Source: Patulibacter sp. (lineage in GTDB: Bacteria > Actinomycetota > Thermoleophilia > Solirubrobacterales > Solirubrobacteraceae). From it: 59,934 bases of DNA. This document shows positions 1 to 59,934 of this stretch, piece after piece. Below the pieces are notes generated by a model that did no database searches, was not told the origin of the DNA, and worked only from the letters and a program-made list of their open reading frames with translations. Within the stretch, counting starts at the first letter, position 1, and each line of letters begins with the position of its first letter. A program made the position numbers and the translations under genes. The stretch is taken from the NCBI RefSeq assembly GCF_030655195.1, contig NZ_JAURWA010000014.1, positions 1-59,934 on the forward strand. Direction: 5' to 3'.

Positions 1-291
1 CCCCGGGCCCCGCGGCGGCCAGACGGGCGGGGCGCTCCCGGTGCCGTCGGGCGTCGGCGCCGCCGCTGCCCGGTGCCTCGCGCGGGCCCGCGAGGAGCCG
101 TGCCCGTCGGTGCGCAGCTCGTCGTAGGCGGCGTTGATCAACGCCATCCGGTCCGACGCCCCCGCGACCGGCGCGCGGTCGGGGTGCCAGCGCTTCGCCA
201 GCCGGCGATAGGCGGCGGTCACGTCGGCGGGCGGGGCACCGGACGCGACGCCCAGGACCTCGTGCGGATCGACCCCTGGAGGCACGGCCAC
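1..291 (-). CDS. DnaJ-domain protein, N-terminal part (runs off window start)
   Basis: The minus-strand frame is open from a GTG at 289-291 to the window edge (97 codons). It encodes a J-domain at residues 7-53: helix I 'HEVLGVA', helix II ending 'AAYRRLAKRWHPDR' with the HPD motif that stimulates Hsp70 ATPase, and helix III 'MALINAAYDELR'. After that comes an Arg/Ala/Pro-rich tail. This is a co-chaperone-type J protein acting with DnaK, but without the C-terminus the class cannot be told. A GACGAT hexamer (298-303) lies 6 nt before the GTG, which suggests a leaderless transcript. The HPD context makes the domain call firm. No G/F-rich or zinc-finger region is seen in the part present. Confidence 0.8.
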   Translation of the reverse strand, partial: MAVPPGVDPHEVLGVASGAPPADVTAAYRRLAKRWHPDRAPVAGASDRMALINAAYDELRTDGHGSSRARARHRAAAAPTPDGTGSAPPVWPPRGPG

Positions 292-404
292 CCCTGCATC
301 GTCCCACGATCGGCAGGAGACGCCCCCACGGGGCCGAACACCGACCCGATCCCGGTGCGTCGACGGTGCTCCCGCCCGCGCACTCCCCACACCCGGAGGG
401 CCCC

Positions 405-782
405 GTGCTCGAAGACCTCAAGAAGTTCCTGTTCAAGGACAGCCTGATCGACGTCGCTGTCGCGTTCATCCTCGCGACAGCGTTCGGCCTGGTCGTCAAG
501 TCCCTCGTCAACGACATCCTGATGCCGATCATCGCCGCGATCGTCGGCAAGCCGAGCTTCGACGACGTCGTGATCAACCTCGGCGACACGCCGATCAAGA
601 TCGGCATCTTCCTGACGCTGCTGATCAACTTCATCATCGTCGGCACGGTGCTGTTCTTCATCGTGCGCGCGATCCAGCGCGTGACGGCCGGCCGCAAGGT
701 CGAGGCGGACACCGCCGGTCCGACGCAGGAGGTCGTGCTGCTCACCGAGATCCGCGACGCCCTCTCGACGCCGCGCGTCTGA
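405..782 (+). CDS. mscL: Large-conductance mechanosensitive channel MscL
   Basis: A 125-residue inner-membrane channel that opens under high membrane tension and releases solutes during hypo-osmotic shock. The N-terminal amphipathic helix 'LEDLKKFLFKDSLIDVAVAF' leads into TM1 (about 14-40), then a short periplasmic loop with 'FDDVVINLGD', TM2 ('IFLTLLINFIIVGTVLFFIV') and a cytoplasmic C-terminal helix. The order and length fit MscL (usually 130-150 residues). I chose the GTG at 405 because GGAGGG at 395-400 is 4 nt upstream. An earlier in-frame GTG at 366 would add 13 residues with no family match. The adjacent betaine-type transporter operon is the other osmotic gene set in the window. Confidence 0.93.
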   Translation: MLEDLKKFLFKDSLIDVAVAFILATAFGLVVKSLVNDILMPIIAAIVGKPSFDDVVINLGDTPIKIGIFLTLLINFIIVGTVLFFIVRAIQRVTAGRKVEADTAGPTQEVVLLTEIRDALSTPRV

Positions 783-795
783 GCGCCCGGAGCCG

Positions 796-1914
796 TCAGC
801 CCGCCTCGACGGCCGGCGGCTCCTCGTCGTCCTCGACCTCGGTGGGCGGCAGCAGGTCCTCCAGCGGGACGTCCCGGAGCAGCCGCAGGACCTGCGGCGT
901 CCGGTCGTCCTGCAGGAGCAGCGCGCCACCGGGCCAGTACGGGCTGTCGGTGTCCGACGGCCGGACGAGCATCGGCTCGTAGACCCACGAGCCGCTGTTC
1001 CACAGCCAGGGCCCGTCCTCGTCGGGGCGCCAGGACCCCAGGGCCTCCTCGCGGGTCAGCGGTCCGAGTCGGTGGACGTGCCCGAAGAGGACGTGGTGCG
1101 CCCGCGGGAGCACGCCCAGGTCGTCGGCGACCCGCAGCAGGCTCGCGAGCCCCGCGCGCTCCAGGCGCCGGTCCAGCCAGACCGAGCCGACCGCCGCGAT
1201 CCGCTCGTTGCGGGCCTGCGCCGCCGCGGTCTGGGCGCCATCGCGGCCCATGACCGCCTTGCCGAGCGCGCGGGCGAGACCGCCGATCCGCTCGACGCCC
1301 TCCTCGAAGCCCTCGGGCAGGTCCCGGATCACGAGCGACGCGGCGGCCACGGACGGGGCGCGGGCCAGCTCGTACGCGTCGGCCGGGCCCAGCGCGTCGG
1401 TCTCGGAGGCCTGCGCGCGGGCGACCAACCGGGCGATCGGCGTGGCCGTCAGGCGGGTGTCGAGGTAGTGCCCGTGGTGCGCGTAGACGTGCGGCCCGAG
1501 CCAGGTGCCCGGGTAGTGCACGCGGATCCGGCCCCCGGCCGGCCGCAGCGCCGCGGTCAGCTCGGCCAGCTGCTCGGTCGCGTCGCGCGGGACGCGGGTG
1601 GCGGCCCCGAGCGGGAGCTCGTCGGCGCGCCGGGCGCGCAGCCACGCGCGGATCAGCAGGTGGTCGTGGTTGCCGGGCACGACGACGACCTCACGCCCCT
1701 CCATCGCCTCGCCGATCCGGCGGAGCGTCGGCAGGGCGTCCCGCAGCGCGGACGTGGTGCGACCCTCGAGGAGCTCGACCACGTCGCCCAGCAGCACGAG
1801 CCGGTCGACGTCCACGAGGGCCTCGAGGAGGGCCGCCAGCGCCGCCGGGCGGCGGAGGACGTCGCGTCCGCCCCGGCCGCCCAAGTGCAGATCGGAGATC
1901 ACGAGCGTCCGCAT
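796..1914 (-). CDS. Calcineurin-like metallophosphoesterase
   Basis: A 372-residue cytoplasmic protein whose N-terminus carries the binuclear metal motifs of the calcineurin-like phosphoesterase fold: 'ISDLHLGG' (D-x-H, residues 5-12), 'LLGDVVE' (GD), 'VPGNHDH' (GNHD), and later 'HHGHY' and 'FGHVHR' (GHxH). The substrate cannot be predicted. The set resembles UDP-diacylglucosamine hydrolase-like and other UDP-sugar or nucleotide phosphoesterases, but the protein is longer. The ATG at 1912-1914 places the first metal motif five residues in. No Shine-Dalgarno is visible. A CATGCT hexamer (1924-1929) lies 9 nt upstream, as at other leaderless-looking starts here. Any longer in-frame reading upstream is low-complexity shadow. 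Confidence 0.85.
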   Translation of the reverse strand: MRTLVISDLHLGGRGGRDVLRRPAALAALLEALVDVDRLVLLGDVVELLEGRTTSALRDALPTLRRIGEAMEGREVVVVPGNHDHLLIRAWLRARRADELPLGAATRVPRDATEQLAELTAALRPAGGRIRVHYPGTWLGPHVYAHHGHYLDTRLTATPIARLVARAQASETDALGPADAYELARAPSVAAASLVIRDLPEGFEEGVERIGGLARALGKAVMGRDGAQTAAAQARNERIAAVGSVWLDRRLERAGLASLLRVADDLGVLPRAHHVLFGHVHRLGPLTREEALGSWRPDEDGPWLWNSGSWVYEPMLVRPSDTDSPYWPGGALLLQDDRTPQVLRLLRDVPLEDLLPPTEVEDDEEPPAVEAG

Positions 1915-2085
1915 GCACGGCGAAGCATGCCGCACCGGGCCCCGCGACCACCCCTGCCCCGCCGCGGACGGTCGACCGCGTGCGCCCGGGGGGTGCGCCG
2001 GGCCGCGCGGGGACGCGACCGGGCGCCGGGGCCGGACCGACGGTCGCGCACCCCGGGGACCGAGGGCGAGTACCATCGCGTCCTC

Positions 2086-2742
2086 ATGGCCAAGCAGCAG
2101 CAGCGGCAGATCCGGATGGAGCAGCGGGGCGGGCTGGCGGCGATGCAGCAGCTCGAGCAGCGCTCCGACGCGGACCTGCTGCGCGAGACCAAGAACCGCT
2201 CGGCCGCCCGCGCGATCCTCGGCAGCCGCGCCGCCGAGCGCTACGAGGCGGCCCAGGCCCGCAAGTTCTTCCAGGAGGCCATCGCCTCCGCCCGCCCACA
2301 GGAGCGGCCGCAGATCCGGCGCATGGCCGAGGCCGCCCTCGCGCTCGCCGACCGCCGCCCGGGCGACCTGCGCGCCGCCGCCCAGCGCCTGGGTCAGGAG
2401 GCCCCGTCGGGGCGCCAGCTGTTCCTGCTGCGTCTGACGGGCCTGCTCGTCCCGCCGTCGTCGGCCGGCTCGTGGCCCCGCTGGCGCGGCGTGCTGCTGA
2501 TCCTGCTGATCCTGCTGGCGGTCATCGCCATCGGCACCGGGCTCGCCGCGCTGATCTCGCTGCCCTTCGGCGGCCTGGGCCTCGCGTCGAGCATCTCGCT
2601 CGGCGTCATCCTGCTCTTCGTCGTCATCGGCGGGCTGATCTGGTTCGCCCGCAAGCGGCAGGCCGCGGCGATGGTCAAGCGCGAGGAGCAGAGCGCCGCC
2701 CAGCGCGAGCCCGTCAACCGGGCGATGCGCCGCCGCGGCTGA
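2086..2742 (+). CDS. Uncharacterised membrane protein with two TM segments
   Basis: A 218-residue protein I do not recognise. The N-terminal 120 residues are Gln/Arg/Ala-rich and predicted helical, with a basic start ('MAKQQQRQIRMEQR'). Two hydrophobic segments follow, at about 134-158 and 170-188, and then a basic tail ending 'NRAMRRRG'. The arrangement suggests a cytoplasmic N-domain anchored by a C-terminal hairpin, a layout also seen in YidC-associated or Jag-like helper proteins, although no domain match can be claimed. The start ATG is 9 nt after TACCAT (2071-2076) with no Shine-Dalgarno, so the mRNA is probably leaderless. It is divergent from the phosphoesterase gene. Confidence 0.7.
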   Translation: MAKQQQRQIRMEQRGGLAAMQQLEQRSDADLLRETKNRSAARAILGSRAAERYEAAQARKFFQEAIASARPQERPQIRRMAEAALALADRRPGDLRAAAQRLGQEAPSGRQLFLLRLTGLLVPPSSAGSWPRWRGVLLILLILLAVIAIGTGLAALISLPFGGLGLASSISLGVILLFVVIGGLIWFARKRQAAAMVKREEQSAAQREPVNRAMRRRG

Positions 2743-2825
2743 CCCGTCCCGCGGCCCGCGCGGTCGCGGGCCGTCGTGTGCGTCGGTTTCCACCCGTGGG
2801 CCGACGGGGCGTATAGCCTCGCCAT

Positions 2826-3395
2826 GTGCTCGAGCGAGACGGGATCCTCACGACCGAGCGCCTCGTGGTCCGCCCCATGGCCGCGGGCGACTTCGACGCC
2901 CTGCTCCAGGGTCTCGAGGACCCCGACCGCACCTGGGCCGACGGCTACCCGCTGGACGAGAGCCTCGTCTCCGCCGCCATGGTGCAGGAGCGCCAGCGGA
3001 CCAGCCCCGGCGCCGCCGTCCAGGTCGTGGCGGCCGACCCGTGGACCCAGTACCAGGTGATCCTGGCCGACGGGGACGTCGTCGTCGGCGACCTGACGTT
3101 CCTCGAGCCGCCGGACCACGACCGGGTCGCGATGATCACCTTCGGCATCGCCCCGTCCTGCCGCGGCAACGGCTACGCGACCGAGATGCTCCGGGCGCTC
3201 GTCCCGTGGCTGCGGGCCCGCACCGACGTCCGTGGCATCCGTGCGGACACCGACCTCGTCAACGCCACGAGCCACCAGGTGCTGCGCGCCGCCGGGCTCC
3301 GGGTGGTGCAGGACGACGGCGACCGGCAGCTGTACGAGCTGCGCTGGGAGCACGCGGAGCGCACCACGCGCTCCCGGGTCCAGCGGCGTCCCTGA
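2826..3395 (+). CDS. GNAT-family N-acetyltransferase (RimJ/RimL-like)
   Basis: A 189-residue acetyl-CoA-dependent acyltransferase. It opens with the RimJ/RimL-type start 'TTERLVVRPMAAGDFDAL'. The acetyl-CoA loop is seen in 'GIAPSCRGNGYATEMLRALV' (Q/RxxGxG/A variant RGNGYA), followed by the late motif 'NATSHQVLRAAGLRVV', typical of GNATs that act on protein N-termini or small amines. The substrate is unknown. The GTG at 2826 is preceded by TAGCCT (2814-2819) with a 6-nt gap and no Shine-Dalgarno. An overlapping ATG at 2824 is in a different frame. The gene converges with the cyclophilin gene, 28 nt away. Confidence 0.85.
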   Translation: MLERDGILTTERLVVRPMAAGDFDALLQGLEDPDRTWADGYPLDESLVSAAMVQERQRTSPGAAVQVVAADPWTQYQVILADGDVVVGDLTFLEPPDHDRVAMITFGIAPSCRGNGYATEMLRALVPWLRARTDVRGIRADTDLVNATSHQVLRAAGLRVVQDDGDRQLYELRWEHAERTTRSRVQRRP

Positions 3396-3423
3396 CGCTC
3401 CCGCCGGGGGCCGCCGGCGCGGC

Positions 3424-4179
3424 TCAGCCCTTCTTCGCCGTGGCCTTCGTGATGACGATCGGCTGCACGGGCGGCGCGTCGCCCCCGCTGTTCTGCGCGT
3501 CGATCGCGTCGACGACGTCCATGCCCGACACGACCGTGCCGACGATCGCGTAGTCCGGCGGGTAGCCGCCGTCCGCGGCGGTGACGATGAAGAACTGGCT
3601 GGAGCTGGCGCCGGGCGGGTCGGCGCTCGACTTGGCCATGGCCACGGTCCCGCGGGTGTAGGCGGCGTCGGCGGGCGTCGTCTCCTGCACGGTGTAGCCG
3701 GCGTCGCCGGTCCCGGTCCCCAGCGGGTCGCCGCCCTGGACGACGGTGCCCGGGACGATGCGGTGGAACGTCAGGCCGTCGTAGAAGCCGGCCGAGACGA
3801 GGGACTTAAACGACGCGGTGGTCTTGGGCTGGCGCGCCGTGTCCAGACGGATCCGGAACGAGCCGCAGCTCGTGCGCATGGTCACCGTCCACGTGCCCGA
3901 CAGCCGGGCCGGCTTGGGCTCGGGCTGGTCGGGCTCGCCCGAGCGGGGCTCGGGCTGCTCGACGCTGCGGCACGTCGGGGCCGGTGCGGCCTCCGTCGTC
4001 GTCTCCGGCGGGCCCTCGGCCTGGGTCGTGGCGGCCTCGGTGGAGGCGGTCGTGGATCCGCTCCCGGTGTCGTCGTCGCTCCCGCACGCGGCGAGCCCGG
4101 GGACGATCGCCGCGGTCGCGAGCAGCAGGACGACGCGGCGGGCGGCCGAAGACGTGGCGGAGGACGACGGGGAGGACAC
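3424..4179 (-). CDS. Cyclophilin-type peptidyl-prolyl isomerase lipoprotein
   Basis: A 251-residue exported lipoprotein. The signal peptide ends in a lipobox 'LAAC' (Cys at about 32). A Ser/Thr/Glu/Pro-rich spacer of some 60 residues follows, then a compact bacterial cyclophilin domain: 'FYDGLTFHRIVPGTVVQGGD', the 'SSSQFFIV' strand and 'YAIVGTVVSGMDVV'. The catalytic Arg of 'FHRI' is present, so prolyl isomerase activity on the outer face of the membrane is likely. The GTG at 4177-4179 lies 6 nt after TATGCT (complement of 4186-4191), which fits a leaderless transcript. The gene is divergent from the lipid kinase operon. Confidence 0.88.
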   Translation of the reverse strand: MSSPSSSATSSAARRVVLLLATAAIVPGLAACGSDDDTGSGSTTASTEAATTQAEGPPETTTEAAPAPTCRSVEQPEPRSGEPDQPEPKPARLSGTWTVTMRTSCGSFRIRLDTARQPKTTASFKSLVSAGFYDGLTFHRIVPGTVVQGGDPLGTGTGDAGYTVQETTPADAAYTRGTVAMAKSSADPPGASSSQFFIVTAADGGYPPDYAIVGTVVSGMDVVDAIDAQNSGGDAPPVQPIVITKATAKKG

Positions 4180-4290
4180 GGCGGCAGCATAGGCCGTCGG
4201 GTGCGCCCGACGCGGACCCGGACGTCCGGCCCGCTCGACCGGTCGTCCGCCTGCCGACGGGACGGCCGGGGGGCCGGGATACTCCGTGCC

Positions 4291-5337
4291 GTGCGTTCAC
4301 GGACCCACGACGACGCGCCGGGGGCCCCGGTGGGCCCCACGGACGGCGCGGCAGCGCCGTCGCGGTCCCTGACCCTGGTGGTCAACCCGACCGCGGGCGG
4401 CGGCCGCGCGGCGCGGACGGCCGTCGCCGCCGCGTCCCGGCTCCGGCACCGCGGGGCGACCGTGCGGACCGTCTCCACGCGCGACGCGGACCACGCCGCG
4501 CAGGAGGCCCGCGAGGCCTTCGACCGGGGCGACGTCGCGGTCGCCGTCGGCGGCGACGGGATGCTGCGGATCCTCGCCGGCGAGGCCGTCCGCCGCGACC
4601 ACGCGGTCGTGGGGCTCGTCCCGGCCGGTCGGGGCAACGACTTCGCCCGGTTCCTCGGCCTGCCGACGACCGTGGACGACGCCGTCGACGCCCTGCTGGA
4701 CGGCATCGAGGTCCTCGTCGACACCGGGCTCGTCCGGGACGCCGGAGGTCACGAGCGGACGTTCCTGTCGATGGTCTCCGTGGGGTTCGACGCCGAGGCC
4801 AACCGGATCGCCAACGAGGCGCCGTCCGCGCTCGGGGGGCTGGTCTACGTCTGGGGCGTGCTCGGCGCGCTCGCCGGCCTGCGGCCCGTGCCGCTGCGCC
4901 TGCGCACCGCCGCCGGGACGCGGGAGGTCCCGGCCCTGCTGCTCGCGGTCGCCAACGCGGGCGCCTACGGTGGGGGGATGCACATGGCTCCCCACGCCTC
5001 GGTCGGCGACGGCGAGCTCGACGTCGTCGTGGTCCCGCACCCGGGGCGCGATCGCCGGCCGGACCGCTGCGACGCCCGCGACCGCCTGCTGCTCCTCCGC
5101 GTCCTCCCCCGCGTCTTCCGTGGCACGCACGTGCGCACCCGGCACGTCGACGTCACGCGCGCCGCGTCGGTCGAGGTCTCGGCCGGCGGTCCGCTCGTCG
5201 CCTACGCCGACGGCGACCCGGTCGGCGTCCTGCCGCTGACCATCGAGGCCCGCCCCGCGTCGCTGCGCCTGCTCGTCCCCGCGGTCGACGGGCTGCGGCC
5301 CGGCGTCCTGCGCCGCGCCGGTGAGGTGGCGGCGTGA
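4291..5337 (+). CDS. Diacylglycerol kinase-family lipid kinase
   Basis: A 348-residue protein of the DgkB/YegS/BmrU lipid kinase family, which phosphorylates diacylglycerol or related lipids with ATP at the membrane. Visible motifs are 'VVNPTAGGGRAAR' (start of the catalytic domain), the nucleotide-binding 'VAVGGDGMLRIL' (the GGDG motif with Met where Thr is usual), 'PAGRGNDFARFLG' and 'SVGFDAEANRIAN'. The GTG start lies 7 nt after GATACT (4278-4283) with no Shine-Dalgarno. The stop overlaps the murT start by 4 nt, so the kinase is the first gene of the murT-gatD operon. There it may recycle undecaprenol or diacylglycerol; that role is inference. Confidence 0.87.
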   Translation: MRSRTHDDAPGAPVGPTDGAAAPSRSLTLVVNPTAGGGRAARTAVAAASRLRHRGATVRTVSTRDADHAAQEAREAFDRGDVAVAVGGDGMLRILAGEAVRRDHAVVGLVPAGRGNDFARFLGLPTTVDDAVDALLDGIEVLVDTGLVRDAGGHERTFLSMVSVGFDAEANRIANEAPSALGGLVYVWGVLGALAGLRPVPLRLRTAAGTREVPALLLAVANAGAYGGGMHMAPHASVGDGELDVVVVPHPGRDRRPDRCDARDRLLLLRVLPRVFRGTHVRTRHVDVTRAASVEVSAGGPLVAYADGDPVGVLPLTIEARPASLRLLVPAVDGLRPGVLRRAGEVAA

Positions 5338-6770
5338 GCACCACCTCCCCCGCCCCGACGGGCCGCTTCCCGCTCTCCGCCGCCGTCGCGACGGCCCGCC
5401 TGGCCGGCCGTGCCGCCCGGCTCGGCGGCCGCGGCGGCACGAGCCTGCCCGGCAAGGTGCTGACGCGCCTGCGGCCTGACGCGATCGCCCGCATGTCCGA
5501 CCGGCTCGACGAGGGCTCCGTCGTCCTCAGCGCGACGAACGGCAAGACGACGACCGCCGCCCTGGTCGCGTCGATCCTCGAGCTGCACGGCACGACGCTG
5601 GTCCACAACCGCCAGGGCGCGAACATGGCCGGCGGGATCGCCGCCTCGCTGCTCGGGTCGTGGCGGCACGGCCGACCGACGGGCGCGCTCGGGCTCTTCG
5701 AGGTCGACGAGTTCTGGCTCGACGGGCTGGTCCGGTCGCTGCGGCCGCGCGTCGTCCTGCTGGCCAACCTCTTCCGCGACCAGCTCGACCGGTACGGCGA
5801 GCTCGAGGCGATCGCCGACCGCTGGCACGAGATCGTCGCCGACGACGCCGCGCGGACCGCCGCCGGCGACGGGCCCGGGTTCCGCCTGGTCCTCGGCTCG
5901 GACGACCCCGCCGTGGCCGACCTCGGCCTGGACCGCGACGACGTCCTCTACTTCGGCGTGCAGGACGTCTCGGTCGCCCGCGAGGTCGCCGACCACGCCT
6001 CGGACGCCACCACCTGCCGCGTCTGCGGTGCGTCGTACGTGTACACCGCGACGTTCGTCGGCCACCTGGGGCACTACCGCTGCCCGGCGTGCGGCCACCG
6101 GCGTCCGGATCCGCAGGTCACCGCCGAGCGGGTCGTCCTCGACGCCACCCGCGGCTCGTCGTTCGACCTCGTCCTCCCGGACACGACCGTCCCCGTCCGG
6201 CTGCACCTGCCCGGGCTCTACAACGTCTACAACGCGCTCGGCGCCGCGGCGCTGACCCACGCCCTCGGCGTCCCCGCGGCGACGATCGCCGAGGGGCTGG
6301 GGACGACGGCCGCGGCGTTCGGGCGCGCCGAGACCGTCACGGTCGGCGACCGCGAGCTGCAGCTCCTGCTCGTGAAGAACCCCGCCGGTGCCAACGAGGT
6401 CGCCCGGACGCTCGCCCTGGCCGAGGGCGAGCTCGACCTGCTGGCGGTCCTCAACGACCGGATCGCCGACGGCCGCGACGTGTCCTGGATCTGGGACGCC
6501 GACCTCGAGGCGATCGCCGGCCGTGTGCGTCACGTGACCTGCGCCGGTTCCCGCGCCGAGGAGATGGCGGTCCGGTGGAAGTACGCCGGGGTGGCGTCGT
6601 CGCGGATCGCCGTCGTCAAGGACGGCGTCGGTGCGGCGCTGGACCACGCGCTCGCCGCCGCCCCGGAGGACCACGCCGTGCCGATCCACGCCATCCCGAC
6701 CTACACCGCGATGCTCGAGCTGCGCGAGGAGCTCGTGCGACGCGGTGCGGCCAAGGGGTCGTTCGCGTGA
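5334..6770 (+). CDS. murT: Lipid II isoglutaminyl synthase, ligase subunit MurT
   Basis: A 478-residue Mur-ligase homologue which, with GatD, amidates the alpha-carboxyl of D-Glu in lipid II to D-isoglutamine. The ATP loop 'SATNGKTTTAAL' (about 63-74) and 'EVDEFWL' mark the central ligase domain. A four-cysteine zinc ribbon specific to MurT is seen as 'CRVCG...CPACG' (about 225-255). The C-terminal DUF1727 domain includes 'VKNPAGANEVARTLAL' and 'NDRIADGRDVSWIWD'. It starts at a GTG that overlaps the stop of the lipid kinase gene and ends by overlapping the following methyltransferase gene. Amidation usually affects cross-linking and lysozyme resistance. Confidence 0.95.
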   Translation: MSTTSPAPTGRFPLSAAVATARLAGRAARLGGRGGTSLPGKVLTRLRPDAIARMSDRLDEGSVVLSATNGKTTTAALVASILELHGTTLVHNRQGANMAGGIAASLLGSWRHGRPTGALGLFEVDEFWLDGLVRSLRPRVVLLANLFRDQLDRYGELEAIADRWHEIVADDAARTAAGDGPGFRLVLGSDDPAVADLGLDRDDVLYFGVQDVSVAREVADHASDATTCRVCGASYVYTATFVGHLGHYRCPACGHRRPDPQVTAERVVLDATRGSSFDLVLPDTTVPVRLHLPGLYNVYNALGAAALTHALGVPAATIAEGLGTTAAAFGRAETVTVGDRELQLLLVKNPAGANEVARTLALAEGELDLLAVLNDRIADGRDVSWIWDADLEAIAGRVRHVTCAGSRAEEMAVRWKYAGVASSRIAVVKDGVGAALDHALAAAPEDHAVPIHAIPTYTAMLELREELVRRGAAKGSFA

Positions 6771-7576
6771 GCGGCGGAGCGCGCGCCGGGCGCATCACCG
6801 CCGCCGGCACGGGTCCGACCCGGCCGGACCCGGATCTCGACCACGTCCGCTGGCACGACCTGGAGTGCGGCGGCTACCGCGCGGACCTGCGGCTCTGGCG
6901 GACCCTCGCCGACGAGCAGGTCCCCCACCACGCCGACGCGCCCGTCCGCGTGCTGGACCTCGGCAGCGGCACGGGCCGCGTCGCGCTGGACCTGGCCTCC
7001 CGCGGGCACCGGGTGCTGGGCGTCGACGTCGACCCCGTCTTCTGCGCGGAGCTCCGGCGCCGGGCGGCGATCCGCTCCCTGCCGGCGGCCGCGGCGGTCA
7101 GCGACGCCCGCGAGCTGCGGCTCGGCGAGCGATTCGGGCTGATCCTCGCGCCGATGCAGACGGTCCAGCTGCTCGACGGTCCGTCGGGCCGTGCGGCGTT
7201 CCTCGCCGGCGTCCGCGACCACCTGACGCCGGACGGCGTCGCCGCGATCGCGATGGTCGAGGACGTCGAGCCGTTCGGGGCCGACGAGGCCGCGCACCTG
7301 GCCCCCGACATGAAGGACCACGCGGGGACCGTCTACGCGAGCCGCCCGGTCGGCGTGACGGTGCAGGACGGCCGCATCGTCCTGGACCGCGTGCGCGAGA
7401 TCGTCTCCCCCACCGGCCAGCGGCACGAGTCGACGGACCGCACGGTGCTCGACGTCCTCGACGCCGACGGCCTGGAGGACGAGGGCCGCGCGGCGGGGCT
7501 GCGCGTCCTGCCCCTGCGCGAGGTCGTCGCCACGGGCGAGCACGTCGGCAGCCGGGTGGTGATGTTCGGTGTCTGA
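6767..7576 (+). CDS. Class I SAM-dependent methyltransferase
   Basis: A 269-residue protein with the Rossmann-fold methyltransferase motif I 'VLDLGSGTGRVALDLASRGH', motif II 'VLGVDVDPVFC' and a post-I region 'FGLILAPMQTVQLLDGPSG'. The C-terminal half is beta-rich, as in small-molecule methyltransferases. The substrate is unknown. The gene sits between murT and gatD, overlapping murT by 4 nt (GTGA) and gatD by 8 nt, so all three are translationally coupled. That position suggests work on peptidoglycan precursors or on the amidation complex, but no active-site feature proves it. MurT and GatD genes normally adjoin directly, so the insertion is unusual. Confidence 0.85.
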   Translation: MSGGARAGRITAAGTGPTRPDPDLDHVRWHDLECGGYRADLRLWRTLADEQVPHHADAPVRVLDLGSGTGRVALDLASRGHRVLGVDVDPVFCAELRRRAAIRSLPAAAAVSDARELRLGERFGLILAPMQTVQLLDGPSGRAAFLAGVRDHLTPDGVAAIAMVEDVEPFGADEAAHLAPDMKDHAGTVYASRPVGVTVQDGRIVLDRVREIVSPTGQRHESTDRTVLDVLDADGLEDEGRAAGLRVLPLREVVATGEHVGSRVVMFGV

Positions 7577-8291
7577 GCGGACGCTGCGGATCGGGGCGCT
7601 CTACCCCGACCTGCTCAACATCTACGCCGACCGCGGCAACCTGCTGATGCTCGAGCGCCGCTGTGCGTGGCGGGGGATCGGCTTCGAGGTCACCCGGTCG
7701 ACCATCGGGGACGAGCTCGACCCGGACGCCCACGACCTGCTGTACCTCGGCGGTGGGCAGGACCGCGACCAGCAGCTGTGCGCGCTGGACCTCACGACGG
7801 TCAAGCGGGACGCGGTGCACGCCCACGCCGCCCGCGGCGGGGCGGTCCTGGCGGTCTGCGGCGGCTACCAGCTGCTCGGCCACCACTACGGCCTGGAGCC
7901 GGGCGTGACGCTGCCCGGGCTCGGGCTGCTCGACGTCCACACCGAGCGCGGCGAGGGCCGGCTGATCGGCAACGTCGCGATCGAGGTCGACGGCCGCACC
8001 CTGGCCGGCTTCGAGAACCACGGCGGCCGGACCGTCCTGGCCCCCGGGCAGGAGCCGCTCGGTCGGGTGCTCTCGGGGCACGGCAACACCGGGTCGTCGG
8101 GATTCGAGGGCGCCCGGACCGGGAACGTCGTCGGGACGTACCTGCACGGCCCCCTGCTGCCGAAGAACGCGTGGTTCGCGGACGCGCTGATCGCCGCGGC
8201 GCTCGGGATCGACCCGGCCGACCTGGCACCGCTGGACGACCGCCTGGAGGACGGCGCGCACGCGTCTGCCCGGCGGGCCGCGGGCGTCTGA
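7569..8291 (+). CDS. gatD: Lipid II isoglutaminyl synthase, glutamine amidotransferase subunit GatD
   Basis: A 240-residue class I glutaminase (CobB/CobQ-like) that releases ammonia from glutamine and passes it to MurT. The nucleophile elbow 'AVCGGYQLLG' places Cys97, and the catalytic His193 lies in 'GTYLHGPLLPKN'; both positions match characterised GatD proteins. The opening 'LRIGALYPDLLNIYADRGN' is the family signature. The GTG start overlaps the end of the methyltransferase gene by 8 nt. The gene ends the operon and is followed by a strong hairpin at 8332-8360. Confidence 0.94.
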   Translation: MSERTLRIGALYPDLLNIYADRGNLLMLERRCAWRGIGFEVTRSTIGDELDPDAHDLLYLGGGQDRDQQLCALDLTTVKRDAVHAHAARGGAVLAVCGGYQLLGHHYGLEPGVTLPGLGLLDVHTERGEGRLIGNVAIEVDGRTLAGFENHGGRTVLAPGQEPLGRVLSGHGNTGSSGFEGARTGNVVGTYLHGPLLPKNAWFADALIAAALGIDPADLAPLDDRLEDGAHASARRAAGV

Positions 8292-8331
8292 GGACGGACC
8301 GCCAGGACCTGGCCGGGGACCCCGGGACGCG

Positions 8332-8360
8332 GCCGGGCCCGGGGAGCTCCCGGGCCCGGC
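8332..8360. terminator. Perfect 12-bp hairpin between convergent genes
   Basis: The arms GCCGGGCCCGGG (8332-8343) and CCCGGGCCCGGC (8349-8360) are exact inverted repeats around a 5-nt loop. It lies 41 nt after the gatD stop and 62 nt before the convergent ABC operon stop, so it can serve both strands. There is no U-tract, as is common for terminators in GC-rich actinobacteria. Confidence 0.6.
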
Positions 8361-8421
8361 GTGCTCCCGGCGTCCCGTGTGCGGGACCCGGGACGTCCCC
8401 GGGCCCCGCGCGGGACCGCGA

Positions 8422-9381
8422 TCAGTTGGCGGGCTTGGCCAGGTCCGCGATCGTCTTCAGGCCGTACTTGTCGGCCGTGGCCTTCGTGACGACGATGGCG
8501 TCGCTGTCCTGCGCGTCGGACTTCTCGAGCGCGACCAGGTTGGACGGCAGCGCCTTCTGCAGCGCGGCGTAGACGTCGTCGGGCGTGGTCGCCGTCGCGT
8601 TCTTGTCGAGGTACGTCAGGATCGTGCCGCTGTACTCCGGGAAGAGGTCCAGCGAGCCGCTCTTCAGCGCCGGGTAGTACTTCTCGCGGCTGCCGATGTT
8701 CAGCTTCGTCGTGATCGACGCGCCCTGGGCCTTCAGCGCCTCGGCGTAGATCTCGGCGAGGACGACGTTCTCCGGGAAGTTCGCGGAGCCGACGGTCAGC
8801 GTCGTGCCCTTCGCGGACGTGCCGGTGCCGGCCAGGCCGTTGTCCGACAGCCACCCCTTGGCGACGGCGTCAGGGTCCTGCTTGTCGACCTGGACCTTCG
8901 AGACCAGGTCGCCGAGGCCGTCGGTGGTCAGCTTCGCCGAGATGCCGTTGAGGACCGTCTTGACCCCGTCGGTGGCCTTCTTCTCGTTGATGATCGGCAG
9001 GACGTCCTGCGCCGCGAAGTTGTTCTTCGGGTCCTCGAGGGCGACGAAGTCGTTCGCGGCGATCGACGGGTCGGTGGTGAAGAGGTCGGCCGCCTCGATC
9101 TGCCCGTTCTTCAGTGCGTTGACCGTCACCGGACCGCCGGTGTCGGTGACGGTGTACTTGCCGAACTCGACGCCGTAGTTCTTCTTCAGCCCGGGCAGGC
9201 CGTCGGTGCGGGTCTTGAACTCGGGCGGGCCGCCCATGATCAGTTGGCTGGCGATGGTCTCGCCCGCGCCGGAGGACGAGCTGCTGCTGCCGCTGTCGTC
9301 GGAGCTGTCGGAGCCGCAGGCGGACACGCCGAGGGCGAGGACTGCTGCGGCTGCTGCGGTCGTGAGGGTCCTGGTGTTCAT
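8422..9381 (-). CDS. Glycine betaine/choline-type ABC substrate-binding lipoprotein, lobes in permuted order
   Basis: A 319-residue lipoprotein with lipobox 'VSAC' (Cys22) and a Ser/Gly/Asp spacer, from the OpuAC/ProX family that feeds compatible solutes to an ABC importer. The order of its lobes is the reverse of the family's. The region normally C-terminal ('GGPPEFKTRTDGLPGLKKNYG' through 'DPDAVAKGWLSDNGL', residues 44-183) comes first. After a ten-residue linker (184-193) comes the normally N-terminal lobe ('LTVGSANFPENVVLAEIYAE' through 'YGLKTIADLAKPAN', 194-319). The break lies exactly at the interdomain crossover after 'DLAKPA'. An AGGAGA Shine-Dalgarno (complement of 9386-9391) lies 4 nt upstream. 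It is the last gene of the operon. Confidence 0.9.
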   Translation of the reverse strand: MNTRTLTTAAAAAVLALGVSACGSDSSDDSGSSSSSSGAGETIASQLIMGGPPEFKTRTDGLPGLKKNYGVEFGKYTVTDTGGPVTVNALKNGQIEAADLFTTDPSIAANDFVALEDPKNNFAAQDVLPIINEKKATDGVKTVLNGISAKLTTDGLGDLVSKVQVDKQDPDAVAKGWLSDNGLAGTGTSAKGTTLTVGSANFPENVVLAEIYAEALKAQGASITTKLNIGSREKYYPALKSGSLDLFPEYSGTILTYLDKNATATTPDDVYAALQKALPSNLVALEKSDAQDSDAIVVTKATADKYGLKTIADLAKPAN

Positions 9382-9468
9382 GGTCTCTCCTAGGAGTCGT
9401 TGCGGGTGCTGGAGGTGGGTGGTGTCGGGACGGGACGTGCGCCCCGCCCGCGGCCGTCGCGGCCGGGG

Positions 9469-10233
9469 TCAGGCACGGGCGCCCTCGGCCTCGGTCACGA
9501 CGGCGAGCCGCGGATCGGGGGCGCCGACCTGCTTGGTCGAGTACCGCCCGGTGATGCCGCGCGAGACGACGTAGCGCTGGACCGTCGACAGGACGAGGTC
9601 GGTGAGGAGGGCCAGGGCCGCCACGAGGACGCCCCCGCCGATCATCTGCGGGTAGTCCTGCTGGGCCAGCCCGTCGTAGATGAAGCGACCCAGACCGCCG
9701 AGCGGCAGGTACGAGGCGACCGTCGCCGTCGCGATCAGCTGCAGGGCGGCGCTGCGCACGCCGGAGAAGATCAGCGGCAGGCTGATCGGCAGCTCGACCC
9801 GGAAGAGCACCTGCGGGCCGGTCATCCCCATCCCGGACGCCGCGTCGCGGACCCCCGGGTCGACGTTCTGCACGCCGGCGAAGGTGTTCGCCAGGATCGG
9901 CGGCACGGCGAGCAGGACCAGGACGATCACGGTCGGGATCAGGAAGCCGGTGTCGGTGCGCCCCTGGAACTGCGGCGAGATGATCACCGTCAGCAGCACG
10001 AGGACGCCGACCGTGGGCAGTGCGCGCAGCGCGTTCGCGGCGCCCACGAGCCACCGGCCCCGGTTGGTGTGCCCGATGAAGAGGCCCAGCGGCAGCGCGA
10101 TGACCATGGCGATCGCCAGCGCCATGGCGCAGAACCTGATGTGGGCCAGGAGCTGGGTGATGATGCCGGTGTCGAACCGGGTGTCGGTCCAGTGCGACCA
10201 GTCGGTCAGCCAGGTGAAGACGTCGCCGATCAT
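9469..10233 (-). CDS. ABC transporter permease, glycine betaine/choline type
   Basis: A 254-residue inner-membrane permease of the BPD-type family. About six hydrophobic segments are visible, and the cytoplasmic EAA loop reads 'DAASGMGMTGPQVLFRVELPISLPLIFSGV'. This surface contacts the ATPase. The ATG overlaps the stop of the upstream permease gene (ATGA). With the second permease it would form a heterodimeric channel. The region of about 87 nt before the binding-protein gene holds only that gene's Shine-Dalgarno. Confidence 0.9.
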   Translation of the reverse strand: MIGDVFTWLTDWSHWTDTRFDTGIITQLLAHIRFCAMALAIAMVIALPLGLFIGHTNRGRWLVGAANALRALPTVGVLVLLTVIISPQFQGRTDTGFLIPTVIVLVLLAVPPILANTFAGVQNVDPGVRDAASGMGMTGPQVLFRVELPISLPLIFSGVRSAALQLIATATVASYLPLGGLGRFIYDGLAQQDYPQMIGGGVLVAALALLTDLVLSTVQRYVVSRGITGRYSTKQVGAPDPRLAVVTEAEGARA

Positions 10234-10928
10234 GTGCGCACCGCCCGGCGCCAGGGGGTCAGCACGCGGTTGAGGAGCACCACCGCGGAGTCCAGGACGA
10301 CCGCCAGGAGGACGCAGAGGACGATCCCCAGGACGATCGGCGGGTAGTACGCGTCCGGCGTCGAGAGCTGGAAGCCCTGCGTGAACAGCTGGCCGAGGTT
10401 CGACAGGCCGATGGTGCCGGCCACCGCGACGATGCTGACGTTGGACACGACCGCGACCCGCAGGCCCGCGGCGATGACCGGGACCGCGATGGGCAGCTCG
10501 ACCTTGAAGAACCGCTCGAGGGGACGGAAGCCCATGGCGGTCGCCGCCTGCGTGGTCTCCTCCGGCACCGAGGCCAGCCCGTCGGCGACGACGCGCACGA
10601 GCAGCGCCACGGAGTAGACGGTCAGGGCGATCGGGACCTGGAGGGGGTCGAGCGTGTCGAGTCCCAGGAGGGGCGGGACGAGCACGAACAGGGCGATCGA
10701 GGGGATCGTGTAGAGCACCCCGGTGATCGACATGATCGGCGGGTAGGTCCACCGGTGGCGGCGGGCGACCCAGCCCAGCGGCAGGGCGATGAGCAGCCCG
10801 ACGATGACCGGGACCACCGACAGCCACGTGTGGGACCAGAGCAGGCCGAGGTCCTCGCTGCGGTGGTCGAGGAAGTACTCGACGAAGTGCAGCGGCGACG
10901 AGCTGGCGCCGTCGGCGAGCGCGATCAC
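10230..10928 (-). CDS. ABC transporter permease, glycine betaine/choline type
   Basis: A 232-residue second permease of the same importer. The segment 'HTWLSVVPVIVGLLIALPLGW' begins the membrane domain, and the EAA loop reads 'QAATAMGFRPLERFFKVELPIAVPVI'. The GTG start overlaps the ATPase gene stop (GTGA), and its own stop overlaps the next permease start, so the genes are translationally coupled. The pairing of two different permeases with one ATPase and one lipoprotein is the OpuB/OpuC layout rather than the single-permease OpuA layout. Confidence 0.9.
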   Translation of the reverse strand: MIALADGASSSPLHFVEYFLDHRSEDLGLLWSHTWLSVVPVIVGLLIALPLGWVARRHRWTYPPIMSITGVLYTIPSIALFVLVPPLLGLDTLDPLQVPIALTVYSVALLVRVVADGLASVPEETTQAATAMGFRPLERFFKVELPIAVPVIAAGLRVAVVSNVSIVAVAGTIGLSNLGQLFTQGFQLSTPDAYYPPIVLGIVLCVLLAVVLDSAVVLLNRVLTPWRRAVRT

Positions 10929-12028
10929 GTCTGTCGCTCCGGCTCGTGGGCCTCGATCAGGTCGAGGATCTCGCGGGACGTCGTGGTGCCGATCAGGGCG
11001 CCGCCCTCGTCGATGACGACCCCGCGGCCCGAGGGCGACGACAGGCAGGCGTCGAGGGCGGCCCGCAGGGTGCTGCCCTGGGTCGCCAGCGTCCCGCCGC
11101 GGTAGAGCAGCTCGTCCGTGACGGTGTCGTGGCCGCGGAAGTCCGCGCCGAGGTCGAGCCAGCCCTGCGGGGCGCCGGCGCCGTCGACGGCCAGCAGCCA
11201 CGAGTCGCCGTCGGTGCCGGTGGGGATCGGTGCCCCGAGGACGACGGTCGGCTCGTCGCGGGTCGACAGGGTCCCCGCGTCGGCGAACCCGAGCGCCCGG
11301 TACCCGCGGTCGCGGCCGACGAAGGCGGCGACGAACGCGTCGACCGGACGGCTGAGCAGCTCGGCCGGCGTCGCGAGCTGCGCGAGCCGCCCGCCGACGC
11401 GGAGCACCGCGACCTGGTCGCCGAGCTTGATGGCCTCGTCGATGTCGTGGGTGACGAACACGATCGTCTTGCCGAGCTCCTGCTGCAGGCGGAGGAACTC
11501 GTCCTGGAGCTGCTCGCGCACGACCGGGTCCACGGCGCTGAACGGCTCGTCCATCAGCATCACCGGAGGATCGGCCGCCAGGGCGCGGGCGACGCCGACG
11601 CGCTGCTGCTGCCCGCCGGAGAGCTGGGCCGGGTAGCGCTTGGCGAAGTGCTCCGGCAGGCCGACGCGCTCGAGCAGCTCCATCGCGGTGCGACGGGCCT
11701 GCTTCTTGTCCGTCCCGAGCAGGAACGGGACGGTCGCGACGTTGTCGACGATCGTCCGGTGCGGGAAGAGCCCGGCGTGCTGGATGACGTAGCCGATCTT
11801 GCGGCGCAGCTCGTGGGTCGGGAGCGTGGCGGTGTCCTGGTCGTCCAGCCAGATCGTGCCGGAGGTCGGCTCGATCATCCGGTTGACCATCCGCAGGCTC
11901 GTCGTCTTGCCGCACCCGGATGGGCCGACGAGGACGGTGATCCGTCCCGACGCCGCCTCGAGGTCGAGCTCGTCGACGGCGACCGTGCCGTCGGGGTAGC
12001 GCTTCGTCACCGCGTCGAATCGGATCAC
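10925..12028 (-). CDS. ABC transporter ATP-binding protein, glycine betaine/choline type
   Basis: A 367-residue ATPase driving the importer. Walker A is 'GPSGCGKTTS', the Q-loop lies near 'YVIQHAGLFPH', the signature is 'LSGGQQQRVGVARAL', Walker B is 'VMLMDEPFSAVD' and the switch is 'VFVTHDIDEAI'. The C-terminal 120 residues contain a CBS-like tail ('GSTLRAALDACLSSPSGRGVVIDEGG'), used in OpuA-type ATPases to sense ionic strength. The GTG start overlaps the IclR gene stop by 4 nt (GTGA). The four transporter genes and the regulator therefore appear to be one transcript. Confidence 0.93.
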   Translation of the reverse strand: MIRFDAVTKRYPDGTVAVDELDLEAASGRITVLVGPSGCGKTTSLRMVNRMIEPTSGTIWLDDQDTATLPTHELRRKIGYVIQHAGLFPHRTIVDNVATVPFLLGTDKKQARRTAMELLERVGLPEHFAKRYPAQLSGGQQQRVGVARALAADPPVMLMDEPFSAVDPVVREQLQDEFLRLQQELGKTIVFVTHDIDEAIKLGDQVAVLRVGGRLAQLATPAELLSRPVDAFVAAFVGRDRGYRALGFADAGTLSTRDEPTVVLGAPIPTGTDGDSWLLAVDGAGAPQGWLDLGADFRGHDTVTDELLYRGGTLATQGSTLRAALDACLSSPSGRGVVIDEGGALIGTTTSREILDLIEAHEPERQT

Positions 12029-12723
12029 GGGCGGGTCTCCTGTCCTGTGGTGTCGGTCGACGGCGTCGCGCCGAGGTGGCCGCTCAGGACGCGGGCCTCC
12101 TCGGCGAGGATCGCGCCGTAGCGGTGCAGGGTGGCGTCGTCGATCCGGTAGCTGGGGCCGAGCAGGCTCATCGCCGCGGCGACCCCGCCGGGCCGCAGGA
12201 TCGGCGCGACGATCGCGGTGACGTCCGGCTCGAGCCGGTCGTGCTCGGAGACGTAGCCGCACGCCGGCACGTCGTCGGCGAGCGCGCGGCCGACCACGAG
12301 GCCGGCGGTCGGGAACGACCGGCCGACCCAGCTGGTGTGGCGCACCGCGTGCGTCCCCTCGACCATGGCGATGTGGATCGCGGTCCCGCCCGGGCCGGCG
12401 ATCGTCAGGTAGGCGGACTCGCCGGTGGCGCCGACCAGGCGGTCGAGCACGGGCTCGGCGATCCGGACGAGGCTCTGGCGCCCGAGGGCGAGCGCACCGA
12501 GCTGGATCAGGCGGGAGCCGGCACGGAAGCAGCCCTCCTCGTCCCGGGTGACGAAGCCCGAGCCCTCGAGCGTCCGCAGCAGCCGCAGCGCCGTGCTGGC
12601 CGGCAGCTCGGCGCGCCTCGCGCACTCGGACAGGCCGATGGAGTCCTCCGCGCAGACCTCGGCGAGCAGGGCCAGGGCCCGGTCCACGGTGCGGGTGGTG
12701 CCCGCGCTTGCCGCCGTCGCCAT
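12025..12723 (-). CDS. IclR-family transcriptional regulator
   Basis: A 232-residue regulator with an N-terminal winged helix-turn-helix (about 10-70: 'VDRALALLAEVC' and 'LPASTALRLLRTLEGSGFV') and a C-terminal effector-binding domain ('AEPVLDRLVGATGESAYL', 'GRSFPTAGLVVGRALA', 'APILRPGGVAAAMSLLG'). It leads the transporter operon, so it probably controls uptake in response to the solute or its catabolite and may regulate itself. Upstream (12724-12837) a GCAA-N5-TTGC inverted repeat at about 12757-12769 is a weak operator candidate. A TAGGGC hexamer lies 6 nt before the ATG. Confidence 0.88.
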   Translation of the reverse strand: MATAASAGTTRTVDRALALLAEVCAEDSIGLSECARRAELPASTALRLLRTLEGSGFVTRDEEGCFRAGSRLIQLGALALGRQSLVRIAEPVLDRLVGATGESAYLTIAGPGGTAIHIAMVEGTHAVRHTSWVGRSFPTAGLVVGRALADDVPACGYVSEHDRLEPDVTAIVAPILRPGGVAAAMSLLGPSYRIDDATLHRYGAILAEEARVLSGHLGATPSTDTTGQETRP

Positions 12724-12837
12724 CGCTCTGCCCTACCCGGCTTCCATGCCGTGCAACCGCCTTGCCATTGGGCGAGATGTTCCCAGGGTGTTGGCGGCGC
12801 CGCAAGCGGGGTGCGCCGCGCGGTGCGCGACCGGTGC

Positions 12838-13290
12838 TCAGCGGCCGGTCGAGCCGAAGCCGCCGACACCGCGGGGGGTGTCGTCGAGCGCGTCGACCTC
12901 CACGACGCCCGGCAGCGCCACGGGGACGAGGAGCAGCTGGGCGATCCGCTCCCCCGCCGCCGCCTCGAAGGTCGCCTCGCGGTCGGTGTTCAGCAGCAGG
13001 ACCCGCAGCTCGCCGCGGTAGCCGGCGTCGACGACGCCCGGCGTGTTGACGAGCGTGAGGCCGTGGCGGACCGCCAGGCCGGACCGGGGCGTGACGACCC
13101 CCGCGTACCCGTCGGGCACGGCGATCGCGATCCCGGTGGGGACCAGCGCCCGCTCTCCCGGACCCAGGACGACGGGGTCGACGCAGCAGAGGTCCAGGCC
13201 GGCGTCGCCGGGGTGCTGGCGCACCGGGAGCGTCGCGTCCGGCCTGAGCCGGCGGACGGCGAGCGGGGGCACGGCGGGCGGCGTCGGCAC
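12838..13290 (-). CDS. dut: dUTP diphosphatase
   Basis: A 150-residue trimeric dUTPase that hydrolyses dUTP to dUMP, supplying thymidylate synthesis and keeping uracil out of DNA. The five conserved motifs appear in order: 'PGDAGLDL', 'PRSGLA', 'VNTPGVVDAGYRGEL', 'RIAQLLLVP' and the P-loop-like tail 'RGVGGFGSTGR'. The length is normal. The GTG at 13288-13290 has GATCCT 7 nt upstream (complement of 13298-13303) and no Shine-Dalgarno. It is transcribed in the same direction as the ACT gene, with 42 nt between. Confidence 0.95.
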   Translation of the reverse strand: MPTPPAVPPLAVRRLRPDATLPVRQHPGDAGLDLCCVDPVVLGPGERALVPTGIAIAVPDGYAGVVTPRSGLAVRHGLTLVNTPGVVDAGYRGELRVLLLNTDREATFEAAAGERIAQLLLVPVALPGVVEVDALDDTPRGVGGFGSTGR

Positions 13291-13332
13291 GCCGCGCAGG
13301 ATCGCAGAGGGCCGGCGTCGGTCCCCGGCGCG

Positions 13333-13752
13333 TCAGTCGCGGACGCCGTGCCCGGCGTCGCGCAGCGCGCCCACGGCCGCCCCGAGGTCGCCGGCGCGGA
13401 CGAGCACGTAGTCCGTGTCGAACGTCGACAGCGCGAAGATCGAGATGCCCGCGGCGGCGAGCGGTGCCGTCAGCCGGGTGAGGATGCCGACCAGCGCGAA
13501 GTCCAGCGGGCCGGCGACCCGCAGCGCCCGCCAGGGGCCCTCGTGCCGGACGTCGGCGGGGACCTCGGCGGCCGGGCAGACGATCGAGAGCTCGTCGTCC
13601 GTGCGGACGATGGCGGTCAGCGGGCTCGACGTCCGCGGGAGCCACGACGGGATCGGCGCGTCGTGGTTCAGGCGGCAGACCTGCAGGTGGACGTCCAGGA
13701 CGTCGAGGACCAGCGCCGGGGCCGCGACGGTCGGGCCGTCGTCGTCGCTCAT
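13333..13752 (-). CDS. ACT-domain protein (CASTOR/ACT type)
   Basis: A 139-residue cytoplasmic protein. The first half is a beta-rich segment ('LVLDVLDVHLQVCRLNHDAPIPSWL') and the second half an ACT-like fold ('WRALRVAGPLDFALVGILTRLTAPLAAAGISIFALSTFDTDYVLV'), as in small amino-acid-sensing ACT proteins. These bind amino acids and usually act as regulators. The ligand here is unknown, though dap genes lie close by. Its ATG overlaps the hflX stop (ATGA), so it is translated with hflX. Confidence 0.8.
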   Translation of the reverse strand: MSDDDGPTVAAPALVLDVLDVHLQVCRLNHDAPIPSWLPRTSSPLTAIVRTDDELSIVCPAAEVPADVRHEGPWRALRVAGPLDFALVGILTRLTAPLAAAGISIFALSTFDTDYVLVRAGDLGAAVGALRDAGHGVRD

Positions 13753-15107
13753 CGCGTGGCGTCGTCGTCGCCGCTCGGGGCGACGGGGTGCAGACGGAAG
13801 CGGTCGTACTTGGCCGCGAGATCCCGGGGGACGCGGACCCGGACCAGCACGCCGTCGCCGCGGTGCTCCTGCTCCAGGTCGCCGGCGAGCTCGTGCAGCT
13901 CGCTGAGGACCTGGCCCTCGGCGTAGGGCAGCAGCAGCTCGATCGCCTGCAGCTTGGCCTCGAACTCGTCCTCGATCCGCGTGGCCAGCGTCCCGATGCC
14001 CTCCCCCTCGCCGGCGGCGATCTGGACGGCGTCGGGGAACCGCGCCCACAGCGCGTCGCGGCGGTCCTGGTCGATCAGGTCGATCTTGTTCAGGACGAGG
14101 ACGTGCGTGTTCTCGGTGGCGCCGATGTCCTTCAGGACGTCCTCGACGGCGGCCATCACGGCGGCCATCTGCTCGTCGGGCTGGCTGGCGTCGACGACGT
14201 GCAGGACGAGGTCGGCGATCACCGTCTCCTCGAGCGTGGCGCCGAAGGCCTCGACGAGGTGGTGGGGCAGCTTGCGGATGAACCCGACCGTGTCGGTCAT
14301 CAGGTAGGTGCGCCCGTTCCAGCGCAGCTCCCGGGTCGTCGGGTCCAGGGTGTGGAACAGGCGGTCCTGCACGCCCACCGTCGCACCGGTCAGCGCGTTG
14401 AGCACCGTCGACTTGCCGGCGTTGGTGTACCCGGCCAGCGCGACGTTGGGGATGTGCGAGGACCGGGCCCGCTCGGCGCGCATGACGCGTCGGGTGCCCT
14501 TGACGTCCTCGAGCCGGCGGCGCAGCTTGGTGATGCGGTCGCGCGCCAGCCGGCGGTCGGTCTCGATCTGCGTCTCGCCCGGTCCGCGGGTGCCGACGCC
14601 GCCCACGCCGAGGCGGTCGAGGTGGGTCCACAGACCCCGCATCCGGGCCAGGTTGTACTGCAGCTGGGCCAGCTCGACCTGGAGCTTGCCCTCGGAGGAG
14701 TTGGCGTGCACGGCGAAGATGTCGAGGATCAGCGCGGTGCGGTCGAGGACCGGCATCTCCAGCGCACCCTCGATGTTGCGCTCCTGACGCGGCGAGAGCT
14801 CGTCGTCGGTGACGACCATCGTGGCGCCGACCTCGGCGCAGAGGGCCTTCAGCTCCTTGAGCTTGCCCTCGCCGACGTACGTGTTGGGGTGCGGCTGGTC
14901 CAGGTGCTGGACGAGCTGCTCGACGACCTCGACGCCGGCGGTCCGCAGGAGCTCCCGCAGCTCGCTGAGGTCGTCGCCGGTCTCCAGCACACCGACGATC
15001 ACGGCCCGCTGGTCCGCGGCCTTGCGCTGCTGGTCGAAGTCCGAGGCGTGGGTGGTCTCGAATCCCTGGACGGAGTACTGCGGCTGGTCGTCGTCGTCGA
15101 TAGGCAC
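13749..15107 (-). CDS. hflX: Ribosome-associated GTPase HflX
   Basis: A 452-residue GTPase that splits or rescues stalled 70S ribosomes. It has an N-terminal HflX domain ('HPNTYVGEGKLKELKALC', 'TDDELSPRQERNIEGAL', 'DRTALILDIFAVHANSSEGK'), a Gly-rich loop 'GVGGVGTRGPGETQIETDRR', and a G domain with 'GYTNAGKST' (G1), 'DTVGFIRKLP' (G3) and 'NKIDL' (G4). Two in-frame GTGs exist, at 15113 and 15107. TACCAT (complement of 15116-15121) lies 8 nt before the second, so I chose 15107. The gene is divergent from dapE. Confidence 0.94.
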   Translation of the reverse strand: MPIDDDDQPQYSVQGFETTHASDFDQQRKAADQRAVIVGVLETGDDLSELRELLRTAGVEVVEQLVQHLDQPHPNTYVGEGKLKELKALCAEVGATMVVTDDELSPRQERNIEGALEMPVLDRTALILDIFAVHANSSEGKLQVELAQLQYNLARMRGLWTHLDRLGVGGVGTRGPGETQIETDRRLARDRITKLRRRLEDVKGTRRVMRAERARSSHIPNVALAGYTNAGKSTVLNALTGATVGVQDRLFHTLDPTTRELRWNGRTYLMTDTVGFIRKLPHHLVEAFGATLEETVIADLVLHVVDASQPDEQMAAVMAAVEDVLKDIGATENTHVLVLNKIDLIDQDRRDALWARFPDAVQIAAGEGEGIGTLATRIEDEFEAKLQAIELLLPYAEGQVLSELHELAGDLEQEHRGDGVLVRVRVPRDLAAKYDRFRLHPVAPSGDDDATR

Positions 15108-15251
15108 TGCCACCCATGGTACGCCCCTTCCGCAGGGCCTCCGCGACGATCGGCCACCGGGGCGGCGCTCGCCCCCGGTTCGATCCCGGGCCGGGGCGCC
15201 GGACCGACGTCCCGAGCGGTCGCGACGCCGGCCCGGCGGTATCGTCGCGGC

Positions 15252-16337
15252 GTGTCCCCGCGTCTGTCCGACCGCCTCGCCGAGCTGACGCTGCAGCTCG
15301 TGGACTGCCCGTCGGAGTCCCGGCACGAGGAGCCCGCGATCGCGCTGGCCCAGGCCCTGCTCTTCGAGTCCGGCGTGGCGACGATCGACGCGCACGACAC
15401 CTGCCTGCTGGCGGGCACCACCACCAGGGGCGACCGGCCCCTGATCCTCCTCGCCGGGCACCTCGACACGGTGCCTGCGCAGGACAACCGGCCGGGCCGG
15501 ATCGAGGACGGCGTCGTCCACGGCCTGGGCTCCTGCGACATGAAGGGCGCCTGCGCGGTGATGCTCGAGCTCCTGCGCGACGGGGTGCACGAGGAGGAGG
15601 ACCGGGCCTGCGACCTGGGCGTGGTGCTGTTCGGGCGCGAGGAGCTGCCGTTCGTCGACACGACGCTGACTCCCCTCCTGGCCCGGCGACCCGAGCTGCG
15701 CGAGGCGGACCTCGCCGTCGTGATGGAGCCGACGTCCGGCGCCGTCCAGGGCGGCTGCCTGGGCAACCTCAACGCCACGTGGACGTTTCACGGCGAGGCC
15801 GCCCACAGCGCCCGTCCGTGGCTGGGGCACAACGCGATCCACCGGGCCGCGGCCGGCGTCGCGCGGCTCTCGCACGTGCCGATCTCCCGTCACATGTTCT
15901 CGGGTCTGGAGTACGCCGAGTGCGTCTCGGTCACGCGGATCGCCGGCGGCGTCGCCGACAACGTGGTCCCCGACCGGGTCGACGCCCACGTCAACTACCG
16001 CTACCCGCCGGGCGTCGAGCCCGAGGCCGCGGAGGCCCAGCTGCGGGCCTGGTGCGACGTCGAGCACTCCTCGCTGACCATCGTCGGGCACGCGCCGTCG
16101 GGGGCCGTCGCGGTCGACGGCGACCTCGCGCGGGCGCTGATCGCCCGCACCGGCGGCGACGTCGCCCCGAAGCAGGCGTGGACGCCCGTGGCGGAGTTCG
16201 GCCTGGCAGGCGTACCGGCCCTGAACTTCGGCCCGGGCGACCCGCGGTACGCCCACAAGCGCGACGAGCAGGTCTCCGCCACCGCGCTGGCGGCGAGCTA
16301 CGAGACGCTCGCGGCACTGGTCCGCACGGGCGCCTGA
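15252..16337 (+). CDS. dapE: Succinyl-diaminopimelate desuccinylase
   Basis: A 361-residue M20-family metallohydrolase that removes succinate from N-succinyl-LL-diaminopimelate, giving LL-DAP. Visible metal and catalytic motifs are 'LAGHLDTVPAQDN' (His and the catalytic Asp), 'VHGLGSCDMKGA' (bridging Asp), 'FGREELPF' (catalytic Glu pair) and 'VMEPTSGAVQGG'. The dimerisation domain follows ('HGEAAHSARPWLGHNAIH'), and a C-terminal metal His lies in 'PGDPRYAHKRDE'. The length is normal. The GTG lies 6 nt after TATCGT (15240-15245) without a Shine-Dalgarno. It precedes dapC on the same strand, with 75 nt between. Confidence 0.93.
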   Translation: MSPRLSDRLAELTLQLVDCPSESRHEEPAIALAQALLFESGVATIDAHDTCLLAGTTTRGDRPLILLAGHLDTVPAQDNRPGRIEDGVVHGLGSCDMKGACAVMLELLRDGVHEEEDRACDLGVVLFGREELPFVDTTLTPLLARRPELREADLAVVMEPTSGAVQGGCLGNLNATWTFHGEAAHSARPWLGHNAIHRAAAGVARLSHVPISRHMFSGLEYAECVSVTRIAGGVADNVVPDRVDAHVNYRYPPGVEPEAAEAQLRAWCDVEHSSLTIVGHAPSGAVAVDGDLARALIARTGGDVAPKQAWTPVAEFGLAGVPALNFGPGDPRYAHKRDEQVSATALAASYETLAALVRTGA

Positions 16338-16412
16338 CGCTCCACCCCCCCGACCCCCGTCATCGCGTGGTGGGGGCCATCCCCCGGCCTCGACGCGTAG
16401 CGTTCCGGGGCG

Positions 16413-17801
16413 ATGGCCGCCTCGTACTCGCGCAACCCGCTCCTGCGTCGCACGGGGACCTACCCGTTCCAGCGCCTGACCGAGGCGCGGGACCTGGCCG
16501 CGAGGCTCGGCGAGGAGGACCGGGCAGCTGCCGACACGGCCGGGTCGAACGGCGAGGCGGCCAGGTCGAACGGCGACGCGGCGCCCGTGGTCGGGGGCCC
16601 TCCGGCAGCCCCCGCATCGTCCCGGCTGATCGACCTGGGTGCCGGCGAGCCGCGCGAGCCGACGCCGAAGCTCATCCGTCGCGCGATGGTCGCGGCGATC
16701 GAGGAGGAGACCGTCTCCGCCTATCCGATGTCGGTCGGCCTGCCGGAGCTGCGCGCGGCGGTCGCCGACTGGATCGGCCGGCGCTACGCCGTCGCGCTCG
16801 ACCCCGACCGGCACGTCCTGCCGACGCTCGGGTCCAAGGAGCTGGTCTTCACGCTGGCCCAGGTCCTCGTCGACGTCGCCGGGGGCCGCGACCTGGTCGG
16901 CGTCCCGCAGCCGGCCTACCCGGTCTACGAGCGTGGCGCGCGGTTCGCGGGCGGTGAGGTCCTCGACCTGCCGCTGCACGCCGATCGCGGGTTCCTGCCC
17001 GACCTCGACGCGATCTCGGACGCCGACTGGTCGCGGCTCGCCCTGATCTGGGTCAACTACCCGAACAACCCCACGGCCGCCGTGGCCTCGCGCGAGTGGT
17101 ACCGCGGCGCGGTCGCCCGTTGTCGCGAGCACGGTGTCGTGCTGGCCAGCGACGAGGCCTACAGCGAGCTGTGGTTCACGGGCGACGCACCGGACTCGGC
17201 CCTGCAGATCGGGGCCGGTGGTGACGACCTCGAGGGGGTCCTCGTCGTCAACACCCTCTCGAAGCGCTCCTCGATGCCGGGGTACCGCTCGGGCTTCGTG
17301 GCCGGGGACGCCGAGCTGATCGCGGCCCTGAAGGCGTTCCGGCCCAGCGTCGGCGTCGCCCCGCAGCGGTTCGTCCAGAAGGCCGCCGTCGCCGCCTGGC
17401 AGGACGAAGGGCACGTCGTCGAGGTCCGCGACCGCTACCGGCACAAGCTCGCGCTGCTCCAGCCCGGTCTGGACGCCCTGGGACTCGTCGACGCGGGCGG
17501 CCCGGCCTCGTTCTTCCGTTGGCTGGCCGTCCCGGGCGACTGGGCGTCGGCCCCGTGGGCGTCCCGGGCCCTGGCCGACCCCCGCACCGCCGAGCTGGTC
17601 TCGATCCTCACCGACGGGGACCCGGACGACCGGGGCAGCGCCGCCTACGCCGCCGCCCTCCTGCGTGCGGGCATCGTCGTCGCCCCGGGAGCCTTCTTCG
17701 GCCCGGCCGGCGAGGGCTACGTCCGTGCCGCCCTGGTCCCCACCGCGGAGGACTGCGCGGAGGCGGCTCGGCGACTGGTCGCCCTGACGTCCGACGACTG
17801 A
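16413..17801 (+). CDS. dapC: Succinyldiaminopimelate transaminase
   Basis: A 462-residue fold-type I PLP aminotransferase. With glutamate it converts N-succinyl-2-amino-6-ketopimelate to N-succinyl-LL-DAP. The start 'YSRNPLLRRTGTYPFQRL' is the DapC signature. The active site shows 'VNYPNNPT', 'LASDEAYSELWF', and the Schiff-base lysine in 'VVNTLSKRSSMPGYRSGF'. It is longer than usual because of an Ala/Gly-rich insert at about 33-68 made partly by a 21-bp tandem duplication. The ATG lies 9 nt after TAGCGT (16398-16403). Linkage to dapE and dapD supports the function over other aminotransferases. Confidence 0.91.
   Translation: MAASYSRNPLLRRTGTYPFQRLTEARDLAARLGEEDRAAADTAGSNGEAARSNGDAAPVVGGPPAAPASSRLIDLGAGEPREPTPKLIRRAMVAAIEEETVSAYPMSVGLPELRAAVADWIGRRYAVALDPDRHVLPTLGSKELVFTLAQVLVDVAGGRDLVGVPQPAYPVYERGARFAGGEVLDLPLHADRGFLPDLDAISDADWSRLALIWVNYPNNPTAAVASREWYRGAVARCREHGVVLASDEAYSELWFTGDAPDSALQIGAGGDDLEGVLVVNTLSKRSSMPGYRSGFVAGDAELIAALKAFRPSVGVAPQRFVQKAAVAAWQDEGHVVEVRDRYRHKLALLQPGLDALGLVDAGGPASFFRWLAVPGDWASAPWASRALADPRTAELVSILTDGDPDDRGSAAYAAALLRAGIVVAPGAFFGPAGEGYVRAALVPTAEDCAEAARRLVALTSDD
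16538..16579 (+). repeat. 21-bp tandem duplication inside dapC
   Basis: Two adjacent 21-nt units (16538-16558 and 16559-16579) differ at two positions. They encode a doubled Ser-Asn-Gly-(Glu/Asp)-Ala-Ala segment in the extra N-terminal insert of DapC. The frame is kept, and the insert is outside the catalytic core. Confidence 0.8.
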
Positions 17802-17995
17802 CGGTCCGCTCGGGTGGTGCGCGCGCTCGGGGTGGCGCGTGTTCCCGGGCGTCGCTCTCGCGACCCGTCCCGCCTCCGCGCCGAACGCAGACACCCCTAA
17901 CCGGGAGCGCCCCACGGGACGGGCTCGTCGCGCACTCGGCGGCTGCGGCCCGACCAATCGCCGACCAGGGGACCCGTGTCGCCCCGGTGCCGAAC

Positions 17996-18015
17996 GCGTC
18001 ACGGCATCGTGACGC
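17996..18015. promoter_or_regulatory. Perfect palindrome, candidate operator of the XRE regulator
   Basis: GCGTCACG-GCAT-CGTGACGC is an exact 8+4+8 inverted repeat. It sits just upstream of a -10-like hexamer (18021-18026), over the expected -35 area, and 84 nt before the XRE start codon. The size and position fit a dimeric helix-turn-helix protein repressing its own gene. Confidence 0.5.
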
Positions 18016-18043
18016 AGCCCTACAACAGGCATGTCGTTCGCTT

Positions 18044-18081
18044 GAGTCGTACGGCGCATCGCCCGATGCGCCAGACGACTC
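18044..18081 (+). promoter_or_regulatory. Leader hairpin before the XRE regulator gene
   Basis: GAGTCGT (18044-18050) and ACGACTC (18075-18081) pair. After a 2x2 internal mismatch, GGCGCATC (18053-18060) and GATGCGCC (18065-18072) pair around a GCCC loop. The 15-bp hairpin ends 9 nt before the GAGG Shine-Dalgarno (18090-18093). It could be a second operator or an RNA element governing translation. There is no U-tract, and a gene follows at once, so a terminator is less likely. Confidence 0.5.
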
Positions 18082-18098
18082 AGGCCGCAGAGGTGGAC

Positions 18099-18737
18099 AT
18101 GACCGTTTTCGACGATCGACGGGGCGGGACCGACGGCAGGGAGACGGATCCCCGGGACACGGGTCTCCGGAACGGGAATCACTGGGAGGCCCACGACGAC
18201 GACCTGGCTCCCCGTGACCTGGCTCCCGGTGTCCCGGGTCCCGCTGACGTGGGTCCCCGTGATCCGGGTCCCCACCGGTCGGAGGCGGTCGACGTCTACG
18301 ACGAGGACGATCCCGAGCCCGACGTGCTCCCCGGAGGTGGTTGGGCGGCGCACGACCTGAGCGTCGTCGCCCCGGTGGTCGCCGCGCGCCCCACGCCGAC
18401 GCCGGACGACGTCCTTCGACGGGCGGTGGCGACGATGCTGATCACCTGGCGCCTCGCCCGTGGCCTGTCCCAGCGCGAGGTGGCGCGACGGATCGGGGTC
18501 AGCCAGGCGCGGCTCTCGCGCCTGGAGCGCGGCACGGTCGACGTCTCGGTCGCGCTGCTCCACCGCGTCGCCCAGCTGACCGGGAGCTCGCTGGTGATCA
18601 GGATCACCCCGCTCCGTGCCGGTCGATCCGTGCGCCGGGACGTCCTCGAAGGCCGCCTCGGCGACGCGATGGTGCACGTGGCGGTGGACGGACCGAGTGC
18701 TCGCCGGTCGCGCCCGGGCGGCTCCACGATGCCGTGA
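18099..18737 (+). CDS. XRE-family helix-turn-helix regulator with pentapeptide-repeat N-terminus
   Basis: A 212-residue DNA-binding protein. The N-terminal 90 residues are acidic and low-complexity and contain five degenerate pentapeptides (Asp-x-Ala/Gly-Pro-x) encoded by a 15-nt tandem repeat. An XRE helix-turn-helix follows at about 107-160 ('RRAVATMLITWRLARGLSQREVARRIGVSQARLSRLERG'). The tail is basic. I placed the start at the ATG at 18099 because of GAGGTGG just upstream; longer in-frame readings would include the hairpin. It is flanked by dapC and dapD, so control of lysine/DAP genes is possible but unproven. Confidence 0.8.
   Translation: MTVFDDRRGGTDGRETDPRDTGLRNGNHWEAHDDDLAPRDLAPGVPGPADVGPRDPGPHRSEAVDVYDEDDPEPDVLPGGGWAAHDLSVVAPVVAARPTPTPDDVLRRAVATMLITWRLARGLSQREVARRIGVSQARLSRLERGTVDVSVALLHRVAQLTGSSLVIRITPLRAGRSVRRDVLEGRLGDAMVHVAVDGPSARRSRPGGSTMP
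18201..18275 (+). repeat. Five tandem copies of a degenerate 15-nt unit
   Basis: Units of 15 nt (first GACCTGGCTCCCCGT, last GATCCGGGTCCCCAC) lie head to tail in frame inside the XRE gene. They encode five pentapeptides of the type Asp-x-(Ala/Gly)-Pro-x; the third has Val for Asp. Conservation at nucleotide level suggests fairly recent slippage. Confidence 0.8.
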
Positions 18738-18839
18738 CCGGTGGTCGGCCCGGTCGGGGCCGCGGGACCCCCGGGGCCGCACCCAGGGCGCGGACGCCCG
18801 GCGGACGTCCGTCCGAACCGATCTCGTAGGCTCAGGCGC

Positions 18840-19853
18840 GTGAGCGATCAGCAGCAGCAGAACGGGGCCTTCGGACTGGGCCTGGCGACGATCTCCGAGG
18901 CCGACGGGCGCACGCTCGACGTCTTCTTCCCCGCACCCGTCCTGGGCCTCGACGCCGACGCGGTGGCCGCGACCAAGCACCACGGGAGCACCGGCACGAC
19001 CGAGGTGCCGTTCGCGCGGGCCACGACCGCCGGCAGCGGCGCGCTGGCCGCCTCGATCGGCCGGGACGCCGGCCGCGGCGTGCGCATCGCGGCCGTCGCC
19101 ACGGTCATCGAGGATCTCGCGGCCGCACCGGTCGACGCCGCCGACGTCTACCTGCGGCTGCACCTGCTCTCCCACCGGCTGGTGCGCCCCCACGGCCTCT
19201 CGCTCGACGGCATGTTCGGCCTCCTGACCAACGTCGTCTGGACCTCCCAGGGACCGTGCGCCGTCGAGGGGTTCGAGCAGACCCGTCTGCGCCTGCGCGC
19301 CGAGGGCCGGCCCGTCGCCGTCACCTCGATCGACAAGTTCCCCCGGATGACGGACTACGTCGTCCCGAGCGGCGTGCGGATCGGTGACGCCGACCGCGTG
19401 CGCCTGGGCGCCCACCTGGCCGAGGGCACGACGGTCATGCACGAGGGCTTCGTCAACTTCAACGCCGGGACGCTCGGCGCGTCGATGGTCGAGGGCCGCA
19501 TCTCCGGCGGCGTCGTCGTCGGCGACGGTACGGACGTCGGCGGCGGCGCGTCGATCATGGGGACCCTCTCGGGCGGCGGCACCGAGGTCATCTCGCTCGG
19601 CGAGGGCTGCCTGCTGGGCGCCAACGCCGGCGTCGGCATCTCGCTCGGCGACGGCTGCGTCGTCGAGGCCGGCCTCTACGTCACGGGCGGCACCGTCGTC
19701 GCCCTCCCCGACGGCACGACGGTGAAGGCGCGCGAGCTGTCGGGCAAGGACGGCCTGCTGTTCCGCCGCGACTCGCAGACCGGCGCCGTCGTCGCCCTCG
19801 AGCGCTCGGGCTCCTGGGGCAGCCTCAACGCCCAGCTGCACGCCAACGACTGA
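18840..19853 (+). CDS. dapD: Tetrahydrodipicolinate N-succinyltransferase, actinobacterial type
   Basis: A 337-residue succinyl-CoA-dependent enzyme that makes N-succinyl-2-amino-6-ketopimelate. The N-terminal domain carries '[10 protein letters not shown]'. The C-terminal left-handed beta-helix shows hexapeptide turns ('[27 protein letters not shown]', '[23 protein letters not shown]', '[25 protein letters not shown]'). The arrangement is that of the large actinobacterial DapD rather than the shorter proteobacterial form. The GTG at 18840 lies 7 nt after TAGGCT (18827-18832). It converges with dapF across a hairpin. Confidence 0.93.
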
Positions 19854-19883
19854 CCGGTCGCGCGGCGCCGCGCGAGCGACCGG
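19854..19883. terminator. Hairpin between convergent dapD and dapF
   Basis: The arms CCGGTCGC (19854-19861) and GCGACCGG (19876-19883) enclose a further GC-only self-complementary core. It begins right after the dapD stop and ends 16 nt before the dapF stop, so it can end transcription from both sides. There is no U-tract. Confidence 0.55.
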
Positions 19884-19899
19884 CCGCGTCGCGCGGCGC

Positions 19900-20805
19900 T
19901 CAGTCCAGCGCGCGCAGGGCCGAGATCAGCTCGTCCGACGCCTCCGCGGCGTAGACCGGGACCGCCCAGCCCGTGAGGTCGACGCCCAGGTCGTCGGAGA
20001 CGTCGACGGTCAGCTCGCCACCGTCGAGGCGCACGAGGACCGACTCGCCGTCCCCGTCCCCCGCGCCGGTGCCGCCGCCGTCCAGGACGTAGGCCACCGC
20101 CGCGCCCGAGGCCCCGGTACCGGAGGACATCGTCTCCCCCACGCCGCGCTCGAAGATGCGGGCCCGGATCACGCCGGGCTCGAGCTCGCAGAACCACGAG
20201 ACGTTCGTGCGCTGCGGGAACAGCGGGTGGTGCTCGATCGCGGGGCCGATCGCCGGCAGGTCCAGCGCCTCGAGCGTCGCGACGTCCGCGACGCGGATCG
20301 CGCACTGCGGGTTGCCGATCTTCACGTGCTGGTACGTCCAGCGCCCGGGCGGCCCGTCGCCCGGCACGGGCTCGAGCGACTCCGCGCCGTCCAGGGTCCC
20401 CCGGCCGTCCTCGGCGCCCAGGTGGTCGGCGCTCCGCGTGGACGCGCGGCCCATGTCGACCCGGCAGGTGGTCTCCGACAGGATCGTCGGCCGGATCTCG
20501 CCCGCCGCCGTCGTGATCGAGAACTGGTCGCGGTCGGTCCAGCCGCGGCGGCGGAGGTACATGATCGCCTCGCGCGCCCCGTTGCCGGAGAGCTCGGCCT
20601 CCGAGCCGTCGGGGTTCATGATCCGCAGCGCGGCGACCGTGCCGGGCTCCGTCGGCGGGGCGAGCTCGAGCACGCCGTCGGCACCGGGCCCCAGGTGCGG
20701 GTCGCAGAGCAGCCGCGCGCGGGCCGCCGTCAGCGGCACGGGCAGGCCGTCGCGTTCCACCACGAGGTAGTCGTTGCCGAGCGCCTGCCACTTCTCGAAC
20801 CGCAT
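19900..20805 (-). CDS. dapF: Diaminopimelate epimerase homologue lacking both catalytic cysteines
   Basis: A 301-residue protein with the two-lobed DapF layout: 'FEKWQALGNDYLVVE', 'GPGADGVLEL', 'NPDGSEAELSGNGAREA' and 'ERGVGETMSSGTGASGAAVAYV'. DapF interconverts LL- and meso-DAP using two cysteines. Here Ser73 replaces the first (codon TCC, complement of 20587-20589) and Ser228 the second (TCC, complement of 20122-20124). The GNPH histidine is also Gln167. Glu219 and Asn64 are kept. Linkage to dapD, dapC and dapE argues that it still works in the pathway, perhaps with altered chemistry. TAGACT (complement of 20813-20818) lies 7 nt before the ATG. Confidence 0.85.
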   Translation of the reverse strand: MRFEKWQALGNDYLVVERDGLPVPLTAARARLLCDPHLGPGADGVLELAPPTEPGTVAALRIMNPDGSEAELSGNGAREAIMYLRRRGWTDRDQFSITTAAGEIRPTILSETTCRVDMGRASTRSADHLGAEDGRGTLDGAESLEPVPGDGPPGRWTYQHVKIGNPQCAIRVADVATLEALDLPAIGPAIEHHPLFPQRTNVSWFCELEPGVIRARIFERGVGETMSSGTGASGAAVAYVLDGGGTGAGDGDGESVLVRLDGGELTVDVSDDLGVDLTGWAVPVYAAEASDELISALRALD

Positions 20806-20835
20806 CGCGCGGAGTCTAGGGCGCGGACCGTCGGC

Positions 20836-21753
20836 TCAGGCGCCGGCGAGCAGCGGCGCGACGATCCGTGCCGCGACCGCGTCGACGTCCGGATCGCCGG
20901 TGAGGTCGACGACCTCGACGCCCGGCAGCTTGCGCATCCAGGTCAGCTGGCGCTTCACGTAGCGCCGGGTGTCGCGGCGCATGCGGTCCTCGTCGTCCTG
21001 CAGCAGCGGTTCGAAGCCGTGCGCCTTGCGCGCCGTCGCCGAGGCGCCGGCGGCGTCCGCGGCGCGGACCTCGTCGGAGGCGCCCGCGGCGAGCATCGCG
21101 TCGATCCGGACGTCGATCCGGGCCCGGATCTCGTCCCGGTCGCGCACCAGACCGACCAGCCGCGTCGGGTGCCGCGTCTCGTCCGTCCACAGGGCGCTGG
21201 GGCCCTCCGGCGGCCGCAGCTCGCCCATCTCGTGCAGCTCGAGCGTGCGGACCAGCCGGGAGCGGTCGCGCGGGGCGATGCCCGCGACCGCCCAAGGGGC
21301 GACCGCCCGCAGTCGCTCGTGCAGGGCCTCGGGGCCGTCGCGCAGCAGCTCGGCCTCCAGTCGGCCGCGGAGCTCGGGCGGCGCCTGCGGCCGGAGCGCG
21401 AGCTCCGTCAGGGCGGCCCGCAGGTACAGCCCCGTCCCGCCGACGACCACCGGTGTCCGGCCGGCCGCCAGTGCGGCGTCGATCTCGGCGTGCGCCAGCT
21501 CGGCGAAGCGCCCCGCCGAGCACGACTCGGTGATCGGCAGGACGGCCACGAGCCGGTGCTCGAGGTCGTCCTGCTCCAGGGCGTCCCGGGCACCGGTCAG
21601 CGTCTCGATGCCGCGGTAGACCTGCATCGCGTCCGCCGAGACGGCGACCGGGTCGCGACCCGCCGCCCGCAGCGCCCGCCCGACGGCGAGCGCGATCGAG
21701 GTCTTGCCCACCGCGGTCGGGCCGAACAGCGCGATGACGGAGGGCGTCCTCAC
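20836..21753 (-). CDS. miaA: tRNA dimethylallyltransferase
   Basis: A 305-residue enzyme that transfers a dimethylallyl group to A37 of tRNAs reading UNN codons. The P-loop 'FGPTAVGKTSIALAVG' (about 10-25), 'VSADAMQVYRG' with the catalytic Asp, 'VVGGTGLYLRA' and 'RKAHGFEPLLQDDEDRMRRDTRRYVKRQLTWMRK' are in the family order. The GTG start at 21751-21753 has CATACT 7 nt upstream. This hexamer overlaps the -10 of the divergent FIST gene. MiaB, which acts next on the same base, is encoded about 2 kb away (23900-25378) on the same strand. Confidence 0.94.
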   Translation of the reverse strand: MRTPSVIALFGPTAVGKTSIALAVGRALRAAGRDPVAVSADAMQVYRGIETLTGARDALEQDDLEHRLVAVLPITESCSAGRFAELAHAEIDAALAAGRTPVVVGGTGLYLRAALTELALRPQAPPELRGRLEAELLRDGPEALHERLRAVAPWAVAGIAPRDRSRLVRTLELHEMGELRPPEGPSALWTDETRHPTRLVGLVRDRDEIRARIDVRIDAMLAAGASDEVRAADAAGASATARKAHGFEPLLQDDEDRMRRDTRRYVKRQLTWMRKLPGVEVVDLTGDPDVDAVAARIVAPLLAGA

Positions 21754-21774
21754 GGCCGTGAGTATGGTGAATCG
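21754..21774. promoter_or_regulatory. Overlapping divergent -10 elements between miaA and FIST genes
   Basis: Only 21 nt separate two divergent start codons. Top strand: TATGGT at 21763-21768, then 6 nt, then GTG (21775). Bottom strand: CATACT (complement of 21761-21766), then 7 nt, then GTG (21753). The two hexamers overlap by four base pairs, so the polymerases would compete and both mRNAs would be leaderless. Confidence 0.6.
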
Positions 21775-22944
21775 GTGCCCGTCGTCGTCGGATCCGGCTT
21801 CTCCCCCGCCCCTGCCGTCGGCGTGGCGGCCGCCGACGCGGCCCGCGAGGCGCTGGGCGCGCTGCGCGGCGCGTCGTGCGACGTCGCGATGGTGTTCGTC
21901 GCCGGGGACCTCGTGACGGAGACCACCGACGCCCTGCGGATCGTGCACGAGATCCTCGAGCCCGGCGACGTCGTCGGCACCACCGCGGGCGGCCTGCTCG
22001 CCGGCGGTCAGGAGCACGAGCAGGGCGACGGCGTGGCGGTCTGGGCGATCTCGCTCGGCGATGCGGGCCGGGCCGAGGTCTTCGAGCTGCACGCCACCGA
22101 GGTCGAGGAGGGGATCGCCCTCAGCGGCCTGCCGTCCGTCGAGATCGGCGTCACCTCCGCCATCGTCCTGCTGGCCGACGTCTCCCGGCTGCCGCTCGAG
22201 GCGACCCTGCAGGCGTTCGAGGAGCACCTGCCGGGCGTCCCCGTCGTGGGCGGCGTCCCGTCCCTGGTGCCGCCCGACGGCCGGGCGCTGCTGCGTGGCA
22301 CCGGCCAGAGCTCCGCCGCCGCGGTCGGCATCCGCTTCGAGGGCGTCGAGGTCCTGCCGCTCGTCTCGCAGGGCGCCCGTCCGATCGGGCCCGAGCTGAC
22401 CGTCACCGCCGGCGAGGGCGCCGTGATCCGCGAGCTCGCGGGCCGCCCGGCGATCGACGTCCTGCGCGACACCGTCGACAGCCTCGACGACGACGACCGG
22501 GAGCAGATCCGCCACGGCCTGCTGCTCGGGCTCGTGGTGCAGCCCGGCCAGCCCGAGTACGGCACGGGCGACTTCATCGTCCGCGGCCTGGCGGGTGCCG
22601 ACCCCGAGACCGGTGCGGTCGTCGTCGGCGCGCCGGTCGCCGTCGGGCAGGTCGCCCGTCTGCACGTCCGCGACCCGCAGACCGCCACGAGCGACCTCGA
22701 GGACGCCCTGGCGCTCCGCCGGGCCGCGGCCGGCTCGGCGCAGATCGCGGGCGCCCTGGCGTTCACCTGCAACGGCCGCGGCCGCGAGATGTTCGGGCAC
22801 GACCACCACGACGCCGACGCGATCCAGCGCGAGCTCGGGCCGCTGCCGCTGATCGGCATGATCTCCGCGGGCGAGATCGGCCCCGTGGGCGGTCGGCCGT
22901 TCGTGCACGGCTTCACGGCGACGGTCGCGGTCTTCCTGAGCTGA
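21775..22944 (+). CDS. FIST-domain signal-transduction protein
   Basis: A 389-residue cytoplasmic protein with an N-terminal FIST_N domain (about 20-210: 'DVAMVFVAGDLVTETTDALRIVHEILEPGDVVGTTAGGLLAGG', 'VPVVGGVP') and a C-terminal FIST_C domain (about 215-385: 'AIDVLRDTVDSLDDDDREQIRHGLLLGL', 'GALAFTCNGRGREMFGHDHHDADAI', 'PLIGMISAGEIGPVGGRPFVHGFT'). FIST domains are proposed to bind small ligands such as amino acids and often sit on sensory proteins, but no transducer is fused here. The role is unknown. The start is probably leaderless and is shared divergently with miaA. Confidence 0.86.
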   Translation: MPVVVGSGFSPAPAVGVAAADAAREALGALRGASCDVAMVFVAGDLVTETTDALRIVHEILEPGDVVGTTAGGLLAGGQEHEQGDGVAVWAISLGDAGRAEVFELHATEVEEGIALSGLPSVEIGVTSAIVLLADVSRLPLEATLQAFEEHLPGVPVVGGVPSLVPPDGRALLRGTGQSSAAAVGIRFEGVEVLPLVSQGARPIGPELTVTAGEGAVIRELAGRPAIDVLRDTVDSLDDDDREQIRHGLLLGLVVQPGQPEYGTGDFIVRGLAGADPETGAVVVGAPVAVGQVARLHVRDPQTATSDLEDALALRRAAAGSAQIAGALAFTCNGRGREMFGHDHHDADAIQRELGPLPLIGMISAGEIGPVGGRPFVHGFTATVAVFLS

Positions 22945-23059
22945 GCCCGCGGTCCACCCGGCGCCCCGGGCCGTCTCGGGGGCGACCGTCGGCACCGGGC
23001 CGCCTCCGGGCCGCCCGTCGCCGGAGGGGGACCGCGTGGCCCGCGCTAGGGTGCCGCCC

Positions 23060-23851
23060 ATGCAGCTGCGCGGATCGACCGTCCTGATCACCGGTGCGAC
23101 GGGCGGACTGGGCGCGGCGATCGCCCGTGCCCTGCACTGCGAGGGCGCGTCGCTCGTCCTGACCGGCCGCCGCACCGCCGTTCTCGAGCCCCTGGCGGCC
23201 GAGCTCGGCGCCCTGGCCGTCGCCGCGGACCTCGCGGACCCGCTGGACGTCCAGCGCCTCGCCGACGACCACGGGTCCGTCGACGTGGTCGTCCACAACG
23301 CGGCGCTGCCGGCCAGCGGCCCGCTCGACGACTTCTCCCTCGAGGAGCTCGACCGGGCGCTCCAGGTCAACCTCCGCGCGCCGATCGCCCTGACGCGGCT
23401 CCTGCTGCCGGAGATGAAGCGCCGCGGCAGCGGCCACCACGTCTTCGTCAGCTCGATGTCGGCGAAGGTGCCGACGGCCGACGCGAGCCTCTACGCGGCG
23501 ACGAAGCTCGGCCTCCGCGGCTTCTCGCAGGGGCTGCGCCCCGAGCTGGGCCCCCTCGGCATCGGCGTCAGCACCGTCTTCCCGGGCTTCGTCCGCGACG
23601 CCGGGATGTTCGCCGAGACGGGTGTGCAGCTGCCCCCCGGCGTCGGGACGAGCACCCCCGAGCAGGTCGCCGCGGGCGTCGTGCGGGCGATCGTCCGCGA
23701 CCGCGGCGAGATCGACGTCGCGCCCCTCGGCGTCAAGGCCTCGGGCGTGCTCAACGGCCTGTTCCCGGGGCTCCCGGCGAAGGTCGCCGCCAGGGTCGAC
23801 GGCGGCCGGGTCGGCAGCGAGATGGCTGCCGCCCAGAAGGTCAAGCGCTAG
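23060..23851 (+). CDS. SDR-family oxidoreductase
   Basis: A 263-residue classical short-chain dehydrogenase. The NAD(P)-binding motif 'LITGATGGLGAAIARAL' is at about 10-26, with 'VHNAALP' (NAG variant) and the catalytic 'VSSMSAKVPTADASLYAATKLGLRGF' holding Ser, Tyr and Lys. A basic residue pair 'TGRR' after strand 2 suggests NADPH. The substrate is unknown. The ATG lies 7 nt after TAGGGT (23047-23052). The 115 nt upstream hold nothing else recognisable. Confidence 0.87.
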   Translation: MQLRGSTVLITGATGGLGAAIARALHCEGASLVLTGRRTAVLEPLAAELGALAVAADLADPLDVQRLADDHGSVDVVVHNAALPASGPLDDFSLEELDRALQVNLRAPIALTRLLLPEMKRRGSGHHVFVSSMSAKVPTADASLYAATKLGLRGFSQGLRPELGPLGIGVSTVFPGFVRDAGMFAETGVQLPPGVGTSTPEQVAAGVVRAIVRDRGEIDVAPLGVKASGVLNGLFPGLPAKVAARVDGGRVGSEMAAAQKVKR

Positions 23852-23899
23852 CGGCCGGCCGGTCGCACCACGGGCCGCCGTCGCGCCGCCGTCCCGCCC

Positions 23900-25378
23900 T
23901 CAGGCGAGGGCGGAGAGCAGCGACATCTCGCCCGACAGGGTCTGCGAGGTGGCGCCCGTGATCTCGACCGGGACCGTGGTGCCCGGGTCGCCGAAGCCGG
24001 TGAAGTTGACGACCTTGTTGTGGCTCGTCCGACCGCGGAGGCGGTCGGGATCGGTGCGCGAGGGGCCCTCGATCAGCACGTCGAGCGTCCGGCCGACGAA
24101 GCGCTGCGTCCGCTCCCGCGCGTTGCGCTGGACCGCCTCGACGAGGCGCTCCATCCGCTCGACCTTCACGGGGTGGGGCACGAGGCCCTCGGTGAACTCG
24201 GCGGCCTCGGTTCCCCGGCGGGGCGAGAAGACGAACGTGAACGCGCTGTCGAAGCCGACCTGCTCGACGACGTCGAGCGTGTCCTGGAAGTCCTCCTCGG
24301 TCTCCCCCGGGAAGCCGACGATGATGTCGGTCGACAGCGCGATGTCGGGGCAGCCCTCGCGGATCATCGCGACGCGGTCGAGGAACCGGCCCTTGTCGTA
24401 GGTCCGGCGCATCCGCTTGAGGATCGCGGTGGACCCCGACTGCAGCGGCAGGTGGATGTGCTGGCAGACCTCGGGCAGTGCGGCGTGCACCGCGACGACG
24501 TCCTCGCGGATGTCCTTGGGGTGCGGCGAGGTGTAGCGGACCCGCTCGATCCCGGGGATCCCGGCGACGACCGTGAGCAGCTCGGCGAACGTCCGCGGAC
24601 GTGGACGGAGCGTCCGGCCCGGGCCGGCCTCGTCGCCGGCGGACGGCGAGGGGGCGACGCCGTCGAGCGAGACGATGCGGCCCGTCGGGCGCTTGGCGGC
24701 GGCGTGGAACGGCTCGAGCGCCGCCGGCAGCGGGTCGGTGGTGCGCAGGTCGCGCCCGTAGGCGTTGACGTTCTGGCCGAGCAGCGTGACCTCGCGGACG
24801 CCGTCGGCGGCGAGGCGCTCGACCTCCTCGACGAGCTGCTCGAACGGCCGCGACGACTCGCGGCCCCGGGTCGAGGGCACGATGCAGTAGGAGCACTTCA
24901 GGTTGCAGCCGACGGCGATCTGGACCCACGCCTGGAAGTCGCGGTCGCGCTTGGTCGGCAGGTGCGCCGGGAAGCCCTCGAACTCGAAGTAGCCCTGGGC
25001 CGTGAGCGAGTCGGTGGTCAGGAACTCGGCCAGCCGATTGATCTGGCCGGGCCCGAACGCGACGTCGACGAACGGGAACCGCCGGAAGACCTCGTCCTTG
25101 ACGGACTGCGCCCAGCAGCCGCCGACGCCGATGACGACCTCGGGCCGCTCGCGCTTCATCCGCTTGGCGTGGCCGAGGTGCGCGACGAACCGCGAGTCGG
25201 CGGACTCGCGGATGGAGCAGGTGTTGAAGAGGATGAGGTCGGCCTCGTCGGCCACCGGCGCCTCGTCGTAGCCGAGCGCCTCGAGCATGCCCTTCATCCG
25301 CTCGGAGTCGTGCTCGTTCATCTGGCACCCGAACGTGGTGACGTGGTACCGCTTGGTGGGCGCGACGGTGCTGCTCAT
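23900..25378 (-). CDS. miaB: tRNA-2-methylthio-N6-dimethylallyladenosine synthase
   Basis: A 492-residue radical-SAM methylthiotransferase acting on the base modified by MiaA. The N-terminal UPF0004 domain has cluster cysteines 18, 54 and 88. The radical-SAM motif is 'GCNLKCSYC' (Cys158, 162, 165). A TRAM domain closes the protein ('GRTLDVLIEGPSRTDPDRLRGRTSHNKVVNF'). Between 'GQNVNAYGRDL' and 'FAELL' lies an extra, disordered-looking segment of some 50 residues (about 212-262), where relatives have 10-15. The ATG lies 9 nt after TACCCT (complement of 25388-25393). Confidence 0.94.
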   Translation of the reverse strand: MSSTVAPTKRYHVTTFGCQMNEHDSERMKGMLEALGYDEAPVADEADLILFNTCSIRESADSRFVAHLGHAKRMKRERPEVVIGVGGCWAQSVKDEVFRRFPFVDVAFGPGQINRLAEFLTTDSLTAQGYFEFEGFPAHLPTKRDRDFQAWVQIAVGCNLKCSYCIVPSTRGRESSRPFEQLVEEVERLAADGVREVTLLGQNVNAYGRDLRTTDPLPAALEPFHAAAKRPTGRIVSLDGVAPSPSAGDEAGPGRTLRPRPRTFAELLTVVAGIPGIERVRYTSPHPKDIREDVVAVHAALPEVCQHIHLPLQSGSTAILKRMRRTYDKGRFLDRVAMIREGCPDIALSTDIIVGFPGETEEDFQDTLDVVEQVGFDSAFTFVFSPRRGTEAAEFTEGLVPHPVKVERMERLVEAVQRNARERTQRFVGRTLDVLIEGPSRTDPDRLRGRTSHNKVVNFTGFGDPGTTVPVEITGATSQTLSGEMSLLSALA

Positions 25379-25469
25379 GAGGGTCGAAGGGTAGCGGTGC
25401 CACGACGGTCGGCCGTCCGCAGGCCGGGCGGATCGGACCGCCGGGGCGGTCCGGGGCGGGCCACGGGCC

Positions 25470-26762
25470 TCAGTCCTCGTGGCGCTCGGCGCAGCGACGC
25501 TCGTAGGCCCGCACCGCCGCGTAGGCGACGTCGAGGGGGTAGCCCTTCGTCGCCAGCAGCCGCAGGGCCTTCTGGCGACCCCGGTCGCCGTCGGGAGCGC
25601 GGCCCGCCAGCCGCTGCTCGAGCGCGTCGACGGCGAGCTCCGCCTCGTCACCGCGCAGCGGGTCGTCGGCCACGGCACGGTCGGCGATCTCGCGGTCCAC
25701 GCCCGTGCGTCGCAGGCCCTGCTCGATGCGCAGGTGCCCCCAGCCCTCCAGCCGGCGCTTGTCCTCGACGAAGCGCGCCGCGTAGCGCTCGTCGTCGAGG
25801 TAGCCGAACTCCCGCAGCTCGACGAGCGCCCCGGCGATCGACGCCTCGTCGACCTCGCGCTTCTCCAGGTGCGCGCGGACCTCGGAGATCGTGCGGTCGC
25901 GCTTGGTCAGGTGCCGGTAGGCGAGCTTCAGCGCGTGCTGCAGCCGCTCCTCGGCGGTCAGCGGCCGGTCGGATGTCGCCGCCCCGCCCCCACCGTCCGC
26001 CGCGGCGGCCTCGTCCCCCGACCCCTCGCCCGACCGCGACCCACGGCGCTTCTTCCCCCGTCGAGCGCCGCGGCCGCGGCGCTCGCCGTCCGCCGGCGCG
26101 GGATCCGGATTGGAGAAGAGCGTCCCGGGCTCCAGGCCGCCGGCGGGCCCACCCGCGGCCAGCCCACGGGGAGCATCGGCCGCGAGGGGGGCCGGGTCCG
26201 TGGACGCCGCCTCGCTGTGTCCGGCGTCGGCCGCGCCGCGACTCCCGGTCGGCCCGTCGTCCGCGACGAGGTCCCGGGCCCGTCGCAGGCTCGCCGCGAC
26301 GGGCCCGGGGACCGCCGGCGAGGAGCTCGACGGACCGGCCTCCGCACCCGCCACGCGCCGCCGGCGTCGCCCGCGGCCGGTCCGCCGGGTCAGGTCGGCG
26401 GGTGGGGCGTCCTCGGCCCCGGGGCCTCGCGGATCGTCCGCCGGCACCCAGGGCACCGGCGCCCAGAGGTCCTCGCCGTCCGTCTCCGCACCGCCGAGGT
26501 CTGGGAGCGGGACGTCGCCGGTGTCCCCGGCGAGGTCGGCCGGAGGAGCGTCATCGGACCGGACGCCTCCCGCGTCCGCTCCGATCACGTCCTGCGACCC
26601 TCTCGCGCCCGGCGCGGCGGCGGTCCGGCCACCGACCCGCGCGACCTGCGCCTGCTCGGCCAGGTCGGGGAGCGGGGCGTCCCAGCCCGCGCCGTCCTCG
26701 ACGAGGTCCGGCAGCGCGTCGGCCGCCGGATCCTCGTCGAACGCGTCGCGCCCGTCGCTCAC
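25470..26762 (-). CDS. recX: RecX regulator with long disordered N-terminal extension
   Basis: A 430-residue protein whose last 160 residues (from about 268: '[35 protein letters not shown]') are a RecX three-repeat helical domain, which binds RecA filaments and tempers them. The first 265 residues are low-complexity (Ala, Asp, Pro, Gly, Arg) with five short motifs of the form Leu/Pro-Pro-Asp/Ala-Asp-Leu at about 17, 31, 73, 86 and 120, and a basic patch at 227-244. RecX proteins are normally 150-260 residues. The ATG overlaps the recA stop (ATGA), which supports the long form. Confidence 0.88.
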
Positions 26763-27886
26763 GCGATCGCGGCGGCGGGCTCCTTGACGCCGGCGTCGGC
26801 GTCGGCCTTCGCCTTGGCGGCCGTCTCGGCGGCCTTGATGCCGGCGGCCGACGGCGGCTCCGCGCCCGGGGCGGCGAGACCGAGCTTCTCGTAGATGCGG
26901 CGCTCGATCTCCTTCGCGATCTCGAGGTTCGCGTCCAGGTGCGCCTTGGCGTTCGTGCGGCCCTGCGCCAGGCGCTCGCCGTCGAACGAGAAGAACGAGC
27001 CGGACTTCTGCACCACGCCGTGCTCGATGCCCAGGTCGATCAGGCAGCCCGAGGTGGAGATGCCCTTGCCGAACTCGATGTCGAACTCGGCCTGCTTGAA
27101 CGGCGGCGCGACCTTGTTCTTGACGACCTTGACGCGCACCCGGTTGGCCACCGCGTCCGTGCCGTCCTTGATCGTCTCGATGCGGCGGATGTCGAGGCGC
27201 TGCGAGCTGTAGAACTTCAGCGCGCGGCCACCCGGCTGCGTCTCCGGCGAGCCGAACATCACGCCGACCTTCTCGCGGATCTGGTTCGTGAAGATGCAGA
27301 GCGTGTTCGTGCGGTTCAGGTTGCCGGTGAGCTTGCGCATCGCCTGGCTCATCATCCGCGCCTGCAGACCGACGGTCTGGTCGCCCATCTGGCCCTCGAG
27401 CTCGGCCCGGGGCGTCAGCGCCGCCACGGAGTCCAGCGCCACCACGTCGACGGCGCCGGAGCGGACGAGCATGTCCGCGATCTCGAGCGCCTGCTCGCCG
27501 TAGTCGGGCTGCGAGACGAGCAGCTCGTCGATGTCGAGGCCGATCTTCTGCGCGTAGATCGGGTCCATCGCGTGCTCGACGTCGATGAACGCGCAGACGC
27601 CGCCCTTCTTCTGGGCCTCCGCGAGGATGTGGTAGACGAGCGTCGTCTTACCGGAGGACTCCGGTCCGAAGATCTCGATGACGCGGCCGCGCGGGACGCC
27701 GCCGACGCCGAGGGCGATGTCGAGCGAGAGCGCGCCGGTCGGCACGACGTCAACCCGGGAGTGCGCGCCCTCCTCGCCCATGCGCATCACGGTGCCCTTG
27801 CCGTACTGCCGTTCGATCTGCTGCAGGGCGCCCTGCAGGGCGGCGTCGCGGGCCTTCGCCGTCGCCTCGGTCTCCTTGGGAGCCAT
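26759..27886 (-). CDS. recA: Recombinase RecA
   Basis: A 375-residue strand-exchange protein and LexA co-protease. Walker A is 'GPESSGKTT' (about 74-82), with '[17 protein letters not shown]', the L1 and L2 DNA-binding loops near '[20 protein letters not shown]' and '[20 protein letters not shown]', and '[13 protein letters not shown]'. The C-terminus is Ala/Lys-rich. The ATG at 27884-27886 has a modest GTTGAG before it. The upstream 259 nt carry LexA-type boxes, so DNA damage should induce it together with recX. Confidence 0.97.
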
Positions 27887-27950
27887 CTCAACTGTCCTCA
27901 ACGTTGGGAGCGGAATCGCATTGTCCGACGGGGTTCGGACGGAACCGAAC

Positions 27951-27964
27951 CGTACGCACGTTCG
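27951..27964. promoter_or_regulatory. Near-consensus LexA box, recA promoter
   Basis: CGTACGCACGTTCG matches the actinobacterial box CGAAC-N4-GTTCG at all fixed bases but one. It lies 65 nt upstream of recA and overlaps a -10-like CATACG on the minus strand. A further inverted repeat GGTTCGG-N6-CCGAACC sits beside it at 27932-27951. Confidence 0.5.
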
Positions 27965-28007
27965 TATGCCGCGTTCAGGGGCAGGACGTGCCGAAACGGC
28001 GCCCGAC

Positions 28008-28021
28008 CGAACGCATGTTCG
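28008..28021. promoter_or_regulatory. Consensus LexA (SOS) box upstream of recA
   Basis: CGAACGCATGTTCG is an exact match to the actinobacterial/Gram-positive SOS box CGAAC-N4-GTTCG. It lies 122 nt upstream of the recA start, between recA and cinA, on a stretch with no coding signal (27887-28145). Confidence 0.75.
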
Positions 28022-28145
28022 CAACAGCGTCGGACGGCACCGCGATCCGCGGGCCGCGGCGGACCGCGCCACCCCACCGGCGCCCCATCCCGCAGGCGGC
28101 CCCGGAGGGCGACCGGGTCCGGCGCCCGGTCGGTGGGTCCGAGGC

Positions 28146-29456
28146 TCAGGCCGCGTCGTGCTCGCCGGCGAGGACCCGGCGCAGCAGGTGCAGCGCGGCG
28201 GTCGTCGTCAGCTCGCGCACGCGGGTCCGGTCGCCCGGGAGCCGCAGGTGCCGCGAGAGGGTCCCGTCGGGGCCGGCGACCGCGACGTGGACGGTCCCCA
28301 CGGGCTTCTCGTCCGTGCCGCCGCCCGGGCCGGCCACGCCGGTCGTCGAGATCGCGACGTCGACGCCCAACCGCTCGCGCGCCCCGGCCGCCATCGCCGA
28401 GGCCACCTCGGGCGAGACGGCGCCGTGCGCGGCGATGAGCTCCGGGTCGACGCCGAGCGCCCGCTCCTTGACCCCGTTGGAGTACGAGACGATCCCGCCC
28501 TCCACGACGTCGGAGGACCCCGGCAGGCGGGTCAGCCGGCCGGCGAGCAGACCGCCGGTGCACGACTCGGCGGTGCCGATCGTCCAGCCGCGCTCGCGGA
28601 GCCCGTCCAGGACGAGCTCGTCGATCGTGCGACCGTCGGGCGAGAAGACCGCGTCGCCGTGGCGTTCGACGAGGAAGGTCTCGAACGCGTGGCCCGCCTC
28701 CTCCTGCTCCGGCGTCCAGCGCGAGACGACCTCGAGCTCGCCGCCGCGCATGCAGGTGGTGATCTCGAAGGAGTCGACCGCCACGCCGGCGGCGCGGGCG
28801 TCGCGCATCGTGTTGGCCAGCTCGGACTCGGGCAGCCCGAACAGCCGCACGGTGGACTGGTGCAGCTCGGTCGCCCCGCCGATGGCGGCCTGCAGCCCGG
28901 GGTGGGACTCGGCCGTGGTCCACATGGGCTGCAGCTCGGGCGGCGGGCCCGGCAGCACGACGACCGTCGGCGTGGGCGGCCGGTCGGGGTCGTCGTCGGT
29001 CGGCGGGACCACGAGCCCGGGTGCGGTGCCGACCGGCTCGAGGACGGCGGCGCCGTCGGGCACCATCGCCTGCTTGCGGTTGGCCTCGCGCACGGCCTCC
29101 TGGCTGATGCCCTTCCACCGCCGGGACATCGGCTCGATGATCTTCCAGATGCGCCCCTCGAGCGCCTCGTCCAGCTCGAACGCGCGACCGCTGAACTCGG
29201 CGACGACCTGGGCGGTCAGGTCGTCCTCCGTCGGCCCGAGGCCACCGGAGGTGATGAGGAGCTCGACCCCGCGGTCGCGGGCGTCCTCCAGTGCGGCGCG
29301 GAGGTCCTCGGGCCGGTCGCCGACGACCGTCGTGGAGACGTGCTGGACGCCGAGGGCCCCCAGGCGCTGGGCGAGCCAGGGCCCGTTGGCGTCGGCGACC
29401 CAGCCGCCGAGGACCTCGGTGCCGGTGATGACGACGACGGCGCGGGGAGTGGTCAC
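28146..29456 (-). CDS. cinA: Competence/damage-inducible protein CinA
   Basis: A 436-residue two-domain protein. The N-terminal molybdopterin-binding-like domain ('[24 protein letters not shown]', '[16 protein letters not shown]', '[14 protein letters not shown]') is linked in other bacteria to ADP-ribose pyrophosphatase activity. The C-terminal CinA domain ('[34 protein letters not shown]', '[20 protein letters not shown]') is the NMN deamidase type. The likely role is pyridine-nucleotide salvage. The GTG start overlaps the stop of the RodZ-like gene (GTGA). It sits upstream of recA on the same strand, a common pairing. Confidence 0.93.
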
Positions 29457-30280
29457 GTGCAGCTCGGGCGTCGGGAGTCGGGCAGGCGGGTCCTGCGGTC
29501 CTTCATGATGCGGTAGGCGATCACGTTCTTGTCGTCGGCGCGCAGACGCAGCCGCCTGGACCCGTCGCGCACCGTCACGCCGGCGCTGAGCGCGACGTCG
29601 AACGAGCGCGACCGCAGCGTGCTCGTGCTGCGTCCCGCGCGCAGGTTCAGCGAGCTGACGACCCGCTTGCCCGACGCGTCGGTGACGCAGACGGAGGCCG
29701 CCTCGGACCGCGGCGCGGTGATCTTCAGGCGGACGATCGCGGCCTTCCGGCGGCGCTCGCGGCGGGCCTCGATGCGCTCGGTCTCCGAGGTCCGGCGCGC
29801 CTCGGTGGCCGTCGTGGTGGTCGGCGTGGTGGAGGTCGAGGTCGCGTCCTCGCTCCGGCTGAGCCGGTAGACGGCGAAGATGGCGCCGGCGACGATCAGG
29901 AGCAGCACGAGGATCGGCAGGATGCTCGTCCGGCGCTGGGGGCCGAACGCCCCGCCGCCCCCACCACCGCCGCCGACGCGTCCGCGTCGGCCGCCCCGTC
30001 GTCTGCGCGGGCCCGCCCCGCCCTGGGAGCCCTGGGCGACCTCGTAGGGCTCGTGGCGGAACTTGTACTCCTCGACGAGGAGCTTGGCGTCCAGTCCGAG
30101 GGTCTCCGCGTAGGTGCGGAGGAAGCTCTTCACGAAGGTGGTGCCGGGCAGCAGGCTCCACTCCTCGTTCTCGAGGGCACGGAGGTACTTCGCACGGATC
30201 TTGGTCCGCGACTCGACCTCCGCGATGTCGATGCCGGCGCGCATGCGGGCCTCGCGCAGGGTGACGCCGATCTCTGGCAT
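29453..30280 (-). CDS. RodZ-like helix-turn-helix membrane protein
   Basis: A 275-residue bitopic protein. The cytoplasmic RodZ-type helix-turn-helix (about 5-70: 'GVTLREARMRAGIDIAEVESRTKIRAKYLRALENEEW') is followed by an Arg/Gly tract with eight consecutive glycines, one TM segment (about 118-140, 'ILPILVLLLIVAGAIFAVY'), a Thr/Arg-rich linker and a C-terminal beta domain (DUF4115-like). RodZ links MreB to the wall machinery; a cell-shape or division role is inferred. TAGCCT (complement of 30290-30295) is 9 nt before the ATG. It lies 47 nt after ftsK and overlaps cinA. Confidence 0.82.
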   Translation of the reverse strand: MPEIGVTLREARMRAGIDIAEVESRTKIRAKYLRALENEEWSLLPGTTFVKSFLRTYAETLGLDAKLLVEEYKFRHEPYEVAQGSQGGAGPRRRRGGRRGRVGGGGGGGGAFGPQRRTSILPILVLLLIVAGAIFAVYRLSRSEDATSTSTTPTTTTATEARRTSETERIEARRERRRKAAIVRLKITAPRSEAASVCVTDASGKRVVSSLNLRAGRSTSTLRSRSFDVALSAGVTVRDGSRRLRLRADDKNVIAYRIMKDRRTRLPDSRRPSCT

Positions 30281-30327
30281 GAACCCGGGAGGCTATCGGC
30301 CGCGTGCGGTACGGCGAGGGCGCACGG

Positions 30328-33300
30328 TCATTCGCCGCCCGAGCCGAGCACCGCGTGGTCGCCCGTGCGGTCGTCCGAGGTGTCGCCGGAGGGCGGGGCG
30401 TGCGGGCCGATGAGGTCCTCGCCCTCCCCCGCCGCGTCGGGTCCGCCGGCGGACGCCTTGCCGCGGATCTGCTGCAGCACGCGCGGCAGGTCCATCGGCT
30501 GCACGAGCACCTGGCGCGACTTGCTGCCCTCGAAGCCGGAGATGATCCCGCGGCGCTCCATCATGTCGACGAGGCGCCCGGCACGGGTGTAGCCGACGCG
30601 CAGGCGGCGCTGCAGGCCCGACGTCGACGCCGCACCCATCTCGACGACCATCTCGACGGCGTCGGCGAGCAGCGGATCGGCGTCCGCGTCGTTGGGGTCC
30701 TCCTCGGCGGCCTCGTCGGGGGCGTCGGCGTCGACGGCCTCGAGCAGGTCCTCGCGGATGTCCGGCTCGCCCTGGCGGGCCCAGTGCTCGGTCAGCGCGG
30801 CGATCTCCGCCTCGTCGATGTAGGCGCCCTGGATGCGGGTGAGCTTCGACGACCCGACGGGGTTGAAGAGCATGTCGCCGCGGCCGAGCAGCGACTCGGC
30901 GCCGTTCTGGTCGAGGATCACGCGGGAGTCCGTCTGGGACGACACGGAGAACGCGATCCGGGACGGCACGTTCGCCTTGATCATCCCGGTGATGACGTCC
31001 ACGCGCGGGCTCTGGGTGGCGAGCACGAGGTGGATGCCGACCGCGCGGGCCTTCTGCGCGATGCGGATGATCGCGTCCTCGACGTCGGCGGGCGCGACCA
31101 TCATCAGGTCGGCGAGCTCGTCGATGACGCAGAGGATGTAGGGCAGCGGCTCGTCGCCGTCGTCGACGCGGACCTTGTTCAGCTCGATCAGCGAGCGCGT
31201 CTTCTTCACGCTCATGACGCCGTAGCGCCACTCCATCTCGCGCACGAGGTTCTGCAGCGCGTTGGCCGCCATCTTCGGGCTCGTGATGACCGGCGTCAGC
31301 AGGTGCGGGATCGCCTCGTAGTGGTTCAGCTCGACCTGCTTGGGGTCGACGAGGACCAGACGGACGTCGTCCGGCGTGGCGTGCAGCAGGATCGAGCTGA
31401 GCATCGCGTTGACGCAGCCCGACTTGCCCGCGCCGGTGGTGCCGGCGACGAGCATGTGCGGCATCTTCGCCAGGTCGGCGTAGATCGGGGCGCCCGAGAC
31501 GTCCTTGCCCAGCCAGACGGTCAGCGGGGACGCGTCCTCCGGCGGGTCGCCGTAGACGTCGCCCAGGTGGACGATCCTGCGGCGGGCGTTGGGGACCTCG
31601 ACGCCGACGGCGGTCTTGCCCGGGACCGGGGCGAGGATGCGGATGTCGGTGGCGGCCAGCGCGTAGGCCAGGTCGTCCTTGAGCTGCGCGACCTTCGACA
31701 TCTTGATGCCGGGCGCGAGCTTCAGCTCGTAGCGGGTGATGTGCGGGCCGGCGATCGTGCCGATGACCTTCGCCTCGACCTTGAAGTGCGCGAGCGCCTC
31801 GATCAGGGCGTGCGCGGTCTCGGCCTGACCGGCGGTGTCGGGGCGCAGCTGGTCGGAGGTCGAGACCTTCAGGAGCGCCGGGTCGGGCAGGACGTAGCCG
31901 TCGTCCGGGGCGTCGAGGTCGCCCCGCATCGGCTGGCGGGAGCGGAGCTCGGCCAGCGACGGGCGCGGCGCGGCGGGCTCGTCGGCGTCGTCCTCCGTGC
32001 CGTCCGCCTCCTCGGTCCGCGGTGCCGGGACGTGCGGGGCGCCCGCGTCGTCGGCCACGCGCAGGTGCCGGGGCGTGCCACCGGCGGCGGAGCGCCGCGG
32101 ACCGGCTGCCGTCGGGGGCACGACCACGGTCGGCTCCTCGCCGGCGGCGTCCTCGGTGTCGGCCGTGGGCTCGTCGGCCCGGGCGTCGTCGGCCACGGGG
32201 ACGCCGAGGTCCAGGCGGACCTCGTCGCTCTCCCCGAAGAGGTCCGGGTAGCGCCGCGCGCCGTCGAGCTCCGGGCGCGGCGACGCGCCCGGGCCCCGGG
32301 AGGCGGTGACCGAGGGCCCGCGGGAGGCCGAGACCTGCTCGCCGCGGGAGGCGGCGATGTCGTCCTCCGGCTCAGGGGGCGTCGCCCGCCCGCGACGCGG
32401 GGGCAGGGCGGGGAACTCGGGGGCCTCGCCGTCGTCGTCCGCGGCGCCGGGCAGGCCGACGGCGGCGGGACGCTCGCCCGTGGCGGAGCGGTCGCCCGCG
32501 GCCTTCCGGCCGGTGGCGGGGCGGTCCCCCGTCGCCTGCCTCCGCCCCTTGCCGGGCGGCGTCGGACGGGGCCCGTCGCCGTCGAAGGTGCCGGAGTCGG
32601 TCGCGGACGCCCGGCGCCGCGGGCGGACCGGGATCTCGAGGACGTCGTCCCGGTCGTCGGACCAGCCCTCGCCGTCGACGCGCCGGAAGGCGGTGGTGGT
32701 CTGGCGCAGGCCCTCCCCGGTGCGGGCGACGATCGACGCGACGGACGCGCCCGTCAGGAGCAGCGTTCCCGCGAGCAGCATCGTCACGGCGACGACGTGC
32801 GCGCCGATCGATCCCAGCAGGCTCGAGATGCCCCAGTAGAGGAGGTCGCCGACGAGCCCGCCACGGTCCTGGACGACGTCGGAGGACCAGAGCTCGTCGC
32901 GTCCGGCGCCGCCGCCGAGGCCGAAGGTGCCCGCGGCGAGCATCAGCTCGATCGCGAGGACGAGCAGCACGCCGCCGAAGCGGAACGGGCGCAGGGCCGG
33001 CACGAGGGGGCGCAGGATCAGCAGCACGCCGGTGGCGGCGACGATCGGGGGCGTCAGGTACGCGACCTGGCCGAGCACGCTGCGCAGGCCGTCGACGAGG
33101 GCGTCCCCGATCGCGCCGCCCCAGGAGCCCAGGTACATCAGGAAGACGAGGAAGACGGCGAAGGCCAGGAGCCCGAGGCCGATCTGGTCGAACTGCCGCT
33201 GGCCCAGCGGCTCCCGTGGGGGGACGGCGCCGGTGCGCCCGGTCGCGCCACCGCGCGCCGGGGCGTTCGACCGGCCCTTCGCCGCCGCCTTGGGGCGGGG

Positions 33301-33354
33301 CTTCGGCTTCGCGGACGAGGCGTTGCGGGCAGGGGTGCGGGGACGGCTGCTCAT
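30328..33354 (-). CDS. ftsK: DNA translocase FtsK/SpoIIIE
   Basis: A 1008-residue septal DNA pump that clears chromosomes during division. A basic N-terminus is followed by four membrane segments (about 58-225), a Pro/Arg/Asp linker of roughly 275 residues with short Ala-Ser-Arg-Gly repeats, and the motor ('LVAGTTGAGKSGCVNAMLSS' Walker A, 'LCVIDELADLMM' Walker B, 'ATQSPRVDVITGMIKANVPSRIAF'). A winged gamma domain closes the protein ('TSGLQRRLRVGYTRAGRLVDMMERRGI'). I used the ATG at 33354. An in-frame GTG at 33378 has a GGAGG 11 nt upstream and is a serious alternative. Confidence 0.95.
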   Translation of the reverse strand: MSSRPRTPARNASSAKPKPRPKAAAKGRSNAPARGGATGRTGAVPPREPLGQRQFDQIGLGLLAFAVFLVFLMYLGSWGGAIGDALVDGLRSVLGQVAYLTPPIVAATGVLLILRPLVPALRPFRFGGVLLVLAIELMLAAGTFGLGGGAGRDELWSSDVVQDRGGLVGDLLYWGISSLLGSIGAHVVAVTMLLAGTLLLTGASVASIVARTGEGLRQTTTAFRRVDGEGWSDDRDDVLEIPVRPRRRASATDSGTFDGDGPRPTPPGKGRRQATGDRPATGRKAAGDRSATGERPAAVGLPGAADDDGEAPEFPALPPRRGRATPPEPEDDIAASRGEQVSASRGPSVTASRGPGASPRPELDGARRYPDLFGESDEVRLDLGVPVADDARADEPTADTEDAAGEEPTVVVPPTAAGPRRSAAGGTPRHLRVADDAGAPHVPAPRTEEADGTEDDADEPAAPRPSLAELRSRQPMRGDLDAPDDGYVLPDPALLKVSTSDQLRPDTAGQAETAHALIEALAHFKVEAKVIGTIAGPHITRYELKLAPGIKMSKVAQLKDDLAYALAATDIRILAPVPGKTAVGVEVPNARRRIVHLGDVYGDPPEDASPLTVWLGKDVSGAPIYADLAKMPHMLVAGTTGAGKSGCVNAMLSSILLHATPDDVRLVLVDPKQVELNHYEAIPHLLTPVITSPKMAANALQNLVREMEWRYGVMSVKKTRSLIELNKVRVDDGDEPLPYILCVIDELADLMMVAPADVEDAIIRIAQKARAVGIHLVLATQSPRVDVITGMIKANVPSRIAFSVSSQTDSRVILDQNGAESLLGRGDMLFNPVGSSKLTRIQGAYIDEAEIAALTEHWARQGEPDIREDLLEAVDADAPDEAAEEDPNDADADPLLADAVEMVVEMGAASTSGLQRRLRVGYTRAGRLVDMMERRGIISGFEGSKSRQVLVQPMDLPRVLQQIRGKASAGGPDAAGEGEDLIGPHAPPSGDTSDDRTGDHAVLGSGGE

Positions 33355-33528
33355 GCTCACCCACGTCGTTCGCCGCACGGGCCCCGGTTCCTCCGCCGAT
33401 CCGCCGCCCGTCCGCACGTTGCGGGAACTTCGGGGCCGGCGGCCCGGTCCGCGGGCCCGGCGGCCTGCCGGGCGGCCCGGTGCGGGGCCGTCCGGGGCGC
33501 GGGCGGTCGGCCCTCCGGGTCCCCGGTC

Positions 33529-34374
33529 TCAGTCGTCCTGGTCCGGCCCGCACGGCAGGACGCGGACGACGCCCTGGGGCAGGTCGAGCGCCGCCGACCA
33601 CGCCTCGAGCGGCTCGACGGGTCCGGTGCCGGCGACGAGGACCTCCCCGAACGCCGTGATCGGACCGACGACGGAGAGCCCACGGCGGTCGAGCTTGCCG
33701 CCGTCGACCAGCAGGGTCGCCGTGCCGGCCTGCGCGGTCATCACGCGCTTGACCTCGGCCTCCTGCGGATCGGCGTCGGTCAGCGTGCCGTCCGGGGCGA
33801 TGCCCTTCACCGACAGGAACGCGCGGTCCGCCCAGTGGCGCTTGAGCGACTCGACCGCGACCGGGCCGACGAACGACCGCGAGATCCGGCGCAGCTGGCC
33901 CCCGGCCCCGATCAGCTCGATCGTGTCCCGGGCGCCGCCGGCGATCAGGTCGAGGATCGGCAGCGAGTTCGTGACGACGGTGACCCGGCGGTCCTCGCGG
34001 CAGAGCACCTCGGCCAGGTGGAAGGCGGTGGTGGACGAGTCGAGGAACAGCGCCTCGCCGTCCTCGACGGTCGCCGCGGCGGCCTGCGCGAGGACGCGCT
34101 TGGCCGCCGTGGCCGTCGCCATCCGTGCGGAGAAGGAGTCCTCGTGCGAGGCGGTCGACGGCAGGACCGCCCCGCCGTGGGTGCGGCGCGCCCTGCCCTG
34201 GCGCTCGAGCTCCGCCAGGTCGCGGCGCGCGGTCATCGGGGAGATGCCGAAGCGCTCCTCGATCTCGGCGACGGTGACCGCCCGCTGGGCCTGCAGGAGC
34301 TCGAGGACCGCCTCGCGGCGTCCCTCCGCCAGCCGCAGCCGGTCGTCGCCGGGTGTCGCCCTCGTCTTCGCCAT
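33529..34374 (-). CDS. DeoR-family transcriptional regulator
   Basis: A 281-residue repressor-type protein with an N-terminal winged helix ('RREAVLELLQAQRAVTVAEIEERFGISPMTARRDLAELERQGRARRTHGGAV') and a C-terminal DeoR sugar-phosphate sensor domain ('EDGEALFLDSSTTAFHLAE', 'VVTNSLPILDLI', 'ADRAFLSVKGIAPDGTLTDADPQEAEVKR', 'LLVDGGKLDRRGL'). Relatives control sugar catabolism, but no sugar operon adjoins it, so its targets are elsewhere. Unlike most genes here it has a canonical promoter and a long purine-rich Shine-Dalgarno. Confidence 0.9.
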   Translation of the reverse strand: MAKTRATPGDDRLRLAEGRREAVLELLQAQRAVTVAEIEERFGISPMTARRDLAELERQGRARRTHGGAVLPSTASHEDSFSARMATATAAKRVLAQAAAATVEDGEALFLDSSTTAFHLAEVLCREDRRVTVVTNSLPILDLIAGGARDTIELIGAGGQLRRISRSFVGPVAVESLKRHWADRAFLSVKGIAPDGTLTDADPQEAEVKRVMTAQAGTATLLVDGGKLDRRGLSVVGPITAFGEVLVAGTGPVEPLEAWSAALDLPQGVVRVLPCGPDQDD

Positions 34375-34422
34375 CCGTGGTCCCCTCTCTCCGGGCGGAC
34401 CGCGCGGAATCGAACGGCGCCG

Positions 34423-34451
34423 ATCAGAACACGCCACGTGGACGCTGTCAA
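34423..34451 (-). promoter_or_regulatory. Canonical sigma-70-type promoter of the DeoR gene
   Basis: On the minus strand a perfect -35 TTGACA (complement of 34446-34451) is 17 nt from -10 TCTGAT (complement of 34423-34428). The palindrome CCACGTGG (34434-34441) lies in the spacer and could bind a regulator. Transcription would start near 34416, leaving a leader of about 40 nt that carries GGAGAGAGGGGA before the ATG. Confidence 0.75.
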
Positions 34452-34549
34452 GACGGACGGCCGCGGGACCGGGGCCCGCGAGGCCCGCGCTCAGGTGCCC
34501 GGGACCCGCCGTTGATCGAACATAAAGGCCCTGCGTCTACCATCGGTCC

Positions 34550-35242
34550 ATGGATTCGTCGGGGCGAACGGCCCGCGTACTGATCGTCGAGGACGACGAG
34601 GAGATCGCCGGGGTCCTCGGCCGGACGCTGCGGCTGGAGGACTACGAGACCCGCACCGCGCGCGACGGGCAGTCCGCGCTGGCCGAGGCCCGGACGTTCA
34701 TGCCGGATCTCGTGATCCTCGACCTGGGTCTGCCGGACATGGACGGCATCTCGGTCGCCGGGCACCTGCGGGAGTCCGACGACGTGCCGATCCTCATCCT
34801 CACCGCCCGCGACGCGGTCGAGCACCGTGTGGCCGGCCTGGACTCCGGCGCGGACGACTACCTCGTCAAGCCGTTCGAGCGCGACGAGCTGCTCGCCCGC
34901 ATCCGTGCGCTGCTGCGCCGCCGTCCCCCGCGCGGCGAGGCCGCGCTCGTCTGCGCCGACCTGACGCTGAACCCCGCCACGCACGAGGTCTTCCGCGGCG
35001 AGCGCCACATCGAGCTGACCCAGCGCGAGTTCGAGCTGCTCGAGTACCTCATGCGCAACGAGAAGCTCGTGGTGCCCCGCCAGCGGCTGCTCGAGGAGGT
35101 CTGGGGCTACGACCCGCTCGCGTCGACGAACACGATCGAGGTCTTCATCTCCAACGTGCGCCGCAAGCTCGAGGAGGGTGGCGAGGACCGCCTCGTCCAC
35201 ACCATCCGCGGGGCCGGCTACGTGCTGCGCGTCGGTCGCTGA
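34550..35242 (+). CDS. OmpR/PhoB-family response regulator
   Basis: A 230-residue response regulator. The receiver domain has the acidic pocket 'VEDDEE', phosphoacceptor Asp58 ('LVILDLGLPDMDG'), switch Thr in 'ILTAR' and Lys107 ('YLVKPF'). The C-terminal winged helix 'LTQREFELLEYLMRNEKLVVPRQRLLEEVWGYDP ... VRRKLEEGG' binds DNA. The ATG lies 6 nt after TACCAT (34538-34543), which points to a leaderless mRNA. The sensor kinase follows on the same transcript. The pair resembles MprA/MprB-type envelope-stress systems. Confidence 0.93.
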   Translation: MDSSGRTARVLIVEDDEEIAGVLGRTLRLEDYETRTARDGQSALAEARTFMPDLVILDLGLPDMDGISVAGHLRESDDVPILILTARDAVEHRVAGLDSGADDYLVKPFERDELLARIRALLRRRPPRGEAALVCADLTLNPATHEVFRGERHIELTQREFELLEYLMRNEKLVVPRQRLLEEVWGYDPLASTNTIEVFISNVRRKLEEGGEDRLVHTIRGAGYVLRVGR

Positions 35243-35268
35243 GCCGGCGCCGCGACGGAGGTCGTCCC

Positions 35269-37086
35269 ATCGCCCCGCGCCGTCGCACGGCCACCAAGCG
35301 CGCACTGCCGCTGCGCGGCCTCGACCGGCTCCCGATCCGGTGGCGGCTGGCCGTCGTCTCGGCGACCCTGACCGGCGTCATCCTGCTGACGTTCGCCGCG
35401 GGCGTCGGCGTCTTCACGACGAAGCGGATCGACGGCGACTTCCAGACCCAGACCGCCGCGCGACTGGACGCCGTCCGCGAGCGCATCCGCCTCGTCTCGC
35501 AGGACGGCGGACTGACCTACCGGCTGAACACCGACGCGCTGAACTCGGTGGCGGGCGACTCCGCGACGGCGGTGCGCATCTGGACGCGCACGGGTCGTCG
35601 CTACACCCCGATCTTCGCGTCCCCCGGCCGCGGGGTCGACCTCGGTGATCCGGGCAGCGACGAGGACCGCGTCGGCGACTACCGCGTCGAGACGCGGCGG
35701 TTCAACCGCCAGCTGGTCACCCCGGGCGGGTCGCCCGCCGAGCGTCAGGTGCCCTTCGGCGGGTCGACCGGCTCCTCGTCCTCGCCCTTCGGCACCACGC
35801 CGGGGTTCGGGAGCTACCGCGTCACCACCGCGGTCGATCTCGTCGTGCAGGTCGGGCGGTCCTACGACGCGATCCAGCGGACGACCCGCCGCGTGTGGTC
35901 GGCGCTGGGGCTCGGCGTCGTCCTGGGCTCGTTCCTCGCCCTGTGGGGCGGCCTGGCGCTGGGTGCCCGGGCGATGCGCCCGGTCCGGCGGATGACGTCG
36001 ACCGCCCGCCACATCGCGCGCACCCGCGACCTCGACGCGAAGATGCCGCCCTCGCGCGTGCACGACGAGATCGCCGAGCTCGGCGCCACCCTGCAGGACA
36101 TGCTCGACGAGCTGTCGGCCGCGCAGGCCACGGTCGACGCGACGCTCCAGCGGCAGCGCGAGTTCATCGCCGACGCGTCGCACGAGCTGCGCACGCCCCT
36201 GACGTCGGTGCAGGCCAACCTCGAGCTGCTCGCCCTGACCACGACGGGCGACGACCGCGAGGCCGCGGAGTCCGCGCTGCGCTCCTCCCGCCGGATGCGC
36301 AGGCTCGTCGCCGACCTCCTGCTGCTGGCGCGCATGGACGCCAGCCGCGAGACCGAGCGCGCCGAGGTCGACCTGGACCGGGCGATCCTCGAGGCCGTCG
36401 ACGAGCTCGAGCCGCAGATCGGGGACCACTCGGTGGCGCTCGACATCGACCCGGTGGCGATCGACGGGATCCGCGACGAGCTCGTCCGGATGGTCGCCAA
36501 CCTCGTGGGCAACGCGTTGCGGCACACCCCCGAGGGCACCGAGATCCGGGTGCGCCTGCGGTCGGAGGGCACCCGCGGCGAGCTCGTCGTCGAGGACGAC
36601 GGCCACGGCATCCCGGAGGACCTGCGCCAGCGCATCTTCGACCGCTTCGTGCGCCGCGGCGGCGAGGGCGCCGGCTCGACGGGCATCGGCCTGGCCATCG
36701 TCCGCGCCGCGGCCCGGCGGCACGGCGGCGACGTGCGCGTCGAGGCCACGGACGAGGAGACGGGGCGCGGCGCGCGGTTCGTCGTGACCCTCGCGGTGCT
36801 GCCGGCCGACCCCGACGGCCCGTCCGGCACGCTCGCGGACGAGGCCGGCGGCGCCCTCTGGTCCGGTGCGGCGACGACCGACGTCAGCTCGCCGCGCCGG
36901 GTGGTCCGCCGGATCCAGCGGCGCCTGCAGGGCCCGTACCGGCCCTACGCCGACGGCGAGGCCGAGGCCGAGGCCGCAGCGCAGGCGGGTGCCGACCGGG
37001 ACGCCGGCGGCGGGGCGGGGTCGCCGCCCGAGGACGACACCGCGTCGGCGCCGGTCGACCCGGACGACCGCCCCGAGCGGGACTGA
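35269..37086 (+). CDS. HAMP-domain sensor histidine kinase, probable ATC start
   Basis: A 605-residue membrane kinase partnering the response regulator. It has TM1 at about 26-50 ('RLAVVSATLTGVILLTFAAG'), an extracytoplasmic sensor of about 160 residues, TM2 at about 210-232, HAMP, HisKA with phospho-His305 ('FIADASHELRTPLTSV'), and HATPase with 'NLVGNALRHTPEG' and 'GSTGIGLAIVRAAARR'. No ATG, GTG or TTG occurs in frame before GTG 35548, which would cut off TM1. A GGAGG (35257-35261) stands 7 nt before ATC at 35269, giving a typical kinase N-terminus. The stop of the regulator gene lies 26 nt upstream. Confidence 0.88.
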   Translation: MAPRRRTATKRALPLRGLDRLPIRWRLAVVSATLTGVILLTFAAGVGVFTTKRIDGDFQTQTAARLDAVRERIRLVSQDGGLTYRLNTDALNSVAGDSATAVRIWTRTGRRYTPIFASPGRGVDLGDPGSDEDRVGDYRVETRRFNRQLVTPGGSPAERQVPFGGSTGSSSSPFGTTPGFGSYRVTTAVDLVVQVGRSYDAIQRTTRRVWSALGLGVVLGSFLALWGGLALGARAMRPVRRMTSTARHIARTRDLDAKMPPSRVHDEIAELGATLQDMLDELSAAQATVDATLQRQREFIADASHELRTPLTSVQANLELLALTTTGDDREAAESALRSSRRMRRLVADLLLLARMDASRETERAEVDLDRAILEAVDELEPQIGDHSVALDIDPVAIDGIRDELVRMVANLVGNALRHTPEGTEIRVRLRSEGTRGELVVEDDGHGIPEDLRQRIFDRFVRRGGEGAGSTGIGLAIVRAAARRHGGDVRVEATDEETGRGARFVVTLAVLPADPDGPSGTLADEAGGALWSGAATTDVSSPRRVVRRIQRRLQGPYRPYADGEAEAEAAAQAGADRDAGGGAGSPPEDDTASAPVDPDDRPERD

Positions 37087-37138
37087 CCCCGGGCCTCTGC
37101 GGGTGGGCCGAGCCCGGCCGAACCGGAACGCGGTCCCA

Positions 37139-37160
37139 CCCCGAGACGCTCGGCTCGGGG
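37139..37160. terminator. Terminator between sensor kinase and rnj
   Basis: CCCCGAG (37139-37145) and CTCGGGG (37154-37160) form a perfect 7-bp stem around an 8-nt loop, followed by a pyrimidine-rich tract with TCTTCTT. It lies 53 nt after the kinase stop, between convergent genes. Confidence 0.6.
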
Positions 37161-37177
37161 CCCGCCCCTCTGTCTTC

Positions 37178-38863
37178 TTAGACGGCGACGACCACCGGCA
37201 TGACGACCGGGCGGCGCTTGAGCTTCTCCCAGACGAGCTGGGCGACGTCGTCGTGCAGGATCCGCTGGATCTCGTCCAGGTCGTGGATCTTGTCGGCCGC
37301 GGCGCGCTCGACGGAGGCGTCGACCTGCTCGCGGACGGCGGTCAGGAACGCCTCGTCGTGCTTGAACGGCACGCCGCGGAACAGCAGCTCGGCCTCGGCG
37401 ACCGTCTTGCCGTCCTCGTCGCCGATCGTGGCGACGACGACGAACAGGCCGTCGGCGGAGAGCGAGCGACGGTCGCGCAGGGCGGCGTCGGCGGTGGCGC
37501 CGATGTCGGTGCCGTCGACGTACATGACGCCCGAGGAGATCGGCTTGCCGAAGCGGGCGCCGCGCTGGTCGATCTCGACCGGCAGGCCGTTCTCGGCGCA
37601 GAAGACGTTGTCCTCCTTGACGCCGACGGAGACCGCGATCTTCTTGTGCAGGCGCAGGCGCTGGTAGTCGCCGTGCATCGGCATGACGTACTTCGGCTTC
37701 GTCAGGTTGAGCATCATCTTCATCTCCTCCTGGTAGCCGTGGCCCGACGCGTGGATCGGCGCGTCCTTGTGCGTGATGACGTTCGCGCCGGCCTGGTAGA
37801 GCTTGTCGATCGTCTCGTTGACGGCGCGCTCGTTGCCCGGGATCGGGGTCGCGGAGAAGACGACGGTGTCGCCCTCGTGGATCCGGATCTGCGGGTGGTC
37901 GCGGAACGCCATGCGGCGCAGCGCGGCGAGCGGCTCGCCCTGGGAGCCGGTCGACATCACGAGGACGCGGTGGTCCGGCAGGTGCTCGAGGTCGCGCGGC
38001 TGCACGAGGACGCCGTCGGGGATCTGGAGGATGCCGAGCGTCCGGGCGATGTTCGTGTTCTTCTTCATCGACCGCCCGAGCAGGCAGACCTTGCGGTTGA
38101 GCTTCACGGCGGCGTCGATGACCTGCTGCACGCGGTGGAGGTTCGATGCGAAGGAGGTGACGATGATGCGGCCGCGCAGGGGCGCGAAGGCCGACTCCAG
38201 CGCCGGGCCGACGAGCGACTCCGACGGGGACCAGCCGGGGCGGTCCACGTTCGTCGAGTCGCCGAGCAGCATGAGGAGGCCCTCGCTGCCGTAGCGCGAG
38301 AAGCGCAGGAAGTCGGCGGGCGGGCCGTCGACCGGGGTCTGGTCGAACTTGTAGTCCGCCGTGAACAGCAGCGTCCCCAGCGGCGTCTTCACGCCGACGG
38401 CGGCCGTGTCCGGGATCGAGTGCGTCGTGTGGATGAACTCGAGCTCGAACGTGCCGACCTTGACGGTCTGGCCCGTCTTCACGGTCGTCAGCGGCACCTC
38501 GCGCAGGCGGTGCTCCTCGAGCTTGCTCTTGGCCATCGCCATCGTCAGCGGCAGGCCCAGGATCTTCGGCGCGTGGCGGGCGCCTCCGAGCTGCTTGAGG
38601 ACGAACGGCAGCGCGCCGATGTGGTCCTCGTGCCCGTGGGTGATGACGATGGCCTCGATGTCGGCCGCGCGGTCCTTCAGGTAGCTGAAGTCCGGGAGGA
38701 CCAGGTCGATGCCGACCTGCTCCGCGGTCGGGAAGCGCACCCCGACGTCGATGACGACGATCTTGCCGTCGTACTCGACGACGGTCATGTTCTTGCCGAT
38801 CTCCCCCAGCCCGCCGAGCGGCAGGATGCGGAGGGTCTTCTGTGCCGGGCGATTTCCGGTCAT
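37178..38863 (-). CDS. rnj: Ribonuclease J
   Basis: A 561-residue metallo-beta-lactamase/beta-CASP nuclease with endonuclease and 5'-3' exonuclease activity in mRNA decay and rRNA maturation. The metal motif is 'THGHEDHIG' (about 75-83). Others are 'LGDSTNVDRPGWSPSES', 'VTSFASNLHRVQQVID', 'MSTGSQGEPLAALRRMA', 'HASGHGYQEEMKMML' and 'PMHGDYQRLRLHKK'. GAGGA stands 9 nt before the ATG. It follows dapA on the same strand, as in other actinobacteria, but with a 236-nt gap containing a hairpin. Confidence 0.96.
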   Translation of the reverse strand: MTGNRPAQKTLRILPLGGLGEIGKNMTVVEYDGKIVVIDVGVRFPTAEQVGIDLVLPDFSYLKDRAADIEAIVITHGHEDHIGALPFVLKQLGGARHAPKILGLPLTMAMAKSKLEEHRLREVPLTTVKTGQTVKVGTFELEFIHTTHSIPDTAAVGVKTPLGTLLFTADYKFDQTPVDGPPADFLRFSRYGSEGLLMLLGDSTNVDRPGWSPSESLVGPALESAFAPLRGRIIVTSFASNLHRVQQVIDAAVKLNRKVCLLGRSMKKNTNIARTLGILQIPDGVLVQPRDLEHLPDHRVLVMSTGSQGEPLAALRRMAFRDHPQIRIHEGDTVVFSATPIPGNERAVNETIDKLYQAGANVITHKDAPIHASGHGYQEEMKMMLNLTKPKYVMPMHGDYQRLRLHKKIAVSVGVKEDNVFCAENGLPVEIDQRGARFGKPISSGVMYVDGTDIGATADAALRDRRSLSADGLFVVVATIGDEDGKTVAEAELLFRGVPFKHDEAFLTAVREQVDASVERAAADKIHDLDEIQRILHDDVAQLVWEKLKRRPVVMPVVVAV

Positions 38864-38917
38864 CTGTGGTGTTCCTCTTCCGTCCGTGCGCCGCGGCCGT
38901 GTGCCGCGCGCGTGTCA

Positions 38918-38942
38918 GAGGCCCCGCGTGGCGGGGGTCCTC
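38918..38942 (-). promoter_or_regulatory. Hairpin in the leader/intergenic region before rnj
   Basis: CCCCGC (38922-38927) and GCGGGG (38931-38936) pair around a 3-nt loop, extended by GAGG (38918-38921) with CCTC (38939-38942) across a 2-nt bulge. It lies 55 nt upstream of the rnj start. It may be an attenuator, or a cleavage site for RNase J autoregulation. The rest of the 38864-39099 gap shows nothing firm. Confidence 0.4.
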
Positions 38943-39099
38943 GGATAAGCGCCGGACGGCGCGTGGCGCCCGCGGGCCGGGCTCCGGGCGACGCGGAGTA
39001 GCCGTGGCGGCGGGGCGACGCCGCGGGGTGGGGCGACCGACCGGGCGCGTGCGCCGGGTCCGGGTCGAGGTGTGCTGCGGGCGGCGGCGGATGGGAGTC

Positions 39100-39954
39100 C
39101 TACGAGGGGAGCAGGCCGAGGTCGGCCAGCACCGCGCGGATCTGGGCGCGCTCGTCGTCGTCGGCCTCGACCATCGGCAGGCGCAGGCCACCGACCGGCC
39201 GGCCGACGAGGTCGAGCGCGGCCTTGATCGGGATCGGGTTCGTGGTCACGCCCATGACCCGGTTCAGCGGCGTCAGCCACGCGTCGATCTCGGCGCGTCG
39301 CTCGGGCGAGGCGGAGACCATCTCCTGCAGCTGCGGCCCGACGAGGTGCGACGCGACGCAGATGCCGCCGGCTCCGCCGAGGTCGAGGACGCGGGCCAGC
39401 AGGTCGTCGTTGCCGGCGTAGAGGTCCAGGCCGTCGACGAGCGCGACGTTGGCGTTGTTGGCCTGCTTCACCGCGTCGACGTGCTCGATCTGGGCGAGCT
39501 CGGCGAGGAGCTCGTTGTCGAGGTCCAGCGTCGAGCGCGACGGGATGTTGTAGAGCACGATCGGCTTGTCGGTCGCCGCGGCGACCGTCCGGTAGTGCTG
39601 CACGATGCCGCGGCGGTTGGGGCGGTTGTAGTACCCGACGACGTTCAGGGTGCCGTCGGCGCCCAGCTCGGTCGCCCGCTCCGTCAGGTGGACGGACTCG
39701 CGGGTGTCGTTGCCGCCCGCGTTGGCGATGATCGTGGTGCCCGCGGGCTTCTCGCGGATCGCGAGCTCGACCAGGGCCAGGTGCTCCTCGACGGAGAGCG
39801 TCGAGCCCTCCCCGGTGGTGCCGGCGACGACGAAGCCGTCCGACCCGTCGGCGGCCAGGTGGTGGAGCAGCGAGACGAACGCGTCCTCGTCGACGGCGAA
39901 GTCGTCGGCGAAGGGCGTCACGACGGCCGTGATGATCGTCCCGAGGGCGGACAC
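39100..39954 (-). CDS. dapA: 4-Hydroxy-tetrahydrodipicolinate synthase
   Basis: A 284-residue Schiff-base aldolase condensing pyruvate and aspartate semialdehyde, the first committed step to DAP and lysine. 'GTIITAVVTPFADDFAVDED', 'GFVVAGTTGEGSTLS', the catalytic Tyr in 'VLYNIPSRS', and the Schiff-base Lys in 'HVDAVKQANNANV' are present. I chose the GTG at 39952-39954 because GGGAGGA lies 8 nt upstream and the protein then begins like its relatives. Reading on to an ATG at 40095 would add 47 Ala/Arg/Gly-rich residues. It is divergent from recD2. Confidence 0.95.
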   Translation of the reverse strand: MSALGTIITAVVTPFADDFAVDEDAFVSLLHHLAADGSDGFVVAGTTGEGSTLSVEEHLALVELAIREKPAGTTIIANAGGNDTRESVHLTERATELGADGTLNVVGYYNRPNRRGIVQHYRTVAAATDKPIVLYNIPSRSTLDLDNELLAELAQIEHVDAVKQANNANVALVDGLDLYAGNDDLLARVLDLGGAGGICVASHLVGPQLQEMVSASPERRAEIDAWLTPLNRVMGVTTNPIPIKAALDLVGRPVGGLRLPMVEADDDERAQIRAVLADLGLLPS

Positions 39955-40156
39955 GCCCCGAATCCTCCCAGAGCGGGGCTTTCGCTGCGGCGCGGCGCGT
40001 CCCGCGGCGCCGGCCGTCGCCGCACCGCCCGGCGTGTCCGCGGCGGGACGCGCTCCGGGGTCCGCGGCGCCCATCGTTCGTGCCGCGTTCGTCACGGGGG
40101 CGTGCGGGAGCCGGTCGGTCGACGGACCGGACCGGGTCGCCCGATACCGTCCGTGC

Positions 40157-42442
40157 GTGCCCGGAGGACCGGACGAGCTGACGCTCGAGATCGAGGTCGT
40201 GAACGTCCGCTACCGCAGCGACGACGGGCAGTTCGCCGTGCTCGACGCCGTCCCGTCCGGCGAGGACGCGGTGCCCGGCGGCCACGAGGTCGTCGTGGGC
40301 CCGGTCGGGCACCTGGGCGAGGGCGACGTCGTCCGCGCCACGGGCCGGCGTACGCAGCACCCCAAGCACGGGGAGCGGTTCCAGGTCCGGGCGCTCCTGA
40401 GCGTCGAGCCCGGCGACGACGAGGCGGTCTCCCGCGTGCTCCAGCGCGTCCCGGGCGTCGGCCCGCGCGCCGCCGAGGCGCTGATCGAGCGGTTCGGCGA
40501 CGAGCTGCTCGGCCGGCTGGAGGAGAACCCCAGGGACGTCCTGCGCCGCGTGAAGGGTCTGACGGGCGAGAAGCTGGCCGAGGCGGTCGAGGCGTGGCGC
40601 GCGGAGGCGGGGCCGCGCGCCGTGCGGCTGCTGCTCGAGCGCCACGGCCTCGACGCGGCGACCATCGGCCGCGTGATCCGGGCGCTGGGCGACGAGCCCG
40701 ACGTCGGGCTGCTGAAGTCCGACCCGTACCGGCTGACCTCCCGGTCGGGCATCGGCTTCCCGACCGCCGACGCCATCGCGATCGCGCTGGGCGAGGACCC
40801 CGGCAGCGAGGAGCGCCGGCGCGCGGCCATCGTCCACGCGCTGGCCCGTGCGGAGGACGACGGGCACTGCCACCTCCCCCACGACGAGGCCGTCTCGCGC
40901 ACGACGCGCCTGCTGGCCGGGCGCGACGTGCCGTGGTCGGCGGTCGACGCGCTGGTCCCGGCGGTCACGACCGCCCTGCAGGGCCTGATCGCCGACCACG
41001 CCGTCGTGGACCGCGACGGACGCGTCGCGACCCTCGAGCTCGACGAGGCCGAGGCGCTGCTGGCCGAGATCGTCGCCCGCATGACCACCGACGTCCCGAC
41101 GCTCGACGTCGAGGTCGACGACGACCCGCCGACGGAGGCCGCCCCCGCCGAGCGCCTCGCGGTGGGCTCGGGCTCCGCCCCCGCACCGGCCGGTGGTCCC
41201 GTGGCCGAGGCCGAGCGCCGCGCGTCGGCCGATCCCCTCCCGTCGGCGGAGCAGTGGGAGGCGGTGCGGCTGGCGTGCGCGCACCGGCTCTCGATCCTCA
41301 CCGGCGGACCGGGCACCGGCAAGACGCAGACGATGCGCGCGCTCGTGCGGGTGCTGAAGGACGCCGGGCGGTCGGTCCTGCTCTGCGCGCCCACCGGGAA
41401 GGCGGCGCGGCGCCTGTCGGACGCCACGGGCGCCCAGGCCACGACGATCCACCGGCTCCTCGGCTTCGTGCCGGGCGACGGGTTCCAGCACGACGAGGAC
41501 GACCCGATCCCCGACGGCGGCATGCTCGTGGTCGACGAGGCGTCGATGCTGCCGCTGGATCTCGCCGTCGCGCTGCTGCGCGCGGTCGGCCCGCGGACCC
41601 ACGTCCTGCTGGTGGGCGACGTCGACCAGCTCGCACCGGTCGGCCCGGGCCGCGTGCTGCAGGACCTCCTGGAGTCCGGGGTCGTGCCCGCCGTGCGCCT
41701 GACCCGGATCTTCCGTCAGGCCGAGCGGTCGCTCATCGTGCGCTCCGCCCACGCGATGAACCACGGGCAGCCGCCGATCACGCAGCCGGGACCCGACGAC
41801 GTCCGCGACTTCTTCTTCATCGACCGCGCGGACGCGCTGACCGCGGCCGACGAGATCGTCTCGCTGGCGACCGCGCGCCTGCCCGCCCACTACGCGGTCT
41901 CCGCCGTGGGCGGCGTGCAGGTCCTCGCGCCCCAGCGTCGCGGTGCCTGCGGCGTGGAGGCGCTGAACGCCCGGATGCGCGAGATCCTCAACCCCGGCGG
42001 CCGACAGGCCAAGGGCAGCGCCCTGCGCGAGGGCGATCGCGTGATGCAGACCCGCAACGACCACGAGTCCGAGGTCATGAACGGCGAGCTGGGCATGCTC
42101 GTCCGGGTCGACGGCGACGACGCGCTGCTGCAGATGGACGACGGCCGGACGATCCGCCTGCCCGTCGTCCGTCTGGACACCTGGGAGCTCGCCTACGCGT
42201 GCACGGTCCACAAGGCACAGGGGTCGAGCATCCCCGTCGCCGTGGTGCCGGTCCTCACCGAGCACCGGCACATGCTGACCCGCAACCTCCTCTACACGGC
42301 GGTCACCCGCGCGGAGAAGGCCTGCGTGATGGTCGGCGACCGGGCGGCGGTCCGTCAGGCACTGGGCCGGGTCGACGGGGCGACGCGCTACACCGCGCTG
42401 CCGGCCCGGATCCGCGACGCGCTCGGCGACGCCGTCGGCTGA
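40157..42442 (+). CDS. recD2: RecD2-type ATP-dependent DNA helicase
   Basis: A 761-residue SF1B 5'-3' helicase of the RecD2 (RecBC-independent) type. It has an N-terminal OB-like region, tandem helix-hairpin-helix segments ('VPGVGPRAAEALIERFG', 'VKGLTGEKLAEAVEAW'), Walker A 'LTGGPGTGKTQTMRAL', motif Ia 'LCAPTGKAARRLSDATG', Walker B 'LVVDEASMLPLDL', 'LVGDVDQLAPVGPG', and the C-terminal 'TVHKAQGSS' and 'LLYTAVTRAEK'. It probably works in repair or replication restart. The GTG lies 6 nt after TACCGT (40145-40150). It ends 7 nt from the convergent GNAT gene. Confidence 0.93.
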   Translation: MPGGPDELTLEIEVVNVRYRSDDGQFAVLDAVPSGEDAVPGGHEVVVGPVGHLGEGDVVRATGRRTQHPKHGERFQVRALLSVEPGDDEAVSRVLQRVPGVGPRAAEALIERFGDELLGRLEENPRDVLRRVKGLTGEKLAEAVEAWRAEAGPRAVRLLLERHGLDAATIGRVIRALGDEPDVGLLKSDPYRLTSRSGIGFPTADAIAIALGEDPGSEERRRAAIVHALARAEDDGHCHLPHDEAVSRTTRLLAGRDVPWSAVDALVPAVTTALQGLIADHAVVDRDGRVATLELDEAEALLAEIVARMTTDVPTLDVEVDDDPPTEAAPAERLAVGSGSAPAPAGGPVAEAERRASADPLPSAEQWEAVRLACAHRLSILTGGPGTGKTQTMRALVRVLKDAGRSVLLCAPTGKAARRLSDATGAQATTIHRLLGFVPGDGFQHDEDDPIPDGGMLVVDEASMLPLDLAVALLRAVGPRTHVLLVGDVDQLAPVGPGRVLQDLLESGVVPAVRLTRIFRQAERSLIVRSAHAMNHGQPPITQPGPDDVRDFFFIDRADALTAADEIVSLATARLPAHYAVSAVGGVQVLAPQRRGACGVEALNARMREILNPGGRQAKGSALREGDRVMQTRNDHESEVMNGELGMLVRVDGDDALLQMDDGRTIRLPVVRLDTWELAYACTVHKAQGSSIPVAVVPVLTEHRHMLTRNLLYTAVTRAEKACVMVGDRAAVRQALGRVDGATRYTALPARIRDALGDAVG

Positions 42443-42449
42443 GGCGCGG

Positions 42450-42977
42450 TCAGGCGAGCTCGCGACGCAGGACGACGAGCTCGAGGTCGTCGCGCCGGGG
42501 GCGCCCGTAGCGCTCGTCGCCGTAGGGGAACGGCTGCGTCCGGCCGGTCGGCGCATAGCCGCGGCGCTCGTACCAGGCGATCAGCTCGGTGCGCTGCCGG
42601 ATCACCGACAGGTGCAGCGCCGAGGCGTCCCACCGGTCCCGGACGTAGCGCTCGGCGCCGGCGAGGACCGCGGCGCCGGTCCCCCGGCCCTGGGCCTCGG
42701 GACGGACGGCGAACATCCCCAGGGCGGCGCCGTCGTCCGACACGCCGACGGCGCAGCAGGCCGTGGGGCGGGTCGGCTCGCCGACGACGAGCACGGCGTC
42801 CCGGACGCTCACCATCAGGTCGGCGACGAGACCGGGCGTCGTCCGCCCACCGTCGAGCAGGTCGGCCTCCGTCGTCCAGCCCGTGCGGCTCGGGGCGCCG
42901 CGGTAGGCGTCCTGGACCAGCTGCAGGACGCCGGGCAGCGCGGTGATGCCGGCGAAGCGGACGTCCGCGGCGCTCAC
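42450..42977 (-). CDS. GNAT-family N-acetyltransferase
   Basis: A 175-residue acetyltransferase. The acetyl-CoA loop is 'MFAVRPEAQGRGTGAAVLAGAERYV' (QGRGTG), and the C-terminal 'LIAWYERRGYAPTGRTQPFPYG' is the usual late GNAT motif. The substrate is unknown. The GTG overlaps the stop of the preceding GNAT gene (GTGA), so the two acetyltransferases are translated together at the end of a dapB-led unit. Confidence 0.87.
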   Translation of the reverse strand: MSAADVRFAGITALPGVLQLVQDAYRGAPSRTGWTTEADLLDGGRTTPGLVADLMVSVRDAVLVVGEPTRPTACCAVGVSDDGAALGMFAVRPEAQGRGTGAAVLAGAERYVRDRWDASALHLSVIRQRTELIAWYERRGYAPTGRTQPFPYGDERYGRPRRDDLELVVLRRELA

Positions 42978-43492
42978 AGCTCGCGGCTCCAGGCGAGGGT
43001 CCCGCCGACGCCGGGCTCCGCGTCGGGCTCGCGCTCCCAGCCGCGGTGCTCGAGGAACCGCGCCGCCCACCAGTTGCCCTCGTGCAGCCGGGTCCTGGCG
43101 GTCTGCGCGGCGCGTCCGCCGCGGACGGCGCGCAGGGCGTCCTCGGCGTGCGCGAGCAGGGCGGTGCCGACGCCGCAGTTCTGCGCGATCGGGTGGACGA
43201 CGAGGTGGGTCAGGACGCCGTCGGCGACCTCGACGTCGTACGGCCCCCGGGGGATCAGCCACCAGGCCATCCCGATCAGGCGGTCCCCCTCGGTCACGAC
43301 GACGCCGAGCTCGTCGCCGGTGGCCCGGTCGCGGTCCGGCCGCAGCCGCCCGGCCCACTCCGCCCGCAGGTCGTCGAGCTCCATCAGCGCGACCCGCCGC
43401 GGCTCCAGCTCGGCGTAGGCGTGATGGGCGACCGCGAGGACGACCCCGGCGATCGTGTCGGCGTCCTCCGGGGTGGCGGGGCGCAGCTCCAC
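42974..43492 (-). CDS. GNAT-family N-acetyltransferase
   Basis: A 172-residue acetyltransferase beginning 'VELRPATPEDADTIAGVVLAV'. The cofactor loop is atypical: 'THLVVHPIAQNCGVGTALLAHAEDAL' has Gln-Asn-Cys-Gly-Val-Gly where Q/RxxGxG/A is expected, which still fits the pattern. The late motif is 'EGNWWAARFLEHRGWEREPD'. The substrate is unknown. The GTG at 43492 lies 5 nt after the dapB stop. The tandem GNAT pair does not look like a recent duplication, since the two proteins share little. Confidence 0.85.
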   Translation of the reverse strand: MELRPATPEDADTIAGVVLAVAHHAYAELEPRRVALMELDDLRAEWAGRLRPDRDRATGDELGVVVTEGDRLIGMAWWLIPRGPYDVEVADGVLTHLVVHPIAQNCGVGTALLAHAEDALRAVRGGRAAQTARTRLHEGNWWAARFLEHRGWEREPDAEPGVGGTLAWSREL

Positions 43493-43497
43493 GGGCG

Positions 43498-44169
43498 TCA
43501 GTCCTCGAAGAGCAGCCGGTCGAGGCCCACGGTCGGGGAGCGCTGCAGACCGGCCACGCGGCGGACGGCGAGGACGACGCCCGGCATGAACGACGAGCGG
43601 TCGAGGGAGTCGTGCCGGATCGTCAGGGTCTCGCCGAGGCCCCCGAGGATGACCTCCTGGTGGGCGACCAGGCCGGGCAGGCGCACGGAGTGGATGGGCG
43701 GCGCGACGCCGGTCGCGGCCTCCATCTGCCGGGCGGTGTGGGCGGCGGTGCCCGAGGGGGCGTCGAGCTTCTTGTCGTGGTGCAGCTCGATGATCTCCGC
43801 CTTCTGCATGTGCCGGGCGGCCTCCGTCGCGAAGCGCATCATCAGGACCGCGCCGATGGCGAAGTTCGGGCCGAAGAAGACGTTGGCGCCGGTCTTCCCC
43901 TCGAGCGCGGCGAGGTCCCACCCCGACGTGCCGATCACGACGTGGACGCCGGCCGCGAGGCACTGCAGGGCGTTGTCGACGACCTGGTCGGGGTGCGTGA
44001 AGTCCACGACGACGTCGGCGTCGGGCAGCACGTCCGCGAGCGTCGTGTCGAGGCCCGGGTCGGCGCGCCCCGTGAGGACCAGTCCGTCGGCGGCCTCCAC
44101 CGCGTCGCAGACCGTGCTGCCCATGCGACCGGCGGCCCCGGCCACCGCGACGCGGATCTCGCTGCTCAT
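43498..44169 (-). CDS. dapB: 4-Hydroxy-tetrahydrodipicolinate reductase
   Basis: A 223-residue NAD(P)H-dependent enzyme after DapA in the DAP pathway. The N-terminal Rossmann motif is 'VAVAGAAGRMGSTVCDAVEA', with 'VVDFTHPDQVVDNAL', 'VVIGTSGW', 'FFGPNFAIGAVLMMRFATEAA', the catalytic 'IIELHHDKKLDAPSGTA' and 'HSVRLPGLVAHQEVILGGLGETLTIRHDS'. It is slightly shorter than the usual 245-270 residues. GACGAT stands 6 nt before the ATG. Confidence 0.95.
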   Translation of the reverse strand: MSSEIRVAVAGAAGRMGSTVCDAVEAADGLVLTGRADPGLDTTLADVLPDADVVVDFTHPDQVVDNALQCLAAGVHVVIGTSGWDLAALEGKTGANVFFGPNFAIGAVLMMRFATEAARHMQKAEIIELHHDKKLDAPSGTAAHTARQMEAATGVAPPIHSVRLPGLVAHQEVILGGLGETLTIRHDSLDRSSFMPGVVLAVRRVAGLQRSPTVGLDRLLFED

Positions 44170-44245
44170 CGGGTCATCGTCGCACGGCGGATCGGCCGGG
44201 CGGCGTGCGCGTGCCGTGGCGGGGCGTCCGCCCTCGCCTCCCTGA

Positions 44246-46453
44246 TTGACTCCCGCCATCTCCGGGCGACCGATCATCCCGATCCTCCGGCGCCTCGCCG
44301 CCGTCTCCTGGCCCACGCGGGTCGCGGCGCTCGTCGCGCTCGTCGTGGCCGGGGTCGGTGCGCTGGGTCCGGTCCGCCCGGTCGGTGCGGCCGCGGTGGC
44401 GGTCCTCGTCGGCCTCGCCGGCCACGGGCTGATCGGCTCGGCGACCGGGCGCCTGCCGTGGGCGACCCGGACGGGCGTCGCCGTCGGCGCCGGTGCGCTC
44501 GTCGCCGTGGTCCCGCTGCTGGGGCTGGCGGACGCCGGGTGGTTCGGGCCCCTCGGCGTGGCCGCCGTCGGCGTGCTGCTCGTGCTCTGCGCGGCGTCCG
44601 GGCCCGGGCGCTCCCGCCGGGTCGGCGCGCTGCCCGTCGTGCTGCTCGCGCTCGCCGGCGCGGGGGCCGCCGTCCTCCCGGCCTACGCGTTCGACGTCGG
44701 GGGCCGCGACGCCGGCTTCTACGTGATGACCTCGGAGCACCTGCGCGCCGACGGCGGGCTCGACCTGTCGCTGGACCGGGACGTCCGCGACGGGCTGCGC
44801 GACCAGGCGCCGACCCTGGGCGTCGACGACGAGAAGCCGCTCCCCGGGTTCTTCGTCCGGGGCACCGACGCCGGCGGGACCACGAGCGTCGTGCCGCACG
44901 GCTACCACCTGACGCCCGCCGCGATGGCCGGCGGGGCGACGGTCACCGGTGGCGGAGGGCAGTGGGTGATCACGCTGCTGGGCGGCGTCCTGGTGCTCCT
45001 GGCCGCGGGGGTCGCGGCGCTGCTGGTGCGCCCCGGACTGCGGACGGTCGCGACCGTGGCCGCCGCGCTGCTCCTGGCCGGCAACGCGGCGCTGATCTAC
45101 TTCTCGCGCTACCCGATGACGGAGGTGCCCTCGGGCGTGGTCCTCCTGACCGCCGGACTCGCCGCCGCGGCCGCCCTGCGCGGCGCAGGGCCGCGGGTGG
45201 CGATCCTCGCCGGCGCCGCCCTGGGCACCGCGCCGCTCGTGCGCCCCGACGCCTGGCCCCTCCTGGTGGTCGCCCCCGTCGCGGCGCTGCTCCTGCACGG
45301 CGCGGGCGGGCGGCGGCTCTCGCGGGCGTTCGCCGCGGGCCTCGTGCCGCTGGTCGTCCTGGCGGCCCTGCGCGCCCTGACCGCGTCGCGCGGCTACACC
45401 CTCGAGACGATCGGCTACGTCCTGGGCGGGGTCTCCCCCACCGTCGTCGTGCTCGGGCTCGCGATCCTCGCCGGTGGTCTCTGCACCGCCGTCGTCCTGC
45501 TGCCCGAGGCACCGCTCCGCCGGGCGGGAGCCCGGCTCGGCGCCACCGCGGACGACGCGCGCGTGCGCCGCGTCCTGGCCGCCCTGGTGGTGCTCGGGGC
45601 CGTCGTGCTCGCCGTGCACCCGCCCGCCCTGGGCCTCGAGATCTTCCGCGAGTACGCGACGCGACCGGGCGTCCTGCTCGCCGGAGCCGGCGTCGCCGGC
45701 CTGCTGCTCGCCCCGACGGAGGCCCGCCGCCGGATCCCCCCGCTCCTCCCCCTGCTCGCGCTGGCGGTCGTCGCCCTGGGGCTCGTCGCCCGCGACCCGC
45801 AGGTCCTGGTGCCCGACCAGTACTGGACCGCACGCCGGTACCTGCCCGTCGCGCTGCCCGTCACCGCGGCGCTGGCGGGTCTCGCGGTCGCGCTGGCCTG
45901 GGGCGCCCGTCGCCGTGGTCGCGGCGGACTCGCCGTCGCCGTGCTGGCCCCGCTCCTGGCCGCGCTCGCGCTGGCGGGGTCGCTCTCGGACGCCCGGCAG
46001 GCGCTGACCGTCACCGAGTTCGACGGCGTGCCGCAGCAGGTGGACCGCATCGACGCGCTGATCACCGGCGAGGACCCGCTGGTCCTGATGGGCCCCGGGT
46101 ATGCCGCCTGGGGCGTCCTCGGTCCCGCGCTCGAGCTGCGCCAGGGCCGCGACGTGGTGATGCTGCGCGCCGCGCGGGACGACGGCGCACAGCGGACCGC
46201 GACCCTGGACGACCCGCGCTTCTCGCGGTGGCTCGGCGCCGTCGCCCGTCGTCGGCCGGTCTACCTCGTCACGGCGAACGTGCCGCCGTTCGGCATCGCG
46301 TCGAACGCCGCGGACGTCCGCCCGGAGACCGTCGGCAGCCTCCCCCTCGCGATCACGCAGATCGACCAGCGGGTCGGCGGGCCGCCGACCTCGCACGCCA
46401 CGCAGACCGACCAGATCGCGGTCTACCGGCTCGCGCCGGGCACCGGGCGCTGA
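44246..46453 (+). CDS. Polytopic membrane protein, glycosyltransferase-C-like
   Basis: A 735-residue protein with roughly 12-15 hydrophobic segments. An Asp-containing first loop ('AFDVGGRDAGFYVMTSEHL', about 150-168), 'PHGYHLTP' and 'LIYFSRYPMTEVPSG' recall dolichyl-phosphate-mannose/polyprenol-phosphate-sugar-dependent GT-C enzymes, and a soluble C-terminal domain follows. Function is inferred from topology only. The start is uncertain: the only early in-frame option is TTG at 44246, with no clear Shine-Dalgarno or -10. It is divergent from dapB. Confidence 0.7.
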   Translation: MTPAISGRPIIPILRRLAAVSWPTRVAALVALVVAGVGALGPVRPVGAAAVAVLVGLAGHGLIGSATGRLPWATRTGVAVGAGALVAVVPLLGLADAGWFGPLGVAAVGVLLVLCAASGPGRSRRVGALPVVLLALAGAGAAVLPAYAFDVGGRDAGFYVMTSEHLRADGGLDLSLDRDVRDGLRDQAPTLGVDDEKPLPGFFVRGTDAGGTTSVVPHGYHLTPAAMAGGATVTGGGGQWVITLLGGVLVLLAAGVAALLVRPGLRTVATVAAALLLAGNAALIYFSRYPMTEVPSGVVLLTAGLAAAAALRGAGPRVAILAGAALGTAPLVRPDAWPLLVVAPVAALLLHGAGGRRLSRAFAAGLVPLVVLAALRALTASRGYTLETIGYVLGGVSPTVVVLGLAILAGGLCTAVVLLPEAPLRRAGARLGATADDARVRRVLAALVVLGAVVLAVHPPALGLEIFREYATRPGVLLAGAGVAGLLLAPTEARRRIPPLLPLLALAVVALGLVARDPQVLVPDQYWTARRYLPVALPVTAALAGLAVALAWGARRRGRGGLAVAVLAPLLAALALAGSLSDARQALTVTEFDGVPQQVDRIDALITGEDPLVLMGPGYAAWGVLGPALELRQGRDVVMLRAARDDGAQRTATLDDPRFSRWLGAVARRRPVYLVTANVPPFGIASNAADVRPETVGSLPLAITQIDQRVGGPPTSHATQTDQIAVYRLAPGTGR

Positions 46454-46486
46454 GCCCGGCCCGGCGCCGCCGGCACCGCCCGGCCC

Positions 46487-47809
46487 TCAGGCGCCCGGCA
46501 GGTGCCCGGCGACCGGGGCCAGCGCCGCCCGGAAGGCGTCCTCGTCCGGCCCCACGCCCGCGGCCGAGAGGCCGGCCGGGGCGTAGAGGTCGGCAGCGAG
46601 GGCGCGGACGTCCTCGGCCGTCACCGCGTCGATCCGCTCGGCGACCTCGTGCGGGGTCCGCAGCTCGAGGTCGTGCAGGACCGACCGACCCAGCACGTGC
46701 ATCCGCGCCTGCGTGGACTCGAGGCCCAGGAGCAGACGGGCGCGCGCGTTCTGCTTCGCCCGGGTCAGCTCGGTGTCGTCGACGAGCTCGCTCGAGATGC
46801 GGGCCAGCTCCGCCGCGACGATCTGCAGCGCCTCGGCGAGGTTCTCCGCCCGCGTCCCCAGGTAGACGCCGGCCATGCCGCCGCCCTTGTGCTGGTCGTC
46901 GAAGGACGCCACGGCGTAGGCCAGCCCGCGATCCTCGCGGACCGCGCGGAACAGGCGCGACGACGGCGTGCCGCCGAGGATCGTGTCGAGCACGCGCAGC
47001 GCGTAGCGCCGCTCGTCGCCCATCCCGGGACCGCGACCGGCGATCGCGATCTGGACCTGCTCGGTGTCGCGCCGGCGGAAGATGACCCGCGGCGTGGTCG
47101 CCGGAGCGGAGCCCGGATCGTTCGTGTCCTCCGGGCGCCCGGTGCCGGGGTCGGCCGGTACGGCGGTCGCCGCGGCCAGCTCGCAGAGCCGGTCGTGGTC
47201 GACCGCGCCGGCGGCCGCGACGACGATGCGGCCGGGCCGGTAGCGCCCGGCGTAGAAGTCGCGCAGCGTGTCCCCGTCGGTGCCCGAGACGACCTCGGGG
47301 GTCCCGATGACCGGGCGCCCGAGGGCGTGCGGCCCGAAGACGGCCGTCGGCAGCAGCTCGAAGACGAGCTCCTCCGGGTCGTCGTCGATCATCGAGATCT
47401 CCTCGAGCACGATCTTGCGCTCGAGGGCCAGGTCCGCGTCCTGCAGGAGCGGGGCCGCGACCATCTCGCCGAGCATCGGGAACGCGCCCGGCAGCTCGTC
47501 GGCGAGGACGCGCGCGACCACCGCGGTCTCGTCGCGGCTGGTCGCCGCGTTGAGGTCGCCGCCCAGAGCGTCGAAGCGCTGGTCGACCTCGGTCGAGGTG
47601 AACGACCGCGTCCCCCGGAACAGCATGTGCTCCAGCAGGTGCGCGCGGCCGGCCTCCTCGTCCCGCTCGTGGCGGGCACCCGTGCCGACCCACACGCCGA
47701 CGGCCACGGACAGCGCCGAGCCGATCGACTCGGAGACGACCGTCACCCCCGACGGCAGCCGCGTGATGCGCTGCTCGTCGGAGGTGGTGTGGGACGACGG
47801 GGTGGCGAT
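46487..47809 (-). CDS. M16-family metallopeptidase
   Basis: A 440-residue zinc peptidase of the pitrilysin/processing-peptidase family. The inverted zinc motif HxxEH reads 'AHLLEHMLFRGT', with the third ligand in the downstream Glu-rich helix ('LALERKIVLEEISMIDDDPEE'). The inactive second half contains 'RYALRVLDTILGGTPSSRLFRAVREDRGLAYAV'. It follows pnp, a frequent actinobacterial order. No ATG/GTG/TTG lies between the pnp stop and the first beta strand. The ATC at 47807-47809, 4 nt after the pnp TAG, is the simplest start. A GTG at 47881 inside pnp is the alternative. Confidence 0.85.
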   Translation of the reverse strand: MATPSSHTTSDEQRITRLPSGVTVVSESIGSALSVAVGVWVGTGARHERDEEAGRAHLLEHMLFRGTRSFTSTEVDQRFDALGGDLNAATSRDETAVVARVLADELPGAFPMLGEMVAAPLLQDADLALERKIVLEEISMIDDDPEELVFELLPTAVFGPHALGRPVIGTPEVVSGTDGDTLRDFYAGRYRPGRIVVAAAGAVDHDRLCELAAATAVPADPGTGRPEDTNDPGSAPATTPRVIFRRRDTEQVQIAIAGRGPGMGDERRYALRVLDTILGGTPSSRLFRAVREDRGLAYAVASFDDQHKGGGMAGVYLGTRAENLAEALQIVAAELARISSELVDDTELTRAKQNARARLLLGLESTQARMHVLGRSVLHDLELRTPHEVAERIDAVTAEDVRALAADLYAPAGLSAAGVGPDEDAFRAALAPVAGHLPGA

Positions 47810-47813
47810 GGGA

Positions 47814-50126
47814 CTAGTCCCGGCCGCCGGAGCGCTCGCGACGACGACGCGGGGGCCGGTCGCCGCCCTCGCCGCCGCCACCGCTCTCGCCGTCGCGGTC
47901 GCGACGGGGCGGGCGTCCGCCACCGTCGCCGTCACGGCGCGGCGGACGGTCGCCGCCGCCACCGCCGCCGCGCGGGCCGCCGGACTTCTTCAGGTCCTTC
48001 AGCTCCTCGGCGGTCTTGCCGGCGATCTCGGGGTCGTCCGAGAGGCGCAGGCCGACGCGGCCGCGCTCGCGGTCCAGCTCGGCGACGCGCACCTTGATGA
48101 CGTCGCCCTGCGAGAGGACCTCCTCGACCGTGTCGACGCGCTTGCCCGGCGAGACGTTCGAGATGTGCAGCAGGCCGTCGGTGCCTTTGATGAGCTCGAC
48201 GAAGGCGCCGAACGTCGTCGTCTTGACGACCTTGCCGTCGAACTCGTCGCCGAGCGCCACGTCGCGGGTCATCGAGTTGATGCGCTCGATCAGGGCGTCG
48301 CCCTTGGCGCCCGAGGACGAGTAGACGTTGATCGTGCCGTCGTCGGAGATGTCGATCTGGGCCTCGAACTCCTCCTGGAGCCCGCGGATCGTCTCGCCGC
48401 CCTTGCCGATGATCATGCCGATCTTCTCGGTGTCGATCTTCGTCGAGAGGATGCGCGGCGCGTAGAGCGAGAGCTCGGCGTTCGGGCCGTCGATGACGGC
48501 CTTCATCTTGCCGAGGATCTCGAGGCGCGCGTCCTTGGCCTGGGCCAGGGCGTCGCGCAGGATCTCGAACGTGACGCCCGTGATCTTGATGTCCATCTGG
48601 AGGGCGGTGATGCCCTCCTCGGTGCCCGCGACCTTGAAGTCCATGTCGCCGAGGTGGTCCTCGACGCCGGCGATGTCGGTGAGGACGATGTAGTCGTCGC
48701 CCTCCTTGATCAGGCCCATGGCGATGCCGGCCACCGGGGCGGTGATCGGCACGCCGGCCTGCATCAGCGACAGCGACGAGCCGCAGACGGACGCCATCGA
48801 GGAGGAGCCGTTGGACTCGAGGATGTCCGACACGACGCGGATCGTGTACGGGAAGTCCTCGATCGACGGGACGACCGGCACGAGCGCCCGCTCGGCCAGG
48901 GCGCCGTGACCGATGTCACGACGCTTCGGGCCGCCCAGGCGGCCCGCCTCGCCGACGGAGAACGGCGGGAAGTTGTAGTGGTGCCAGTAGTAGCGGTTGG
49001 TCTCGAGACCGAGGGTGTCCAGCCGCATCTCCTCCTTCAGCGTGCCGAGGGAGACGACGGACAGCGCCTGCGTCTGACCACGGGTGAAGAGGGCCGAGCC
49101 GTGCGTGCGCGGGGCGGTGCCGGTCTCGATCGTGATCTTGCGGATCTCGGTGGCCTCGCGGCCGTCCGGGCGCACCTTCTGGACCGCGATGCGGTCGCGG
49201 ATGGCGGCCTTCTCGAGCGCGTCGACGACGGCCTTGACGGCCTTCTTGTGCTCCGCGTCGTCGTCCTCGGTGACGTTCGCGTCGTAGGCGGCCTGCTTGG
49301 CGGCGTCGGTCTCGTCCTCGCGGTCGAGCTTGTCGACGACCTGCGTGGCCTTCTCGATCTTCTTGCCGTGGGACTTCTTGATCTTCGCCAGGAGCTTCGC
49401 GTCGATCGAGGGGCCCTCGTGCGGCGTCTTCTCCTTGCCGACGAGCTTGCGCAGCTCGAGCTGGGCCTCGACGAGCTTCTTGATCGCGTCGTGCGCGATG
49501 TCCAGCGCGTCGAGGATCTCGGCCTCGGGGATGACGTTGGCGCCGGCCTCGACCATGAGGATCGCGTCGGCGGTGCCGGCGACGATGAGGTCGAGATCGC
49601 TCTCGCCGTCCTCCAGCAGGGAGGCCTCGGGCGGGTTGACGACGATGGTGCCGTCGATCTTGCCGATGCGCACGGCACCGATCGGCTCGGGCAGCGGGAT
49701 CGAGGAGATCGTCAGCGCGGCGGAGGCGCCGTTCATCGCGAGGATGTCGTACGGGTGCTCGTGGTCGACCGAGATCGGCATCGCGACGACCTGCGTCTCG
49801 TAGCGCCAGTTCTTCGGCAGCAGCGGCCGGATCGGCCGGTCGATCATGCGGGCGGTCAGCGTCGCCTTCTCGCCGGCGCGGCCCTCGCGCTTGAAGAAGG
49901 AGCCGGGGATCTTGCCCGCGGCGTAGGACCGCTCCTCGACGTCCACCGTCAGCGGCAGGAAGTCGAAGTCCTTGATGCGGCCGGTGGAGGCGGTGCAGAG
50001 GACGATGGTGTCGCCCTGCCGCACGGTGACCGCGCCGGAAGCCTGCTTGGCGAGCTTGCCGGTCTCGAAGGTGATCTCCTTGCCGGAGATCTCCACGGTG
50101 ACCGTCGTCACGTCGTCGTGACTCAT
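47814..50126 (-). CDS. pnp: Polyribonucleotide nucleotidyltransferase (PNPase)
   Basis: A 770-residue phosphorolytic 3'-5' exoribonuclease of mRNA turnover. It has two RNase PH cores ('YAAGKIPGSFFKREGRAGEKATLTARMIDRPIRPL' and 'VSDILESNGSSSMASVCGSSLSLMQAGVPI'), a KH domain ('IGMIIGKGGETIRGLQEEFEAQIDI'), and S1 ('GKVVKTTTFGAFVELIKGTDGLLHISNV'). A Gly/Arg/Pro tail of about 55 residues with repeated Asp-Arg-Pro-Pro-Arg-Arg closes it and could bind RNA. The ATG has GAGGAA 7 nt upstream. Confidence 0.97.
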   Translation of the reverse strand: MSHDDVTTVTVEISGKEITFETGKLAKQASGAVTVRQGDTIVLCTASTGRIKDFDFLPLTVDVEERSYAAGKIPGSFFKREGRAGEKATLTARMIDRPIRPLLPKNWRYETQVVAMPISVDHEHPYDILAMNGASAALTISSIPLPEPIGAVRIGKIDGTIVVNPPEASLLEDGESDLDLIVAGTADAILMVEAGANVIPEAEILDALDIAHDAIKKLVEAQLELRKLVGKEKTPHEGPSIDAKLLAKIKKSHGKKIEKATQVVDKLDREDETDAAKQAAYDANVTEDDDAEHKKAVKAVVDALEKAAIRDRIAVQKVRPDGREATEIRKITIETGTAPRTHGSALFTRGQTQALSVVSLGTLKEEMRLDTLGLETNRYYWHHYNFPPFSVGEAGRLGGPKRRDIGHGALAERALVPVVPSIEDFPYTIRVVSDILESNGSSSMASVCGSSLSLMQAGVPITAPVAGIAMGLIKEGDDYIVLTDIAGVEDHLGDMDFKVAGTEEGITALQMDIKITGVTFEILRDALAQAKDARLEILGKMKAVIDGPNAELSLYAPRILSTKIDTEKIGMIIGKGGETIRGLQEEFEAQIDISDDGTINVYSSSGAKGDALIERINSMTRDVALGDEFDGKVVKTTTFGAFVELIKGTDGLLHISNVSPGKRVDTVEEVLSQGDVIKVRVAELDRERGRVGLRLSDDPEIAGKTAEELKDLKKSGGPRGGGGGGDRPPRRDGDGGGRPPRRDRDGESGGGGEGGDRPPRRRRERSGGRD

Positions 50127-50141
50127 ATGTGTTCCTCGTCC

Positions 50142-50166
50142 GCGCGCCCCATCGGATCGGGCGCGC
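50142..50166 (-). promoter_or_regulatory. 5'-leader hairpin of pnp
   Basis: GCGCGCCC (50142-50149) and GGGCGCGC (50159-50166) form a perfect 8-bp stem with a 9-nt loop, just upstream of the pnp Shine-Dalgarno. PNPase genes elsewhere are autoregulated through a leader stem cut by RNase III, so this is a plausible site. A -10-like TAGGCT lies further up on the minus strand. Confidence 0.5.
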
Positions 50167-50283
50167 TGTCTTGATTCTCGTCGTTCCGAACGGAGCGAGC
50201 CTAACGGAACCCGTCGACGTGCAGGGGTGATGCCGATCGACCTGTGGTCCTCCCCCGCCGGGCCCCGGATACGATCGCCGTCC

Positions 50284-51411
50284 GTGTCGCGCCGCCCGTC
50301 CGTCCGCCCGCTGTCCTTCCACGCGGTCGCCGCCGTCCTCGCGGTCCTCGTCCTCGCCGCCTCGGCGGTGCTCGCCGTCGCCCGGCCCGCCGGGGCGTGC
50401 GCCTGCGGCATCGCGTACGGCTCGAAGGTCGGTACGGAGCGGGCGTTGCTGTCGCTGCAGGACGGGCGCGAGGAGATCGTCCTGGGCCTCGACCTCGCGG
50501 CCCCCGACGAGACCTCCTCCTCGGCGGCCCGCCGGCCGGCCGTGCTGCTGCCCACCCCCTCCACGCCGACCGTCACGCCGCTGGCCGAGGACCAGGCGAC
50601 GGTCTTCTCCGCGCTCGAGCTGGCCACGCGCCCGGTCCGGACCCCCGCCGGGGACGACGGCGACGGTGCGGTCGCCGCGGCGCCGCGGTCCGGCGTGTCC
50701 GTCCTCTCCCGCGAGCGGATCGGCGGCTACGACGTGACCCGTCTGCGGGCCGGCGACGCGGGCGAGCTGCGCGCGTGGCTGAACCGCGGCGGCTACGCCA
50801 CCCCCGCCGCCGCGGAGCCGATCCTGGCCGACTACGTCCGTCGCGACTGGGCCTTCGTCGCGATCCGCCTGGCGGATCCGGTCCGGGGCGAGCAGAGCAC
50901 CCTGAGCCCGCTGCGCATCTCGTTCGCGAGCGAGCGTCTCGTCTACCCCCTGCGCCTGAGCTCCGTCTCCGAGCGGCCCGTCGACGTCCAGCTGTACGTG
51001 GCCGGCGAGCACCGCGTCCTGGCGACGGGCTTCAACACGTTCTACGCCGGCACCGTCGCCGCGCTGGATCCCGCGCTCCCGGCGGCGGTCCGCCGCGTGG
51101 TGCGCGGTCGCTACCTGACCCGCCTGGGCATCGCGAGCGACGACCCGGCGGCGATCAGGAGCGACGTCTTCTTCCGCCAGGGCGCGAGCGACCGGCTCTT
51201 CCGGGCGTCGGACGACTACCCCTTCGAGACCGTGCAGAACTTCGCGCTGGGGCCGCTGCCGAAGGACCTGCCGGGTCAGGGCGACGACGCTCCGCTGAGC
51301 GACCCGCCGGGTGGCGCGGCGTGGCTGCTGCTCTTCCCCGCCGTCGCCCTGTCGGTGTTCCTCGTCTTCGTGGTGCTGCGGCTGCGGGAGCGGTTCATCC
51401 ACCGCGCCTGA
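50284..51411 (+). CDS. Exported membrane-anchored protein, DUF2330-like
   Basis: A 375-residue protein with a Sec signal (about 15-38), cleavage before 'CACG', a globular region, and a C-terminal TM anchor ('AWLLLFPAVALSVFLVFVVLRL', about 343-365) with a basic tail. The 'CACGIAYGSKVGTERALLSLQDGREEIVLGL' opening and 'YPLRLSSVSERPVDVQLYVAGEHRV' resemble DUF2330 proteins, which carry Cys near the mature N-terminus and are of unknown function. The GTG lies 8 nt after TACGAT (50270-50275). It is divergent from pnp. Confidence 0.72.
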   Translation: MSRRPSVRPLSFHAVAAVLAVLVLAASAVLAVARPAGACACGIAYGSKVGTERALLSLQDGREEIVLGLDLAAPDETSSSAARRPAVLLPTPSTPTVTPLAEDQATVFSALELATRPVRTPAGDDGDGAVAAAPRSGVSVLSRERIGGYDVTRLRAGDAGELRAWLNRGGYATPAAAEPILADYVRRDWAFVAIRLADPVRGEQSTLSPLRISFASERLVYPLRLSSVSERPVDVQLYVAGEHRVLATGFNTFYAGTVAALDPALPAAVRRVVRGRYLTRLGIASDDPAAIRSDVFFRQGASDRLFRASDDYPFETVQNFALGPLPKDLPGQGDDAPLSDPPGGAAWLLLFPAVALSVFLVFVVLRLRERFIHRA

Positions 51412-51420
51412 ACGGCCGGA

Positions 51421-51450
51421 GGTCCGCCGCGCGTCGGGGCGCGGCGGACC
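51421..51450. terminator. Perfect 12-bp hairpin between convergent genes
   Basis: GGTCCGCCGCGC (51421-51432) and GCGCGGCGGACC (51439-51450) pair around GTCGGG. It lies 9 nt after the DUF2330-like gene stop and 16 nt before the convergent collagen-like gene stop, serving both strands. Confidence 0.65.
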
Positions 51451-51466
51451 CGACCCCCCGGGGTGA

Positions 51467-52396
51467 CTACGGCCCGACGTAGGTGGCTGCGAAGTGGACC
51501 GTGCTCTGGGATGCCGCGATGTCCACGGACGCGCCTGAGTTCTGGCCGACCGAGCTGTAGATCCGCTGACCGGCGTTGAGGCGGACCAGCGTGCTCACGT
51601 TCTGTGGCGTGGGCCCGTCGGGGTTGGGGACCGTGACGCTCTGAGCCAGGATCCCGGGTGTCGGGCCCGTGACGCCGGCCGGGTTGGAGTTGGGGCCGCT
51701 GACCGCGAGGGTCCGGACACCGACGGCGGCCGCGGGCGTCGTCTGCGCCCAGCGCGTCCCGGCGGCGACGAGGTACGTGCCGCTCTTCGGGATCGTGAGG
51801 TAGCCCGCGCTCGGGACGCCCTCGAACAGGACCGCGGACGTGGGGTCGTAGAAGCTGCCCACGTCGTAGCTCTCGCTCGTGTAGGAGACCGGGTTGGTGG
51901 CCGCGCCCGGGCACGTCGTGGCCGGGGCGTTGATCGTGCAGGTCGGCACGGGGAACGCCGGGGCCGCGGCGCCCGCGGCGCCGGCGCCCTGGCGGATCAC
52001 GCGGACGCTGAGCGACTCCGCGTTGCCGGCGGGCCCCTGGACCCCGGGCTCGCCCTGCTCGCCGGTCGCGCCCTTCTCCCCCGCGGGGCCCTGCGGTCCC
52101 GCCGTGCCGACGGCACCCACGGCACCGGTCGCCCCGGCGGGGCCGGTCGCGCCGACGGCGCCCGCGGCACCGGTGGAGCCGGCCTTGCCGGCGGGGAGCT
52201 GGCCCTTCTTGAAGTCCTTGGCGGTCAGCGAGCCGTTGCGGACCTTCGCGGAGGTGACCGCGTTCGCGCGGATCTGGGTGGCGCCGACGCTGTTGCGTGG
52301 GATCGCGACCGCGGCGTAGGAGGTGCCGCCGAGCGCGACGAACAGCGCGGCGAGGGCGAGGTGGTGTGAGCGCAGGTAGCGCAGGAGTGTCTTCAT
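51467..52396 (-). CDS. Collagen-like secreted/surface protein
   Basis: A 309-residue exported protein. A signal-like N-terminus ('SHHLALAALFVALGGTSYAA') precedes a conserved segment ('IPRNSVGATQIRANAVTSAKVRNGSLTAKDF'), then about 20 Gly-x-y triplets (about 70-125, e.g. 'GPQGPAGEKGATGEQGEPG') expected to form a triple-helical stalk, and a C-terminal beta domain resembling C1q/TNF-like trimeric heads. This design is frequent in Thermoleophilia and supports the taxonomic guess. The start ATG is 10 nt after TAAGAT, with a palindrome just upstream. Confidence 0.85.
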   Translation of the reverse strand: MKTLLRYLRSHHLALAALFVALGGTSYAAVAIPRNSVGATQIRANAVTSAKVRNGSLTAKDFKKGQLPAGKAGSTGAAGAVGATGPAGATGAVGAVGTAGPQGPAGEKGATGEQGEPGVQGPAGNAESLSVRVIRQGAGAAGAAAPAFPVPTCTINAPATTCPGAATNPVSYTSESYDVGSFYDPTSAVLFEGVPSAGYLTIPKSGTYLVAAGTRWAQTTPAAAVGVRTLAVSGPNSNPAGVTGPTPGILAQSVTVPNPDGPTPQNVSTLVRLNAGQRIYSSVGQNSGASVDIAASQSTVHFAATYVGP

Positions 52397-52406
52397 GGCG
52401 CCGCCG

Positions 52407-52454
52407 ATCTTAGGGCACCCGCCATTAGGGTGCCCTTTGGTTAGGCAACCCCAA
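52407..52454 (-). promoter_or_regulatory. Promoter and candidate operator of the collagen-like gene
   Basis: Reading the minus strand, -10 TAAGAT is the complement of 52407-52412. Directly upstream, GGGCACCC-N7-GGGTGCCC (52413-52435) is a perfect palindrome filling the -10/-35 spacer. Beyond it, 52436-52454 matches 15 of 19 positions of the DtxR/IdeR iron box as I recall it. The region 52455-52589 shows nothing else. Confidence 0.45.
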
Positions 52455-52589
52455 CGAATAGACGCCGTCGACCGGGCCGTACACCCACCACGGGGCCGGC
52501 CCGCGGCCCCGGTGAGGATCTCGAACGCCCGGCGACCCGCGGTCCCGCCCGCCGCCACCGCCCGGCGCGGACCGCGGGCGTCGGGGCGA

Positions 52590-53090
52590 TCAGGCCCGGG
52601 CCAGCAGGGCGTCGATCCACGCGGCGTCGGGGATCCCGTGCTCGATCGCGCCGTCGCCGACCAGGATCGCCGGGGTGCCGACCGCCCCGGCGCCCAGGCC
52701 GGCGGCGAGGTCGGCGGCGATGACGTCCGCCGCGGCGTCGTCCCGGCGATCGCGATCGAATCGCGCGACGTCGAGGCCGAGGCGACGGGCGAGCTCCCAG
52801 AGGTCCGGGTCCTCGGTCCGGCCCGGGTCGCCCACGAGGGCGTCGAGCACGGGCCAGAAGGCGTCCTGCCGCCCCGCGGCCTCCAACGCCCCGGCGAGCG
52901 CCCGCGGGCGCGGACCGCGCGCCCGGAGGACGAGGTGGCGCCAGGTCAGCCGGACGGGCGCGGCGCGCAGCCGCAGCACCGCCTGCTGGCACCGCGGGCA
53001 CGTGGCGTCCCCGTAGAGCAGCACGGCCGGGCCGTCCGGCGGTCCCGCGACGTGCGGCCCGGCAGCCGGCGACTGATCGTCGGCGGGCAT
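52590..53090 (-). CDS. DsbA-like thioredoxin-fold protein with CPRC motif
   Basis: A 166-residue thioredoxin-fold protein. The active site is 'YGDATCPRCQQAVLRL' (CPRC, about 28-31), then an all-helical insert as in DsbA/FrnE-type oxidoreductases, and the cis-Pro loop 'GAVGTPAILVGDGAIEHG'. No signal peptide is seen, so it should act in the cytoplasm. It starts 11 nt after the stop of a single-cysteine peroxiredoxin gene. Serving as that enzyme's reductant is an attractive guess. Confidence 0.82.
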   Translation of the reverse strand: MPADDQSPAAGPHVAGPPDGPAVLLYGDATCPRCQQAVLRLRAAPVRLTWRHLVLRARGPRPRALAGALEAAGRQDAFWPVLDALVGDPGRTEDPDLWELARRLGLDVARFDRDRRDDAAADVIAADLAAGLGAGAVGTPAILVGDGAIEHGIPDAAWIDALLARA

Positions 53091-53101
53091 CGCCCGGGTG
53101 C

Positions 53102-53569
53102 TCAGGCGCCGACGGCGGCCAGACCCTCGCGGACCTTGTCGACGCCCGGCAGCTCGCCCGGGTTCGACGCCAGGTGGCTCCACGCCACCGTGCCGTCGGG
53201 GCCGACGACGATCAGCGCGCGGTTGGTCATGCCGGCGGGCTCGAAGTAGGCGCCGAGCGCCTTGGACGCCTCGCCCTTGGGCTCGAAGTCGGAGAGCTGA
53301 CCGATCGTGACGCCGAGCTTCTCCTTGAAGGCGATCTGCGAGAACGACGCGTCCGTCGAGACCGCATACATGACGGCGTTCTGCTGCGCGAGCTCGGGGA
53401 GGAGCTCCTCGTACACCTGCAGCTGGTCGGTGCAGACCGGCGAGAAGGCGAAGGGATAGAAGACGAGCACGGTCGTCCGGCCCTTCAGGTCCTCCTGGGT
53501 GAAGTCGCTGCCGTCCTCGTTCCCGAGCTTGAGCTGGGGGACGGCGGTGCCCGCGGAGATGATCGACAT
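53102..53569 (-). CDS. Peroxiredoxin, AhpE/1-Cys type
   Basis: A 155-residue thiol peroxidase reducing peroxides. The peroxidatic Cys is in 'YPFAFSPVCTDQL' (PxxxS/TxxC motif, Cys46), with a supporting Arg in 'GMTNRALIVVGPDGTVAW'. There is no second cysteine, so a partner must resolve it, as for AhpE. TAGGAT (complement of 53576-53581) lies 6 nt before the ATG, implying a leaderless mRNA shared with the DsbA-like gene. Confidence 0.92.
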   Translation of the reverse strand: MSIISAGTAVPQLKLGNEDGSDFTQEDLKGRTTVLVFYPFAFSPVCTDQLQVYEELLPELAQQNAVMYAVSTDASFSQIAFKEKLGVTIGQLSDFEPKGEASKALGAYFEPAGMTNRALIVVGPDGTVAWSHLASNPGELPGVDKVREGLAAVGA

Positions 53570-53708
53570 GCCGCGATCCTACGCACCGCGGTGGCGGCCC
53601 CGGGGTCCCCGTCGGGAACGCCCGTCGATCGGATGCTCCGGAACGACGACGACCGGCCAGGGGCCGGTCGCGAGGTGCTGCGGGAGCCGCGCCGGAGCGC
53701 GGTCCGGG

Positions 53709-53981
53709 CTACTTGCGCAGCCCGAGCTCCTTGATCAGGGCGCGGTAGCCGTCGAGGTCGTTGCGGCGCATGTAGTCGAGGAGGCGACGGCGCTGACCGA
53801 CGAGCATGAGGAGGCCACGACGCGAGTGGTGGTCCTTCTGGTGCGCGCGGAGGTGGCCCGTGAGGTCGTTGATCCGCTCGGTGAGGAGAGCGACCTGGAC
53901 GCTCGTCGAACCCGTGTCCGTCTCCGTCGCGCCGAAACGGGCGACGATCTCCTGCTTGCGTTCCTGCGTGAGCGACGTCAT
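53709..53981 (-). CDS. rpsO: 30S ribosomal protein S15
   Basis: A 90-residue protein of normal length that binds the central domain of 16S rRNA. It has '[17 protein letters not shown]', '[50 protein letters not shown]' and the tail '[12 protein letters not shown]'. TAGTTT (complement of 53992-53997) is 10 nt before the ATG and no Shine-Dalgarno is seen. It lies just after ribF on the same strand. pnp, its usual direct neighbour, is 3.6 kb away. Confidence 0.97.
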
Positions 53982-54077
53982 TCGACCGGAGAAACTAGCA
54001 GGAGCACCTGCACAGCCGCGTCCCGGCCCGTCGCCCGGCCCGCGGGGACCGGACGGCCCGGCGCCGCCGCGCGGACC

Positions 54078-54968
54078 TCAGACGGCCGCGAGGCGACGGG
54101 TGTCGTCGACGTCGCGGCCCATCTGCTCCAGCAGCGCCTCGACGCCGTCGAAGCGCTCCTCGCCGCGCAGGCGCTCGACGAACTCCAGCTCGAGCTGCTG
54201 CCCGTAGAGGTCGCCGGAGAAGTCCAGGAGGTACGCCTCGACGAGCACGCCGAGCGTCGTCTCGAACTGCGGGCGGATGCCGATGGAGACCGCGGCGGAG
54301 CGCACCGACCCGTCCTGCAGCCGCGCCCGGCACGCGTAGACGCCGTGGGCGGGCAGCGCGTGGCCCACGGGCGGCACGAGGTTGGCCGTGGGGTAGCCGA
54401 GCTCCCGCCCGCGCTTCTCGCCGTGCTCCACCGGGCCCGACACCGCGAAGGGCGACCCGAGGAGCTCGGCGGCCTCGCCGACCGCGCCGCGCGCGACCAG
54501 CTCGCGGATGCGGGTCGAGCTGACGCTGTCGCCGTCGCGCCGCAGGACCGGCACCACGACGGTCTCGAAGCGCTCGTCGGCCTGCAGCAGCGCCGGGGTG
54601 CCGCGGGCGTCCCGGCCGAAGCGGAAGTTCTCGCCGACCCGGACGCACCGGGCACCCAGGCGGTCGACGAGGACCTCCTGCACGAAGGTCGCGGCGTCCT
54701 GCGTGGCGACCTGGGCGTCGAACGGCACGAGCACGAGCTCCTCGACGCCCAGCTCGCCGGCCAGGAGGGCGCGGCGGGCCATCGTCGTCAGCTGCGGGGG
54801 GACGCGCCCCGGGGCCAGGACCGCCATCGGGTGCGGGTCGAACGTGACGACCGTGTCGGCGTCGGCGATCACCTCGCGGTGCCCGAGGTGCACGCCGTCG
54901 AAGGTGCCCAGGGCGATGGTCCGCGTGCGCGGGAGGACGTCCGCCAGGGGCGTGATGCGCGCGGTCAC
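54078..54968 (-). CDS. ribF: Bifunctional riboflavin kinase/FAD synthetase
   Basis: A 296-residue enzyme. The N-terminal nucleotidylyltransferase (FMN to FAD) has 'IALGTFDGVHLGHREVI' (HxGH), 'TFDPHPMAVL', 'VRVGENFRFGRDARG' and 'SSTRIRELVARG'. The C-terminal flavokinase has 'GRELGYPTANLVPP', 'HGVYACRAR' and 'LELEFVERLRGEERFDGVEALLEQMGRD'. The GTG overlaps the truB stop (GTGA), so ribF is the last coupled gene of the infB operon. Confidence 0.95.
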   Translation of the reverse strand: MTARITPLADVLPRTRTIALGTFDGVHLGHREVIADADTVVTFDPHPMAVLAPGRVPPQLTTMARRALLAGELGVEELVLVPFDAQVATQDAATFVQEVLVDRLGARCVRVGENFRFGRDARGTPALLQADERFETVVVPVLRRDGDSVSSTRIRELVARGAVGEAAELLGSPFAVSGPVEHGEKRGRELGYPTANLVPPVGHALPAHGVYACRARLQDGSVRSAAVSIGIRPQFETTLGVLVEAYLLDFSGDLYGQQLELEFVERLRGEERFDGVEALLEQMGRDVDDTRRLAAV

Positions 54969-55894
54969 GGACGGAAGCCTACGACGGGATGGATCCGGCC
55001 GTCCGGCTCCCGGCGCCCGATGGCGATCGCCTCCCCGGCGTGGCACAGCCCGACCTCGTCGACGGCCGGTGCGTCGGGCAGCTCCAGCCGCTGGCCGAAC
55101 CCCGCGCGACGGGCCTGGTCGGCGTCCAGCTCGACCGTCGGCAGGACGCTGCGGAGCAGGTCGTGCAGGGGCAGCAGGCGCCAGTCGGCGCGGTCCACGT
55201 CGGGCTGCTGGGCCCGGTCCACGGAGTACGCGCCGATCGACGTGCGCCGCAGCTCGAGGCAGTAGGCGTCGCCGAGGTCGGCCACCAGCGTGCGCACGTA
55301 CGTCCCCGACGAGCACGAGATCCGGAAGCGCGCCCGATCCCCGTCGCGCCACAGCTGCTCGTACTCGTGGACCTGCACCTCGCGCTCGGGCACGACGACC
55401 TCCTCGCCGCGACGGGCGCGCTTGTACGCGCGCTCCCCGTCGACGCGGATCGCGGAATAGGCGGGCGGGGTCTGGCGCACCAGGCCCGTCGGCAGCGACG
55501 GCGGGTCCGGGGGGATCCGGCCGGTCTCGACGATCTCGCCCTCGGGGTCGCCGGTGGTCGACGTCGCCCCGAGCCGCGCGAGCGTCTCGTAGGTCTTGTC
55601 CTGGCCCATCAGGTGGTGCTGCAGACGGGTGGCCCGCCCGACCAGGACGATCAGCAGCCCGGTCGCGAAGGGATCCAGCGTGCCCGTGTGCCCGACGCGC
55701 CCGGCGCGGCGTCCGCCGAGCGTCCGCCGGACGCGCTGGACGACGTCGTGGCTGGTCACGCCCGCCGGCTTGTCGATCAGCAGCGCGCCGTCGGGGAACG
55801 TCTCCGGGGTCGACGGTCCGCTCCCGGCCCCGCGTCCCGGGTCGGCGTGGGCGGGCGTCGACGGCGCGGGTGGCCGACCGGCGGGGCCGGTCAC
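54965..55894 (-). CDS. truB: tRNA pseudouridine-55 synthase
   Basis: A 309-residue pseudouridine synthase making psi55 in the T loop. 'GALLIDKPAGVTSHDVVQRVRR', the catalytic Asp in 'GHTGTLDPFATGLLIV', 'YETLARLGATSTTGDPEG', 'PPAYSAIRVDGERAYKRARRGE' and 'SCSSGTYVRTLVADLG' are present. An extra Pro/Ala/Gly-rich N-terminus of about 33 residues precedes the core. The GTG overlaps the stop of the DHH phosphoesterase gene (GTGA). Confidence 0.95.
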   Translation of the reverse strand: MTGPAGRPPAPSTPAHADPGRGAGSGPSTPETFPDGALLIDKPAGVTSHDVVQRVRRTLGGRRAGRVGHTGTLDPFATGLLIVLVGRATRLQHHLMGQDKTYETLARLGATSTTGDPEGEIVETGRIPPDPPSLPTGLVRQTPPAYSAIRVDGERAYKRARRGEEVVVPEREVQVHEYEQLWRDGDRARFRISCSSGTYVRTLVADLGDAYCLELRRTSIGAYSVDRAQQPDVDRADWRLLPLHDLLRSVLPTVELDADQARRAGFGQRLELPDAPAVDEVGLCHAGEAIAIGRREPDGRIHPVVGFRP

Positions 55895-56904
55895 CGCAGC
55901 TCGCGGAGGTGGGCGCTGAGGAACTGCACGAGCTCCTCCTCCCCCAGGTCCGTCGTGAAGCCGGCCGCCTGCGGATGGCCCCCGCCCCCGCCGGCCCGGG
56001 CGATCGACGAGACGTCGAGCCCGGTCCCGGTCGAGCGCAGCGAGACCTTCGTCCGCACGACGCCGTCCGCGTCGTCGCCGGGCCCGACGACGACCTCGCG
56101 GGCGACGGCCGCCACACGGGTGCCCGCGACCGTGCGGAGGTGGTCGATGATGCCTTCGGAATCGGTGTCCTCTGCGCCGGTGGAGTCGTAGTCCTCGCGC
56201 CGCAGGAGCGAGAACGTCAGCTGCCCGTCCTCCTCGCGGCGGGTCCGCTCGAGCGCCCGGCCGAGCAGGGCCAGCTTGGCCCACGGGGCGCCCTCGTAGA
56301 GGGTGCGGTAGACCGCGAAGCTGTCGACGCCCAGGCCGATCAGGTCGGCGGCCATGCGGTGGGCGCGCTCGCTCGTGTTCTCCCACATGAACTGACCGGT
56401 GTCGGTGACCAGCCCGACGTAGAGCGCCTTCGCGGTGTCCAGGTCGATGGGCACCTGCAGCTCGCGGAGCAGGTCCCAGAGGATCTCGACCGTCGAGGAC
56501 GCCTCGGAGTCCACCAGGTCGACGTCGCCGAAGCGGGTGTTGTCGTGGTGGTGGTCGACGTTGAGGATCCGCGCGGCGTCCGTGCGGATCGGTCCGACGG
56601 GCATGCGGTCCAGCGTCCCGCAGTCGAGGAAGAGCGCGGTGCGCTCGCCGATGTCCTCGGGGATCCCGGTGACGAGGTCGACGGTGGCCAGGCCCTTGTA
56701 CTCGCGCGACAGCGGCAGGTCGCTCGGAGCGACCACCGCCACGACGTCCTTGCCCATCGCCTGCAGCATGCGCGTGGCCGCGACGAGCGACCCGATGGCG
56801 TCACCGTCCGGGTGCTCGTGGGTGACCGTGACGAAGCGCTCCTCGGAGCGCAGGTACTCGAGGACCGCCCGACGTGCGTCGCGTGCGACGTCGGCGGTGC
56901 TCAT
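55891..56904 (-). CDS. DHH-family phosphoesterase (NrnA/pAp phosphatase-like)
   Basis: A 337-residue DHH/DHHA1 protein that degrades nanoRNA and/or pAp or cyclic-dinucleotide products. The motifs are 'VTHEHPDGDAIGSL', 'ALFLDCGTLDRM', 'ILNVDHHHDNTRFG' (DHH), 'GLVTDTGQF', and the C-terminal DHHA1 'GGGGGHPQAAGFTTD'. Placement between rbfA and truB is typical in actinobacteria. The ATG overlaps the rbfA stop (ATGA). Confidence 0.92.
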   Translation of the reverse strand: MSTADVARDARRAVLEYLRSEERFVTVTHEHPDGDAIGSLVAATRMLQAMGKDVVAVVAPSDLPLSREYKGLATVDLVTGIPEDIGERTALFLDCGTLDRMPVGPIRTDAARILNVDHHHDNTRFGDVDLVDSEASSTVEILWDLLRELQVPIDLDTAKALYVGLVTDTGQFMWENTSERAHRMAADLIGLGVDSFAVYRTLYEGAPWAKLALLGRALERTRREEDGQLTFSLLRREDYDSTGAEDTDSEGIIDHLRTVAGTRVAAVAREVVVGPGDDADGVVRTKVSLRSTGTGLDVSSIARAGGGGGHPQAAGFTTDLGEEELVQFLSAHLRELR

Positions 56905-57314
56905 CGAGCAGCGTCGTCCTTCGCGGCCGCTTCCTCTTCGTCGTCCTCGGTCTCCACCGCGGGCGGCGGCGGGTCGTCGAGGATCTCCTGGATCCGCATG
57001 GCGCGGTCGATCGTCTCGTCCAGCTCGAACTTCAGCACGGGCGTGTGCTTCAGCCCGAGCTCCTGCCCGACCCGCCGCTGGAGGAAGCCGACGGCCGAGC
57101 GCAGCCCGTCCACGGTCTCCTCCGGCGCGGCGGCGTCGTCGCCGATGCTGAGCACCGAGACGAGCACCGTCGCGTGGCTGAGGTCGGTGCTCGTCCGCAC
57201 GCCGGTGATGGTGGCGAACCCGATCCGCGGGTCCTTCAGCTCGCCGCGCTGGAGCACGTCGGCCAGGACCTCGCGGACGGACTCGTCCACCCGCCGCATG
57301 CGATCGGGCTTCAC
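56901..57314 (-). CDS. rbfA: Ribosome-binding factor A
   Basis: A 137-residue KH-like protein for 30S maturation at the 16S 5' helix. 'MRRVDESVREVLADVLQRGELKDPRIGFATITGVRTSTDLSHATVLVSVL' and 'LKHTPVLKFELDETIDRAMRIQEIL' define it. The acidic/Ala tail (about 117-137) is extra. The GTG at 57312-57314 shares a base with the infB stop (TAGTG), so it is coupled to infB; the ATG six residues later is possible. Confidence 0.93.
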   Translation of the reverse strand: MKPDRMRRVDESVREVLADVLQRGELKDPRIGFATITGVRTSTDLSHATVLVSVLSIGDDAAAPEETVDGLRSAVGFLQRRVGQELGLKHTPVLKFELDETIDRAMRIQEILDDPPPPAVETEDDEEEAAAKDDAAR

Positions 57315-59934
57315 TACTTCAGCTCGCGATCGACGCGACGCTTCTCGTAGACCTCGATGATGTCGCCCTCGCGCACCTGCTCGAAGTCGCGGAGCACGAT
57401 GCCGCACTCGTAGCCGGTCGCGACCTCGCGGGCGTCCTCGTTGAACCGCTTGAGCGACTCGATCTTCGTCGTCGCGATCGTCTCGCCGTCGCGCAGGACG
57501 CGGGCGAGGGCGTTGCGCTTGACGCGCCCGTCCGTGATGTACGAGCCGGCGATGGTGCCGACCTTCGACGCCCGGAAGATCGCGCGGACCTCGGCGGTGC
57601 CGACGGTCTCCTCGACCTCGTCCTTGTCGAGCATCCCCTCCATGACGTCGCGGAGATCCTCGAGCGCCCGGTAGATGATGTCGTAGGTGCGGATCTCGAC
57701 GCCCTCGTGGTCCGCCACGCGGCGGGCGTTGCCGACGGTGTCGGTGTTGAAGCCGATGATCACCGCCTGCGAGGCCGCGGCGAGCATGACGTCGGACTCG
57801 GTGATGCCACCGACGCCCGACAGCACGATGTCGACGAAGACCTCGCTCTGCGGGAGCTTCGAGATCTCGTCCTCGAACGCCTCGAGCGAGCCGGCGACGT
57901 CGGCCTTGAGGACCAGCTGCAGGCCCTTCTGGTCGTCCGACGCGACGGAGCGCTTGAAGACGTCCTCGAGCGAGAACTTGCGACCCGAGCGGCGCGCGAT
58001 GGCCTCGGCCTTGAGGCGCGTCTCGCGCTCCTCGGCCTTGACGCGGGCGGCCTTCTCGTTCTCGACGACCATCGCCAGGTCACCGGCGTTGGGCACGCCG
58101 TTGAACCCGAGGACGAGCACCGGGTCACCGACGCCCGCGACCTCGATCCGCTCGCCGGTGTAGTCGATGAGCGCGCGGACCTTGCCCCACTGGGCGCCGG
58201 AGACGATCGCGTCGCCGATCTCGAGCGTGCCGCGCTGGATCAGCACGGTCGCGACCGGACCGCGGCCGATGTCCAGCTTGGCCTCGACGACCACGCCGGA
58301 GGCCATGGTGTCGGGGTTGGCGCTGAGCTCCTGGATCTCCGCCACGACGCCGATGACGTCGAGCAGGTCCTCCAGGCCGTCGCCGGTCTTCGCGGACACG
58401 TCGACGAACTCGACGTCGCCGCCCCACTCGGCCGGGTTCAGGCCGATCGTCGCCATCTCGGTGCGCACGCGCACCGGGTCGGCGCCGGGCTTGTCGATCT
58501 TGTTGACCGCGACGATGATCGGCACGTCGGCCGCGCGGGCGTGGTCGATGGCCTCCTGCGTCTGCGGCTTCACGCCGTCGTCCGCCGCCACCACGATGAC
58601 CGCGATGTCGGTGAGACGGGCACCGCGGGCACGCATGGCGGTGAACGCCGCGTGGCCCGGGGTGTCGAGGAACGTGATCGTGTCCTCGCCGTGGTGCACC
58701 TGGTAGGCGCCGATGTGCTGGGTGATGCCGCCGGCCTCGCCCGAGGCCACCTCGGCCTCGCGCAGCTTGTCCAGCAGCGACGTCTTGCCGTGGTCGACGT
58801 GACCCATGATCGTGACGACCGGGGGACGCTGGACCAGCTCGGCCTCGGAGTCGTCGAAGACCGGGGCCTCGTCCTCCTCGTCGCTGGCCTTGACGATGAC
58901 GATCTCGCGCTCGAACTCGCCGGCGAGCAGCTCGATCGTGTCGTCCGACAGCGTCTGCGTGAGCGTCGCCATCTCGCCCATGAGCATGAGCTTCTTGATC
59001 ATCTCGGGGATCGGGACGCCGAGGTACTCGGCGACGTCCTTCACCGTCGAGCCGGAGTTGATGCGCGGGACGTCGACCGTGCGACCCTGCTCGCCGCGGT
59101 TCAGCGGGGCCAGGGCCTCCTCGATCGACTGGCGGCGACGACGCCGGCGCGGACGCCGGTTCGGGGGACCGCCACCGACGCCCGGGCGACGCGGGCCGCC
59201 CGGCTGGTCGATGACCACGCGGCGCTTGCCCGGACCGCCGGCACCGGCGGCCTTCGGACGCGCGGCCGAGGGGTCGGGCAGCGAGATGATCTTCGGGCCC
59301 GCGCCGGCGGACGGCTTCTCGCCCAGGGTCGGGGGACCCTTGGGGAGGGCGGGCTTCTTGGCGCGGAGGTCCTTCAGCTCGGGAGCCGGCGTGGGCTCCT
59401 TCGTCGGCCGCTTGGGCAGACGACGGACGAGCCCGGGGGGCGCCGCGCCGCGGTTGGAGCCGGGACCGCTGGCGGGCTCGGGGAGCCGCGCCGACGGACG
59501 GGCGATGGGCTGGGGAGCGGGACGCTCGCCCTGGGGCTGCGGGCGCTGCGGACGACCCTGGCCCTGACCGGGACCGCCCGGACGCTGGCCGGGGCCACCG
59601 GGACGCTGGGGTCCACCGGCACCGCCGGGACGACCACCCTGCTGGGGACGGCCCTGACCGGGACCACCCGGACGCTGCGGGGCACCGGGGCGCTGGCCGC
59701 CGGGACCGGCGGGGCGCTGACCGCCGCCCTGCTGCGGACGCTGCGGGGTGCGCTGACCGGCACCCGACGGAGCGGCGGGGCGCTGCGGCTGGGCCGGCGG
59801 GGCGGGCTTGGGCTTCGGGGCGGCCGGGGCCGCGGTCGCGATGACGCGCGGGCCGGCACCGGGGGTCAGGCCACCGGGGGCCCGACGCGGCGGCTCCTGG
59901 CGCGGGGCCGGACGGGTCGGCGTGCCCGCGGCGG
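57314..59934 (-). CDS. infB: Translation initiation factor IF-2, N-terminus beyond the window
   Basis: A frame open for 873 codons to the window edge. The N-terminal part is Pro/Gly/Gln/Arg-rich with repeated Gln-Arg-Pro-Gly-Gly segments (about 59500-59790). Next come the IF2-N region ('[41 protein letters not shown]'), the G domain with 'GHVDHGKTS', 'DTPGHAAF' and 'NKIDK', and domains II-IV ending '[17 protein letters not shown]'. It brings fMet-tRNA to the 30S subunit. An internal GTG at 59218 is not the real start, since the upstream sequence reads as IF-2. Confidence 0.95.

What the first reader, a model, noticed from the sequence alone, without database searches (positions are those of the whole stretch)
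8422..9381. Circularly permuted glycine betaine/choline-binding lipoprotein
The residues that form the second lobe in OpuAC/ProX proteins ('GGPPEF...KGWLSDNGL', 44-183) precede those of the first lobe ('LTVGSANFPEN...DLAKPAN', 194-319). A short flexible linker replaces the old N/C junction. The cut falls at the interdomain crossover ('DLAKPA' / 'SQLIMGGPPEF'), so the fold could close normally while being tethered to the membrane from the other lobe. The reading frame is intact and the gene sits in a normal, coupled operon. I do not know of a described natural case in this family.
Basis: partly seen in the sequence, partly recalled or inferred. Interest (0 to 1): 0.85.

Follow-up and report, generated by a model that had tools for sequence, protein, structure and literature searches.

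The report
Recurrently permuted ABC-importer binding protein
A bacterial nutrient-catching lipoprotein has its two halves encoded in swapped order; the same swap is known in one relative, but this branch of the family appears to have been re-cut several separate times, at three different places.

Summary
The minus-strand ORF 9381-8422 (319 aa) is an intact lipoprotein of Pfam PF04069 (OpuAC), with the C-terminal half of the standard domain (residues 44-183) before the N-terminal half (194-319). The five best PDB matches of a confident AlphaFold model are all B. subtilis OpuAC; a normal-order sister (L025) matches EgtUC, ProX and OpuBC instead. So the swap is not new to the family: B. subtilis OpuAC (2B4L) is cut at the same place, and permutation among such proteins was reported in 2008 (PMC2395249). 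The cut lies inside lobe D2, not at the interdomain crossover. The betaine aromatic cage is incomplete, so the betaine/choline label is not supported. What looks new: this OpuC/OsmU/EgtU-like branch in Actinomycetota and Chloroflexota holds permutants at three cut sites. One clade for all permutants, or for all site-1 permutants, is rejected on the binding protein and on the linked permease; parsimony gives 10 and 8 changes of cut-site label. All three cuts open lobe D2, so the lipid anchor should move from D1 to D2. Best reading: a working importer binding protein of unknown ligand, in a family with recurrent circular permutation. Gains and reversions cannot be told apart.

The parts
8422..9381 (-). 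Circularly permuted PF04069 substrate-binding lipoprotein, 319 aa
9316..9381 (-). Signal peptide (residues 1-21) and lipobox cysteine (residue 22)
   Evidence: sequence LGVSAC; by eye, no signal-peptide predictor was run
9253..9315 (-). Ser/Gly/Asp-rich tether, residues 23-43
   Evidence: residues 1-17 of the mature model have pLDDT under 50
8833..9252 (-). Residues 44-183: C-terminal half of the standard domain, placed first
8803..8832 (-). Residues 184-193: linker joining the old C- and N-termini
8425..8802 (-). Residues 194-319: N-terminal half of the standard domain, placed last; the protein ends at TIADLAKPAN
9469..10233 (-). ABC permease B (BPD_transp_1)
   Evidence: PF00528 E 6.9e-21; start inferred
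10230..10928 (-). ABC permease A (BPD_transp_1)
   Evidence: PF00528 E 1.2e-20; start inferred
10925..12028 (-). ABC ATPase
   Evidence: PF00005 E 2.4e-35; start inferred
12025..12723 (-). IclR-family regulator
   Evidence: PF01614 and PF09339

Best explanation
The gene encodes the membrane-anchored binding protein of an OpuC/OsmU-type ABC importer (ATPase, two permeases, binding protein). Its Venus-flytrap domain is circularly permuted: the old ends are joined by a short linker and new ends open in lobe D2, between the helix TIADLAK and the strand LIMGG. The fold and the pocket positions that I checked are kept, so it should bind its ligand between the lobes and dock on the permeases like its normal-order sisters, but be tethered from lobe D2 instead of D1. 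The ligand is probably not held by the canonical four-aromatic betaine cage. It belongs to one of several permuted groups in this family; permutation recurred here at three cut sites, most likely through tandem duplication followed by a new start and stop. Shown: order, intact frame, confident predicted fold, spread, operon, rejection of one clade. Inferred: binding, transport, the effect on the tether, the duplication mechanism, gains rather than reversions.
For: Order and intact frame. Fold: model mean pLDDT 92.3, pTM 0.85; the top five PDB hits are all B. subtilis OpuAC (5nxx, 2b4l, 2b4m, two chains of 3chg; TM 0.60-0.74 over 290-298 columns), while EgtUC, OpuBC, OpuCC and ProX rows among the 50 listed reach TM 0.35-0.43. 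Control: the normal-order sister L025 (pLDDT 94.9, pTM 0.91) hits EgtUC, ProX and OpuBC at TM up to 0.90, and 2b4l, 2b4m, 3chg and 5nxx are absent from the 50 rows listed. Spread: 187 distinct rows: 110 normal, 41 site 1, 5 site 2 plus 1 probable, 30 site 3. Origins: 10 changes of label on the 107-row binding-protein tree; AU p 9e-73 (site 1 as one clade) and 7e-47 (all permutants). The linked, unpermuted permease gives 8 changes on 105 rows, p 4e-49 and 9e-61. A loose lipobox pattern is present in 40 of 43 site-1, 6 of 6 site-2, 30 of 30 site-3 and 108 of 111 normal ORFs. The same operon order surrounds permuted (L005, L009, L012) and normal (L025) orthologues (22 loci looked at). Cage positions read Y-D-F-Q in all 19 permutants of the window's clade and in 35 of 82 normal-order rows, both rows of its sister pair included.
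Against: No binding or transport was measured. The best TM-scores to OpuAC are moderate, and other type II binding proteins reach up to 0.54. Trees cannot tell gains from reversions; well-supported branches force only 5 (binding protein) and 2 (permease) changes of the site-1 label. Trees of the single halves are poorly resolved (13 and 14 changes; starred branches force 3 for site 1). Site 2 as one clade is not rejected (p 0.50). No remnant half-gene was found within 600 bases of permuted genes (79 downstream and 77 upstream stretches, window halves as query) except the tandem copies in L006 and L017, and no fused double-domain ORF among the 207 matching ORFs, so the duplication step is not seen directly.
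Confidence: 0.8

Rival explanations
1. One ancient permutation: all site-1 genes descend from one permuted ancestor, and normal-order genes among them are reversions or the result of mistaken trees.
For: Site-1 groups share the same cut and linkers of similar length (3-10 residues). Label changes cannot be polarised on an unrooted tree.
Against: One clade is rejected on the binding protein and on the permease; 0 of 200 bootstrap trees have site 1 as one clade in either. Reversion would need the same kind of event in the opposite direction. Sites 2 and 3 are different cuts in any case.
Confidence: 0.15
2. Permutation is selectively neutral (compatible with the best explanation except for the tether): D2 loops simply tolerate a cut, and re-tethering has no functional meaning.
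For: Operon order and cage positions are alike in both orders. The cuts lie at or near helix-to-strand loops.
Against: All three cuts fall in lobe D2, about a third of the domain. Site-3 permutants carry a special Cys pair (27 of 30; 0 of 43 site-1, 0 of 5 site-2, 1 of 111 normal ORFs). Permuted groups are widespread. None of this proves selection.
Confidence: 0.5
3. Assembly artefact, or a broken gene that is not translated.
For: The window's assembly is in 198 contigs.
Against: Intact frame, lipobox, high identity and same order in many independent genomes, isolates included.
Confidence: 0.01
4. It is a standard glycine betaine/choline-binding protein.
For: PF04069 membership; weak NCBIfam match to OsmF, 88.6 bits against a cut-off of 400.
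Against: The positions of EgtUC cage residues N339, Y341 and Y443 are Asp292, Asp294 and Gln125; only Tyr250 and Phe101 keep aromatics (cage from PMC9732360, passages read).
Confidence: 0.15

Closest known systems
Bacillus subtilis OpuAC (PDB 2B4L, 2B4M, 3CHG, 5NXX)
   Same: PF04069; C-half first; same cut site (best Pfam stretch 2-135 on profile 122-256); the five best fold matches; a lipoprotein (recalled).
   Different: OpuA branch; not found by phmmer with the window protein at E<=1, 14-17% identity by Foldseek. OpuA-branch relatives such as L. lactis OpuAC are in normal order, so it is probably an independent event.
EgtUC, A. fulgidus ProX, OpuBC/OpuCC, OsmF/YehZ (normal order)
   Same: Closest solved relatives by sequence, half by half; same two-lobed fold, shown by the normal-order sister.
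   Different: Unpermuted. EgtUC, ProX, OpuBC and OpuCC have the aromatic cage (PMC9732360), which the window protein lacks in part.
Treponema pallidum Tp0684/MglB-2 (passages read, PMC4990184)
   Same: Naturally circularly permuted binding lipoprotein; its authors raise membrane tethering as a possible reason.
   Different: Type I/cluster B sugar-binding fold, unrelated family, another cut.
CPSARST permutation family of glycine-betaine-binding proteins (PMC2395249, passages and one section read)
   Same: Reports permutation among 2B4L, 1R9L and 1SW1, molybdate-binding proteins and CysB.
   Different: Structure-based, six proteins; in the section read there are no Actinomycetota genes, no recurrence within one branch and no further cut sites.

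Membership tests
PF04069 (OpuAC domain) | Profile match above the curated cut-off | tested here: met
   176.7 bits against 21.2
PF04069 (OpuAC domain) | Standard order of the domain | tested here: not met
   halves swapped; the founding B. subtilis OpuAC is swapped too, so this is no reason for exclusion
Natural circular permutant at the B. subtilis OpuAC site | Both halves present once, swapped; same new ends; same fold | tested here: met
   with control 73, 76
Quaternary-ammonium binder with aromatic cage (subcluster F-III) | Four aromatics (EgtUC F293, Y341, Y419, Y443) plus N339 | tested here: not met
   Y250, D294, F101, Q125 and D292
EgtU (ergothioneine) | Y341, Y443 and N339 of the cage | tested here: not met
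   Asp, Gln and Asp at these positions
OsmF (NCBIfam NF049931) | Score over the equivalog cut-off | tested here: not met
   88.6 bits against 400
OpuC-type ABC importer | ATPase, two permeases and binding protein side by side | tested here: met
OpuC-type ABC importer | Uptake of compatible solutes | not testable with these tools
   needs transport assays

The most novel reading that the evidence does not exclude
A binding-protein family in which circular permutation is a repeatable evolutionary move: at least three cut sites and several separate events (parsimony 8-10 changes of label), every cut opening lobe D2 and so flipping the membrane anchor from lobe D1 to D2. One group (site 3) adds a Cys pair that may staple the new end. 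Re-tethering from the other lobe would then be the selected trait.
Probability: 0.35. Interest if true: 0.8.

Novelty: new variant of a known kind. Interest (0 to 1): 0.6.

Why it matters
Natural circular permutants are known in many families, but I know of few cases (recalled, not searched for beyond the calls named) where one orthologous operon slot holds normal and permuted genes with three different cut sites. That makes two questions testable: how permutations arise, and whether it matters which lobe of a binding protein is tied to the membrane. Practically, half-by-half homology hides such genes, and betaine/choline labels on them should not be trusted.

Tried and rejected
Considered and rejected: assembly artefact (same order in independent isolates). 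Standard order under a profile alignment. Single origin of all permutants. A fourth cut site in G048, suggested by a partial match: the ORF is in normal order. Remnant half-genes beside permuted genes: none except tandem copies. Fused double-domain intermediates: none among the 207 matching ORFs. A 'DxGGP' motif as a mark shared by permutants alone: it is also in the consensus of the normal-order sisters, so it was dropped. L088, a distant site-1 permutant, has a very long branch and was left out of the 80-row tree but kept in the 107-row tree.

Rows dropped before counts: duplicate loci of one place; two antisense or marginal ORFs (in L069 and L055; they are still in the 109 rows); L151 (fragment at a contig end); rows under 235 residues and near-identical rows of one label when thinning 187 to 107; 164 permease rows thinned to 105.

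Literature, nine searches. Known permuted binding proteins came up (CPSARST paper; MglB-2). Searches found no paper; the rows shown gave none on natural permutants of this family. Searches listed only part of the papers that they counted. The L. lactis OpuAC structure paper (PMC2861598) does not use the word permut; PMC3688454 uses it for a membrane domain only (passages). The library holds only open-licence PMC papers, so a subscription paper on this could exist.

Full report
What is there. The stretch 9381-8422 on the minus strand is one open frame of 319 aa from ATG to TGA. It starts with a signal peptide, a lipobox (by eye) and a Ser/Gly/Asp tether. phmmer against the PDB splits it in two: 43-183 matches the C-half and about 196-316 the N-half of EgtUC in the five alignments shown; the ProX, OpuBC/OpuCC and OsmF rows also have two stretches, of which only the best is listed. 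Pfam finds PF04069 in two stretches and the genome search shows them in swapped order.

Fold. An AlphaFold model of the mature protein from 27 permuted sequences, its own included, has mean pLDDT 92.3 and pTM 0.85. Its five best PDB hits are all B. subtilis OpuAC (TM 0.60-0.74 over 290-298 columns). The EgtUC, OpuBC, OpuCC and ProX rows among the 50 listed reach 0.35-0.43, although they are closest by sequence; other type II binding proteins reach up to 0.54. As a control, the normal-order sister L025 (30 sequences, pLDDT 94.9, pTM 0.91) hits EgtUC, ProX and OpuBC at TM up to 0.90, and 2b4l, 2b4m, 3chg and 5nxx are absent from the 50 rows listed. Entry 5nxy there bears OpuAC in its title, but its chain is OpuCC by its molecule name. 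The order of secondary-structure elements in the two models is a rotation of one another.

Prior art. B. subtilis OpuAC, which gave the family its name, has the same order and the same cut. Its chain ends in SIEDLKK and its domain begins with the strand IIGIDPGS, and Pfam puts its residues 2-135 of 257 on profile 122-256. L. lactis OpuAC and the other OpuA-branch chains whose alignments were shown are in normal order. A 2008 paper reports permutation among glycine-betaine-binding proteins (PMC2395249; passages and one section read). T. pallidum MglB-2 is a permuted lipoprotein of another fold, for which tethering was raised as a possible reason (PMC4990184; passages read).

Where the cut lies. 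By the EgtUC boundaries (D1 232-331 and 445-503, D2 341-432; PMC9732360, passages read) and the alignment, the new ends lie inside D2, after the helix TIADLAK, not at the crossover. In EgtUC the N-terminus belongs to D1; here the N-terminus, and with it the anchor, belongs to D2 (inference from topology).

Spread. A scan of genome contigs gave 80 loci. With the loci, an order test and removal of duplicates left 109 binding-protein rows, 27 of them permuted. Among 396 genomes of the window's phylum (Actinomycetota by its kin), 86 have a match at E<=1e-40; of the 30 loci fetched, 16 (one per genome, the window's included) are permuted and 14 normal. In 118 genomes of the order of G412, 27 loci were fetched: 5 are site 2, two more are probable site 2 (L150 by eye; L151 is cut off by the contig end), 4 are site 1 and 16 are normal. 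In 150 genomes of the order of G240, 54 have a match and all 30 loci fetched are site 3; the query was itself a site-3 protein, so this is not a frequency, and one further locus of that order, in G571, is site 1. In 201 genomes of the phylum of G663 (record title of its locus: Chloroflexi), 23 have a match at E<=1e-45: 5 site 1, 18 normal.

Three cut sites. In window-protein numbering the new N-termini correspond to residue 44 (site 1, the window), about 75 (site 2) and about 108 (site 3). All lie in D2, at or near helix-to-strand loops. A loose lipobox pattern is present in 40 of 43, 6 of 6 and 30 of 30 ORFs of these kinds, and in 108 of 111 normal ones. Of 30 site-3 ORFs, 27 carry two extra cysteines, one before the first piece and one at the old site-1 junction; 0 of 43 site-1, 0 of 5 site-2 and 1 of 111 normal ORFs have both. 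I read them as a possible disulfide that pins the new end.

How many events. On 107 rotated rows the cut-site label needs 10 changes. Site 1 needs 6 (5 forced by well-supported branches), site 2 three (2 forced), site 3 one. Holding all site-1 rows, or all permutants, as one clade is rejected (AU p 9e-73 and 7e-47); site 2 as one clade is not (p 0.50). To exclude an effect of rotation I used the adjacent permease, which is not permuted: 105 rows, 8 changes (site 1 five, only 2 forced), and one clade again rejected (p 4e-49 and 9e-61). Trees of each half alone are poorly resolved and need 13 and 14 changes. The rejection is strong under these models, but gain and reversion cannot be told apart, and the exact number is not known.

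Window clade. The window protein sits in a site-1 clade of 19 rows whose sister is a pair of normal-order rows (L051, L055; 97/93 support). Of 22 loci looked at, the order ATPase-permease-permease-binding protein is seen in permuted and normal orthologues alike where the flank is long enough. A match to the window's IclR regulator precedes it in permuted L005, L009, L012, L016 and L017 and in normal L025, and is not seen in permuted L006, L015 and L018 or in normal L027, L051 and L055. The permutation thus seems to have happened in place. Tandem permuted copies in P. minatonensis (L006), Allobranchiibius (L017), and G597 and G627 (site 3; L229, L230) show that the gene does duplicate in tandem, as the usual model of permutation requires (recalled), though these copies are already permuted. 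No fused intermediate was seen.

Ligand. The EgtUC cage is F293, Y341, Y419, Y443 and N339. The window protein has Tyr250, Asp294, Phe101, Gln125 and Asp292 there. The letters Y-D-F-Q at the four aromatic positions hold in all 19 permutants of the window clade and in 35 of 82 normal-order rows, both sisters included; the other 8 permuted rows differ (Y-N-F-D or Y-D-F-G). So permutation did not change these positions in the window's clade, and the ligand is probably shared with its normal-order sisters and probably not a standard betaine. The real ligand is unknown.

Verdict. Real and well conserved; the single swap is already known in kind. The recurrence at three cut sites is the new part.

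Noticed in passing
L006 (P. minatonensis) 3708-5834; L017 4932-6907: Two permuted binding-protein genes in tandem at the end of the operon.
   Followed up: partly
L133, L172-L201: Site-3 permutants: cut at about residue 108 of the window protein, with a special Cys pair in 27 of 30.
   Followed up: partly
L127/L145, L129/L146, L147, L148, L149, L150: Site-2 permutants: cut at about residue 75 of the window protein.
   Followed up: partly
L001 (own genome, contig C62): The window's genome also holds a normal-order PF04069 protein of a distant branch in its own operon.
   Followed up: no
genus of the window's genome, G000-G007: Close full-length permuted orthologues are in 3 of 8 genomes of the genus, one of the 8 only 75% complete; other near relatives are in records titled Frankiales, Nocardioides and Pseudonocardiales, which suggests gene transfer.
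   Followed up: no
L088 (G019) 1432-2346: Very divergent site-1 permutant (32-33% identity) in the window's family of bacteria; may be a further event.
   Followed up: partly
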